Shown here one piece after another: positions 1 through 64,000 of a stretch of 64,000 bases of DNA. The notes under the pieces were generated by a model that did not search any database, had not been told where the DNA came from, and saw nothing but the letters and a program-made list of their open reading frames with translations. This DNA comes from Sphagnum magellanicum (taxonomy: Eukaryota; Streptophyta; Sphagnopsida; Sphagnales; Sphagnaceae). Both the position numbers and the translations under genes were made by a program. The stretch lies in the NCBI GenBank assembly GCA_021904315.1, contig CM038914.1, forward strand, positions 620,001 to 684,000, written 5' to 3'. Within the stretch, counting starts at the first letter, position 1, and each line of letters starts with the position of its first letter.

Positions 1-530
1 ATTAGTGACTAGTGAGCTGTTAAACTCATGTTGTTTCACCCATTTAGTCACAAGGGATGTTCTGCAAAGCTTGGTCATTTTAATGAATCAAATTTTAAAT
101 TTTTTTTATAATAATGAAATTTCATATCATCATTAACCTTGGTATGACATGTAAAGTGCATGCCATCTCAACTTAGTTGTTTTTATTCAACTAAGTGTTA
201 CAAAAGACACCTTGATGGATGGATGACATGTGTCAAAAATCTATAAACACGTTATTAATCACACATTTGGTCATTGCACATGACCAAAGGTCAGCTTAGT
301 TTAATTCAAGTAGCTAGCATAACCAAAAGTGAACCTAGACAACCTAACTTAGTTCACCTAGCTAGAAGTCAACCTAATTTAACCTAGTTAGGTTAGCTAC
401 CTATGTTAGGCAACCTAGGCTAGGTGGCTTAGGTTTTAAAAAATCAAATTCCTAGCCCAAGAAACCTAGACTAAGCTACTTAACCTAAGCCAAATGGCCT
501 AGGTATTATATGTTGCAAGAGTGAAGACTT
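1..530 (-). repeat. Dispersed repeat R1, copy 1 (cut by window edge)
   Basis: This stretch is matched, in reverse complement and with few differences, by 38,470-38,999. Position 1 corresponds to about 38,998 and position ~510 to about 38,490. It is rich in short CCTAGGTTA-like words. On the minus strand, positions ~580-510 look like a tRNA head: a box-A-like CAATGGATAA segment, then a box-B-like GGTTCAAGTCT about 35 bases later. A tRNA-headed retroposon (SINE-like) is therefore possible, but the body is long for a SINE and the far end lies outside the window. No coding potential seen. Confidence 0.6.
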
Positions 531-3500
531 GAACCCCTCACCTTCACTTTGGGGTTTAAATCTTTATCCATTGCATTACCACATTTTTTTATAATAATTA
601 TATTTAACACAAAATTATAAAATTCAATTTTTTTAGCATTGAATTAACCTTGGCCATCGTAAGTTGACCTATGTCAACCTTCCAACTACCGACCAACCTA
701 ACCTAGACCTCTTTAGGTTGACTTAAAATGAATTATTTTGTCAACCTATACTATTTACTAACCTAGCTTAGGTTTATTTAAGTATTCTTAAGCTAAAAGA
801 AAAACATGTCACATCTAATCACATCTAATCGCATCATAGTCGCATCTAATTGCACAAACTTGAGGTGGTTACAAACTTGATAAAATATCTTGTTAATGAA
901 GCTACTTAGGTTGACTTGGCAAAAAACCTAAAGCTAGGAACCTAAGCAAGTTTACTTAGGTTAACCTATTCTAAGTATATTTAAACATATTAGATGTAAT
1001 AAATTTCTTATGTTTAGTTAAATAACTTACAAAGTAGCCTATATTATGAAGTAGGTTTTTACTAAGTAGCCTACATACATAGGTTAACGTAATAAGTATG
1101 GTAACCTAAACTAGTGTGTTAAGTAGTTGAAAAGTCAAGGAGTTATATGTCACCTTTTTTTAAACAACTATTAATATTATAGTCATACTTACAAATTAAC
1201 AATATAATTTTTATTACAAATAGACATGCATGTGAATTCACGACTTGAAAAACCTCGTGGCAAAAAAAAATTATGGCATGACATGACAAATATTAGTGCC
1301 ATAAATTCAAAACACAAAAACTTATGGTGTCACAAAAAATCATGGATTGTCATGACATGGAAGACCGAATTGTTATTAATTGCAAAGGACAACTATATTT
1401 TCAATTAGCTAATATGTGAATTTAATTCATCAAATCAATGACATGAATCATGATGTGAAGTTAGTGTCACCAGTCATGAGGTGTTGTGACTATTAGTCAA
1501 CGTCATTACCACACGTCAACATCACATGACCATAAGTTGTTATTATTCACCAAAAGTTGCAAGAATCAATGGAATTTTGTTATTACCTAATTTTGGATGA
1601 TTAAAAATACCTTTTTGAAAGTTTGATATTTGTGTAAAAACCATCAAATTGTGATATCGACTACAGTCACAAAACCATAATGCCATGTGGCACCATAATG
1701 TCCTTTACAACTACACATTCATTAACATGAACTTGTAATTACAATTGTAGTAAAAAAAGATAATAATCATTTTATTAACCGGTTGTAAAACCCAAGATGT
1801 GTTATTGTGTTTGTTCCTCATCATGCATACATTTGTGTCATCGAAGTCAGGAAGAGAGGTAAGTTGTTCGTGTGATTGTTTTTTTTTAATGGTGGTTTGT
1901 TATGTTTATTGCGTAAGGTTGTGTGGTTTTTCTTTTTCTTTTTGTGATGTGAATTGCTACATTTTTTTGGATACGCAAGGAAAGTTAACTCAAGTTCAGG
2001 CATTATGATTTTAAAATTAAGTTGTTGTGCGTGTAATTTTGTTTCTTTCCTCCTTTTTTTTGTTCATTTTTGGTTTTTGGGTTTTATTAGGGGGAAAGAG
2101 AGATAGAGGTTTTTTTTAAGCTTATTCTACATTTTTTTTATTATTTTTCTTTTCATTTGGCTTTGCTACTTCCAAGTTGATTTTCTAAATCTTCGTACTC
2201 AATTTTGAAAGTCTCATCCACGTGACTATTTTTTCACATTGCTTCTAAAGTTGCATTAGAAAGTTGATGGATTTTGTTTGATTGTTTGCCCAAAATTTTG
2301 AGCAAATTATTACATACTTACCTACATTCACTATCAATGAAGCTTTGTGGGTAGGGTAATAACAACTTTTCACTAGTTTGGAATAATGATAACCAATTCC
2401 AAGTTCAGACATATATAACATAACACCTAATCAACATCAAGCATTTATTTTTACAAGGGGTATAACACTTGTTGATCACAAACCTTTGAGGGCTCTAATT
2501 CAACTTGACCAAAGTTGGTAAATGAGCCTATGTAACTTGGTTTGAAGTGATTTGATTATGGTGGCTTTATAGATAAAAAATGTTTAGTTGATAAGTTAGA
2601 GGTATGTGAATAACTTGGCTGAATACAAAAGTTGAAATTGTTGTTCTTTCATTTTCATGATGTAAACATGGTTAAGATTATTTTCCTTTTAGATAGATTA
2701 GTCCATTAAATTATTATTTTTTGCATTTAGTTTTAAACATTGTGTTTACATAGTTTTGAATTTATTCGATCTAATTTGGCATGAGTTTTTTCCATTTGTT
2801 TTGAAGGTCCTATATGTTGTTTTACCCTTGTTTCATTATGTACCCAACCAATTAACTATTTCATTGTATTTATTCAACCAAATATAGGTGTCAATATAGA
2901 CTCCAATGTAGTGTGTGGTTCTTGTTTATTTCGGCTTTAAAGCTAATATATGAGAAGTCACTCACAAACAATTTTGAAACTACCATGAGGTTTTTGGAGA
3001 CGGCAAAATGCAAATCTTTGACATTTGAAGGCCTTAGTGAATCGCAAGCTATTGTGGATGTTCACAATGCAATGATGATACACATTATTAGCAATGATGT
3101 GGATTGGTATGGAATCCTCCAAGTGATTTTTTTTTTCCTTTTTATTTATTTCATCTAATCATCATGTTTACTCCAACATTCTTAAAATTCTAACATTTTT
3201 TTTTGGGTTGATTACAAGTCAATCCTTCTGATGATGAAAGTTTGATCAAGTGACAATATCACAAGCTTGCGCTTTTCTTGCATTTCGATAAAAACAACAT
3301 TGTAAGGGTTAAAACAACATTCAAGTTCATTAAGGAAACAATTACTGTTTTGTGTGATAGGTAAAGAAGATTAGACCATGACATACAATGCAAATTCATG
3401 CAACACATTTGGATGGTGATTCTCATTATTTCTCTACCTTGGCTTTGTTAGAGTTCCCAAAATAAACACTTTGTGATCACAAATTTTCTCTCATTTTCTA

Positions 3501-4839
3501 GAGGCACTATTGTTGTTTCTAATTTATTATGTTGTGATTTGTTGGACATTTGCTAAGGTTGCACTTGTAGGTGGTGGTGTTGGGGTGGGACTATCACATG
3601 ATATTGGACCATCTACACCTAATGATGTTGGGGCAACACCATCCCATAACATTACACCAATTGCAAACAATAGGAGCCAATAAGAGGTTGAGAGAGAGGC
3701 AAAGTGTAAATGGAAGGGAATTCAAATTGAATAGCTTCAAAGAGAGGCAAAGAAAGATGTTAAGGAAAAAAGGAGGAAGGAGTTGAAACAAGAAAAAGAA
3801 TTGGTGAGAAAGTCAAAGCAAGAAATGAAGGAGGCTCATGACTGCCTTACAATAAAACACAAGTTCTAGGATAGAAGGAAAAGGTTTTTGTTTTAGACAT
3901 TAAGGAGGAGGAGGAGGTAGCATAACACATTAGGGTGAATGCATGAATGACTTGACCAATTTTGGGACTATTTTATGAATTCTATAGAGTGCTTATCATT
4001 GTAATGGCCATATATCCCATAGATAAATGTACAAATCTGTCCATAGGGACTTGATTTTCAAATGCCAATTTAAATATATATTTGTTACATATTTAGGATT
4101 TTATAATTGTGAAAACCACTAGGAATATGAACTTTCAAAGTTAGAAATTATGGATTGCACAATTTTTGTAACAACTTTTTAAAGGACTTTCCCATGGTTC
4201 AATAATTTAAGAGGTGCTCCTTAGGGACTTGATTTTGGTTAGATAATATATTAAGAATATTAAGTATGTAAAAAATTTTACATGATTGGATTTGTGAAAT
4301 TTTACTTATGGACTTTTTAACAAGTTGAAAAATGGTGTTTTTTCAAAAGACCCTATACTCTTGAAAAAAATAGGGTTGTGGGTTTCTCTTGTGCATACAT
4401 GTTAAAAAGAAGGACCTCCACTTGGGCTCTAGATCAAATGGAAAGGTTCCCTAGTGAATCAATGAGAATTATTTTGGGGCTTCACCATGGGTAATTACCC
4501 AGATGACATCATTGTATGTAGATGTGATGTCAATTAGGTTTAAGGTTTGTTCAAAGAAGCCTAGGAAATTTGAAGTTTGCACTTAGCTCCAAACCTCCAC
4601 CTTTTACTTTGAACATGATGAGAACTCGCACCTCTTGCCTGGAAGGATGGTTGGTCGACGAAAAAAGAAAGCTCACACTTCCCATGCTTCCTCCTTCGAG
4701 CATGAAAATAACTCTGGCCACCTGCACATTTTTTCAAGTTACATGTCAAGGCTTGAATTATGTTGTTTGTTGTAGTTTTGCTATTGAATTGTTTCTTGTA
4801 AATTTGCCATCGTGTTTTTCATTGTATTCATTGTTATAG
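531..4839. other. AT-rich intergenic DNA, no gene recognised
   Basis: I see no gene here. Positions ~600-1,150 keep the CCTAGGTTA-rich composition of the neighbouring repeat. A short reading frame at 2,913-3,158 (+) has non-random protein-like composition (FETTMRFLETAKCKSLTFEG...) but matches nothing I know and may belong to the same decayed element as the frame at 6.2-6.9 kb. The rest is poly-T-rich, stop-rich sequence. Confidence 0.4.
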
Positions 4840-5752
4840 TGTCGTAACCCTAACATTGGGTTCGTGACAAAATGTGAAGTGCAAGGGCCCATGAAGCTAA
4901 GAGTGTGTTTAGGTGTGAAACACACTTTCACAAATGGGAGAAAATGCAAGGAATGAAGCCCAATGACTCCCAAGTGCACTCCCACTTTGGGAGTTCCGCT
5001 TGTGTGGGAGTTGCGAATGCTTAAAGCCTTGGTTGGAAAGCAAACAAACACCAAATTGGGCCACCAGGATATCATTAAAAATTTCTTAAAGCGTAGATGC
5101 TTAAAGTGCCCTTGTATTGTTCATTTAGACCTGATTTGCATGAGTTATGATCAAAAGAAGGGGTGGGAGTCAAATTGGGAATTTGACTCTCGACCACAAG
5201 TCTTTTGAAATCAGGGGTCAAATGAGGTCCGATTAGAGTGTGCTATAAACCATTGAAAAGATATTTTCAATGGCTATAAGATATTATCCTCATAATCTCA
5301 AAATATACTTGATTTAAAAAAGATATGATCATCCAAAGTTTTGGGATAACAAGAGTCCCAAGTTTGGGAATCCTACTTGGGAGTCCTGGGGAAAAGTGAC
5401 ATTTGGATGTAGTCCCCTGTGGAGAGGCACAAATATACTATAGGGAGGGGAGTGGTACCTCCTCCCAAAGGTTATGGGTCGTGTGAAGCTTGTGCTTGAG
5501 GTTGTCCTTATTAAGTCCGTTGCACCATTTCCATTCGACTTGCACTAACTGCCTTCTTTTCTTGGTTGTGCAGGTTAATATCGTCTTGAACTCTCGCTTG
5601 TGAGTTCTTCCTAGTCCCATCTCAGAATTCCAACACACCCTCCTACCCCCAAAGTGTTGTGAGTTAAAGAACATCCCCCAACTTTATCCTTTTTCCACTG
5701 TTTCACTTTGGGACCCACTTTTAGGTCCCTTGAGGAGTTTGGGGGCGTGTCA
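4840..5752 (+). mobile_element. Solo LTR, family L1, diverged copy
   Basis: It begins TGTCGTAACCC and ends GGGGGCGTGTCA, the TG...CA ends seen in three other copies in this window (30,041-31,071; 49,729-50,549; 52,266-53,083). The flanks TATAG (4,835-4,839) and TACAG (5,753-5,757) look like a 5-bp target duplication with one change. Shared internal landmarks are the GGGAGTC/GACTCCC words, an 'AAAGAAGGG..GGGAGTCAAATTGG' type segment near 5,152-5,185 and a late TTTCAC...GGGACC segment. There is no primer-binding site or internal domain beside it, so it is a solo LTR left by recombination. It is the most diverged of the four copies. Confidence 0.72.
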
Positions 5753-6189
5753 TACAGACTTTGCATCTAAAAAAATCCATCAAGATTTTGGGTTGTATTT
5801 TTTTTCAAACCTTCAATGTTTAAGTTTTGGTGCAAAATGGAAAGCTTCATGTTTGATGGTTGTTTTTAAGGTTGAATATGTGTGTTGCTATGAGGGAAGT
5901 TTGTAGCTAATTATGCATACATATGTTTAAGGTGGAAATAGGATGATTTCTTGGAGGCGTCAATATGCAATTCAATGTGCTTTGAAGACACTTGTGTAAT
6001 GTGCATATTCAACCTCTACTCATAGTTCTGATGGATAATAATCAAGGTTGCAAAAGAAGATTGGGCATCGTAAGACCCGAGCCTACCCAAAGAGAGGCTG
6101 AACGAGTTGAAAATGTAGAAAGACATCACATGTGAAGGGCTTGAGGAAAGGTAGTCAAAGTTTCCAAAAATATAATGACTTTTACCTTG

Positions 6190-6894
6190 TAGCCAATAAA
6201 GGTTATAGTTAGGGAGAAGGAGGTTAAGGAAGTTGCACATGATATTGCTTTGTACATTCAAAACAAAGTTTCCAATTTGCTCGGTGATGAATATAAAAGA
6301 TGGGTAATGTCAAAGGTGCTCTTGACTCCTTTAGTATCTAACCTATTTCCAAAGATTACTGACATCCAAGCCTTCAAATCAATTAAGGTGCAAAATGAGA
6401 TTGTTGCTAGTTTGGTGAAAAGCTTGGAAGAGGTTAAAAGACCATGCTTTGCTGCAAAGTTAGCTACCAAAAATGTTCTAATAATTGTTGCTATTAGCTC
6501 CAATGGGTAGAGTACATCACTTAGACAAAGAGCTCGTGCTTTAGGTGTTCACCATTGTAATATTTCCTATGTAGTGCAACAACGAAGACTTATGGATTAT
6601 AGTGGTGTTTTTTTGTGGACTTTATTTGTAAGGAAATGAAGATATGATGCTTTGACACTTGCCACAAAAGCAACAACTCTTGCATGGTGGATTCAAGAGA
6701 CAAGGGTGAATCCTGATAGAAGAAAGGTGACATGGAAGTGTATAACACCCAATGTTTTTGGTGAGAAGTCCACCCATTTCGTAATGGAAACACAGGTTAG
6801 TTATTTCATTTGCACTCATATTTTACAATATGTCTTGGTTTTATTCTTGCTTCAATGGTTGTCATGTAATACAAAAAGTTTCAAAGGTAGATAG
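6190..6894 (+). pseudogene. Decayed transposase-like reading frame with HTH-like segment
   Basis: One frame runs from about 6,190 to 6,894 with only two internal stops (6,508 and about 6,637), far fewer than chance in this AT-rich DNA. After the first stop it reads SLRQRARALGVHHCNISYVV followed by QQRRLMD, which looks like a helix-turn-helix DNA-binding segment of a transposase or regulator. Further on come DALTLATKATTLAWWIQETR and a run of basic residues (NPDRRKVTWK). I do not recognise the family. The internal stops and the surrounding mobile elements suggest a dead transposon gene. A decayed host regulator is the alternative. Confidence 0.4.
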
Positions 6895-7499
6895 TTGATC
6901 TGCTTTCAATTATCCTTGAGAGTAGCCCAAAAAACATTGCAAGAGTTAAATATAATATAGAAATTATAATTGAATTCTTGTATGAGCCCAAAATGCAACT
7001 TGAAAGTTCAAGATTTGGGTTTGCCTTTTGGTCTCTGAGTGTACACCATGAAGTTTGTTGAGTCTATAGTGAGGGTTTAGGGTCTTGCATATTGAAAATG
7101 GCCATTTTATTTGTACCATTGACCTCTTGGAAGTCACTGTTCTATTGTAGGGAACCTTACAAACTTCAAGTACAAGTTGTGGACATTATTGGTGTTCCTG
7201 AATTGCAAATGATACTTATTCATGGGACATCAGGATTTTCTTGGAAGTTTATGGATTGCAAAAGTTAGTGTATGTATTATGTGGACATTTGTGTTGTTTT
7301 TTGTTTGGAATAAATCCGTTGATGTAGAATTTAAACTTTCGTTTAAATTTATGATTTGTAGCAATTTGTTTGATGTTTTTGTGGACATTTATGATTCTTT
7401 TCCAATGTGGAGTGGATGTATTGATGGACAATACAGCTGCATGCATTGCAAAGTTAAAATGTTTGGGTGCAAACGAGTCAACATAATTGATATTTTACA

Positions 7500-10263
7500 A
7501 CTAGATGCACATGGTGTCTCTCAACTGCAAGCAGAAATTTGATGCCATGTGGCATGGCTCAGTCGGATGCTACTGTAATCTGAAATCAGCCAGGGATTTC
7601 AATTGTGTGGGGCAAGGATGGGAGATGAAAGTGTCAGCAGTATATATATTCTTCCCTTTCTTTGTGCTTCTTTGTCATCCAATTGCCACAATCAAGCTCA
7701 AAAACTTAATGATTGCTTTTACTTGTGCAGATGGTCTGCTCTCAGAAGTCACTGTTTCAGTGCGAAAAGTTGTGTGGAAATCCCTTGACATGTGGCAACC
7801 ATCAGTGTCAAAGCATTTACCACTTGGTGACAGTTCCCCGCTGCAAATCTGGAGAAGTGCAAAAACCTCAGGTTATGTCAGCCATTGAGAATGGTCATAA
7901 CTACAATAAATGCAACACCAGATTTGGAACAGAGTATCTAACCCAGGAGCAACTAGCTGAAACCAATGGTGTGGCAGAAGTTGACACTTGTGAGAGGTGC
8001 AAGTTACCATGCCAGAAGGTGACTCTTCTTTTCAAAGTACTTGTGTTAGGAGACATTGTGATGATGGTTCCTTGTGGTTTCATGGTATTTTTCCAGGACC
8101 ATACACAATGAACACCTCATGAAGTTTGGCATGCACACTGCCACTGCCCTTTCTGGTAAGTACTCCAAATAATTACATTGAAGAACCAATCTGTGAAACC
8201 TGATGTAACAATTTGAAAGCTGAGGGTGTCAAGCAAGTGTTAGGCTCAACATGGCCCTCTTGCAAGTGGTTGCGGTTCAGATCCCTGCAGGTGCATGCTC
8301 AAGGTTAATGATATTTTTCAAAGCAGTTATAGCAGGGATAACATGGTGAAGTACTTATTAATGAGTTGAAAACTGGCATTGGGCCTGTGGGGATTGAAGT
8401 AGGCATTCAAAATTGCCCTGTTACCCCCAATCGAAGGTCTCTAACTGTGAAAGCAGACAGTAGTCTCAGTAGAAACACTGCATAAGTCCTCTAGAATGTT
8501 CTGTCATATCTGAGTGGGTTCCTATCACACAGATTTTTCCAAAGCTTTGTTGGTGGAATATTCCCTGGTGTTATTGTTGAGAGAATCCTCACATTTTGGA
8601 TAGAGTTGTGACAGAAATGGCCAGATGGGTGTATTCATCTATGTTCACGTCCTTGTCACATTGGTGACTGCCCACCATGCAAAGCTCTAGTGAAGCGGCC
8701 CTGCTATTGCAGGGCTTTGGTTCATGCCTTTGAGTGCTCGATGTTCAATTCTGCAACCAAAGAAGCCCAGGCAAAATTACTTCCTTGTGGAGGCCCTTGC
8801 CACCAGTAGGTCAACTTAATCCATTCCAAGTCTTTGATTTTTTTTTCAGGTGGACACTGGACTGATGAGGAGGACATCACAATCTCTTCTCGTAACAATA
8901 CATCTCATAGCACCTCACAGACCTCTGGTTTCAGATGGTTACCCTATGTACAGTAATGGCCTTCAATCAGGTTCCTGCAATGTCAAGAGGTTGTTTGATG
9001 TGTTCTTGAGGAACAGAAAGGAAATGCAGCATTTGGCGTGACACACAGAGTGGGCCTGTGATTGCAGGAAACTTCCCAACTGTGCACATTTGTGCCCAGA
9101 CATTTGTCATCCTAATGCCTGTCCAACTGCCACCAATTGCTGCAGGAAGCTTCTTTATTCACTCAGATTTTATACATGCTGCTAAATTATGCATTTTCCT
9201 ATTTTGGGCTTGTTGCACAAGTAGGGTCAACACTCAACACTGTCATTTGCTTGGACATCTGTGGGTTTATGACAGGTTGTGGTACGATGTACATGGCAGC
9301 GACTGAAGAAAGAGTGGCTGTGTTGTGAGGTTCAAGCTGCACAAAAAGGAGAGGCTGGCTCAAAAGATCTTCCTAAAGGGACTCTCCCACCTGGATGTGG
9401 CCTTCTGCTTTGTGATCAGGAGTGTATGCAATTGGCTGCTGAACAGAAGGCGAAGGAGGAGTCTGGGGCACTTAGGCAGCACAAACTCAAAGAACCTGAG
9501 GTCATGAGTCCCACTGTGCATCTCTAATAATTTTTTCTACACATTCTGACTGAGATCACTAGACGTTTGAATTTAAGCATTATTGTGTGTCTCTAATGTG
9601 CTGTGAGCAATTGTATACAGGCATTGTGAAGCAACCCAAATATGCAAAACTTTCTCAACTACAATCAGTAGAACTAGCAACTTGTGTATTAGAATCCATT
9701 TGTAGGGAAATGGGATATTCTGGGGAATCCTGCATATGCACGATGATATGCAAGATATATATAGTCACAAACGTGGATTGTCTTTACATGGCTACCTCCT
9801 TGTGGTATCGATTGACTGCACCAAAGATTGAGGTGGATGAGTGTTCATTCCCATGTCATTTTTTTTTGCAGCCCAAAGAAATTGTGGTGAGATCAAAGAG
9901 ATGGAGAAGGTCTGCTCTGGCTGATGAGAAGCAAAACAGCTCATGGTTTCAGGTAGCATACAGTTCCAATCTCTGTGTTCTGTTTTATAGGATGAAAGTG
10001 AAACTGTGTCAGAAAGCTAGCCCCCCAAAAAAAAATTGGATATACAAGGAGAGTATCATTGGACTGGAGTTGGGTTACTCATGCATTGTGAATCTTATTT
10101 GCCGAAATGGATGGTGACAGCAACACAATGGTTTTGGAGGTTGTTATGGGTTGTCATTGGGATTCTTTTGATCATTTATGGGTACAAGGGGTTGCAGGGA
10201 CTCTCAGATTGGATGAATGCATGGGATGCAATAAGGCCTCGTAATATGCCTGGACATTTTTAG
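7500..10263 (+). pseudogene. NFXL2: NFXL2-type zinc-finger gene, C-terminal third only
   Basis: Plant NFXL2 proteins carry many NF-X1 cysteine/histidine fingers and end in one membrane helix plus a YGYKGL...LSDWMN tail. Exons read as: 7,731-8,018 (CEKLCGNPLTCGNHQCQ, CERCKLPCQK); 8,097-8,155; about 8,615-8,805 (CPPCKALVKRPCYCRALVHA, then ECSMFNSATKE); 9,068-9,149 (KLPNCAHLCPDICHPNACPT); 9,276-9,500 (RLKKEWLCCEVQAA); 9,872-9,952; and a last exon ending at 10,263 (IYGYKGLQGLSDWMN). Several junctions keep phase. Damage: the 8,097-8,155 exon has lost most cysteines, single fingers carry Tyr or Trp for Cys, and the donor at 9,150 reads CT instead of GT. A finger-like remnant (LNCKQKFDAMWHGS) lies at 7,511-7,560. 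The N-terminal two thirds are absent. I judge it a truncated, decayed copy, though transcription is possible. Confidence 0.72.
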
Positions 10264-10980
10264 AGAGATACTGAGGTAAGAATCTTGATTTAAATCAATT
10301 TGAGCTTCCCTGAACTTTGCCTGAGTTATTTTCATCCCATTACTGTGGATACTACAGAGTTCACCAGTCACAAAATCCTTTTATAGGTCAACAACCTTTT
10401 GATTGGGTCAAAGAGAATAGTTGTATGTGACTGAAAACTCAACAAAACCTTAGTATTAGCATTGTGAGACCCTTGATTGGGACCGACTGGCCCATGTGAA
10501 AAATCAGTGTTTCTCTTTGCCTCCTTAGTGGATGAGATGTCTATCCACTGTGTTCTTTCTGAGCCAGATACAGTGTCTGTTCTCTCATTCAAGAGAACTT
10601 TTAAATTATCAAGTATTTTTTGTTTCTCTTCTTTTAGTCTTTAGAAGGTTAACTGTAACACGTGTGGGTCACAGTGATTCAAGTAATATTGGAGTATAGC
10701 CATGGCGAAACATGTTAAGAACATGGATAGGAAACAAAATTTTGCAAAATATGGAAACTCCATGAGCTTTTGGGAGTTTTTAGTGCAGACGTTCCAGGGA
10801 CAGACCAATCATCAATGGTGATGACATCCCAAAGTTGTTCCCATGATGATTTTCTTTTTTCAAAACGATTTTTTTTTTTGTTGATTGATCTTGGAACAAT
10901 CAAGGAAAGAAACTTTTGGAAAACAGAAAAATCATATGGGAGCAACTTTGGAAACATTGTAAGGACCTCATTTGTATGAG
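10264..10980. other. Downstream flank of the NFXL2-like copy, no gene seen
   Basis: No open coding segment is supported. The stretch may include the former 3' untranslated region of the NFXL2-like copy. Confidence 0.35.
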
Positions 10981-10989
10981 GAATGGTGG

Positions 10990-11180
10990 GTCTTTCATGC
11001 AGTACCAAGAGTGCAGTGGGGGTGCTCATCGAGGAGGTGGCTTTGCATCAGTACCAAGAATGCAGCAGGGTGCTCATGGAGGAGGGAGCTTTCCATTCCC
11101 TCAGTACCAAGAGTGCAGCAGGGTGCTCATCGAGTAAGGGGCTTTCCATCAGTACCAAGAGTGTGGTGGGGGTGCTGTGG
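10990..11180 (+). repeat. Short tandem repeat, ~50-bp unit, about 4 copies
   Basis: Units start CAGTACCAAGAGTGCAG and continue GGGTGCTCAT(C/G)GAG followed by a GGCTTTCCAT-like end. Starts fall near 11,000, 11,048, 11,102 and 11,150. The repeat is open in more than one frame only because of its composition, so the overlapping frames here should not be taken as genes. Confidence 0.75.
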
Positions 11181-11647
11181 TTTGGGAGATTTCAATGTGA
11201 CAAAACAAAACAAACAGACTAGCTTTGCTTTAAAAGATGGATAACATTGTGACAATATCAATACGAATTTGCAGCACTAAGAACAACACCTATTGCAGGT
11301 GGATGGATGTCCTTTTACAGTAGCCAATCAACACTGGAGATCCGTTTTTCGATTGCCCATTGACAGTGAAGATTGAATTTCAGACCAGGAAAAATAAAAT
11401 AACAAAAAAAAGATGAAACAACCAAGAAAATAAAATCACAAACCAAAAAAAAAGAAAAGCTGCAAGATCCACTTGAGATGATGATCCATGGTCTCCACAT
11501 CCAAGAGCATGAAAGAGCAAAGAAAAGGGATTTGAAAATCATGTTTAGAAACTGAATGATGGGGGTGACAACAACCAAAGCAAAAAGTACATTTTCATTG
11601 TGGAAGAATTTGAACCTGAATAATTCCTTGGGAGGTGGCAGCTAGAC

Positions 11648-13502
11648 TAAACACGGGGTGTGGCATACTGGGCCCTTTGCCATTTTCATTAAAAAGTATC
11701 TGAAGGCACAAGAAGAATTATGGAACTCAACCATGCAAAAATATAATCTTCAAAAATTCCTCTAAAAGAAACCAAAATCCTCCAAGATATTACAACTCTA
11801 ACTAATCTCAAGTTTCAACACAAGCCAAAATATCATCTTTTAATAATTCTCATATAAGTATAGACCTATTATTTACCTAGGTGAAAATCCCTTCAGCTGC
11901 TATACTCTGGAATGAATCTAAACACAATATCCTTGCCTACCAAGGCAAGGCCAAAAGGACCAGGATAGCTCTGCAGCAATCAGTGAGTGAGCCTGAGTAT
12001 TACTCTTGCAGAATTCCCAGACCAACAAAAACAAAATATCATGTGGGTTCAAATCCAGTTACAAAGATTGACCATTGATCCCATTGCAACGGTGCTCTGT
12101 CCTCAAAAATGGCTTTGAAGGCCAGGTGGTTGTTTCTTTGGTCAAGTCTATGTTCCAGCCATGTCCAAGCTTCTCCACGGCCGAATCCACAAAAGAAATG
12201 TTAATCATCAATTTCTTGTATAATAAGAAAAGAAAAAGATGACCCAATGAATAACTTTTTAAAATTCTCTAATTACATATTCAAATGCAGATTCATATAA
12301 AATATATGGCATTGATTGTTGATCATTTATCAGGATGCTCAATATATCTAATATCAATATGTATTTGAATAAGGTAACACTCCCTAGTTATGTATCCTTG
12401 GGTACTTATTCTGTTTTATATTAATTAGTTTGGGGATGCCTCGCAAGTTGAACTTTTTTTTTTTTTTTTGGCAATGAGCCAACTTGATTGGCCTATTGCA
12501 AAAACATGTAGAAGATTCTATGGAAAGATGGAGTGTCTCCTCCTTTGGCCCACCTATATAGGTGAGAAGGGGAGGACTTTGGGCAAAACATATGGGATTA
12601 AAGCAAGGTGCTATTGGGAACACCTTTAGGGAACACATTGGGAAACTGATGGAAACTTGAATGGAACATGTTGGGGACAAAAGAAAAATGAAAAAAATCC
12701 TCTCCCCCCGCCCCCGCCCCCCAAAACTTAAAAGAAAAAAAATCAAGGCACTTTGTGTGCATGCTGAGCCTTCCCATTGGCTGCATGAAATTTCTATTTC
12801 CAAAAACTGTTGGTCACCATTTTTGGCCTGGGCTAATACCCCCATTAAACTGGGGGTACTTATTTATTCATACTAGAATATAAATATCACATTGATAGGC
12901 AATCCACCCACACCCCATAGGTTTAGGGTCTACTAGTGTCTAGACTTTACCAAATCCAAAATAATTTGCAAGTTATTTTTTATCCCCATCTACAAACATG
13001 AAATCATAAACAATGTAAAAGCGAGGATCGATTAAATGTCACCACCAAATGGGCCAATTATTGTGATCATCAAACCAAAGTCAATCACTTTACCTTATTA
13101 GCACTTTTAAAAAAGCATTTTATCCTGAGCATATTAACAGCTTGAAGCTCAATTTCACACTAATTTAAAGCATGAACTTTATTGTTGGCCTTTCCTGCCT
13201 ACCAAGGCAAGGATATTGTGTTTAGATTCTCTATAGAGTATTGTAGCTTAAGGGATTTTAGCCCCTAGGTAAAGGTCTATTTTTATATGAGGATTTTTGA
13301 AAGATGGTATTTTGGCTAGTGTTGAAACTTGAAACTAGTTTCAGAGTAATAATATCTTGAAGGATTTTGGTTTCTTTCAGAGGATTCTTTGAAGATTATA
13401 CTTTTGCATGGTGAAATATTTGAGTTTCCATAATTCTTCTTTTGCCTTAAGATACCTTTAAAAGTGAATGGCAAGGCCTCACTGTGACACACCCCTTGTT
13501 TA
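11648..13502. mobile_element. Element bounded by ~300-bp inverted repeats
   Basis: The arm at 11,648-11,950 is matched in reverse complement by 13,194-13,502. The outer ends TAAACACGGGGTGTG and its counterpart CACACCCCTTGTTTA pair, and inner matches include ACCTAGGTGAAAATCCCTT and TACCAAGGCAAGG. Both arms stop at a small palindrome (CCTTGCC...GGCAAGG) on the inner side. No transposase is present and I could not find a clear target duplication, so the class (Mutator-like, foldback or other) is open. A reversed copy of repeat X (12,420-12,870) sits in the middle. Confidence 0.55.
12420..12870 (-). repeat. Repeat X, copy in reverse orientation
   Basis: Repeat X is a ~400-450-bp unit. In plus orientation its landmarks are: TAGCCCAGGCCAAAAA; TTTCATGCAGCCAATGGGAAG; a G-rich run; a string of TTCCCAATGTGTTCCC words; CACCTATATAGGTGGGCCAAA; and a GGGCCAATCAA end. 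All are present here reversed. Other copies lie at 14,470-14,850 and in a cluster at 44,100-46,190. It has no coding capacity. Two of the three locations are inside Helitrons, so it may be Helitron internal sequence or a small element that inserts with them. Confidence 0.7.
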
Positions 13503-13954
13503 TTTTAAAGTGTTCTGTACTACGTAATTGATCCACCAGATGGTGGCAGCAACTCGCAACATAGAATAGGATCGAAATCAAAGCAAAGTATTCAGTTACA
13601 GTACTAGACTGTCAACAACAAAAGTGAATGAAGTATTTTTTGTGCTTGCTGGTGGTGAACTGCCCGAGGGACTTCAGGGCAACTTCTGTTTCCCATGCAG
13701 CTAGCTCTTATTTGTAACTGACAAACCCAGATCTTGGGATGTGGATGGGGTTTCAAGCAGACCATGACAAACTTAAACCTTCTAAATTTTTCATTGCCAC
13801 TTACTTGTGCACGACTCTTGAAAAGGCATCAAGTTTTCCATTATAAGTACTAGTGTGAACCCCGTGCATAATGCACAGGTGTGTTACTTCAACAATGTTT
13901 GGTTGATGTTTTTGGTTTTTTAAAAGAACTTTTCTTTTCAAACAACCGTTGGTC

Positions 13955-14330
13955 CCCCCCCCCTCGCCCCGGTCCTTCGCATTTCCCACTCCGGTTCTTT
14001 ACCCCATCAACCCCCCCCCCGCCCGGTCCTTTGCATTTCTCACTTCGGTTCTTTAACTCGTCGAGCCCCCCCGGCCGGTCCTTCACATTTCCCACTCTGG
14101 TTCTTTAACCCGTCGATCCCCCCTGGCCGGTCCTTCACATTTCCCACTCCGGTTCTTTAACCCGTTGACCCCCCATGGCTGGTCCTTCACATTTCCCACT
14201 CCGATTCGTTAACCCGTCGATCCCCCCCGGCCGATCCTTCACATTTCCCACTCCGGTTCTTTAACCCGTCGATCCGCCCCCGTTCGGTCCTTCACATTTC
14301 CCACTGTAGTTCTTTAACCTTTCGGTTCCG
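13955..14330 (+). repeat. Minisatellite, ~56-bp GC-rich unit, about 7 copies
   Basis: The unit is built of CGGTCCTTCACATTTCCCAC, then TCCGGTTCTTTAACCCGTCGA, then a C-run. The same unit occurs twice in the neighbouring Helitron Y (about 15,405-15,520), so the array belongs to this Helitron subfamily. Its C-runs make long open frames on both strands that are not genes. Confidence 0.85.
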
Positions 14331-14469
14331 GTTCTTGAGAACCCAACAGGAACAAAAGAACCGTCGATTCCTTTCATTTCAACAACCTTGCCGAGCTGAT
14401 GGTTTTTGTGGAAGAATTGCCACTTCGTTGGTCGGTTCCATGCCTTGTGGCCATGGAAACTAAATTAAA

Positions 14470-14850
14470 TTGCTATTAAGTGCTCACCCAAGGCTTTGCT
14501 GGGAGCTAGAAGGATTTTTTTTTTCATTTTTTCTCGTTCCCAATGTGTTCCCTTTAAGTTCTCAATGGGTTCCCAATATGTTGCCCAAGTTCCCAATGTA
14601 TTCCCCAACATATTCTCCATAGCATCTCAATTTATATATATAATGCTTTGGCAAATTGTTGTTCTCCTTTCACCCATATGGGTGGGCCAAAGGGGAGGAA
14701 CTCAATACTTCAAAATAGAACCTTCTATCTTGAGGAGCCTCCATAGTTTCATTTTTTTTGTGTGATGGGCCAATCAAATTGATTCATTGTGAAAAAAAAA
14801 ACAACAAAATTGGGAGGCACCTCATCTAATTAATAAAAGAGGTGAATAGC
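14470..14850 (+). repeat. Repeat X, forward copy
   Basis: It carries the TTCCCAATGTGTTCCC words, CACCCATATGGGTGGGCCAAA (a variant of the CACCTATATAGGTG palindrome) and the GGGCCAATCAAATTG end that mark repeat X. It lies inside Helitron Z. Confidence 0.65.
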
Positions 14851-15361
14851 TAGGGTGTTCTTAGGAATGTCATAATGTGATTCATATTAATTACATCATG
14901 GGTGCCCTCACAATTTTTTTATTTATTTTAATGGAGCCATATTGATTGGCCCACCTGCAATTGTTTTGGAACTTTGGGGCATGCCCCCATTAGAAGTACC
15001 TCTTTGGACCCCAGTTGCAAAATAGAAACAAATGTGCACCCTTGGATTATAGTTTATTTATAAAGGAGTTTGAACTTTGGGCAAAGCATATGGGTTAAAC
15101 ACCCAGGTGCTATTGGCTAACTTGCAACATTTCTGCAGCAACAACAACATCATCATCTTAAATTATTATTATTTCATTCCTGGTTTATTTCCTTCCCATT
15201 CTTGGTGGGCAGAAAGTTGCAGTGTCAGACTCAGCAGAGGGATGGTGTGCAGCCGGCAACCTCGGAGCTTCCAGGGTGTCCATCCACATGGACGACCGGA
15301 CGGATGGACAGAGGACAGACAGAGGACGGATGACGGGACGCACGGATTTAAGGGAGGCATT

Positions 15362-15764
15362 CTAGTGTGGGCCCCGTGCATAATGCACAGGTGTGTTATA
15401 TACCCAGTCGAGCCCCCCCGCCAGCCCTTCCCATTTTCCACTTCGGTTCTTTACCCTGTCGACGCCCCCCCCCCCCACCCCGGTCCTTGCCATTTTCCAC
15501 TCCGGTTCTTTACCCCGTCCGGAGTGAGGGGAAGTTACTTTCTTCCTGTCCTTTAACCACTGTCCGTCCGTGAGCGGAGTTAAGGGAGGCTCCCACGTGG
15601 ACGCGGACAGGGAAGTCCCACTGTCGGTGGCCACTGTCCGTCCGTGAGCGGAGTTAAGGGAGGTTCCCACATGGACGCGGACAGGGGAAGTCCCACTGTC
15701 GGTGGCCACTGTCCGTCCGTGAGCGGAGTTAAGGGAGGCTTCAACCTTCCTTTACTATATAGGA
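15362..15764 (-). mobile_element. Helitron Y, 403-bp non-autonomous copy
   Basis: On the minus strand it begins TCCTATATAGTAAAGG just after an A (15,765) and ends CTAG at 15,362-15,365. The terminal palindrome GTGCATTATGCAC (15,376-15,388) is shared with Helitron Z. Inside are three copies of a ~75-bp unit (15,558-15,742; landmarks CACTGTCCGTCCGTGAGCGG and GAAGTCCCACTGTCGG) and two units of the minisatellite. The base after CTAG is A, not T, because the next Helitron begins there without a gap. Confidence 0.68.
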
Positions 15765-16884
15765 TACTAGACTCAATGAATCAACAATGGAGGCAGGTGT
15801 TACAATATGGGCTGCAACCCATTCTAAATCAGTACCTATTTCTTTTTGTGGTGAATTTTTGCAGTGTGGGGACCAAAAAAAAGGTGTCTTACCATTTATA
15901 CAAAGGTTTCTCTTTGGAGAAAAATGGCTTCAAGTAGGCCATATTTCAAGGAAAAAACTGTCTGAATTGACCATATTTAGACTATAGGTTCCACTAGGTC
16001 GGTTGTCAAACTAGGCAGGAATCTTAAATTTGTTCTACTCTCCTCTCTGACATGTAACCAAATTTGGCTAAGTCTTCTTGTGTGCGATCACTACTACACC
16101 ACCTAGCTCTCAAAATTGGGGAAAAAAGAAAAAAGAAAAAACCCTGACTCTAATGTGCTTTGAAAAGTGCTTTTTTGAAAAATGAAGTGTTTTATATCAG
16201 GTTTTTTCATAGCTCACATAATTATAATTATAATTGTAATTATACAATTATACCCCTTGATTCAGGGATTTAGCACATATCACAAACCATATGAGAGATG
16301 TCAGAAATTGGTAGTGTATGCAATTTATACAAGATTATACAGCAAATTTATATTATCTCATAATTGAATAGACTATTTTACACAGTTATGTATGATATCT
16401 CTAACCAATTATGAGAACAAATTGGACAAAAGAATGCATTGTCTTGTAGTAGCATGAATGGGGCTCAATTCAATGCACCTGAAAGTGATGACGTCATTCA
16501 AATAGGAGCCGCCCACCATCGTCCGCCCAAGTATCTTCAAATATGTCATCATAGAGTAAAATTGTTATTGTATCTGTGTCCTTCTTTGCCTTAATTTTGG
16601 GCCTAACTTTTTTTTTCCCCCACGAGTTTTGTCATGTCAAGCAAGCCCTGCCTGCTTCGGCATCCAGATAGGGTTAATAGGGGGCGGGTTCTTGCAACAA
16701 GATCCACATAGGTACCCATGCTCTTACCATGGGTATTAGCCCAAGCCCAAAATAATGACAAACCATAAGATTTCATGGAGCCTATGCACAAAGTCACACT
16801 CTGGACCCACAAAACCCACAACCACCAGTGTTTCGTTTTCAGGATTTTTTTTTTGTAGCCAAAGTGGCAATCATCCATTGATCC

Positions 16885-17620
16885 AAAATATTACCACATA
16901 GAGTATCGCAAATCCATAGACTAAAATGAAAGTCATGGCTATCCAAAATATTACACATAGACTATTGCAAGTTCATAGACCCAAATGAAAGTCCTTGGCA
17001 ACACAAAATATTACCACATAGACTACTACAAGTCCATAAACTCAAATGGAAGTCCCTAACTGTCCAAAACATTACCACAAAGGCTCTTACAAGTCTATAA
17101 ACTCAAATGAAAATCCAACACTAACCACAACATTACCACAGAAGCTTTTGTAAGTCCACAAACTCAAAGTAAAGTCCTTAAATGTCCAAACCCATACCAC
17201 ATAGACTCTTGCAAGTTCACAAGCTCAAATGAAAATCCATGATTGTCCACAACATTACCACATAAGCTCCTATGAATCCACAAACTCAATGTAAAACCCC
17301 TAAATGTCCAAAACAATATCACATAGACTCTTGTAAGTCCACAAACTCAAACAAAAATCCATGATTGTCCAAAACATTACCATAGAAACTCTTGTAAGTC
17401 CACAAACTCAAACAAAAATCCATGACTGTCCAAAACATTACCATAGAAACTCCTGTAAGTCCACAAACTCAAAGTAAAGTCCCTGAATGTCCAAAACAAT
17501 ACCACATCGACTACTACAAAGTCTATAAACTCAAATGCAAGTTCCTGATAGTCTAGAAAATAACCAAAGACTGATTCAAGTCCATAAATTCAAATGCAAG
17601 TCCCAAGTGTCCATAGAAAG
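16885..17620 (+). repeat. Tandem array, ~61-bp unit, about 12 copies
   Basis: The repeated landmarks are CCAAAACATTACCACATAGA, CTCTTGCAAGTCCA and CAAACTCAAATGAAAATCC, spaced about 61 bases apart. Units differ by several substitutions each, so the array is old. No coding frame. Confidence 0.85.
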
Positions 17621-17639
17621 ACAACATAAATTCTAAAGG

Positions 17640-19675
17640 TTGATGATCTGCCCAATTCCAAAAGTTCCATTATGCAGAGATTGAGAGCACAGGGAACGCA
17701 TGAGATTAGACATAATATCCTCAGTAACACTTCTTCCCAATATTTCCCTGCGAGGTTACCAGTGATTCCAGGGATTATGAAATTTAACCATCAGGAATCT
17801 GCAAGCTTCATCATGTGCAAAGTTGTATAGGTGCTTTTCAATTTTTTTATGCAATCCTGAACATTCATGTGCTGAATCGCACAACTACAAACAATTAAAA
17901 GAATTGGTCAATAAAGATAGTTACCGGGCATTCACTGCCTGAGTGATGGCCAAGGCACTGCTGCACTATCCATTCAGAGCAAAGGATGATATATCAAAGC
18001 TAGATTGAGCTTGTATGAAAGTGGGCAATTGTTCAAGGTTGGATTAAAAAATTCATTATTCCATGAAAAACATTATAACATGATCTTTATTTAAAACTTA
18101 AAATGACCAAATAAAATACTCATTCAAAATATTTCAAATCAAAATATGATTCTTCAAGTAAGAATCATAAATTTTTTTGACAATAAGTTGGATCCTCGAA
18201 AGAGAAGATAGGTTGATCTTGTAATTCATAAACGAGTTTATAAAATTAATAGTCTCTTTACAACCATTTAGGATTTGTATCATCTCATTGATGTAATTCT
18301 AAATGTAGGAATTATGTTCATCAATTGAAAGCCCAAAACATACATTTATATTATCAAAATTTCACCAAATCTATGTGAAATTTTTTGATCAATAAACCAT
18401 TTAGAAGCTATTTAAAACCTTTATCCAACAAAAGGGAAAAAAAAAAAAAAAAAAACGAATTTTCCATTGCCCATGCCCATTTGAAATTCCTTAGGATGCA
18501 AATAAATTTAAAGGGTAAACCTTGTCATAACCGATTTCAAGTATGGCCTTACTAACGTTTTAAACTTAATTGAAGTTTTGTTTGGGGTGAAAAAGAAAAT
18601 TTTGGGTTAGCTAATTATGCACATATTTATAATGGTAATAGAAGAAAAATAGATGACCATTTCAATTTAATGCAAATATTTCCTTGAACTATAATGCAAT
18701 ATTTATAGTATATCATTGAATGAAGAAATTTGACAAATAAAATTATTTTTTGTAAATCTAAAATTGATTTCATTAGTTGTCTATAAAATCCACCAATTAT
18801 GATAAATTATGGGATGCAAACCAAATGCAACTAGGTAAGGACATTTTTTTTTGAATTTACAAAATACATAAACAAAAATTTAAGGTTGCATACAATGTTA
18901 GGTGGGTAAAAAATAATATAATTTATTTTAAAATAAGGTTATGTTTATTATTATATCCCAAACATGATTAATATAATATATGAATTAATTCACAATATTA
19001 GAAAAATAGTAGAAAAATATAATCCATGTATTAAACATTTTAGGTATTATTTGTTAATAGCTTGAATCACTTTATAGATTACAAACTTTTAACTCATGAA
19101 CTTTTGTATTTTTTGTCATTTGTTTTCAAAATCTTATATTGTTTGTTTATTATCAATGCATATCGGAAACTTGTTTAATTATTGGTTATTCCCTTGGAAG
19201 ACGTTAACCTTTGTCTTAGGATGATAATATATACTTTGATTCATGTGTCTTTCTTGATATCATTTTTTATTCAAAACTTAGATATGGTTTACTATTTAGT
19301 TTATTGAACAATCAATTGTCAAGCTTAAATATCTTTATGAATTGTTTCATAAGGTTTATGAAATAGTGGTATTGGATCACAAAGGATCATCAACAACATC
19401 AACATGACAATGTGCAAAGTTAAAAAGCATAATAGTAGTTTGTCATGCCCATTATATACAATGGATTAGGAATAATCAATAATTTATATTTTTTTGTGAT
19501 CATGCGAGGTGTTAAACATGTTGTATTGCAAAATCATAAGAATTAATGTCAAATTAGGGTTTTTGTTTTATTTCTATTATTCTCTTTGTATGTCAAGAAT
19601 TAACTAAAGATTCAATCTTGATTTCTTTTTCAATCCAAACTTATTAAAACAAAAAATTTAAATGAATATAGGATA

Positions 19676-19709
<34 letters not shown>

Positions 19710-20290
19710 TACGACTATAATATGTACATATTAAAAAATTAGGTAATAATAGGGTGGGAAAAAAAGCTTCTCTCATCTAATACCCCCAAAAAAAATTTAT
19801 TTGACACAAGAATTCTTAAGAATTCTTATTCTTAAAACTTTAACTCTTAGGGTCCCCTTTAAATAATGCAAGCAACTGGTTTGCTATAACCTTCACATAG
19901 ATTTGTAAAGTACTTCAAGGGGTTTTTCCAATGTGTAGATGGTTCTTAGCTTTTTTGTGAAAACCACTAGTTCTATTTCTTCACAAACTTCCTAAACCCT
20001 ATAACAAAATTTTAGAACTTCCTTGATTCTTGCAAAAATAATTTATTTTTAATTTTGAATAGTTTATTTGAGTATTGATTAGAAAAAATGAAATTTTTTT
20101 GGGGATAGTTTTTAAACGAGTCACAACACAAACCTCCAGGGTCATGATTTGACAATAATAGTCAATAAAAATTACATAGGTTCAATATGATGTTTACTAT
20201 TAAATTACTGAAGTTTGTTCAATCTAACGATTTTGCTATTAAATAAAAAAAACCTAACTAACTTTGTTATGTGGTAACAAATTAGTGTGA
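17640..20290. other. AT-rich intergenic DNA, no gene seen
   Basis: No gene or recognised element. It holds a poly-A run (18,435-18,456) and a (TA)n tract (about 19,687-19,709). Confidence 0.5.
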
Positions 20291-20459
20291 GTCAATTACC
20301 TCACAGCACAGCTATTTGCATGCACCAATTGAGAGTCGGTCACTCACAAAGTGTCAGAACATCACCTTCATCATGAATAACATGATGAGCTGCCATGACT
20401 AAGCGAAGTTTGACCACACATCTATTTGTATGTGCTCTAAGTTTTGCCCCACTGCAGAG

Positions 20460-20821
20460 TATTGTCAAAATGCAGAAAAACTGGGACCAGAGTTAGCAAG
20501 GGGGTAGAGGTGAGATGAGCTCTTTGGCTTTAAGTACATGGTGAGGAGTACGGTCTACAATGGACTGTTCCCTGAACTTGAGCCTGCATGCGAGCTCCTG
20601 GTTACCCTGTGAAAAGATAGGGGGGGAGAGAGCTTGAGTTCTTGCAAACACCCACGCCCCCAGACGACAACAAGTCCTCCAAAAAAAACAATGGTGAAGA
20701 TCCGTCGCGCGCGCGTCAGTCGATGTGAACGTAGAACGGTCACTAAGAACGCCAGTTGATGTAGAACGGTCACTGAGGCACATCATGAATGTCAGCTCTA
20801 GTTGAGCTTGACATCTCAACA
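20460..20821 (-). mobile_element. Ty1/copia 3' LTR (outer end uncertain)
   Basis: On the minus strand the polypurine tract GAGGGGGAG (20,822-20,830) is followed immediately by TGTTGAGATGTCAAG at 20,821, the usual start of a copia 3' LTR. It contains repeated GTGACCGTTCTAC words (20,730-20,775). Because the 5' LTR is missing, I cannot place the outer end; it may lie a few hundred bases lower than given. Confidence 0.6.
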
Positions 20822-21636
20822 CTCCCCCTCAAGCTCAACTCCAACTCCATCACTCCAAGCATGCTGTGGAATTGGCGATGCTTCTCAGCTCCCAAGACCT
20901 TGGTGAAGATGTCAGCAACCTGATCCTCTATGCTAACATAAGTAAGATCAATCTCACCTGCCAAGACCTTCTCCTTGATGAAGTGATAATGAACCTCAAT
21001 GTGTTTCATCCGTGCATGAAACACTAGGTTCCTAGCCATCTGAATACTGCTAAGGTTATCACAATATATGACAACCTGTCTGTCCACATGTAGCGCCAAA
21101 TCTCCAAGTAGCTTGCGGAGCCAAGCTACCTCACATGTTGCCATTGCAGCACCCCTGTATTCTGCCTCTGTGCTCGACAAGGCAACTGTCGGCTGTGTCT
21201 TGCTACTCTAAGTAACAACAGCACTCCCAAAAGAGAACATAAAATCGCTAGTAGATCTCATGTCTGAGATGCTACCAACCCAATCAGCATCTATGTATCC
21301 ATGCACTTGCAATTCCGTGCTAGCTTCATAAAAGAGACCATAATCTGCTGTGGCATTCACATAGCGTAGTGTGTGCCTCACACCATCCAAATGTGAGCTG
21401 GATCTCCAACCCAATTGTGTAGTTTAAGTCCGGCCTGGTGATTGTCATGTAGATAAGACTGCCCACTATCTTCCTGTACATAGTGGCATCCTCTAAAACC
21501 TCACTTGCATCTGCATTCAACTTGCCATTTTGATTCAGTGGTACAAAAATGGGCTTACAACCAACCATACCATATTTGGACAACATGTCCAATGCATATT
21601 GTCGCTGTAATAACCATATACCCTCAGGCGTCCTGA
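20771..21636 (-). pseudogene. Ty1/copia pol, 3' part (end of reverse transcriptase and RNase H)
   Basis: Read on the minus strand, it continues the frame cut by the CACTA insertion: VRTPEGIWLLQRQYALDML, then YRKIVGSLIYMTITRPDL, then RNase H motifs SSTEAEYRG, a VIYCDNLSSIQMA segment and KHIEVHYHFIKEKV. Frames change around 21,420 and 21,200, and stops occur, so it is not functional. The stop lies just before or inside the 3' LTR start. The matching upstream half of the same gene is at 29,281-30,035 on the other side of the inserted element. Confidence 0.9.
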
Positions 21637-22310
21637 CACTAGTAGAAATCTGTGATTTTACAACCAACGAATTTGCGACTAGTTGCGACTATTTGACATT
21701 TACAACTACTATTGGTATACCTACAACTACTGTTTGCATTTGAAGCCGCTTGCAACTATTCTACGACTAACTTACGACTAATAGATTATTTCATCTTTTC
21801 ATTTGGATAGCTTTCATTACAATTTCCATCCAAGTATGTAGTATATACGGTTTCATCCAATGGTTTCCTGATCATGTGGGTAAGGAGTGGCCATGTTTTT
21901 TCTGATTAACTAATGGATTGTTGCCACATGGCATGGTTTCTAGTATTTGGGAAACCAAATAGTGATCTTGAATTTTCTAAATCAAATGGCCAAGAAATGG
22001 CCACGTCCTTGTGTTTGCTAATCGAAATGTGCCACGTGTCTCAATATGAGCATTTTGAGCTGTTGAATTGCCATGTATGACATGGTCCCACTATTAGGGT
22101 TAGGGTTAGGGTTAGGGTCCAACTATTAGGGTTAGGGCTAGGGTCCCACTATTAGGGTTAGGGTTAAGGTCCCACTATTAGGGTTAGGGTCCCACTATTA
22201 GGGTTACGATCCCATTATTAGGGTTAGGGTTAGGGTTAGGGCTAGGGTCCCACTATTAGGGTTAGGGTTAGGGTTTAGGGTTTAGGGTTCATCTGCTTTG
22301 TTCAATGTGC
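21637..22310 (+). repeat. Left long inverted terminal region of the CACTA element
   Basis: About 670 bases here pair, as imperfect reverse complement, with 28,605-29,277. Shared landmarks are the CACTA tip, CGGTTTCATCC(A/G)ATGG, AATTTTCTAAATCAAATGGCCA and ATGAGCATTTTGA, followed by the telomere-like array. Inverted ends this long are unusual for CACTA elements, whose strict inverted tips are normally a few tens of bases. Confidence 0.85.
22095..22290 (+). repeat. Telomere-like TTAGGG array (left)
   Basis: TTAGGG repeats are grouped in blocks separated by GTCCCACTATTA. A few units read TTTAGGG (about 22,270-22,288), the usual plant telomere repeat, and some have changed to GCTAGGG. A reversed array occupies the same relative place near the other end (28,612-28,842). 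Confidence 0.9.
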
Positions 22311-22542
22311 TATGTAGAACTGCACATCCCTTATAATTGTAAACATCTATGTAGAATTGTAAAAGGTGTGACTTAATCCAGTAATCCAGTATCTCTACCC
22401 TGTCAAGAAAAATGGGAGACCAGAGATTTCTACTCACGAAAGTAGCAATGGACCTTGCCCCTGCTGTTCATTTGCTTGTCGTGTTGTCGTTGCTATCATT
22501 GAGTTTTTCTTGCAGGTCCACATTATTGTAGCAGCTACACAT

Positions 22543-22545
<3 letters not shown>

Positions 22546-22576
<31 letters not shown>
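22546..22576. repeat. (TA)n(GA)n microsatellite
   Basis: Alternating TA followed by GA dinucleotides inside the CACTA element. Confidence 0.9.
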
Positions 22577-22939
22577 TGTATACCAATTCCATGAACAGTC
22601 ATGATTTCAATATCTTTGCATTTACAAACACAGAAATGTTAGCACAGCATGCATGCATGTGTGCACACACCAAACAGATTGCACCATAGTTCTGCATGAT
22701 GCTGATGAAGATTACTTTGTAACCTAATTGTTCTGCAGCAGCATCAGGTGGTAATTCCTCTTCTTCTTCTTGTTGAATAGCTTGAAAAAGCTTCACAAAG
22801 ATCAAAATTATGCATTAGGGTTTGGGGTAGGCCGTCGGTAGTCGGTTTGCGATTTTGTCGTTCTTCTTTTGGTGTTGTGCTCTTCTCTTCACTTGGAGGA
22901 AGGGCAGATTCTTTGGTTTAGGGTTTGATGTGTGTGTGT

Positions 22940-22940
<1 letters not shown>

Positions 22941-22990
<50 letters not shown>
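22941..22990 (+). repeat. (GA)n microsatellite upstream of the DTW gene piece
   Basis: About 24 GA units end only a few bases before the ATG at 22,998. Such tracts are common in plant 5' leaders and were probably captured with the gene start. Confidence 0.9.
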
Positions 22991-22992
<2 letters not shown>

Positions 22993-22997
22993 AGATA

Positions 22998-23672
22998 TTG
23001 CTTGTCTCTTCTTCAAGTTCCAAGGGCAAAGTTGGGAAGTTCCGACGTCCAGGCCTGACCTTAACGGTGAAGAGAAAGAGCACAACACCAAAAGAGACGT
23101 TAGGTGTGCGAGTTCTTTGTCCAGGTTGTGGTCGCCCTCTGTCCGTGTGCTTGTGCGATGCCATCCCTTCTCCGCCCATGCGCATCGCCACTCGTCTTCT
23201 CATTTTGCAGCATTCGCACGAGACACGCCACAAGCTAGCAACTGTGCCCATCCTGAGTCGATGCATCCAACCATGCCACGTGATTGTGGGTTGCCGTCTG
23301 CATTCCAATTCGTCTCCACTCCTGGAATCGCTTGCCACCAGCGCAAAAATTGCTGCTAAGAGTCAACAGCAGAGGAGGAGGGATGTAGCTCTGCTCCTGT
23401 TTCCTGGACCCGATGCCGTGGATCTTGGAATGTGGTTTGCTTCTTTGCAGCAGCAAGGGCTATGGGGCATCATGGCTCCGGAAGCTGAGAGAGGAATACC
23501 AGCACCAGCAACAGATGTACCCCAAGAAGATGAGGAGCAGGTGCTGGTTCTCATGCTTGTGAATTGTGATCTGGGCAGACTCCAAGAGCATATGAGCTTC
23601 ACATATATGTACTTGTCTCAAGTGTCAGTAAGAACCAGGGATCTCAAAAGCAACTGCAATTGCAAAGCATAA
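22998..23672 (+). pseudogene. Captured DTW-domain gene piece (tRNA-uridine acp-transferase type)
   Basis: An open frame from ATG 22,998 encodes 224 residues. Residues ~38-60 read VLCPGCGRPLSVCLCDAIP, ~71-90 LQHSHETRHKLATVPILSRC, and ~140-153 LLFPGPDAVDLGMW. These match the first half of DTW-domain proteins (DTWD1/DTWD2 relatives), which add an aminocarboxypropyl group to uridine in tRNA. The DTW signature itself, which should follow after a LLDGTW-type strand, is absent, and the frame runs into unrelated sequence and a stop. It is therefore a 5' exon captured by the CACTA element. The first-exon frame is intact, so a truncated peptide could still be made. Confidence 0.82.
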
Positions 23673-23689
23673 TCATTCTTCTGTTCTTG

Positions 23690-25210
23690 GTGCAGAGCCA
23701 AATGCCACCAGCTTTAACAGGGCTTGATGAGCCCTCCTTAGGCATTGAAGCATCATCCACAGGTTGTCGAAATTTGGTGAGGAATCAAAGTGTTGTGACT
23801 GAGGTTGATACAGTCTGTCACAACAGCCAGTAGCAGGCATCTGAGAAGAGCTGGCAAGCACCAAGGACACAAATTACATGTGCACAATGAAACTGCACAC
23901 ATGGGAGAAGAGCACAGTGAACAATTTGTCCATACAGAGCAGGTAGCTCCATATGTTCAGAATTCTTGTTAATCTCTACTAAGCCTGTTTTTTACCTTCT
24001 GAACCTCTTTTTCTGAAATCTTTTGTTGTGACAATTGGCCTTGTATGATGAAGTAGTGCATGGACTCAAAAAGCCACAAGAAATATTTGCTCAGTCATGA
24101 GTCGGACACACATGGTGAGAACTCTTCATATTTTTTTAGTTTATTGTTTGCAGGGAACCGCGTGGACTTCTGAGTTCCAATTGTCTGATGATAGTAAGGC
24201 AGAGGATGACAAGGATGGTAAACAGTGTTCCCCTTAGTCTCCTAAACGGTCCCACTTTGTTTGATGATTTACAAATTGTACCCAACTGTAACAAAAATAA
24301 GCCAGGATAATTTCTGGATGGGACTCATTTTTGCTTGCACTAGCCCCCCTTCCATCAAATTGGGCTTGGATTAAGCTGACACTTTTATGGAAGTGCAGGT
24401 GGCAGGGCCCAGGTTTCTTTTGTTCTATCATCTGAGCAACCACCGAATGTGATTCCTTGTGAACCGAACATGCTGAAAACAAGTGTACAGGTATTGACTC
24501 CTGATGATTGGGTTGCAGATGAGAGATATGTGGACTTTCAAGAGGATGCCCTTTCCTCTTTCCAATTCCAAATCATGGATATCAAGATTCTTGCTTCTAG
24601 TTGTGCTAACTTCTATCGTGTCTTGGTTTTACAGTCACAGCCTTCTGACAAGGAGACCCATCTGTCAATCCAGATCCCGACTGTCCTTGAAGGTATCTTG
24701 TCTTTTCTCACTCTTTTCAAACTGTTCGTCAAGCTTGCTTTTCTGTTGGGTTTTGTAACGACTTAGATTTTGCACTCTTAGTTTGACATTGTTTATTATA
24801 TTAAGATCCCATGCTGTAGAAAGTTGTAATGGAATTTCTGATAACTGGGTGCTGAACAGTTGAAAATGAGAAGGATGTTGCTACTGTTGATATGCCCATT
24901 GAGAAGCATGGAAAAGCTTAGCATAGCAGCCAGGGACATGATCAGGTAGCATTTGCCTCTTAATCTTAAAAAACCTACCAAAGTTACCAAATGTGTTGGA
25001 AGCAAGAGATCATTTTGTGACTCATCTTTCTAACAAGCATTGTGTTTGTACTCACCTCTTGGTTGTGCAGGTAGACCCAAACTTGTGTGGAGATATTGTG
25101 TTGGAATCAGCTCCCAGTAACAGTGGAGTCACTCCTATAAAGCAACAAAAACAGCAGAGAAGACCATATGACAGAAAAAAACAGTACATCAATCCTTTGG
25201 GTAAAATTCA
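23690..25210 (+). pseudogene. Captured exons of an unidentified host gene
   Basis: Several short stretches look like exons with AG/GT borders: about 23,696-23,940 (end reads RRAGKHQGHKLHVHNET), 24,155-24,219 (TAWTSEFQLSDDSKAEDD), 24,399-24,489 (VLSSEQPPNVIPCEPNML), 24,634-24,693 (SQPSDKETHLSIQIPTVLEG), 24,858-24,945 and 25,071-25,200 (VDPNLCGDIVLESAPSNSG, RRPYDRKKQYINPLG). Together they suggest an acidic, low-complexity protein. I do not recognise it. In-frame stops at 23,850 and 24,915 indicate decay. It lies between the DTW and NSF pieces and may be from one or more genes. Confidence 0.4.
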
Positions 25211-25744
25211 CACTCTCTCATATTCTTTTCCAAATTTATACAGGTATACAAGAGTGAATCCTTTGTGCAATCACCATGTACCACTGACAATCATGATAGT
25301 GTGCATGTTTCGGTTTGGGAAACTGGAGCCCCCTTACAGTTTGATTGAAGTGTGCAGAGGCAGAGACAAGATGGTAGGGTGGGAAGCGCGTCAGTACATG
25401 AATCAAAGTCAAAGCCTCTAGAATGGTGGAAGGGGGAGAGGATGTTGTATGGTCGTGTTCATGCTTGTAAGTTCTATTCCCTAAAACCTTTGCTCAAGCT
25501 CTATGTGAATCTAAGACAGGATGGACAAAATCAACAGAGTTTTTGTGAATTGGTGTTTCAGTACAAAGCTGAGATTTAAGTGTGTGTGTGACAACCCCAA
25601 ACAGGTTTATGTGTTTGCTTGTGGCAGCTCTACCTACATTGATAGGCATTCAACATTTGTCATTGGACATACCCCTAGGTCAGTTAGAAATCTTCAAGTG
25701 CTGGTTGTTCAGGTCTTCTTAATCCTAAGCTCAAACTTGCTAAT

Positions 25745-27601
25745 TTTAAGGCAGAGTGTTCAAATCTTGGAATTGCTGGACAGATTGATGGTGTTGAAAC
25801 CCTCAACAACATTTTGCTCATTGGAATGACAAACAGAAAGGACCTCCTTGATGAGGCTCTGTTACGATAAGTATGCTTATTTGAGTTTTCATTTCTCATG
25901 GATAGAGACTCTACAACATTACTGTTGTGCAACAGGATAGCTATATGTTGAATGGAACAGGGATGGGCATCCACATGAATTCAAAGATGTTATTGCTTTG
26001 TAGAGCAACATTGGGTTTTGGTTTGACCCTATATTTTGTTGCAGGCCAGGTCGTATGGAAATGCAAATTGAGATTGGACTGCCAGATGAGAAAGGGCGGT
26101 TCCAGATCCTGAGCAGCCATTCTAACAAGATGAAAGAGAACTCATTTCTCAGTGCTGATGTTGACTTGAAAGAACTTGGTAGACTCCTCTCTTGGTCAAT
26201 CTGGCAATTTTGTGTGGGTTGAAATTTCAATGCATTTGTTTCATTGACTACAGGTGGTTTGTTTCATCTAGCACATTGTTAAGGAATTATTAGACCAAAT
26301 TGAAGCTAGTTCAATCAAGCTGATGCTTTCTTCAGAGGCCTCTATACTTGTGCAGTTGCTGTTTAGGAAGTGGTGAGCTGGTTATGAAGCACTCTGGTTT
26401 GTGCAGCATTAAAAACAAAGAATTTCAGTGGAGCAGAGTTGGAAGGGCTGGTTAAAAGCGCAACATCTTTTGCTCTCAACAGGTTTTGTAACTTTCAAGT
26501 GACATCCTTTTCTATTTTGGGAAATTTAGATTTTGGCAAAATCAAGAATGCATTCCCAAGCCTATCTTGCTCTAGGTTAGCAGTACCAGCAACAACCCAA
26601 TCAACTGAAATTAGAAGCAGACCAGTCCATGCCACCTTTACCACACCTCTCATGTGTTAAGCTAGTTGGTTGCCTGGATTATACACTAAGTCTGACAATG
26701 TAAAGAAGCAAGTAATCAAGAGTTGCAGACACTCTTGAATTCATGGTTGCTTTCTGTTCTGCTAAGCCCAGTTCCTGCTTTGTGATTGCTTCAGGCAAGT
26801 GAGTGCTGCAGACCTTTCAAGGGAAATAGTTGAGGACAACATCAAAGTGACCATGGATGATTTCATGTCAGCTCTCAATGAGGTGAAACCTGCATTTGGT
26901 GCAGCCATCAACACTCTCGAGATGTGCAGGTTCATCTTTCCTGACTGTTTTCAAACAAATTGCTTTCAGATTGGTTTTGTAAAGATTTTATTGCTTATGG
27001 CACTCTCATTTGCCTTGGGGGGATGTCATGTAAACACTGCAGCACTGTACCTTAGCAGGATTACTCATTCAGTTTGGGCATTACAGATTGAATGGGATGC
27101 TGGATTGTGGAGAGAGACATGCACATATTCAAAGAACAATCATGACTTTTGTGGAGCAAGTATCATTCAAAGTGAGAGAACACCTCTGCTCACTTGCCTC
27201 CTTGAAGGACCTGGTGGCAGGTACATATCTTTTCTTGGGTGCAGTCCTGTCGATGCATTGTGAGAGGCTGCAAGAGTTCCATGCTAAAGGCAGTTGCTAT
27301 GAGTTCTGTGCTGGTGCTTTTGCTCAGAAAATGCTTAAAGCATCAAGGACAGAGTCATGCTTCAAATGTGTTTTTTCCTTCCTTCATCTTTCATAATGAG
27401 CAAGTTGCAAATATCCATATGTGAAGAGGCATTTCTGCTTGTTTGACTTGCTTCATGCAATCAGAGTAAGTGGCAATGATTTTCAGTTTCAGCATAAGAA
27501 GTAACATGTATATTGTCACATGTTTTTTACTTGCCTGCAGTGGTAAGACAGCATTGGTAGCAACTATTGGAATTGAAAGTGGTTTTCCATTCATTAAAAT
27601 T
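25745..27601 (+). pseudogene. NSF: Captured NSF (vesicle-fusion ATPase) gene piece
   Basis: NSF is the AAA+ ATPase that takes apart SNARE complexes after membrane fusion. Exons read: 25,784-25,868 ([20 protein letters not shown]), 26,045-26,178 ([20 protein letters not shown]), 26,407-26,482 (TKNFSGAELEGLVKSATSFA), 26,795-26,929, 27,087-27,220 (NGMLDCGERHAHIQRTIM) and 27,541-27,601 (SGKTALVATIGIESGFPF). They cover the end of ATPase domain D1 and the start of D2, including the D2 Walker A (GPGGSGKT across a junction). Splice phases fit. Lesions: the first donor reads AT instead of GT, a 1-base shift lies near 27,170, D1 Walker A/B exons are missing, and D2 stops after its first strand. It cannot make working NSF. 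Confidence 0.88.
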
Positions 27602-27929
27602 GTAAGCCCAACTTTATCTATGCTTATGCTCCATTGTTAAGATCTAGGCTACTCTCTTTCCTGATTCTTTCAACCTTGGCTTGGTTTGTATCTTTTCCAT
27701 GTGAGATTTGTGTGTGTGCTTGGTCTGATAAAGTAGGAAAAGACTTTCCTTCTTTGTGATGTAGCTTTCTGAATTCTTGTTTTTTGCACAGGTGTCTGAC
27801 TGGGTACTTGTCTTTGACTGTGAAGATGTCTCATATCTTCAGCTGCAATTTCATATGTTTGTCCAATGCTCTACACTCACAAGTCTAGTGGAAACATCTT
27901 TGATGAGCTGTTTGTGTTCATCTTTGTGC

Positions 27930-28147
27930 AGGCTCTGCTTTCAGTGCTCTGTCCAGAGCAGCACAATGCTCTCAATGCATTTCAATGGACACTTCAGAGA
28001 ACACCGGAGAGTTTGAGAACCCTGCATCAACCCATACACCCCAGAATTATACCTGTTCCACCCTCACATCAGGTGGTTCAAGAAAAGCACAGGCAGTTTC
28101 CAACAAGTATAGGTGGGGCTGACTTGAAAAATTGTAGGAAGTACTAG
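27930..28147 (+). pseudogene. Exon-like frame of unknown origin after the NSF piece
   Basis: After an acceptor-like TGTGCAG at 27,924-27,930, a frame reads ALLSVLCPEQHNALNAFQWT and continues, proline- and histidine-rich, to a stop at 28,145. It does not match NSF D2. I do not recognise it. It may be another captured piece. Confidence 0.3.
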
Positions 28148-28604
28148 TCTCACAGACTACAGACTCAATTTGCCCAGCATTCGTCTTGCAACTACATAGG
28201 AGGATCAGGTATGCGCAATCAAGCATCACCTGAGCTCAGGGTTTTGCAAGAGAGGAACATGTGGGGGTAGTCTTACGCCCTGGAGTCTTCAAGAATCTCA
28301 GAGTGTTCTGGAATTCGAGAACCCAGACAAGGAAAAAGGGATAGCACTCAAGCTAGGCCATTGCATACATTTTCTTCTTTGGCATCAATTGGTAGTCGAG
28401 GCCTGAAAAGCACCTTTCTGTTGCACAATGCTCTTTTGCTATTGCTGAACCTTGGAAAATGTTTCCACAATTTTGTAACTTTCCTTTTGGAATATGCAAT
28501 TCTTTGCCTTGTGCATGTGTTTCTCAGTGATTGTAGAGTTTTGTTGATCGATCTGTTGTTGACAAGCACTTTTGGCAATTCTACATAGCACATTGAACAA
28601 AGCA

Positions 28605-29277
28605 AATGAACCCTAAACCCTAACCCTAACCCTAATAGTGGGACCCTAGCCCTAACCCTAACCCTAATAATGGGACCCTAACCGTAACCCTAATAGTGGG
28701 ACCCTAACCTTAGCCCTAATAGTGGGGCCCTAACCCTAACCCTAACCTTAATAATGGGACCCTAACCCTAACCGTAACCCTAAGAGTGGGACCCTAACCC
28801 TAACCCTAACCCTAATATTGGGACCCTAACCCTAATATTGGGACCATGTGACACATGGTGATTCAACAGTTCAAAATGCTCATATTGAGACACGTGGCAC
28901 ATTTGGATTAGCCAAACAGAAAAGACGTGGCCATTTCTTGGCCATTTGATTTAGAAAATTCAAGATCACAATTTGGTTTCCCAAATACTAAAAATCATGC
29001 CATGTGGCAACAACCCATTAGTTAATCGGAAAAAACATGGCCACTCCTTACCCACACGATTAGGATACCATCGGATGAAACCGTATATACTACGTATGTA
29101 CTACATTTAGGCTCCATCCACCATTTGGTGACGTCATGCTGATGTAACTGGTTTTTGCGACTATTTGTCACTTGCGACTTGTCTTAGGCGACTAACAACA
29201 AAATAGTTGTAAAATGTCGCCTGCGACTAAAAACTAGTCGTAAACACCAGTCGTAAATCCTAGGTTTTCTACTAGTG
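28605..29277 (-). repeat. Right long inverted terminal region of the CACTA element
   Basis: Reverse complement of 21,637-22,310, with the same order of landmarks and the CACTAGTAGAAA tip at 29,277. The two arms differ by scattered substitutions, so they have been diverging for some time. Confidence 0.85.
28612..28842 (-). repeat. Telomere-like CCCTAA array (right)
   Basis: CCCTAA repeats are grouped in blocks separated by TAGTGGGAC or AATATTGGGAC. It mirrors the array at 22,095-22,290 in sequence, spacing and distance from the element end. Confidence 0.9.
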
Positions 29278-29280
29278 TGA

Positions 29281-30035
29281 TGACCTCAATGCCTAGGAAG
29301 AATTTGAGCTCACCCAGATCCTTCATGTCAAACTTTTGCTTAAGGAGACGTTTTACATGCTCAACTTCCTTCTCATTGTCACCCCCAACAATCAAATCAT
29401 CCACATAAATAGTGATGACCACAATGCCCTCATCAATTTTACGCACATAGAGTGAATGATCTGCATCTGACATACGAAAGCTAATGGTGACAAGATACTC
29501 TGCAATTTTGTCATGCCATGCTCTCGGTGCATGTTTCAATCCATACAAGGCTTTACGCAGCCTGCACACATAATTTGGGTGACTCATATCCTCATATCTA
29601 GGTGGTTGGTCCAAATACACCTCTTCTTGCAACTCGCAATGCAAGAAGGCATTCTTTACATCCATTTGATGTAACAACCAACCTCTTGATGCAGCGACTG
29701 CAATCACAGCTTTCACTGTTGCCATCTTTGCAACAGGAGCAAATGTCTCCTCATAATCAATGCCATGTGTTTGGGCATATCCTTTGGCTACTAATCTAGC
29801 CTTATACCTACTTATGCTTCCATCCGAGTTGTGCTTCACTTTGTACACCCACTTACATCCAATAGCCTTTTTCCCTTTAGGCAAAGGCACCAACTCCCAT
29901 GTCCTGTTTGCATCCAATGTAGCCATTTCCTCATCCATGGCTTTATCCCAAAGTGCATGCCCAATGGCATCCTCAAAACAAATGGGTTCAACATCCTGCA
30001 CAACCTTTGCCATATATGCATAATGGCGAGCTACA
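29281..30035 (-). pseudogene. Ty1/copia pol, reverse transcriptase part
   Basis: A long minus-strand frame encodes the copia reverse transcriptase: CKWVYKVKHNSDGSISRYKA, then ARLVAKGYAQTHGIDYEETF, LHQMDVKNAFLHCELQEEVY and the catalytic YVDDLIVGG. It stops at KFFLGIEVI, exactly where the CACTA element begins. The continuation VRTPEGIWLLQ is on the other side at about 21,630. The upstream end is separated from the integrase part by the solo LTR at 30,041-31,071. This segment itself has an open frame. Confidence 0.93.
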
Positions 30036-30040
30036 TAACC

Positions 30041-31071
30041 TGACGCACTCCCAATTCCTCAAAGGGCTCAAATGTGAGCCCAAGTAGGAAAACAGCGGAA
30101 GAAGGAGGAGTCGGAGCACGCTCCCTAGCTCACAACATTTTGAGGGGTAGAGGGGCGTGTTGGAGCTCCGGGATGGGACTAGGAAGAGTTGACAAGCTTC
30201 ACTCACTCACACGGGCCTGCACACAACCCAGACAAAGTGGTTAGTGGATAGTTAGAGCACCCTTGGTGTTGGGACTAGCCACGGGCAACACGGACACACA
30301 AGACTCACCACGGCCCGGACTTGGGGGAAGCCACCACCTTCCCCCTTATAGTATACTCTGTAGCTCTCCACGGAGGTTACATCCAAATGGCTATTTTTCC
30401 CGGGACTCCCGAGTGGGAGTCCCAAAATCGCGCCAAATGGGACTCCCACGACTTTGGAGCCTGATAACTTTGCGAGCAGACCTCAGATCGCGATGTGGTC
30501 TAAAGCAAAGTTGTAGTTCTTGTCGAGAGCTTTCCAACGATATGTGACATGCCCCTTGCAGCTAAGTAAATCGGGTCGATTCCCAACTTTTTGTTGTCGG
30601 GAGTTAAACTGGCAATTCGACTCCCGGCCCTTCTTTTGGCCATAACTTGTGTTTCAGATGTTCAAATGATCAATGCGAGCCCATTTTAGACATCTACGCT
30701 TCAAGAGAGTTTCAATGATATAAAGAATGCCACAAGACATTGAGATTTGATTCCTGCAATCGCTCTCTGAAGTTTTGGGAGTCCACCAGGACTCCGTCTC
30801 CCAAAGTGGGAGTTACCTTGGGAGTGTGAGGGTTCACTCCCTCATACTCCCTCACACTTTCTAACACTCCCGGGAGTATGTGATGTGACTCCTCGGCTTC
30901 CTCTTGGCCCGCACCCTTGCAATGCCTTTGCCTTGACTCCCGGGCTTCCTTCCTCTTTGCCTTGACTCCCGGGCTTCCTTCCTCTTTGCTTTGACTCCCG
31001 AGCTTCCTCTTGGCTCGCACCCTTGCAAGCCCCTTTGCCTTGGTCGCAAGCCCAAGGCTAGGGTTGCGACA
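30041..31071 (-). mobile_element. Solo LTR, family L1, inserted in the copia pol
   Basis: On the minus strand it starts TGTCGCAACCCTAG and ends GGGAGTGCGTCA. It is flanked by the 5-bp duplication TAACC (30,036-30,040 and 31,072-31,076, plus-strand reading). At 1,031 bp it is the longest of the four family copies. Part of the extra length is a local tandem repeat of ~36 bases (TTGCCTTGACTCCCGGGCTT, about 30,925-31,010). It interrupts the copia frame between a YDGYV-like segment (integrase side) and MAKVVQDVEPICFEDA (reverse transcriptase side). Confidence 0.9.
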
Positions 31072-31076
31072 TAACC

Positions 31077-33125
31077 ATCATATATCAATATCTGGACTGG
31101 TCGTCTTTCCCTGGTAGACCTGCGTGGACCTTGATTTGTCCGTGGTGTCCTATTTGCTACATTAGTTCTTTTCACACCAGGTGTCATGATAGCTAGAATC
31201 CCAAACTCCTCATCAAGGCTCTGCTCAGAGCCACTAGACTCTCCATCTACATGTGAATATCTTGCAGAAATGTCAGGCATACCAAGGGCTTCACCAACCT
31301 TTTCTTTTCTTTTATATGATGCATCACCTGTATTTGTAGGATTGCTATTATGACGCAGCCTACCACTCCATGGTCTATTAGTAGACCCACTAGAAGGGGA
31401 CTCTCGTGGTCCATTCAATGTTTGTGATTGTTGACCTGCATTCTTTGCAACCACATGCTCATCTGCATCAGCCCCAATAGTGTCTTTCACATCAGCATAC
31501 CAGCTGCTCATTTCATCAAACACAACATCCATGCTCACCTTCATTTTACGTGTGACAGGGTTATAACATCTGTACCCTTTCTGCTCAAGTGAATACCCAA
31601 TGAAAACACATTTTTCAGCCTTCGGATCCAGCTTAGTCCGTAGCTCATTTGGTACATGTACATATGCAATGCACCCAAACACTTTCAAGTGTGACAAATC
31701 TGGTTTTTTGCCACTGTATTTCTCCTTTGGAGTCATACCATGCACTGTTACTGTGGGGGTCCTGTTCATGATGTAAACTGCAGTCACAACTGCTTCAGCC
31801 CAATAATGATGTGGCATGCTCTTGTCAGCCATTAATGCATGAGTAACCTCTGCAATGTGCCTGTTCTTTCTCTCAACAACTCCATTTTGCTGCGGAATAT
31901 ACCTGCATGTAAATTGCCTCTTAATTCCATGCATTTTCAGATATGTAGTAAATTCATTGGAGAAATATTCTCCCCCTCCATCTGACCTTAGGCACTTAAC
32001 TTACAACCCTGTTTGCTTTTCAGCCAACATTCTGAAATTCTAAAAGTGAGTAAACACTTCACTTTTTTCCTTCATGAAGTACACTCACACTCTCTTGTGT
32101 GGTCATCAATGAATGATACATAGTAGCGACATCCTCCCATTGACGCCGTCTTGGTTGGCCCCCATACATCTGAATGCACTACATCAAGTGCTCTCTTACT
32201 TACATGCTTGTCATGCGGAAACACATTCTTTGTTTGTTTCCCAAATTGACATGCTTCACATATCTTATGCATTCCATCCATCTTAAACTTTGGCAAACCT
32301 GTGACAATTTCTGAACTTTGCATAGACTTCAATCGCTGCTCATTTACATGACCATGTATGCTTATGCCATATGTCCATATCAGTCACAACTCCTGCACCT
32401 TGTGCAAACATAGCAGCTTCCACCTTAGGCATGCTTACATCCAAGGTAAACATTCTGCCCACTCTTTTGCCCTTAGCAACTAAACGACATTTGTCCTTGA
32501 AGTCTTCAACATAGCAGCCATCAAGTTTGAACCGAACTTGCAAACCCTGCTCAATCATTTGCCCAACAGAAACCAAGTTCTTTGTGATATTGGGCACATG
32601 AAGTACATTAGACAAGTACTTTATCTTGCCATCTTGCATAGCTAATGGCACATTCCCGATATGAGCAATGGGATGGGCTGTGTCATCTCCCGTCTCTACA
32701 TAACCTGGTTTTTCCAGATTTTTGACATCCCTAAACCACTCACCATGACAGGTCATGTGGTTAGAGGCTCCCGAATCCACATACCATACATTATCAACAT
32801 TTGTGGATACATTTGCAGCCACTGTATTTAGCATGTGCTGCACAACAAATAGATGCTCATACCTATCTTCAGCCTGCTTGCTTGAGGATGCATAATTATT
32901 CTGCTGGAGTCTTCCATTCCTCATGTCACTTTCCTTCTTTCTACATTCTCTGGCCCAATGGCCTGGTTTGCCACAATAATGACAGTCTCTAGAATCTGAT
33001 CCAGATTGTTGTTTGTTCCAATTGCCACAGGTGATTATCCGTGTTTGCCTGCAGCTTCCACTTTTGTGATGCCTATGCCACAGGTGATTATCACAACTGA
33101 CTTTTCTAGTACCACACACTGTAAC
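31077..33125 (-). pseudogene. Ty1/copia gag C-terminus, protease and integrase (5'-truncated)
   Basis: In minus-strand order: zinc knuckle CHYCGKPGHWARECRKK (~32,950), protease WYVDSGASNHMTC (~32,770), integrase zinc-binding remnant with CEACQFGKQ (~32,250), catalytic core pieces HSDVWGPTK and YYVSFIDDHTR (~32,150), LRSDGGGEYFSNEF (~31,970) and PQQNGVVERKNR (~31,880), then the linker to RRSTRERRPVQI (~31,110). Frames shift near 32,340 and 32,085 and stops occur, so it is dead. The gag N-terminus, primer-binding site and 5' LTR are absent; homology ends at about 33,125, roughly 330 bases before the ankyrin gene start. Confidence 0.9.
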
Positions 33126-33151
33126 CCTTTCTTTGATTCCAGCTTCTACAC

Positions 33152-33205
33152 TAGTTGGTACTCTTTGACGTGAACAACACCTGACATACTAAAGAGTACC
33201 GACTA
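33152..33205. repeat. 15-bp inverted repeat with 24-base spacer
   Basis: TAGTTGGTACTCTTT (33,152-33,166) pairs with AAAGAGTACCGACTA (33,191-33,205) with one mismatch. It lies at the broken 5' edge of the copia remnant and about 255 bases upstream of the ankyrin gene. It could be a deletion scar, a tiny foldback element or a regulatory hairpin. Confidence 0.5.
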
Positions 33206-33459
33206 ATGTGGTAAATAATGTCCCCACCCCACCTGTCATGGACTTGAGTGGCATCTGTCAGGAGCTAGGGAATCACTTTACGACTTCTGGCCCATTTGGT
33301 TTGATAGCCTCTTCTTCCTCGTTGGGGACCCCTGATCCACCCTGGAATCTTGACGCACATTCCGGCAATTTTCAAGAGAAGATTCAGTAGTGAGTAGCAA
33401 AATCGGAAGTCTTCTCTTCACCTCTCTTTGTTCAAGTAGCGGTCTTACCTTACGTGACC

Positions 33460-36111
33460 ATGGGTTCAAATTCCGCCGCCACAACAACAAAGCAGCAAGC
33501 GAATACATATCTCATGGAGCCAACAACATCGGATGACGAGACTCAGGTCATGGCAGTAACTTCAGTAGTCACAACAAAGCAGCAGCCGATTTTTTATCTC
33601 GTGGACGCAACGAAATCGGATGAAGAGGCGAACGCTGATGCAGCAACTTCGGTAGCCACAGCAAACCAGCAGGCAAATTTGGATATCATAGAGGCAGCGA
33701 AATCGGATGGCGAGGTGAAGGCCATTACAGCAACTCCGGTAGCCACAACAAACGAGCAGGCGAATTTGGATCTCAGACAGGCAGCGAAATCGGATGACGA
33801 GGCGAAGGCTCTTGCAGCGCTAACTCAGTCGGGCGTCGATGTGAACTGCCGTGGAAATCCTCGGTATCGTCTTACACCACTGATCCTGTCTATTCAATCA
33901 TACAGCCTGAAGGTCGCACGGGTCTTGTTAGCAGATCCCAGAGTCGACGTGAATGCAACTGATTACTCGGGTCTAACTGCTTTGCACCGAAGTCGGAGAG
34001 AACTTCTAACAGCAATAATCCTCTCCCAAAGGACGGATATAGATTGGAACGTCGTTGACAAGACTGGTCGAACACTACTGCTTTCCTTGGCAAGGATGAA
34101 TTGTCTAAGAGAAATCCAGGAGCTGAGCAGAATCAAATCAGTGGAGTTATTCGCGAGATCCATTGATGGGTTCACGGCATTACATGAAGTGGCAGAACAA
34201 GAATCACCTTTTCCAGCTTCGTTTAAAAAAGCACCTCCGGAGGAGAGGTGCACTCTTGTCGATGGACTGTTCGAAGGGCTTGAAGCGAGAGGCCATGACT
34301 TGGTCAGCTTCGTGAATGTCACAGATGTTCTAAACCGATCTGCGCTGCACTACTTAGCAGAAGAAGGATCCGAAAAATTGTTGAAGCGGTTGTTGGAAAA
34401 GTGCCCTGCGGGTATCAGTGTCACTGGTGTTGACTGTCATGGTTTTACACCACTTCATTTGGCTGTTCGAAGGGGACACACAGCCGTCGTAGAATTGCTT
34501 CTTCACGTGCCGTGCATGGATGCCAATGTCGGCGCTACTGTTACTGCGTGCAATCCAAGCGGACTCAAGCCATGGGAGTCCGATGACTTGAAGATGTGTA
34601 GGCCTAATTTGTTCTTAAAAGCACCCAAGGAGCTTACCCCTGCCGGCAATCTCACACCTCTACATTTCGCTGCCATGGATGGGCACACGGAAATAGTGGA
34701 TCTACTTCTGAAGTGGCCAGGAATCCATGTCGCTCCCTTGGACACGAAAGGACTTTCACCATTTCACTATTCTATACAGAATGGTCACTCGGGGGTGCTC
34801 AAGCTGTTGCTAGAGAAATTAGAGAATATAGGAGAGCCGTTCACGTTCTGCGACGAATGGCTTGCACCACTTGAACATTGTATACAGAAGGGTCACTTGG
34901 AGGTGGTGAAACTTTTGCTAGAGAAAGGGGAGCCATTCACTCCCCTCAACTATGACAAGCAAATGAGTATGTTTGAAAACTTACTACATGTGGCCACAGA
35001 GCATAATGAGGAGGAAATAGCAGTTCATCTCTTGGATACATTAGGTTTGAGAACACAACCATTTGCTCGAACTAGCACCCAATCCTCCAGCCATCAGAGC
35101 AAGTTATTAGCTATAGCTGCAAGGGAGAATTACTTCAAAATCATCCCATATGTTTTGAATTGGCATCCAGAAGTGGATGCAAATGCTTCAATTGAATTGG
35201 TTGCTCACCCAGACCTGGTCGCCTCACCTCTTCACTTTGCTGCTCTGGGAGGCCATGTGGAAGCTGTAAAAGAACTTTTGCTTCATCACAACCTGGATGT
35301 CAACGCTAAGGACAACAAGAAGAGGACGCCATTGTTGTGTGCTATTAAAGAAGACAAGTTGGAAGTCGTGAAAGCCTTGTGTTTTCATGATCCAGGACAT
35401 CGCATCAGGGCCACCGAAGAATATACAGATGGCCGAACTCCCATCCAAATTGCTACAGAAGCCAACATGAAAGAGATTGAGAAGGTGTTGCTAGAGCGAC
35501 CTGAGGTGAAAGATTTCATTGACAGATTATATAGGGATAGGCAAGTGTTTGTGGATGCTGCAAATGCTCTTATGGTTGGTGCAGCATTGATTGCAAGCGT
35601 CACTTTTGCAGGTTGGTTACAACCCCCTCTAGGCTACATTCCAGACTACGAGTTCTCACAACCCTTTCCTGCCCCACCTCAGACACCAGAATCATATGCT
35701 GCAGTGAAGAACCACGCAACTGTCAAGGCATTTTGGGTGTTCAACAGTCTCTCTTTCTTTTTAGCCATTGCAACAGTCTTGGCCGGTGCAGACGCAGCCT
35801 TGCCAAATCTCCAAGATGAGTTCATTGGAAGACGAGTCAAATCAGTAGAAAGGGCCCTCATAAGAGCTACCATTCTTTTAGTGATCTCAGTAGTTTGTGT
35901 GCTTGGTGCTTTTTCAAGTGCTGGCTTTGCAGTGCTACCTCCTCTCCTAAAATACGATACTAGTATGATCATCACAGTTTGTTTAGGTGGAACAATTTGC
36001 ATGCTCACTCTTGTAAAAATCATATGGAAACTGTCAACCCCAATTCGCATGCGATTCCTAAAGACTTCAACAACAATGACAGCTGGTGGTCATGCGACTG
36101 GTTTACCATGA
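33460..36111 (+). CDS. Ankyrin-repeat protein with PGG-type membrane domain (ACD6-like family)
   Basis: A single-exon frame encodes 883 residues. The start is ATG 33,460 in a strong ACCATGG context; an in-frame GTG at 33,454 is not needed. Residues ~5-125 hold four 29-residue repeats (KQQAN...KSDDEAKA type). Ankyrin repeats follow from ~130 to ~680, clearest at ~328 (GFTPLHLAVRRGHTAVVELL), ~397 (LTPLHFAAMDGHTEIVDLL) and ~588 (SPLHFAALGGHVEAVKELLL). A PGG-type domain ends the protein, with membrane segments near 700-722, 758-778, 802-822 and 835-857; the family's PGG triplet reads PPLG here. Relatives such as ACD6 act at plasma membrane or ER in immune or salt signalling; substrate or partner is unknown here. 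The frame is intact. Its upstream DNA is only ~330 bases from a truncated copia element, so its promoter may have been rearranged. Confidence 0.93.
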   Translation: MGSNSAATTTKQQANTYLMEPTTSDDETQVMAVTSVVTTKQQPIFYLVDATKSDEEANADAATSVATANQQANLDIIEAAKSDGEVKAITATPVATTNEQANLDLRQAAKSDDEAKALAALTQSGVDVNCRGNPRYRLTPLILSIQSYSLKVARVLLADPRVDVNATDYSGLTALHRSRRELLTAIILSQRTDIDWNVVDKTGRTLLLSLARMNCLREIQELSRIKSVELFARSIDGFTALHEVAEQESPFPASFKKAPPEERCTLVDGLFEGLEARGHDLVSFVNVTDVLNRSALHYLAEEGSEKLLKRLLEKCPAGISVTGVDCHGFTPLHLAVRRGHTAVVELLLHVPCMDANVGATVTACNPSGLKPWESDDLKMCRPNLFLKAPKELTPAGNLTPLHFAAMDGHTEIVDLLLKWPGIHVAPLDTKGLSPFHYSIQNGHSGVLKLLLEKLENIGEPFTFCDEWLAPLEHCIQKGHLEVVKLLLEKGEPFTPLNYDKQMSMFENLLHVATEHNEEEIAVHLLDTLGLRTQPFARTSTQSSSHQSKLLAIAARENYFKIIPYVLNWHPEVDANASIELVAHPDLVASPLHFAALGGHVEAVKELLLHHNLDVNAKDNKKRTPLLCAIKEDKLEVVKALCFHDPGHRIRATEEYTDGRTPIQIATEANMKEIEKVLLERPEVKDFIDRLYRDRQVFVDAANALMVGAALIASVTFAGWLQPPLGYIPDYEFSQPFPAPPQTPESYAAVKNHATVKAFWVFNSLSFFLAIATVLAGADAALPNLQDEFIGRRVKSVERALIRATILLVISVVCVLGAFSSAGFAVLPPLLKYDTSMIITVCLGGTICMLTLVKIIWKLSTPIRMRFLKTSTTMTAGGHATGLP
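33475..33830 (+). repeat. 87-bp in-frame tandem repeat (four units) in the ankyrin gene
   Basis: The K/N-Q/E-Q marker recurs at residues 11-13, 40-42, 69-71 and 98-100, exactly 29 residues apart. Units diverge in DNA but keep the frame. They encode an acidic, threonine/alanine-rich N-terminal extension with no known fold. Confidence 0.9.
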
Positions 36112-37800
36112 ATTTATTGGACAGCATGCTTATTCAATAGAAGTTGAAGGTCTCTTATAATTAGCGTTGAATCTTGTAGGTAAAGTTGGTTTGTAGTTAG
36201 TCTCACCTGCCACATTGCTCAGGCTTTTATGTGATTGTGTAATACAGCTCTTGGAACCACTTTACTTTGTTCAGCAATATAAATCTATTATTGTCTTGCA
36301 TTCACTGTCATTTTGGGAGGTTTATTTTTGTTGCAAGTGTTCCTACTTGGCTTTACTCATGAATATTTTTTTCTCATGTTGTGGGAAGTTAGAGGATCAA
36401 CACAATACCTCCAATGTATGTGTTGTGGAAACTGGAGATTGGTTGGAGAAATGTAGATGCCAATCCTCTGTGTTCCAATTGAGGATGTCTCTGAAAGCAG
36501 TCTTGCAATAAGGTTGTGTGCTTGGTGTAGTGATTCTCTGTAGCTATACACTGCAGGCCAGGATATGATTCAAACTCTAGGACAAATTTCAGACAATGTG
36601 GGACGCTCAGATTGATCTGGCACAAACCCTTGTTTGCTGTGGACATTCAACCTGTGTCATTCAACATCATCATTCTGCATTCTGGTGACTCTATTCTTGT
36701 TAGAGTCCTCACTGGCCTTTGCCTTTCATGACTTCATTGGAATGCATGCAAACGATAGAAAATTCAAGAAAAGAGTAAAATTCACAAGAAAGCCCTCCAG
36801 AAGGGCATTGAGAAATGTTTGTGTTCTCATACGGACCTAATATTCTAAATTCTTGAATCAATTTTGCTCGACTCCATGTGGTGCATCTCTGAGTGCTACA
36901 AGTAGGGCTCAGCTCGAAGAATGAAATATGGTACACCTAGATTTCCCTTATGTGGAGTTAAGTAGAGCTCTTGCACAACTTGTAAGCCCCTGATTACTCT
37001 CTCACCTTTTGACACTGATATGGTAAATGAAGCTGCTTGACAAAGCAGGAAAATATGAGTGTTGCAGACACTGGAGTTCAGAAAGTCAGAAAAACTTCCA
37101 GAGTCCTTCACCAGTGAGCAACCTGGGAAGCCTGAACCCAAAATCCCCAAGAAATCCCATAGCAATTGCAGCTGCACAGTAGATCCACAAATGTGGTCCA
37201 AGGTGCCACGCAAAACTGAGTCAGAAGGCCTGAAAGGATCCTGATCTCTCTATGAGAAACCAATCCACTGGAGAACATTGTGGTACAGAAATCTCATTAT
37301 GAATTCTATATACTCATTTTTTTGCTAGAGCTGCAAAAGACTACATGCTTGACCACATTATCAAGAAACCCTCATAAGGGAGAAATCATTCGCTAAAAAA
37401 GAAACCTTGTATGCACAGAGTCTCATGTTAGCTTCCGTTTTGTTACAAAGTGATGCAGTAGACTTCAAAGGTGCTGAGTAACTTGTCTAATAAAACCAGT
37501 GTTCTAATCACAATAACATTCATGTTTCCTTACTGCGCTCAGAAGCCATCAATTTTGGAGCATGGTAGATGGTGGTGTGTGGATTATTCCTAGTTCAAAA
37601 TACATGTGATTTGGCAACGATATCCCATTACAATCCAAGAATTCAGCGTACTTACATGGGAACAAAGCACCTTGATGCAACAGTTTCATGGAAGATGTTA
37701 CCTCTCTTTGGTTTTTCTATTGGAAAAATTGTTAGTGACTTTTTTACTGTCAATCAATCATAAAGATGCTGGGTATGAGCAACGCTACAACACAGTCTGA
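36112..37800. other. Downstream flank of the ankyrin gene, no further gene seen
   Basis: The first ~180 bases probably hold the 3' untranslated region. I see no supported coding sequence in the remainder. Confidence 0.4.
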
Positions 37801-38465
37801 ATCAAGCTAACACCTTTGCTGCCCGAGGAAAATGCCACTGCAGTAGAGATAAAGGCATTCAAGGATTGGAACCAGGGTGCACACAAGGTCATGTATTGGT
37901 TGTCTGTCAGTGTTACAGACACTATGATTGGGCACATACAGGATGCTCACACTCTAGCAGAAGCATGGCAAAACTTGGTGCAAATGTTCCAGACAAATAC
38001 AAAGGCAAGGAAGCTGCAGCTAAAGCAAGAGCTGCACACTGTGGAGAAGAAGAACATGTCTCTCAATGAGTATTCATTGAAAATCAAGGGTATTGTTGAA
38101 TCCCTTGCATCTATTAATGTATCTGTGGATGATGATGATTTGGTCAGCATTTGTCTAAATGGACTTGGAAAGGAATACAAACCTTTCAAGACATCCATAA
38201 TTGTCAAGGAGAATGTTCCCAACTTTTGAGATCTTGTTTCAATGCTAATTGTAGAAGAGAAAACTTTAAATGAAGATTGTTTTACACAAAACAAGAACAA
38301 TGTAGAGCAACATGCCTTCTACTCAAATACAAGTAGAGGCAGAGGAAGAGGTCGTGGTCAAGGCCAAGGTGGTGGCCGTTTTGGAAATCAAAATTTTGGA
38401 CAACAATAGTCAAATGACTCACAGCAACAACAGTCATACAAAGGTGGTGGAAGAGGCCAGTCTCA
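37801..38465 (+). pseudogene. Ty1/copia gag fragment
   Basis: A frame from ~37,810 reads LPEENATAVEIKAFKDWNQG, then LAEAWQNLVQMFQTNTKARK, LQLKQELHTVEKKNMSLNEY and SICLNGLGKEYKPFKTSI, the UBN2-type gag domain of plant copia elements. It is followed, after a stop at 38,227, by a glycine/arginine-rich stretch (RGRGRGRGQGQGGG) and a second stop. The zinc knuckle and everything downstream are missing because repeat R1 copy 2 begins here. It has the opposite orientation to the copia remnant at 20.4-33.1 kb, so it is a separate insertion. Confidence 0.85.
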
Positions 38466-38469
38466 GTTC

Positions 38470-38999
38470 AAGTTTTCACTCTTGCAACCCATAATACCTA
38501 GGCCATTTGGCTTAGGTTAAGTAGCTTAGTCTAGGCTTCTTGGGCTAGGAATTTGATTTTTTAAAATCTAAGCCACCTAGCCTAGGTTGCCTAACATAGG
38601 TAGTTAACCTAACTAGGTTAAGTTAGGTTGACTTCTAGCTAGGTGAACTAAGTTAGTTGTCTAAATTGACTTTTGGTTATGCTAACTACATGAGTTAAAC
38701 TAAGTTGACCTTTGGTCATGTGCAATGACCAAATGTGTGATTAATAACGTGTTTATAGATTTTTGACACATGTCATCCATCCATCAAGGTGTTTTTTGTA
38801 ACACTTAGTTGAATAAAAACAACTAAGTTGAGATGGCATGCACTTTACATGTCATACCAAGGTTAATGATGATATGAAATTTCATTATTATAAAAAAAAA
38901 ATTTAATTTGAATCATTAAAATGACCAAGCTTTGCAGAACATCCTTTGCGACTAAATGGATGAAACGACATGGGTTTAACAGCTCACTAGTCACTAATC
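38470..38999 (+). repeat. Dispersed repeat R1, copy 2 (inverted relative to 1-530)
   Basis: Reverse complement of 1-530. It starts with the last part of the tRNA-like head (CAAGTTTTCACTCTTGCAAC), so it is shortened at that end compared with copy 1, as is common for retroposons. It directly replaces the end of the gag fragment. Confidence 0.65.
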
Positions 39000-41900
39000 A
39001 CATATGTCCTTTTTGATTAGTATATAATTATAAAGGTGTAGTCACAAACCCAAAATGTGTTGTTGTGAAACCGAAACACATCACTTGTTTCCTTCCTCCT
39101 TTCCTTCGTTCATTTCACTCCTTCTATGACCAATATTTGTTGCATGTGTACATGTTTGCTTGCTTTCCCTTCACACCATACTCAAAACACACCACCTTAA
39201 CTACTGCTACCACCAACATTAACATTCATTCACTCATTGCCCTGGGACACACACACACTACTATAGGAATGGAATGCCCACAATTGATGATCGACAAACA
39301 TCCACTAGAAAATGAGAAAGAACACACACACACACACTTTCAAAGGAAACAAACAAACCAAAAAATAATGCCAACAATACTAATACTACTATTATTCTTC
39401 ATTGGTGTGTGCAGGAATCGAAGTGAAAACACACACATGTGAAAACAACAATGACAATGCATCTAGGGATCTTTTCAAATGCATCACTTTATTTGCTCAA
39501 GCATGCATTGGTGCAAAAAAGTCTTGCTTGTTTTTTTTTATTGTTGTGGGAACTGATATGGGCTTAATGTATTATTTTGTAACCTTTTATAAGGAAAATG
39601 AATGCTTGTGTACTTTTTTGTTTAGTGATAAAATTGATTAAAATCGAAATAAATATTCACATTAAAAAAATTAACCAAACTAGAAAATTCCCATTTTAGT
39701 TTCAAAATTAAAATTATTACTTTTTCCATGATTTTCTAAGATATTTTCATGTGACTAGTTATGAATACATTGACATTATTGAAAGTGTAACCTATGTTAA
39801 TCATGATGATTTCCAACATGTCAACTTCATATTGTCACTAAAATTCATTTCACTATTTTGAGGATTATTCACCTGAATGTAAGGTGTTGGACTATGTGGG
39901 CATGTTTTTCATTCTATTTCCAAAATTTTCAATTTTTTCGTAGTGACAATTCTCTTTGGATCTTTTTTATATTGATTTTTATTACGGGAAGGGTGCGGCA
40001 AGAGTATGGGAAAAGTTGCGAGAAAAAAAACATAAAATGCGAAAGTACAAGAAAAGGTTTTGCACCTAGTACCTTCCGGTTTTCAAAGCCCACCCAAAAA
40101 TCTGAAAGGTATTTATTTTTCTTAGTGTCAATTCTCTTTGGATCTTTCTAATTTTAATTTTTTGTATGAAAATGATATGAAAGGGGTAGTTTTTTGTACG
40201 GAAAGGGTATGAGAGGATTATGAGAGGAGTAATGAGAAAATAATCATAAAGTGTTAAAGTATAGGAAAAGGTTTTATGTTTAGTACCTTCCAGATTTGAT
40301 GGCCCACTCCAAAATCCAAGTGGTATTGGGCACAAAACCTTCCCCTACGTGAAAAACAGGAAAAAAAATCTTTTATAAAATTTTAGTCTTTCCATTTACC
40401 TTTATGGTTTTAAATAGTCTATGTGAACAAGGTGTCACTAAACAAGGAGTAAATAAATAAAAGAAAAAGAAAAAATGAAACTGTAGCTTCTGAAATCCAA
40501 AAGGTACAGTGGCAAATTTAGGCTAGGGAATGACCTAAAATTACGCTAAGAAAGTTTTCTAGGTTTTTATTGAAAGAGAATGAGTAAAATGAATTTGTTA
40601 CTTGGTAGGTGCATTTTGCTTCAACATCTTCTTCCAACACATTTGGATACTTGTCAAATGTTATTCAAAACACTATTCAAATATATATATATATATAAAA
40701 GGAACTAAAAATACAATTTGCAAATGATGTGGATGTGGTTGGAGTGATTGATGCTAGTTTATCACGTATAAATATTAATGCAAATGTGGATGTGAAGGGG
40801 AAAAAAAAGAGTTGGGGGGTGAGAAAGAGGCAAAAAAAGAGGAAGGGGTTATGAGTATATGTTTAAAATGAGCCACTAGATAGCGCATACACTAATAATT
40901 TAAAAATTGTGGTACTTAAATTTTTTAATATAATTTTTGATGTAAATGGGTCATAATGTGTATGACATATGAACAAAGTTTTTGGCTTATGATACAAAAA
41001 ACTAAAGCTTAATAAAGTAGTTATCATAGTTTAACATGATTTGAAATTATGATCATTTTATAAAACAAAATATAGAATTTGGCAAAATTTGTACATTTTT
41101 AGAAATTTCATGTTTATTCAAAAATATTTAACACAAGTAATGTAATTTATTGCAAGAATTATAAATATTTCTAAGAACATGTTGCAAAAATATCCTTCAA
41201 AAATTCCTTCCTATGAAAAAGTCCAAACATTAAAAAAAGGCCCAATTGTGGTTGAATCCTTTGTCATCATTCATTCATTTGATTATGATTGCATCCAACC
41301 CCATGCTGAATGATGGGATGTTCAAGGTGAAAGTGCCAAAATGAGGGAACATCACAATAAATATTCATTATAGAATGCAATAATGTTATTCTAGAACAAT
41401 CAATCACATTATTCACATTAATATTTAAAATTGCTTTCAAAGTCACATCAGGGTTACTCTTGGGTGTTGGACATATTGATTTCATTAACTTGAAATTCCT
41501 CCATGATGTGATTTCTTGATGTGTATTTCTTGGGCATTGAATGTAAGTGGTCATTTTCCACAAATCATTGAACAATTTATTTTAAAAAAATATGATGTAT
41601 TTCAAGGCATTTTAAGCAAATAAAGAATGTAGTTTCTAGAATTTGGTTAACATGTACAATTCATCATGGAAGAAGATTTGTGAAATCTAATAAACATTGA
41701 AATAAATGGAAGTATTTTTAAAAGAAAATAGTGTGGCGTATGTAATGTGCATTTCCAAAGATTTCAATTCCTTTGTGGCTCACACTTGTCACTAATTATT
41801 ACATTTGTGTTGTTGTAGAACTAAATTTTCATATTGATTAAAAGTGTTAAAAAATAGAAATTATATTTATCTTTACAATTTGAAACAAAGTTAAGGACTC

Positions 41901-43961
41901 ATGCATTCAATGTTCAAAATAATATTCTTGGTTAATGAAATGAAGAATTGTGGTCATGAACAAGGATAAACTAAAATTCCTTTTCAATCCTAAAGTTATA
42001 CTATTAAATCAAACAAAGGAAAGGATAATAAAACTTTTGAACAATTGTAAATGTAAAAAAAAGTTAATTTTTTTTTATAAACCAAGCAATTAAGAAATTT
42101 AAAGGAAACTACTACAAACTTCAAAGCAACAATCCTTGTTAAAAAAAAAAGAACATAAATACACATTAAAAATTAAAATTGGAACTTGCAACATTTTTCT
42201 ATGAATTATTGAAGAGAAAAATCATTTTTTCAAAATGTTCCAAATGTAAATTATAACCATTTTTAGCCTTGTATTTAAATTATTTTTTAAAAAAAAATTC
42301 TAAATTTCTCATGCATAAGAATATTAATCATAAAAAGTAATGATATAAAAGAATAACCAACAATAAAAGGCAAACCCATCCTTAGGTGGTACCATTAGGA
42401 ACATCACACTGTGATTTTCTTAGACCCATTGAACTTTGGAAATCATAGAAAACACTTAAATAAATATTTTCATAATTCTTTTTGGTTTAGTAGATTTATT
42501 AGGTTCCATAGATTTAGAAATTCAATAATATCAATAATAATTTATATTTGGGTCAAAGCAAGATAAAATATACCAAAAAATTAAACGTCTCCACTTTAAT
42601 CTTACACCTCTCGTTACCATAAAGTAACATCAAATTAAGTAAAGTATGTGTCAAGTAGCATTAGTTGATTCTATTATTAGTTGATTCTATTAAACTTATA
42701 AAAATCTAATTCTAAGAAAATTAAAAATAAATAAATTTAAAAAATAGATAAAAAAACACACTTGAAACTGACTAAAAAATATGTGTTCAAACCTATTGAG
42801 AAGTTTCAAAATTTTCATGTGAAGACACATGAATTTATTTGAGAAGCCCCTCTTGTGGTCACATGTAGGCCTTATAGTATTTTCACAATATGGACTATTT
42901 GAGGTTGTATACAACAGTTTTAATGAAGAACATGCATTATATAGTGGAAGACTCAATAAAATTGAATTTAAACATGTCAATATGCACATAATATAAAACC
43001 CACTTTTTAAAAAAAAAACTTTCAACATCATGGCCATTTTTCCCTTCTCACTAAAAATCTGTGAGAATAGACAAAAGGCCATGAAATTTCGAAACCTCCA
43101 TGTGAAGACAAGTGTTAATGGGCCTATGGTTTTTGCAATGGACCATGAGGGTTTTGTGATGAGGAGCTTGCTAGAAACAAACAAGAAATAAATAAGTTGG
43201 TGAGAAAACACTTAAAAACTCAAAGGTCGAATCCTCACACCTTGTTCCTTTATTTTTGAAGCGCAAAGAATGTTTGTAACCCTCCACTTAGGGATTCCAA
43301 TTTCACAAAAATTGTTCAATTCGAAAATGAGATGTGAAAAAAATGAGATATTCGATGTAATGGGGCTCAATGTTTTGGTGATGGATGAATTAAAACATAT
43401 TAAAATTTTGAGTTTGAAATCTTTGATTGTTGCATCTTTGGCTCTCAAATCCGAAGAAGCTTTGTAAAGCCCTAGTTGGCCATTCATTAGGTTTCAAATA
43501 CCTCAAGACGGATTCAAAACGAGGAAGATATTAGGCTGGAACTATAGAGGGTCTAAGCTTTTTTTATAAAAAATTAAAACAAACTATCACTCATCCTGTG
43601 TTTTCTAAGTTGCTCTTTTACTTCTACCATTGAAAGAACATTAGTAGCCCTCCAAATTGTGCATCCACTAACACAAAAATTGCTCAATTTTGGTTAAGAA
43701 AGAGGAAAATATTATGCAGTGAGAGGTGAGACGTGCATGCTCAGTGTGGGCGGTTCACCTAATACTTTTCCTAGTAATACATGTCATAATAAAGATATCC
43801 ATAAAGTCACCCTGTCTTCACCTTATATTTCACCCCCTAACCCCTCTTTTGGTGGTATTTGCAAAGTTAGGAAATCTCAGTATGACATGCTGAAAACGAG
43901 CGCGAAATGTTGAATCTCAGCATTTAATGCACAAGGTTCGTGATGAATTATAGTAGCTGTA
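39000..43961. other. AT-rich intergenic DNA with one tandem duplication, no gene
   Basis: About 5 kb of stop-rich, AT-rich sequence. It includes a ~200-base tandem duplication (about 39,935-40,110 and 40,115-40,326; shared GACAATTCTCTTTGGATCTT and GGAAAAGGTTTT...TAGTACCTTCC), a (TA)n tract at 40,680-40,697 and ACACAC runs near 39,250 and 39,330. No recognised protein on either strand. Confidence 0.5.
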
Positions 43962-45657
43962 CTAGTCTATAAACCCATTTTGCAAGCAAAATGATCAAAT
44001 AAGCAAAAGACTAAAGTGTTATGTATCAAAGTCCATTTTGTCCACTTCTACCAATCAATTATTTTTAAAAATCAAATGTGCCCCAACATTAAATAAGTGG
44101 GGTGTTCTTTGCAAGGGGCGTTAGCCCATGCCAAAAATGGTGATGAAGTCTTTTGAAAAGAGAAATTTCATGCAGCCAATGGGAAGGCCCAAACATGCAC
44201 TCAACGCGCCTTGTTTTTTTTCCTTTTATGTTTTGGGGTGTTGGGGGGGGGGGAGGGGTGAGGAAAGATTTTTTTTCATTTTTCCCAACTTCCCAATGTG
44301 TTCACACTATGTTCCTTTCAAGTTCCCGATGGGTTCCCAATATTTTCCCCAACATTTTCTCCATACCTTTTCACTTTTATATGCCTTGGAAAATGGTGTC
44401 CTCCTTTCACCTATATAGGTGGGCCAAAGGGAGGAATTGTACAGTTCAAAATAGAGCCTTTTGTTTTGGGGAGTCTCCATTATTTCTTTTTTTTGGAATG
44501 ATGGGCCAATCAAATTGGCACGTTACCCAAAAAAACTTGGGAGGCACCTCATTTAATTAATAGGAGAAATGATTATTTCCCCAAATTTATTTCCCTGTCA
44601 TTAGCCTAGGCCAAAAAGGTAATTAATAGTTTTGGAAATAGAAATTGCATGCAACCAATGGGAAGGTGCAGTATCCATCCAGGCGCCCCAACTCTTTAAT
44701 TTGGGTTTTGGGGGCAAGGGGGAGGGGGGAGAAGTTTTTTTTCCATGAGTTGCTGATGTGTTCCTACCATGTTCCCAAGTTGTTCCCCGAGTTTTCAACG
44801 TGTTCCTACCATGTTCCCAAGTTGTTCCCCAAGTTCTCAATGTGTTCCCCAAGGGTGTTCCCAATAACACCTAATATCAAACCCATATGTTTTGTTCAAA
44901 ATCCTCCCTTTCTCACCTATATAGGTGAGGTGTTCATTGCGAGGGGTAATAGCCCAGGCAAAAAATTATAATGGGGGTATTAGTCAAGGTTGAAAATGGT
45001 GCCAAAAAGTTTTGGGAATAGAAGTTTCATGCAGCCAATGGGAAGGCTCAGCCTGCACTCAAGGTGTCTTGTTTTTTTCTTTTAAGTTGGGGGGGGGTGT
45101 GTGGGGAAAGAAGAATATTTTTTTCATTTTTCCTTTGTTCCAACAGGTTCCCAATGTGTTCCCCATGGGTGTTCCCAATCACACCTTGCTTTAATCCCAT
45201 ATGTTTTGCTCAAAGTCCTCCCCTTCTCACATATATCGGTGGGCCAAAGGGGGAGGCACTCCATCTGTCCATAGAATCTTCAATTTTTGTGAGCCTTCAT
45301 AGTTTCAATTTTTTTTGCTGGGGCCAATCAAATTCAATAAAAAAAAGTTGGACTTGTGAGGGGTAAAGGTTAGGCCAAAAACAGTGATAAATTTTTTTGG
45401 GAGGAGAAATTTCATGTAGCTAATGGGAAGGCCCAAGCACACATTGAATGTGCCCTTGCATTTTTTCCTTTTAAGTTTGGGGGGCGAGGGATTTAGAAGA
45501 GGATATTTTTCAATTTTCCCTGGTTTCCACTATGTTGACCATCCCACCATCCGTTCACTTTGGCTGGGGCCTTCAAGGGAAAAGGTGGGGGGGAGGCTCC
45601 AGCCAATCATGAATTACCACATCAAAACATTGACACCCATTTTTTTATAGTAGTAGA
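43962..45657 (-). mobile_element. Helitron unit D, non-autonomous, 1.7 kb
   Basis: 5' end TCTACTACTATAAAAAAATG at 45,657; 3' palindrome and CTAG at 43,962. The interior consists mainly of consecutive repeat X copies (about 44,100-44,560, 44,590-44,935, 44,940-45,360 and a part copy to ~45,520). The last ~110 bases at the 5' end resemble the 5' end of unit B (GGGGCC(T/C)TCAAGGGAAA...). No protein. Confidence 0.8.
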
Positions 45658-46190
45658 CTAGTCTGTAAACCCATTTTGCAAGCAAAATGATCAAATAAGC
45701 AAAAGACTAAAGTGTTATGTATCAAAGTCCATTTTGTCCATTTTTACCCATCAATTATTTGTAAAATTCAAATGTGCCCAACACTGAATAAGGGGGGTGT
45801 TCTTTGCATGGGGGCAGCTGGGGGGGGGCGGTCGAGGAGGATTCATTTTCCTTTCAACCAATAGGAGGGCCCAAGGTGCCTTGCTTTTATTCCTTTCAAA
45901 TTATAGGGGGACAGGGAAGAATTTTTTTTCAGTTTTCCCTGTTTCCTAATGTGTTCCCATGATGTTCCCTTTAAGTTTTTAATGAGTTCTCACAATGTTC
46001 CCCAAGTTCACAATGTGTTCCCTAACATGTTCTCCATATAAGCACCTCACTTTTAGCCGATGTGCTTTCGCATTTTCACCTATATAGGTGGGCCCAAGGG
46101 GAGGAACTATATAACCTTTTATTTTGAGGAGCCTCCATAGCTTCATTTTTTTGGTAGCAATGGGCCAATCAAATTGGTTTTGGCCTAGAA
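44100..46190 (+). repeat. Cluster of repeat X copies
   Basis: Five copies, some partial, start near 44,100, 44,590, 44,940, 45,360 and 45,790. They share the GCAGCCAATGGGAAG, TTCCCAATGTGTTCCC and CACCTATATAGGTGGGCCAAAGG landmarks. Four lie in unit D and one in unit C. Local tandem growth inside the Helitron is the simplest explanation. Confidence 0.8.
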
Positions 46191-46290
46191 TTTTGGCATA
46201 GTTTGTTGATGAGAGCGAACATTCCGGAGGATTCACCAATCCCGAATTATTGAATCAAGCACGTGCGAACACCATTTTTTTATAGTAGTT
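45658..46290 (-). mobile_element. Helitron unit C, non-autonomous, ~0.63 kb
   Basis: 3' CTAG (45,658-45,661) with its palindrome. The 5' end near 46,290 reads ACTACTATAAAAAAATGG without the leading TCT and is fused to the shortened 3' end of unit B: about 11 bases (the CTAG and TCT part) are missing at this junction compared with the others. Contains one repeat X copy. Confidence 0.7.
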
Positions 46291-46639
46291 AAACCCATTT
46301 TGCTTGCAAAATGATCAGGAGAAAAGATTGAAAGGACCTTGAGAACTATTTAGTTAATAATTTTAAGTTGGGACAGTTTTTGTTCGATGGGATAGTAAGA
46401 ATTTAGAAAACATTATATTTTCAACAGCCACACGTCATGAACATAGCTTGCGTTGTAGTCATTTTTGCATCCAATGCAGGGAATTTCAACCCATGATTTG
46501 GATGTGGGAATTTCGACCCATCGAGATAGAAAAGTAGGCAATAGATAGAGAAAAAAGATCATTGCAACAATTCTATATAAACAACATTGGTCGTCGTCCT
46601 GCCATTTGGGCAGAAAACAAAAACATCATTCACATGCGT

Positions 46640-49600
46640 AGCTCGTGACAAAGCTACATACAATTGGCCATGGGTGAAGACAGGTTCAGGCAAGAAAATG
46701 CCAATGGTTTTCATGGTTTGACCTTGTGCCTAGTTAATTGTCATAGCGAATGCCAATTACAAGGGGAATTGGCGCCTTTGTAGGGTGAATGGCCACTTCA
46801 AACAATTCGTTGTTGTGGTGATGCACGGTATGTTGACAACATTCCCCGCATGCGCGCCACTAATGATCTGTGCAACAATCAATGTCCGTGCCAGGCGCGA
46901 AATGATTAGACGGGTCCCATTACAAAGTCCTGAGGTTGCATCAAGATTTCTTAGTAACATAACAGGGACACCAACTTTGAAGGCTAGGCGATGTGGTGGC
47001 ATACCTGCCAGAGTAATGGTGTTGAAAAATTCTGTGCCAATCGCCATAGCCTGGTCATCCCCCGTTTCCACCAAGTTTGCTGACAAAAATATGTGCTCTT
47101 ACCCAGGCACAACCTTGACAATCTGAGTGTTGAAAGAGTTCATGACTGTATTTTTTGTTGTCAAAATAACTCGACCGTCCATGTATCCTTGGTTTGCGTA
47201 ATTGATGGCCAGGGCTGGGAAAACAGTGTGGATGAAGGTCTTTAAAGATGGCGCTTGATGGATGTTTGGGTATAAAGCAATCTCGACTCCAATTGAGGGC
47301 TTCGCGTTGGCTTCCGGTGGAAAATGATTAATGATGGAAGACACTTGGCCATTGCCGACTCTCAGAAGGTACTTTGCATATGGCTTGGAGAGGGGATTGG
47401 CGCGCAATCTCATGTTTTCTGTGAGAGTCAAGATGCGCACTTGACGCCACAAAACCGAACGCGAAAGGGCCGCAAAACGATTGCTGCCCGAAGGCCTCTG
47501 GACACCACTGGCGGACATTGTCGGAAATCACCCCCAAAGACAACCGCTTTACTGCCAAAGGGCGAATTTGGGCACTGCATGATGTCGCGTAAAGTCCGGT
47601 CTACCGCCTCGGCACAATGTCGATGTTGTGCTGGAGCTTCATCCCAAACGATCAACTTTGCTTCCCGAAATAACTCAGCAGAATCGCTTTGCATAGGTAT
47701 CGAACACATTGAATCCCTACCAAGGGCAATTGGGATCTTGAAAACCAAATGTGCAGTTCGTCCACCTTCCAATAGGAGAGCTGCTATGCCAGAAGAGGCA
47801 ACCGCAATGGCGACATGTCCGTCTCATCGAACCAATGCCAATAACACTTTATATACAAAGGTTTTGCCTGACCTACCTGGACCGTCTAGGAAAAATACTA
47901 CGCCTTCGCCTTGGGCTATTCCGTTGAACACTGTAGTGACAACTATTTCCTGACTAATGTTGAGCTGCGAGAGATTTTGGTTGATGTAGCCATGGCGTAC
48001 GTCTCTATCATAGTCAAGTTCTGCAGCCAATTGAGGATTAACACGCAGCATTTTTACAGGCGGCAAAGCGAACGACATTTTCAAAAAGTCATGCAAGCCT
48101 TTGTTCGTCAATGCTAATTTGGCCTCGAGGAGTAGTAGGGTATCGTTGTAGGCATCGTCGGCAATGCCTCCATTCGTGATGCGTCGATGCCGCATATCGT
48201 GTGACATATCGTCTCGATATCTTTCCCATAACACTTCCGAATTCAAAGGAGAGCATAATAGTAAAAGAGTCACAAAGAGATTCTTTAGCCTCTTTGCGTC
48301 TTGATCAATACATACTTCTCGCATGCACGTGTCCCATTCTGCGTCATCCTGTAGTAATCCCAATGCTTTGCAAACAACTTTAAACATCGGATGCTCTATG
48401 TCGTCAACAGTTCGGAGATGTTCGAAAGAGGTCACGCCCGGTACGACAATAAGTAGGAGGCGGAGGAAGAAGCATTCACCAGCAGCGGGATGTACAAAAT
48501 ACATTCGCCCAACAACTTTTTCTCCTCGTTATCGAGCTGACCAAACTTTTCCTTGAATTTTCCAAACATGATCAGCAGGGAAGTCTGCATACACCACATT
48601 TCGCCCATCTGCATTTTGAGCATTATACGCAAAGTAGGCGGTCAAGGTGGTTTTTTGGTGGGCAGCACGCTCCGCCACAGTGGCCAAATCTTCATTTTCA
48701 TTAAAAATGACGTTGTGCTGTCCTCGCAAATGAATAACTAATCGAGTGACTAGCGGCCATTCCATATGTTTTTTGAATGAAAGTAAGGAATCGACCCCTT
48801 CAGTAACACTCAAATATCTGGCGTCAATGTATTGCTGGATTTCGTTTATTGGATCGGTAATCACTGCTACAACACGATCAGGACCTTTGTAAACATATTT
48901 TAAAAGGTATTTGACACTCCGAATACCGGCGGACACCTCGACGTTAATATGTGCATTAAACATCTTGGTAAGGTAAGGGTTGTGGGGCACCACCCATCAG
49001 TTGTCGTATGCAAAGCCATCTGGAGTCTTTTGAAACATTCGACCATCGTTTCGCTGACTGTAGACAGGGTAACCGTCTTCGCGTTGTGTTGTCTCTTCGG
49101 AGAAAGCTTGCAGATATCGTTTCTTGCATAAACCGTTGGCCATGCAAGGTGCGTTGGGGTATTCTTGGCCACACGGTCTATGCAACAAACATTTTGTGAC
49201 CGTTTCAAAAAGAGGTGTGTTCTCTAGAAGAGGAAACTCTGCCGACACTAAGCGATCTATGTCTTCGGTTGTGGAAACTTTCTGCTCTGGAGGAAATATA
49301 AGGAGCAGATGGATGTGAGGTAGGCCTCGTTTTTAGTATTCCCTTGTCCAGATGTTCCTAATAACTTTGGCGAACCATCCAACTTTTGCCACTCCTTTAA
49401 GAAGGGCTTTCACCTTCATTTGAAATATGCGGGCAACCAAATCTGGACGGTCAGAAGTTGTTTGGTTAGGCTTGAGCTTCGTGATTATTTCTTACCAATT
49501 CGGGTTGCAAGTGAATGTGAGGAAGACATCTGGAATTCCTTTGCTTCACACAATAGCCATCGCATCTTGATACACTTACATCATGAAACGTGGAGAACTG

Positions 49601-51500
49601 CGAAATGAAGCTGGGAGAACAATTCGTTGACCCACTTGCGCAAGATGTAATTGGAAATCATGTTCGACCATATCTACCAGCCCTTGGTAGAGTTTCGCAC
49701 GAAGTTGAGCTTGGTTTAGCACCAAAAATGTCGCAACCCCACTTTGGCCAAGTGTGGGGGTGAAGCCCAACACTTGGAAAAGTTGGAGGTTGGGAGTCCT
49801 TCGGGACTCCCGAATGTTTAGAGCTCGACAACAAGGGGCAAAACACCTCGCATCAGGGTGTTCTTAGTGTCGTTGAAAAGGTCTTGAAACGTAGATATCG
49901 AAAATGCCCTCGCATTGGCAATTCGGACATCTGCAGCTCAAGTTATGGGCAAAAGAAGGGCCGGGAGTCAAATTGGCAGTTTGACTCCCGACCACTAAAA
50001 GTCGGGAATCAACCTCTTCCCGACGTCCGATTTGAATGTGCGACATGGCGTTGAAAAGATCTCGACGAGGGCTACAACTTTGGTTCAGACCTCGTCACGA
50101 TCCAACTCTACAGTCGGGAGTTATGGCGGTTCAAAGTTCCGGGAGTCCCGCTGGGACAATTTCGGGACTCCATTTCGGGAGTCCCGGGAATTTGTGCCAT
50201 TCGGATGTAGCCTCCGCGACCAGCCGCAAAGAATACTATATGGGGGAAGGTGGTGGCTTCCCCCGAGTCTGGGCCGTGGTGAGTCTTGTGTGTCCAAGTG
50301 CCCGTGGTAAGTCCCAACACCCAAGGGTGTCCCGAATGCTAAACTAACCCGATTTGGTTGGTTTTTGGATGCAGATTCACACGAGCTAAGCTAGTCCCTC
50401 TTCCTAGTCTAATCCCGGGGCTCCCAACTCGACCCTCTACCCCTTTCTAGAGTTGGAAGCCAGGAGCGTGCTACCAAGTCTCAACTTTCCGCAACTTGAT
50501 TTTGTGAAACCCTTAAGTGGGTTTCACCCCGTGACTTGGGAGCGCGTTAAAAAAGTTAAGAATGTTTTGCTCTGTTTTAGCAGCAACGTCGACGATATAC
50601 TGTTGAAAAAGGCAACCATCGAGATGTAGAGCGGAGAGTTCGACACTAAAGTGCACTTTTTGTGTGTAATAAGCTGCCATTGAGACCCTTGTGCATGCTC
50701 GGTCCTGATTGTTCTGTAACCGCATATTTTTAGACCACCCGTCCTCCCCAACAAGGAAAAGCAGCAGGTATTATAAAGGATAGTAAGAAGGTGCTAGCTC
50801 GTTCATTCGCTGTAAACCACCTCCATATCGCCGTTGTACAATGACATCACGATTTCCAACCTCTCCCGGCTCGCCAGGAATTATCATTGCAACCTCCTTT
50901 GCCGTAGGGGCGTTATAACGGTGGACATCTCCATTTCCTAGGGTACGGCTAGCTATAATGCAAATGTGGACCTCCTTTGTAGGGTTAGTGGCGAGACGCT
51001 CGGTTGCACGAACGAAGACGTTTACATAAGGATTTACGCACCTGAGGATCGTGTGAAGTGTCATCAAATGCGCCGAGCTTAGATTGGGGTTTTGCATCTG
51101 TCGATTCAGACCTTCATTTACCGCATCATGTACATAGGCCTAAAGAAAGCGTGGCAATTACCCTTCTGCAGGTTCCATACCACCGATCAAATGGTAGAAT
51201 CCTCCTTGCATTTTGTAGGTATGCATTCCTGGTCCAAGTTCGAAGCCCACACTCTGGACCCTCGTGGAGGTAAATGCAAATGCAACATTGTATAAACGAA
51301 GATGTTTACGCAATTCGACATTTTATCGATCTTGTAACATGGCCATGTACTCTGGCAGGGTACAAATAAGAGGCAAAAAAATTTTCCCTGAAACACAGCA
51401 TTTACTATAGTGTGGTCTTCGAAGAAAGCCCCCCGTGCACTCTTCGATCTAGAAGCGAGAGCCACAATGGTTACATTGCTCATTCAAGCGTCCGAACACT
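46640..51500 (-). pseudogene. Helitron Rep/helicase gene, nearly readable
   Basis: The single protein of plant Helitrons joins a rolling-circle Rep nuclease to a PIF1-type DNA helicase. In minus-strand order: an N-terminal part (51.5-50.8 kb; NPYVNVFVRATERLA), LFQQYIVDVAAKTEQNILNF (~50.6 kb), then beyond the solo LTR NQAQLRAKLYQGL and VGQRIVLPASFRSSPR (~49.7-49.6 kb), the HUH motif GLPHIH (49,309-49,326), the two-tyrosine region KYLLKYVYKGPDR (~48.9 kb), Walker A GPGRSGKT (~47,870), Walker B LIVWDEAP (~47.65 kb), FGGDFRQ, TENMRLR and VPVMLLRNLDATSGLCNGTR (~46.9 kb). From 49.7 to 47.5 kb one frame is kept with a few stops (one just before the HUH motif). A shift occurs near 47.5 kb. It is inactive but not old. 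Confidence 0.92.
49729..50549 (+). mobile_element. Solo LTR, family L1, inside the Helitron Rep domain
   Basis: Starts TGTCGCAACCCCAC and ends GGGAGCGCGTTA (the usual final CA has become TA). Flanks AAAAA at 49,724-49,728 and 50,550-50,554 form the 5-bp duplication. It splits the Rep coding frame between QNILNF and NQAQLRAKL. Its length is 821 bp. It is very similar to the copy at 52,266-53,083. Confidence 0.9.
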
Positions 51501-52007
51501 TGTCGGTCTACTTGCGGGTCGACCAAGGGGTACTGCAAATCTCGTAGGGCTATGTGGCGTCCAGCCTGAAGTTGATCCTTTCCGCACGCGACACGACGTT
51601 GTTCAACTCATCGCGCAACATCTATCATTAGTTGGGTTTGATGGCCCTGCTCTGTTTCAAAAGCATGCGCTCTCGTGTGTTGTTCCGTGTTTTCCAATAA
51701 TCGATGAGCAATATTAGCCATACACTGTGCTTCCTCATGTTGGGCCCCATTAGACGCAGCCCTTTTGAGAGCTACTGTAGCACGACGAGGTCTTTGACGT
51801 TCTCGAGCAACTACTTGCCTTTCTTCATCATTTGCATATTTGCGCGATGCTCCAGGGCCTCGTCTACGATTCTTTCAGTCGGAACCAAAATGGAGTCAGG
51901 CTTTAAAAAAACAATAACATAACTTCATATTTAACTACCATTATGACAGGCGCAAGTCTAACCTCGGGGTCAACATATCCACAAGCAATGTATTTGTATT
52001 CTCTATA

Positions 52008-52252
52008 TCATATGAGCCACTAACACACCAAAAACACCACACATGGAAGAGCTAGAAGGAGTGAGGAAAAGGTACCTCTTCCATGACAGTATTTGTAGCG
52101 CTTGTGCTCTTGTTGATTCACATTGTTCAACTCTACAACCATGAATGACATGATGACTCCCATAGCTCCTCCAAAAATTGATGCCACAATTGGGTCAACT
52201 TCACTGCAACCCCCCACCCAGCAATCTCAAGTTTAGGAGCACATACTCCCAA
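52008..52252 (-). repeat. Captured ORANGE segment, copy 1 of a tandem duplication
   Basis: About 245 bases here are repeated at 53,325-53,569 (shared ACCACACATGGAAGAGC and CCCCCCACCCAGCAATCTCAAG). The solo LTR at 52,266 separates the copies. The duplicated part includes a complete exon with both intron borders. Confidence 0.85.
52076..52203 (-). pseudogene. OR: ORANGE (OR) gene exon captured by the Helitron, copy 1
   Basis: ORANGE is the plastid DnaJ-like chaperone that stabilises phytoene synthase and drives carotenoid build-up. The minus-strand frame reads EVDPIVASIFGGAMGVI, then MVVELNNVNQQEHKR and YKYCHGRG: the second membrane segment and the start of the cysteine-rich domain. The first Cys of the CxxCxGxG motif is Tyr here (RYKYCHG). 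The exon is bordered by an acceptor (GGGTTGCAG) and a donor (GTACC), so genomic DNA, not cDNA, was captured. It lies in the same orientation as the Rep/helicase gene. Nothing else of OR is recognisable in the window, so it cannot make the protein. Confidence 0.88.
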
Positions 52253-52265
52253 CCAAGATGCTCAA

Positions 52266-53083
52266 TGTCGCACCCCTACTTTGGCCAAGTGTGGGGGTGA
52301 AGCCCAACATTTGGGAAAGTTGGGGATTTGGAGTCCTCCGGGACTCCCGAATGTTCAGAACTCGACAGCAAGGGGCAAACACCTCGCATTGAGGTGTTCT
52401 TGGTGTCATTGGAAAGGTCTTGAAACGTAGATATCGAAAATGCCCTCGCATTGGCAATTCGGGCATCTACAGCCCAAGTTATGGGCAAAAGAAGGGCCGG
52501 GAGTCAAATTGGCAGTTTGACTCCCGACCACTAAAAGTCGGGAATCGACCTCTTCCCGACATCCGATTTGAGCGTGTGACATGGAGTTGGAAAGATCTCG
52601 ACGAGGGCTACAACTTTGGTTCAGACCTCGTTGCGATCCAACTCTGCAGTCGGGAGTTATGACGGTTCAAAGTCCCGCGAGTCTCGCCGGGACAATTTCG
52701 GGACTCCATTTCGGGAGTCCCGGGAATTTATGCCATTTGGATGTAGCCTCGGCGGAGAGGCGCAGAGAATACTATAGGGAGTATGGTGGTGGCATACTCC
52801 CGAGCCAAGGATGTGGTGAGTCCAAGTGAGTCCAGGTCCCCGTGGCTTGTCCCAACACCAAAAGAGTGCAAATGGATTCTAACCAACTCATGTTGGTTTG
52901 TGATGCAGGTTCGTGTGATCTAAAAGCTTGATCTCTTCCTAGTCTAATCCCGGGGCTCCCAACTCGACCCTCTACCCCTTTCTAGAGTTGGAAGCCGGGA
53001 GCGTGCTACCAAGTTCAACTTTCCGCAACTTGACTTTGTGAAACCCTCAAGTGGGTTTCACCCCGTGACTTGGGAGCGCGTCA
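52266..53083 (+). mobile_element. Solo LTR, family L1, between the ORANGE copies
   Basis: Starts TGTCGCACCCCTAC and ends GGGAGCGCGTCA, with perfect 5-bp duplication CTCAA (52,261-52,265 and 53,084-53,088). Length 818 bp. It is close in sequence to the copy at 49,729-50,549 over its whole length, with differences mainly at single bases. Confidence 0.92.
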
Positions 53084-53395
53084 CTCAACCACACCCACGT
53101 TCAAGAGGACATGATCCTCAAGTGACCCAGATCTAGCACATCGAGCACATGCCAAGTACCCTACATGGTTTCCAATTGCCAAATAGAATCATGAATTGGT
53201 GTTAAGTCTCCAACAAACAGAATGAATATTTTGATTATCAAATAGAATATGTATCTGTATTATTTATGTCATTTGAGTATCAGGCAGCCCTTTCCTAGTC
53301 AAACAAAACCAATTTAGTTTTAAAGAATCATATGAAGCATTAACCCACCAAAAACACCACACATGGAAGAGCCAAAAGGAATGAAGAAAAAGTAC

Positions 53396-53523
53396 TTATG
53401 CCATGACAGTATTTGTAACGCTTGTGTTCTTATTGTTTCACATTGTTCAACTCTACAACCATGAGTGACGTGATGACTCCCACAGCTCCTCTAAAAAATG
53501 ATGCCACAATTGGGTCAACTTCA
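53396..53523 (-). pseudogene. OR: ORANGE (OR) gene exon captured by the Helitron, copy 2
   Basis: A second copy of the exon at 52,076-52,203, with both splice borders. It reads VGVITSLMVVELNNVK with a stop soon after, and RYKYCHG, so it carries the same Tyr for Cys and its own further damage (ATCATTTTTTAGAGG alters the GG region). The shared Tyr shows the duplication happened after capture or that the donor gene already had it. Confidence 0.85.
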
Positions 53524-54392
53524 CTACAACCCCCCACCCAGCAATCTCAAGTTTAGGAGCACATACAACCTCCTAAGTCAAGACTTCACTGCTAGATAAC
53601 CATCAAAACGACTCCTTGCTGGTCCTACTTTGTTGTTTTCTTCATGGAAATGAAAGGTTTGGAGGATAAACCTCAAAATGGTCCAAAATCAAAAAAATGT
53701 TCTTATTGGGCCAAGTGGGCAAATGTGTCATTCATTGGAAGTCGCACAGTACCCCCTGCATACGGCCCACATTATCTTTTCCCGTAAGAATCACTAACTA
53801 ATTCAAGCAAAAAATTTGCAAAAATCTCCACTCAATTACCCCTGTGTCTACATACATACTTTCCTACCATGACCACTTGAAAAACAATAGAGGAAAGAAC
53901 TATGTCTAGAGTCACATTTGTCCAAGCAACTTGAGGTTTTGATAAGGTTATAAAAAGCATGGGTGCGGTTGAATGGACCCCGCACCATCACCGCAGTTCA
54001 ATCTAAGAGTAGAAGAAGAGTTCATAGAAGCAAAAACAAATCTTATATTGAAGGTGGTCCACCCACCCTCCCTCCATCCCACGTTCTGTGTGCCCTTGTG
54101 ACATACATAGAGTGGTTCACCACCAGACTAAAAAACCATGCTGCTGTTACAGATGCAGATATGTAAAAAGGATAGGGGAAGGAATCAATCAAGTGGAACT
54201 TGACTCAACTGGGGATAAAAAGAAAAAAAATCACCAAAGAAACTCTTCAATGTTTTATTCAGAGTTGTTGCTGTTGCTTACAAATTGCTGGGTGGGTAAG
54301 TATATCAAAACCAATCAATCCATGCTACTACTTCAATTCTAAACACCCCAGAGCTTCAATCATTTCTGTTTTATTACTCCCAACTTTTTCAT

Positions 54393-54737
54393 CTTCATCT
54401 ATCTTGACCTTGGAAAATCTACAGGCCATTCATTTGGGAAAATAAAAGAAAAGAAAAAAATGTCAAAACGGTCTTCTACTACAGCAGACAAACAAATAAC
54501 ATGTGACCCCCTGAATTTCTTTTGTACAACGGAAGCCTTGTGACTGACAGAGAGGGCTGCAACTGCTTCATCTATCTTGACCTTGGAAAATCTACAGGCC
54601 ATTCATTCGGGAAAAGAAAAGAAAAAATGTCAAAAGGGTCTTCTACTACAACAGACAAACAAATAACAGGTGACCCCTTGAATTTCTTTTGTACAGCAGA
54701 AGCCCTGTGACTTACAGAGAGGGCTGTAACCGCTGGC
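54393..54737. repeat. Tandem duplication, ~173-bp unit, two copies
   Basis: Units begin TTCATCTATCTTGACCTTGG at about 54,393 and 54,566 and end at a CAGAGAGGGCTG(C/T)AAC segment. They lie in the 5' part of Helitron unit B. No protein recognised. Confidence 0.8.
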
Positions 54738-55046
54738 ATAATAATAAGCTCCACATATAAACCCTTTTTTTCCCTTCAACTATGCAAAGTAATTTCTTTT
54801 GTAATTGATCCAAAATATCAGTTTTAGGCTTTTTCCCAAAGACTCCCAACAGCTTTTATAATAACACTGAGATACATTGGCATGTAGTAAAATGACCCCC
54901 CATCTTCCCATTTAAAAACGTTGACCGAAAACCATGCTTGCGAGGACTGAGAGAAGCGTGGTAAGGGCAAGCCCTGCATAAGAAGGCACTGCCAAAGTTG
55001 AGGCCACACCTAGAGACGGCGATGGTGCCGGCAGCTGAACTATTTA

Positions 55047-55350
55047 TGTCTGACGTTGCCAAGGCTTGTTCAAGAAGCGCCAAAAAGCGTACTGCGTGGA
55101 GGAGCTACGACGCACAAAAATAGAGCAGCCGACGTAATTCTGAACCAAAACTTAGTTCTTCTTCTTCTGGGGCCCTCAATGGAAAGGAGGCGGTGTTGGT
55201 ATGTCTGACGCTACCAAGGCTTGCTCAAGAATCGCCAAAAAGCGTACTGCATGGAGGAGTTGTGATGCACAAAAACAGAGCGGCCGACGCGATTCTGAAC
55301 CAAAACTCGGTTCTTCTTCTTTTGGGGCCCTCAAGGGAAAGGGGGGGGGT
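55047..55350. repeat. Tandem duplication, 154-bp unit, two copies
   Basis: Units begin TGTCTGACG at 55,047 and 55,201 and share GCCAAAAAGCGTACTGC and TTCTGAACCAAAAC, ending in GGGGCCCTCAA(T/G)GGAAAG. The second copy leads into the Helitron unit B 5' end. On the minus strand the unit reads in part like a gene piece (FLAILEQALVASD) but I cannot name it. Confidence 0.8.
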
Positions 55351-55429
55351 GTTGGGGGGGGGGGGGGCTCAAACCAGTCACGAATTATCGCATCAAGCAC
55401 GTGGACACCCATTTCTTTATAGTAGTAGA

Positions 55430-56016
55430 CTAGTTGGTAAACCCATTTTGCAAGCAAAATGATCAGGGGAAAAGTTTTATTAGGAGGTAGAAAGAAAACA
55501 AACGAAAGAAAAAAGGAAAATCTCCCGGATAAAGGAAAACCTTAAACCCGGACACACCCAAGAGGATACCCATTACACTGAGTGATACCCTGACACTGAG
55601 GGATACCCATTACACTGAGTGATACCCATTACGGACACACCCAAGAGGATACCCATTACACTTAGTGACACCCTGACACTAAGTGATACCCATTACACTG
55701 AGTGATACCGATACCCTGAGTGACTTTTCCTCTCACCGAAAGTTCTCACAACCCACCCAAGAGTTTACCCATTGCACTGAGGGACCCTGTTTTCCTCACA
55801 AACAAACCAGACACAGAGTGATACCCATCACACTGAGTGATTTTTCCTGACACTGAATGATACCCATCACACTGAGTGATTTTTCCTGACACTGAGTGAT
55901 ACCCATCACACTGAGTGATTTTTCCTGACACTGAGTGATACCCATGGGACTGAGTTCCAGCCAATAGGATATCGGACGGACGGACGGACACACACCGATT
56001 CTTTTATATAAGTAGA
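55430..56016 (-). mobile_element. Helitron unit A, non-autonomous, 587 bp
   Basis: 5' end TCTACTTATATAAAAGAATC at 56,016 after an A; 3' CTAG at 55,430-55,433 with palindrome at 55,444-55,461. Its 5' end is related to, but clearly different from, those of units B-D, so it is another subfamily with the same 3' end. The interior is almost entirely short tandem repeats. Confidence 0.8.
55550..55950. repeat. Short tandem repeats with CACTGAGTGATACCCAT core
   Basis: Two blocks: an irregular one (about 55,550-55,720) and a regular ~39-base one (about 55,805-55,950) alternating CACTGAGTGATACCCATCA and CACTGAGTGATTTTTCCTGA. Internal to Helitron unit A. Open frames across it are products of the repeat. 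Confidence 0.88.
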
Positions 56017-57992
56017 TAGGTAGGAGCAGTGAAAATCTATGTAGCAGCAATGGAGGCGCTCAGGAAAAAAGAAAGACAAGGTGAAACTCAGGAAACCATA
56101 AAAATTGATGGTTTTCTGAGTTTCAGCCCCCCTTAATGCTAATGTACTTTTTTGCAGGTTTTTTTTGAATCTCAACCCATGTATATGACCAAACTCGCGG
56201 TACTCACCCTGTCTTTTCCTGACTTTACGGATATCTCTAATATATGAAAAATATTTATTGTATCTTGATCATTGTTGCCACACTTGCGACATCGATACCG
56301 TTCTGTGCACGTCCTTCACGTCTGCAGCCATGTCCGATAATACTTCGACAACCACAACTGCGCACGAGAAAGCTCTGAATCCTTAAATTTACAAGAAACT
56401 TGTTATCACTATAAACCGTAGGAGCTGCAATTACGAAAGACTTAGAACCACAGTCGTCACATGGAAATCAATCTCTCTCAAGATTCCCCCTTGGACAATA
56501 TGAAGCAGCGACCGTCACCAAATGTAAGGTTTCTGCTAGACAATCAAAGGATGAGTCAGCTGCAGAACCATGTGCAAATAGCGCTCCAAAATGGCTATAG
56601 ACAAAGCTGAAGGACTTCGCTGTTGAAGCCTCGAGAATCAAGCGCTTGAAGTAGATAGAGTATATGGATTATTCGTCCCTTAGTTTTTTTTTCTCTCTCT
56701 CTCTCTCTCTCCCTCCATTTTCTACGCATTGATATGGGGTTGAACACTAGATTTTACGCGAATAGACGTCGTGCTATGTAGACTTCTTCCTCAGAAAAGA
56801 GAAATACAACTGCAGATGGTCACGAAAATCAGTTATCAACAGTGTTCGGATATTTGGATTTTGCGTGAAAGCATGACAATGTAGAGAGCTGAACTTGGTT
56901 TGAAGAAGTAGCTCAGAGCTTTTGGAGGTGAGTTATACACTATTTGATTGATAATATGGTGGATGCCATGGTTGGCATGATGATCCGAGGAGGAATCTGA
57001 AGGATTTTCTTTCAGCAAAATCCAAGTTGAAATCCAAGACTCTGAATGCTACATCTGTGACTAGAAACTCTTTGAAATCCTGGTGATTGATGCTCGTAGC
57101 CAGTGAAGATTTCAGTAAGAATTGCCGAATGCCATAATCGTAACCTAATTGCTTCCTAAGTCTTTTGGTCTTTCATGAATTCTAACTGTCTCTCTTTAGT
57201 AGCTTGCATGTTTCAGTGTTGTACAGCAAGAGTCACAGTCCATATCGATATTCACTATAGCCAGAGCGGCCATTGCTCATTTCCTGCACTAACAATGCCT
57301 TCAGACTGACGACGACAAGCATATCAATCTGGCAGCAAATTCATGCGTACTTGTGAGTTCACTAAATCTTGCCTTCCTGAACTCTGAGGGCATTCTTACT
57401 GTTTTCACTGCTGCCTGTTTAGGTTATGGATTTCAGATGTTACAACTTGGCAGATGGGCATGTTCGGACCAATGATCTGACTAAGAGCTTCTTGGATTGG
57501 TGGTGCAGATTCATAAGCTCCTGGAATTTGTGTTTGAAGATTTGAATGTAGAAATGGGTTTGCAATTCTCCAGTAGTTTGCTTTGCAAGGGCTGTGATTG
57601 CAGTGCAGTGATTACAGAAAATATTCTCTCAAGTATATAGTCTTTCGATGTTCTGAGATGCAACTTCTCAAATTCATGCTTCAAAATTCTACAGTTTGTT
57701 CTCTCTCTTTTCCCCCAGAAATGGATACACTACAATCTTCACTTTCACCTTAGATGTGTAAGGTATGTCATGTCATCTGCTTTGAATCACTTCTGAATCA
57801 CAAAAGTTGGGGATAACAAATACAGATAAATCAGGATCCAGTAGACACTTAAATGTGATTCCCTTCCTTTTTGCACAGAGTTACAGCTTTGCTCTACCAC
57901 CCAAACAGCTCATTTGCTTCTATAGGTCCAAGATACATGAGAAAGAAATGGACTGATATGGGATTGATCAATATGTCAATGTATTTTCACTC
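56017..57992. other. Between the Helitron chain and the CAT gene; no gene recognised
   Basis: Probably includes the CAT 3' untranslated region near 57.9 kb. A (TC)n tract lies at 56,693-56,712. A short frame from ATG 56,461 (about 48 codons) has no known match. Confidence 0.35.
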
Positions 57993-60352
57993 TTACCCCA
58001 ATTGCTCCACTGGCTCAGATGCAGGGATTCTGTTTGTCTCATCCTGTTCTGCAAGTTCAATTGTTTTCACGTTTTGACCTTCCTCAGCATCTTTGATCTT
58101 GTATGCTGCAAGCTCCTTCTTCTGATTGATTGCAGTGTCATATGATGCATGCAGGCCAAAAAAGAAATAGTACACTAAAATAGCAGCAGTCCAGATTCCA
58201 AAGCGTTCGAATGACAATTTATCCAGCGTTCCAAGAAGGAAGATGTTGAGGGCGATTGAGAGAGATGGAAGCCATGGCACAAGTGGAACACCCCATATTT
58301 TTGGCGTTCGTACTTGGGGTACAAACACAGCCAAGCCCAAGGTACCAAGAAACCAAATGGGTGTGAAAACAGCATACAGTATTGTGCCATTGGGACTCAA
58401 ACCCCAGTACATCGCAACTGCCACTGAAGCAGCAATTATGATGAAGAGGAAGAAGAAGAAAAGTACTCCATGTTTTCTGGTTGTCACTCCAGGAATATAG
58501 TAACGCCGCACAAGAATGCCAACAGCCACAAGGAAGAAGATGAAGAGGCTACTCAGTGAGAGTAGATCGCCAAGGATGTCTAGTGCAGTGAAGAAGGCAA
58601 TGATCGCAGTTGCAGCTACCATGGTTGCAGTTGCATTGACAGGAGTTTTTGTTCGCTTGTTCACAATCCCAAACCAAGGTGGAATTAGATGACTGCGGGC
58701 AATATGTGTGAGGTATCGAGCTTGCCCCACTGCATTTACAAGCATCACTGTTGTAATCCCCTTCAAAGCTCCAAGAGCAACCAAGTATTGTGCCCACTTC
58801 CAGCCAACTGTTTCAAATGCTACTGAGAATGGAGCATTTTGATCAATCTCTGGTGTTGGCACCATCAAGCACAATGTGAGTGCCATGAGAACGTACAGGA
58901 TTGTGCATATTGTCATTGAGCCAAGCAAACCAATAGGAATATCCCGTCCTGGATTTTTTGTTTCTTCCGCCATTGTGGACACTGCATCAAAACCTAAGTA
59001 TGCAAAGAATAGCACAGACGCTGCACTGAAGATTCCCCGAACGCCATAGGGCAAGAACGGTCTGTAATTCTCTGTTTTTGCATGAGCCAGACCTGCTATA
59101 ATGATGAAGGCAATGATGAACATGTTGACGACTGTTGCAATATAGTTGACGATTGAAGTGCCCTTTGTGCTCCAGATTGCAACTGCCGCAGTGAGAAGGA
59201 GGATCACCACTGCAATTGGGTCAAGTTCATTGTAGCCAGTGTGGAAATTGGTCGAAATCTGAAGTTGTGTTGGATTTTTGTTGATGAGAGTTGCAAAGTA
59301 GGAGGTCCAACCACGGGCAACTGCCGCACCACCAACGATGTATTCAAGTACAATGTTTCCAGCACCAATGAAGGCGATAAAATCCCCTAACTCGACTCGC
59401 AAGTAGGCAAAGGATCCACCTGCACAAACCACAAAACCCCTCATGACTTGCTGTTTCGAACAGACTTGTGAACTCCTCTTGAGACTCCCATGTTTGACAA
59501 AAGAATTTTATTGTCCATTCAAGCAAAGCCTGAAGCACCAAGCCCAATAGCTTTCAAACCTCTCTGAATGCACTTCATGCTAGATGTTACCAAGAGTCAG
59601 TACTACCCATCTTACAGTACCTGTTCCTTCTCTATCCTTCTTCATGTGTGCAATTTCTTTATGTTTGCAGAAGGTTTCTTTTGACATCTTGTCTGTGTCC
59701 CTTTTGAATTCCAGAAACCTGAAGGATGTCCCATATTCCAAAGAAGGAAAGTAAAGTCTTTCAGCTGTTGAGTTTCTCTGTTGTTGCTGCAGTTTTTTGG
59801 AATGCGTCCATCTCCTGGAGTTATCTTACATTCATAAGGAGAATAACATTTCCAGGTGTTGAAGCTTGGGGAGCTTGAAAACCAGTGGTTTGATGGAAGG
59901 AGAGCTTGTGTGATTAGAAGAGAAGAAAAGCTTGGTTTGATAGACGCCTAGGTCGTGTGCATGATGAACAGAGAAGAAAGAAAAAGCTTACCAGCCACAG
60001 GAATCTCGACAGCGAACTCGGTGTAGCAGAACACGGAGAGCATGGCGGAGATTCCCGCCAGCGCGTACGAGACGATGATGGCAGGCCCTGCTGTTCCGTT
60101 GGCTTCCTGTCCTGTGATGACGAAGATGCCCGCCCCGATGACGGCACCCACGCCGAACCACATGAGATCCCACCAGGTGAGCGACCGCTTCATGGCGGCT
60201 CCGCTGCGACGCTTGATCTCTATCTCCTCCTCCACATTCGCTCGAGCTAGAAACCTGTCTTTCAGCCTTTCCGGAGTTGCGAACAACGCCCTCTTGTAGT
60301 TGGGGAAGCTCTGGAACGACTCCTCAGGTAACCATACGCTCTCTTTCCCCAT
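57993..60352 (-). CDS. Cationic amino-acid transporter (CAT family, APC superfamily)
   Basis: Two exons, 60,352-59,992 and 59,419-57,993, encode 595 residues. Exon 1 ends GTGGCTG|GTAAGC and exon 2 follows TGTGCAG|GTGGATCC, joining as VAGGSFAYLRVELGDF, the expected family sequence. An MGKESVWLPEESF start gives a cytosolic N-terminus with the plant CAT segment SFPNYKRAL...RLKDRFLARA, then about 14 membrane helices. Family landmarks are GVGAVIGAGIFVITGQEA (helix 1), CYTEFAVEIPVAGG, YLGFDAVSTMAEETKNPGRD, VGQARYLTHIARSHLIP and a C-terminal WGVPLVPWLPSLSIALNIFL. The length is typical of plant CATs. These proteins carry arginine, lysine and other amino acids across the plasma membrane, tonoplast or vesicles; which membrane is not readable here. 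No lesion seen. The intron is 572 bases. Confidence 0.95.
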
Positions 60353-60713
60353 GACGTTTACGGCTAAACGAGTACTGCGATCTTCAAGCTGTAAGAAGGA
60401 AGTCTACGGATCTCTCTCGAGCTTGTTACGCTGGTTCCTGTTCCAAAACAAGTTGATATAAGAGCCCGAATTGATTAGTTCCTCCATGTACTCTCACCTC
60501 TGTTTCATCACATGAAGTGCTCCATTTAAGCTCTTGCGAAACCGGAACAACAATCCAGTAAAGATTCTACTAGTCAAGAGCAACAATAACACTCGGAGAA
60601 AGAAATGAAACTGTCGATCTCAATGTCAACGGAGAGCAAGATGTGCAGTTGTAATTGGGAGGCTCGAAAGCTTAGAGAGAGACCACAGAGCATGATGCAC
60701 CGCATGCCGAGAA

Positions 60714-60751
<38 letters not shown>

Positions 60752-62520
60752 ACCATTACTCAAGCGAGAATAAAAATCCTAATTGATCGCGAGGACTGCA
60801 GTTCTTTCCTGCAATTGGGTTGTGGAAAAGAAACCAACCTCGGGATTTATCCAGATCTCGCAGAAAATCCCAGCTGGTTGTTGTCCAGAGCTTCTCTGTC
60901 CGTCGGAATTCCAGCTTCAAGTACTCACGAAGAGGCTCGCTCGGTGCATGCCGCAGCACCACAGCGAAATTTCTCCCTGCGGAAAAATCAGCACGACCGG
61001 TTAGCAGCAGATTGTTACAGCAGCAACCCAAAAGCGGGATCAGTGTCTTGGGCAAGAAATTATTCCCATCTGATCAGGAGGAAACTCAGGAATTCTTTGC
61101 GTCAACAGAAAGGGCTTAGATCATGCAGTACAATATATATGCAATTCTAGATGTGATGCAGCTGCACCTGGGGGGGGTTCTCTTCTCTGCCGAGTGGTTC
61201 TCCAGAAAAGAAACTTGTAAAGTGATGCTTCAAATGAGGAGCTAGCAACTACTACTGCACCTTGAAGAAAAGGTCAGGGAAATGAATGACAAAACGGCGG
61301 AATTGTGCAACCAACTAGCAGGCTTGTTCAACGAAGAAAAAAGAGCTGAATATCAGACGGTAACATTATCATCAAAAACAACAACAACAAAAGCGTTTGG
61401 GAAGAAAGCTCGAAGGAAGAATATGGAGCTGAAAATCAGACTTTATAGCATCAACAGCGACAACAATAACAGTGTTTGCAAGAAATTAGGAAGACAATTA
61501 GACATATACAAAGGTGATATTATCTCACCTAATTGGATGCTGCCTTCTTCTTCAACATCCCAGAGGGTGACATTGAGAGGTAGTCTACTTGTCATCATCC
61601 AGGTTCCTTCTTCCTTCCTTGTTCATTTGATGAGAGGTGGTGGTGGACCACCACCACCTTTTTCTTAAGTTCATCCTGGGTGAAAGGGTCATGAAGTATG
61701 AATGTCTCCAAGTTGGTTCAAGGATTTTTCTTAGGGAAATGATTCGCCCAGAAAACTGGGTTTGGGTTAAGCACAAGACTTAGACTTCTGTTCACAGCTT
61801 TCTTTCTTTTCTTCTAAAGACTTTCTAAAAAACTGTTTGATGCTCCCCAGTTACCTAACTATTGAGAGATAAGTTAATATGTCTCAAGTTATTTTTCAGC
61901 ACATGGACTTGTAAGAAGAGCATCATGGCTAAATGAGTTTTTTTTATTTATTCTGTTGGCTCTGCCTTCTAGGGAGAGACCACTAGGGAACAATGTTGTT
62001 GACCCCTTGGTCTCCTGTATTGAGCAATGTTCAGCATGTGCCATCACAATTCTCCAGAGGATGCCTGTTTAAGGCATTAGACCTTCTAATTCATTACTAC
62101 TGTTTTGATTGTTTTGATTTTCTTTTCGTGTGTTAACACTTGCTTCAACATGCCTTGTACTTTCTGTGGATGGGTTTCCAGGGTACTTTCTCTCTACTGT
62201 GAGTTCATTTTTTTGAGAACTTCATGGAGCATTTCCTGTTTTAATTGTTGCTGGTTCGAATGCGTCATAGTAGTCAGAGCTGATGAGCTGCTCTTTTTTT
62301 TTTTAAAATCATTTCTTCCTTTGCAGGCATGGAAATGGGCCAGAGTGAATTAACAGCCACCAATGCACCACTTGGCCGTTCTGTCCACTGGATGGGTTGC
62401 ATTTTTTCATTCGGCACCCGATGGGGCTCATCACAGTCGATTTCTTTTTGCTGCTGACCACTGTACTTTTTTTTTCTTTTTTCTTTTTTTGTTCTTGGCC
62501 ATTTTTCCTGGACCTGACCT
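60353..62520. other. Upstream flank of the CAT gene, no other gene recognised
   Basis: The first ~400 bases should hold the CAT promoter and leader on the minus strand. A plus-strand frame at 61,282-61,668 encodes 128 residues without any known motif and I do not support it as a gene. Confidence 0.35.
60716..60748 (-). promoter_or_regulatory. (GA)n tract upstream of the CAT gene
   Basis: On the gene's strand this is a (GA)n run about 365 bases before the ATG. GAGA tracts in plant promoters and leaders are bound by BPC proteins. Position fits the CAT leader or promoter, but no activity can be read from sequence. Confidence 0.4.
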
Positions 62521-62524
62521 CACA

Positions 62525-64000
62525 CATAGCTACCCTGCTCACTTTCCTACCCTCATAAGTATTGCACCAACCTACTGACACAGCTACCCTAATAACTAGT
62601 TATCCTACTGACCTAGCTATTGTACTAACCACCTACCTTACTAACCTAGCTACTCTATTAATTACATACCCTACTAACTTAATCATTAGGTTTAGGGTTG
62701 AAACACAAATTAATTAATAAGTTTTTCACAAATGTATAGTAATTAATCTAAAGTAGGCTAAACCCGGGGGGAAAATTTTAGGGTTTACACATATGTGAAA
62801 TAATACAATTGCATTCTATATCTTCTTCAAAAAGAGTGGAAAAAATTAAATTGGAGAGATCACACAAAGGTCCTAATTACATACCTTATCCATTGGAGAG
62901 ATCACACAAAGGAAAATTTTAGGGTTTACACATATGTGAAGTAATACAATTGCATTTTATATCTTCTTCAAAAAGAGTGGAAAAATTAGGTTGGAAAGAT
63001 CACACAAAGATAAAAGACATATCTTCTCTTTTGGTTTTATATGAAATTTATTTGATTATTTTTAAAGATTAACGTATTTTCTTTCAGTTAATAAATATTT
63101 ATAGTTTAAAACCTTTGAATTTTGGTTTTTAATTTTTTTCCTATGTTCTTTCAAGAAAATTTATTTTGCATTATATGATTTGTATAGCTTGTATAATTTT
63201 TTAGGTTTAGGGCATATATCACTAAGACTTTTTTTTGTTAGGGTTTGGTAAAAGTAAGTACAAGTGCAAGTATTGAAATTATGCCTCAAAATTTCAGTTG
63301 GTAAAAGTAAGTACGGGTGTAGGTATTGCAACGAAACCCCAAAATTCTAGTTGGTAAAGGTAAGTATAAGTTTGGGTATTTCAAGTTGAAATGAAAAAAC
63401 AAACCTAAATGTAATACCCATGTTTCAAAAAAACCCATTTAAATGGTTTGGATACCCTTAAGTGAAGACCTAGCTTTAAACACAATATGCATATACAAAA
63501 TCACTTTGAAATAACCCAACCTTAAATGCAATACCTACACTTTGGGTCACTCCGAAAGGGTGCATGTAGGGTTTAAGTTTTCTTTATATGAAGATCTTAC
63601 CCTAAATGTAATACCTGCATTTAGGGTCACTCCGAAAGTACGCATGTGGGGTTTAGGGTTCTTTATATGAAGATCCCACCCTAAATGCAATACTTGCATT
63701 TGGGGTCACTTCGAATAGCTACCCTGCTCACTTTCCTACCTTCATAAGTATTGCACCAACCTTGGTACCTTATTTATTATCCCCTACTGACATAGCTACC
63801 TTAATAACTAGTTATCCTATTGACCTAGCTATTGTACTAACCACCTACCCTACTAACCTAGCTATTCTATTAATTACATACCCTACTAACTTAACCATTA
63901 GGTTTAGGGTTGAGACACATAAATTAATTAATAAGTTTTTCACAAATGTATAGTAATTAATCTAAAGTAGGCTAAATTTGGGGGGAAAATTTTAAGGTTT
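62525..64000. repeat. Duplicated ~1.2-kb AT-rich repeat, at least 1.2 copies
   Basis: The segment starting AGCTACCCTGCTCACTTTCC at about 62,528 recurs at about 63,717 and continues to the window end, with a ~21-base insertion in the second copy after GCACCAACCT. Inside the first copy are smaller tandem repeats: ~140-base units at 62,768-62,875 and 62,910-63,010, and ~80-base units at 63,525-63,715 (GGGTCACTCCGAAAG...ATATGAAGATC). It looks like the edge of a satellite-like array or a repeat-rich element. The right end is outside the window. Confidence 0.7.

Follow-up and report, generated by a model that had tools for sequence, protein, structure and literature searches.

A chain of three head-to-tail Helitrons inside a MITE-like repeat of Sphagnum magellanicum, and a positioned ATAAA motif downstream of Helitron insertions

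In the 64,000-nucleotide stretch of Sphagnum magellanicum DNA analysed here (the window), we found a chain of three Helitrons, A, BC and D, embedded in a MITE-like repeat. The chain was probably built up by successive insertions at one and the same A^T. A survey of Helitron ends in the source genome (439 Mb in 31 contigs were searched) suggests that elements of this kind prefer to insert where the sequence is similar to their own front end.

Results

Three units and two direct joins

All elements of the chain are read on the minus strand. In this direction the order is one half of the repeat, Helitron A (56016-55430), Helitron BC (55429-45658), Helitron D (45657-43962) and the other half of the repeat. 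A is a non-autonomous element of 587 nt with a minisatellite interior, starting with TCTACTTATATAAAAG and ending with CCAACTAG. D is also non-autonomous, has a length of 1696 nt and contains internally repeated modules, and BC is a formerly autonomous element that holds an internal fossil terminator. At the A/BC join (55430/55429) and at the BC/D join (45658/45657), both read from the sequence on the minus strand, CTAG is followed by TCTACTACTATAAA with zero intervening bases. The outer bases on the minus strand are A at 56017, 5′ of the chain, and T at 43961, 3′ of it. The original prediction had described both features, direct CTAG/TC contact without a host base and a chain bounded by A and T, and was right in each. 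The exact junction pattern gave six matches in 439 Mb and none in the control; two of the six are the window's own joins, for which chance is ruled out.

The termini follow the canonical form (5′ TC, 3′ CTRR), as A, BC and D all read TC...CTAG. An 18-nt palindrome lies 14 nt from the 3′ end, where 10–15 nt is canonical. It is found at 55444-55461 in A, 45672-45689 in BC and 43976-43993 in D, and a fossil copy occupies the matching place in B, within BC (46296-46313; all on the minus strand), so the predicted common palindrome is real. At least two types of 5′ end had also been expected, and two are seen: TCTACTACTATAAA in B, C and D (the first bases are lost in C) and TCTACTTATATAAAAG in A. 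The 3′ ends likewise form two subtypes, one comprising A and the old B, the other C and D. The 22-nt 3′ end of the A type has 56 exact copies genome-wide, a count that includes ends of the old B. The claim that the units have different interiors holds only in part; C aligns with the 3′ part of D at 69% identity. The chain is nonetheless not an amplification of one element, as was correctly stated, since A, BC and D differ in their interiors and A also in its 5′ type. A mixed head-to-tail assembly at one A/T site was thus the right description.

The HUH Rep and PIF1-type helicase that define a RepHel element are both represented in BC, by broken Helitron_like_N and PIF1 remnants. The insertion into A^T without target duplication is seen in locus L018, where an uninterrupted copy of the target repeat closes exactly at the insertion point. 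Judged by termini, palindrome, A^T site and, in BC, RepHel remnants, A, BC and D are canonical Helitrons, which would have moved by rolling-circle transposition.

BC is a single, welded element

Four Helitrons were originally counted in the chain, with a third junction between B and C. At this boundary (46289-46290, minus strand) the native CTAG terminator and the TCT start are absent. In the source-genome loci L015 (twice), L019 and L022 the last base of B directly adjoins the first base of C, and in L027 two unaligned bases lie between them. The fused join, GGGTTTA followed by ACTACTATAAA, has 16 genome-wide matches (up to three mismatches) and none for the reversed control pattern. As B and C are contiguous in loci of the genome itself and the fused join occurs 16 times, they form a single element that contains the third "junction", and the chain is reduced to three Helitrons. 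At least eight of the 16 welded copies have their own distinct host sequence past the 3′ end (L027, L029, L034, L044 with its duplicate L045, L049, L050, L056 and L077), so BC has been copied as a whole. An unfused B is found on C2 (L009, L118). It ends in GGGTTTACCAACTAG, immediately followed by TCTACTACTATAAAG of another element, and so keeps an intact CTAG/TC join; compared with it, the weld is 11 bp shorter, CTAG included. We also considered the boundary as a decayed fourth junction and rejected this reading because the weld is fixed and common to all 16 copies.

The protein remnants in BC are broken. Those of the Rep side (Pfam Helitron_like_N, 49336-49728, minus strand) are split over several frames, with one match above the cut-off (49336-49491, 2.8e-08) and one below it (49579-49728, 1.7e-04). 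An HUH-like PHIH was read by eye in a piece at 49000-49332 that has no Pfam match. PIF1-type helicase remnants lie at 46760-47823 on the minus strand (PIF1, 3.7e-42; Pif1_2B, 1.8e-22). BC further contains two solo LTR-like insertions, listed without strand, at 49729-50549 (AAAAA on both sides) and 52266-53083 (CTCAA on both sides). They are 88% identical to each other and both carry 5-bp duplications.

The target repeat and a second chain

Together the two flanks of the chain make up a single repeat, whose ends are inverted (seen by eye). Its left half lies at 43791-43961 and its right half at 56017-56237, both on the plus strand and with outer boundaries set by eye. Homologues of this repeat were found at many loci. 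In six of the 13 loci compared the repeat is uninterrupted: in L018 precisely where the chain is inserted in the window, and in L017, L021, L022, L024 and L025 with small differences. The original prediction had named an empty site as a check, and these loci provide a non-allelic counterpart of it. On the minus strand the target in the window, A^TACAGCTACTATAAT, looks like the 5′ end of a Helitron. The 3′ flank of the chain, TACAGCTACTATAA, was considered as a decayed fifth Helitron; this was rejected because the sequence is part of the repeat as seen uninterrupted elsewhere.

A second chain, consisting of two BC-type units, occupies the identical position of the repeat on C11. Among the flanks fetched and searched, those of the C11 chain showed no homology to those of the window outside the repeat. 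On C12, two 5′ ends 72 kb apart stand at this repeat position, both after G (L132, L133). A repeat-side pattern gave 87 matches with up to two mismatches against 10 in the reversed control; without mismatch it occurs in the window and on C11 only, as does a longer pattern that combines the repeat with the Helitron end, CTAG (control 0). Many of the other repeat-side matches read TACTTG followed by TACAACTACTATAAT, and we take these for uninterrupted copies of the repeat. The T in TATAGACTAG that both chains share might suggest a common ancestor for them. This is not supported, as apart from this T their ends match many others just as well.

About one in seven of the 3′ ends read abuts another Helitron

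A pattern for the C/D-type 3′ end gave 231 matches (up to two mismatches; control 0), of which 100 were listed. Flanks were read for 92 of these 100, 80 as 400-bp stretches and 12 in known loci, and further ends inside loci were added. Among the 109 C/D-type 3′ ends read in this way, 16 abut the 5′ end of another Helitron. A subset of 101 ends includes 14 that abut a 5′ end, two ambiguous ones, four broken ones, nine with a 55-nt extension, three near-duplicates and one that is the second end at the repeat site. The remaining eight comprise two that abut a 5′ end, one with a host flank and five broken ends.

Seen from the other side, 10 of 72 5′ ends are preceded by CTAG, or 11 if C4:21207138 is counted, where the join reads CTAG/TACTACT and two bases have been lost after CTAG. 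A precedes 43 of the 72 (TA in 28 cases), TG precedes six and other bases the rest. One BC-type 5′ end on C2, preceded by 45 nt that are identical at C2, C4 and C7, has another 5′ end, after a host A, 587 bp upstream of it.

Grouped by inspection rather than by computed clustering, the joins make up about 12 partner combinations. The pairs of the window, A/BC and BC/D, had no second occurrence in what was searched, with 40 out of 302 candidates scored in one search and 40 out of 334 in another, and on C5 the other join of the A type is followed by a different unit. A junction search of the kind that the original prediction proposed recovered the join pattern, with the window accounting for two of its six occurrences, and neither of the window's pairs elsewhere in what was searched. 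Some downstream units recur: in L017/L018/L099 (unit x2), L024/L098, L023/L096, L019/L020 (unit x, following D) and L022/L025, the last two being segmental duplicates. As these units recur after like 3′ ends, some joins may go back to a single event that was copied. A third unit, x3, follows BC on C18 with its internal CTAG missing, as in BC and unlike the two window joins. We rejected this chain as a paired empty site; both chain loci are segmental duplicates and x3 is found elsewhere without BC, and therefore it provides no test of insertion order.

A positioned motif follows the insertion point

The sequence to the right of CTAG was compared between host flanks and control AT sites within those same flanks. 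Of the 69 host flanks, 30 have an ATAAA that starts at +5 to +14, as opposed to 33 of the 1029 control sites; one further flank, not starting with T and without ATAAA, would make this 30 of 70. In 2000 A+T-matched draws ATAAA was found 4.1 times on average and 13 times at most. At +10 to +13 the frequency of A is 0.68–0.75 in the 69 flanks, against ~0.32 in the control. The first base is T in 63 of the 69. ATAAA is absent from 39 of the 69 in the range examined, and the mixture of motifs peaks at +8/+9, with the ATAAA of the elements' own 5′ end at +10.

The A-type family shows the same preference. Of its 56 exact ends 22 were read, and we fetched 20, 19 of them spread over the list regardless of flank; the 20th, on C5, was chosen for its join and is excluded from the motif counts. 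ATAAA is present in 9 of the 19 flanks. In four of them (L172, L180, L185, L188) the A-type 3′ end lies 2–6 nt before a putative 5′ end of another family, and without these four the count is 7 of 15, against 3 of 155 in the control. With a matrix trained on the C/D-type family, 12 of the 15 A-type flanks exceed the 95th percentile of the control. Near misses of 2–6 nt are more in line with recognition of a target than with the joining of concatemers.

The host flanks could in principle be decayed 5′ ends. This was rejected, as beyond +15 the 69 flanks resemble the Helitron 5′ body no more than the control does (mean score 6.25 against 6.30; positive controls 30–43). Conversely, the elements' own 5′ ends rank at the 94th–98th percentile of control sites and at the 45th–70th of real targets. 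A palindromic target that was used several times reaches only the 48th percentile of controls. As the own 5′ ends belong merely to the top 2–6% of AT sites, the motif alone cannot send about one in seven insertions there. It is too weak for the rate at which chains occur, and an extra factor is needed, either active nicking at 5′ ends or the copying of ready-made chains. Nicking of the residents' 5′ ends by the same Rep may be this factor. We infer that insertion is aimed at 5′-end-like sequence and is sometimes followed by welding.

Discussion

Probable successive insertion and its alternatives

In the order of events that we consider probable, D would have entered the repeat first, at A^TACAGCTACTATAAT, a site resembling a Helitron 5′ end. 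The initial T of D and the host A would restore an A^T, now in front of a genuine Helitron 5′ end, and BC would have inserted into this A^T at the 5′ boundary of D. A would have come last, at the 5′ boundary of BC. The original prediction held that separate insertions between A and T would not leave G/T junctions. This is mistaken: in a resident A[TC...CTAG]T the host A and the first T form an A^T target, hence serial insertion yields G/T joins inside and A and T outside. The product of repeated insertion at the 5′ boundary, A[TC...CTAG][TC...CTAG]T, matches the chain observed. The HUH Rep would nick A^T if 5′-end-like sequence follows, and the nick site of a resident Helitron would in this way also serve as a target. 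BC itself would go back to an older nose-to-tail join of B and C, from which CTAG was deleted and which was afterwards copied as a single unit.

The wider proposal, for and against which we see equal grounds, is that target choice is self-referential. The transposase would nick A^T where the next 15 nt resemble its own 5′ terminus, so that resident Helitrons would be preferred landing sites and mixed nose-to-tail chains would grow; loss of an internal CTAG would then weld neighbours into composites with exchanged termini, and this would be a main route to new autonomous and non-autonomous families in this lineage.

Read-through, also raised in the original prediction, is the alternative that survives best, although we regard it as unlikely for this chain. 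The chain would have been built elsewhere and have arrived as one 12-kb unit, through replication that started at the 5′ TC of A, ran past two terminators, those of A and BC, and ended at the terminator of D. Read-through is real in this family, as the weld in 16 copies of BC attests, and bypass of the terminator is documented for Helraiser (PMC4778049). The 55-nt extension ends in a new hairpin and is common to nine copies, the same 45 nt precede the BC-type 5′ end at C2, C4 and C7, and the combinations D with x (L019, L020) and x2 (L017, L018, L099) recur. Within the scope of the searches, however, neither combination of the window was met again, and the wide mix of partners is unlike the copying of one chain. 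Moreover, the internal CTAG is absent from BC and x3, whereas the window joins keep it. For the B-C weld within the chain, read-through of a lost terminator has good support; the two clean joins do not need it.

A second alternative, which we find improbable, is recombination. A Helitron circle with a CTAG/TC joint, as documented with exact joints for Helraiser (PMC5876387), would have recombined homologously into a resident through shared termini, giving head-to-tail units and using no new target. The 3′ ends are indeed nearly identical across 90 nt, but the A/BC join is exact despite the different 5′ end and interior of A, and the host flanks of single insertions carry a positioned target motif. 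Nor would recombination leave 3′ ends 2–6 nt short of a putative 5′ end of another family, as seen in four of 19 A-type cases. Least credible of all is serial insertion in the opposite direction, with newcomers entering a non-canonical G^T just after the resident's 3′ end: G/T contexts exist (TG precedes six of 72 5′ ends) and one of the two orders listed for a maize pair is of this kind (Du et al., 2008; PMC2267711), but a disfavoured dinucleotide would have to be used twice, as T is the first base in 63 of 69 host flanks and A stands before 43 of 72 5′ ends. Successive insertion at the 5′ boundary, our preferred reading, uses A^T throughout.

If correct, it offers a simple rule for Helitron target choice and links the nicking of donor and target through one nuclease. 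The intact join on C2, the 11-bp deletion of the terminator and the 16 welded copies would in addition form a fossil series for the origin of composite Helitrons.

Comparison with known systems

Canonical Helitrons, nose-to-tail joins and composites are already known (PMC2267711, PMC3288121, PMC5876387). The closest precedent is the maize pair of Du et al. (2008; PMC2267711), in which CTAG of one Helitron stands directly on TC of another, a different element, as in our joins. Consecutive insertion is favoured there and the regenerated A^T is discussed. Unlike that pair, the present chain consists of three units, and BC, formerly a RepHel element, is itself the product of a weld; in addition, we identified the target repeat, found many joins genome-wide and measured a downstream motif. 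The tandem Helitrons of the bat Myotis (Pritham and Feschotte, as cited in PMC2267711) share the exact head-to-tail joins but are described there as tandem repeats, whereas our chain joins elements that differ from one another. Maize Helitrons with multiple termini (PMC3288121) are likewise composites with internal termini and a mutated CTAG, which that account attributes to nested insertion; in our case the intact join of unfused B and the welded form lacking 11 bp coexist in one genome.

The A^T target, terminator bypass and CTAG/TC circle joint are shared with Helraiser (PMC4778049, PMC5876387), as is an AT-rich preference that is strongest toward the 3′ flank of the transposon (PMC4778049). 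The same authors point to an AT-rich stretch close to the site at which the 5′ terminal sequence is cleaved (PMC4778049), and insertion logos are presented in a wheat Helitron paper (PMC13286980). Here, by comparison, an ATAAA positioned ~5–14 nt downstream is compared with the elements' own 5′ end and tied to chains; in the open-licence literature searched, no statement surfaced of a likeness between targets and an element's own 5′ end. New here are the 16 of 109 3′ ends that abut 5′ ends and the positioned downstream ATAAA in two families. Head-to-tail joins have been used as support for rolling-circle concatemers (PMC5876387); those described here are better explained by insertion beside a 5′ end.

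Further Helitron junctions and composite ends

The fused joins in which a Helitron terminator is lost are not confined to the one inside BC, the welded unit of the chain. A second weld, GGGTTTACAGAC/GTGCTTGATTCGG, was found at six loci of the same genome (L166, L167, L022 and L025 (C18), plus L017 and L024); here the interior of another 5′ end is joined to a 3′ end. Composite structure was also seen at 5′ ends. At three loci (L019, L020 and L120/L121) an identical 45 nt precedes the BC-type 5′ end, the class common to B, C and D. On contig C2 a further Helitron 5′ end, with the host A before it, lies 587 bp upstream of such an end, giving a composite with nested 5′ ends.

At the opposite terminus, nine copies (L030, L042, L066, L075, L080, L082, L083, L090 and L093) have in common an extension of 55–60 nt after CTAG. 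It closes with another hairpin (CCTTGCC...GGCAAGG) plus CCAACAAA, beyond which the sequences differ. The extension resembles a 3′ transduction whose new terminator has no CTRR.

Insertion targets and other repeats in the window

The MITE-like target repeat split by the chain carries an inverted repeat with arms of ∼20 bp (56082–56125) inside its right half. A further recurrent target, GCTACTA^TAGTAGC, seems to be palindromic and cleaved at the midpoint; the 5′ flanks of L122, L129 and L158 and the 3′ flank of L059 are concordant.

Sequences resembling the internal modules of D (73–81%) occur at 12511–12847 (minus strand) and 14517–14848 (plus strand), where matching Helitron ends are absent. 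Interstitial TTAGGG/CCCTAA arrays lie in opposite orientation to each other at 22094–22289 and 28609–28835. BC itself contains two solo LTR-like elements, at 49729–50549 (TSD AAAAA) and 52266–53083 (TSD CTCAA), and a relative (73–75%) is located at 30115–30795 within the Copia-like region.
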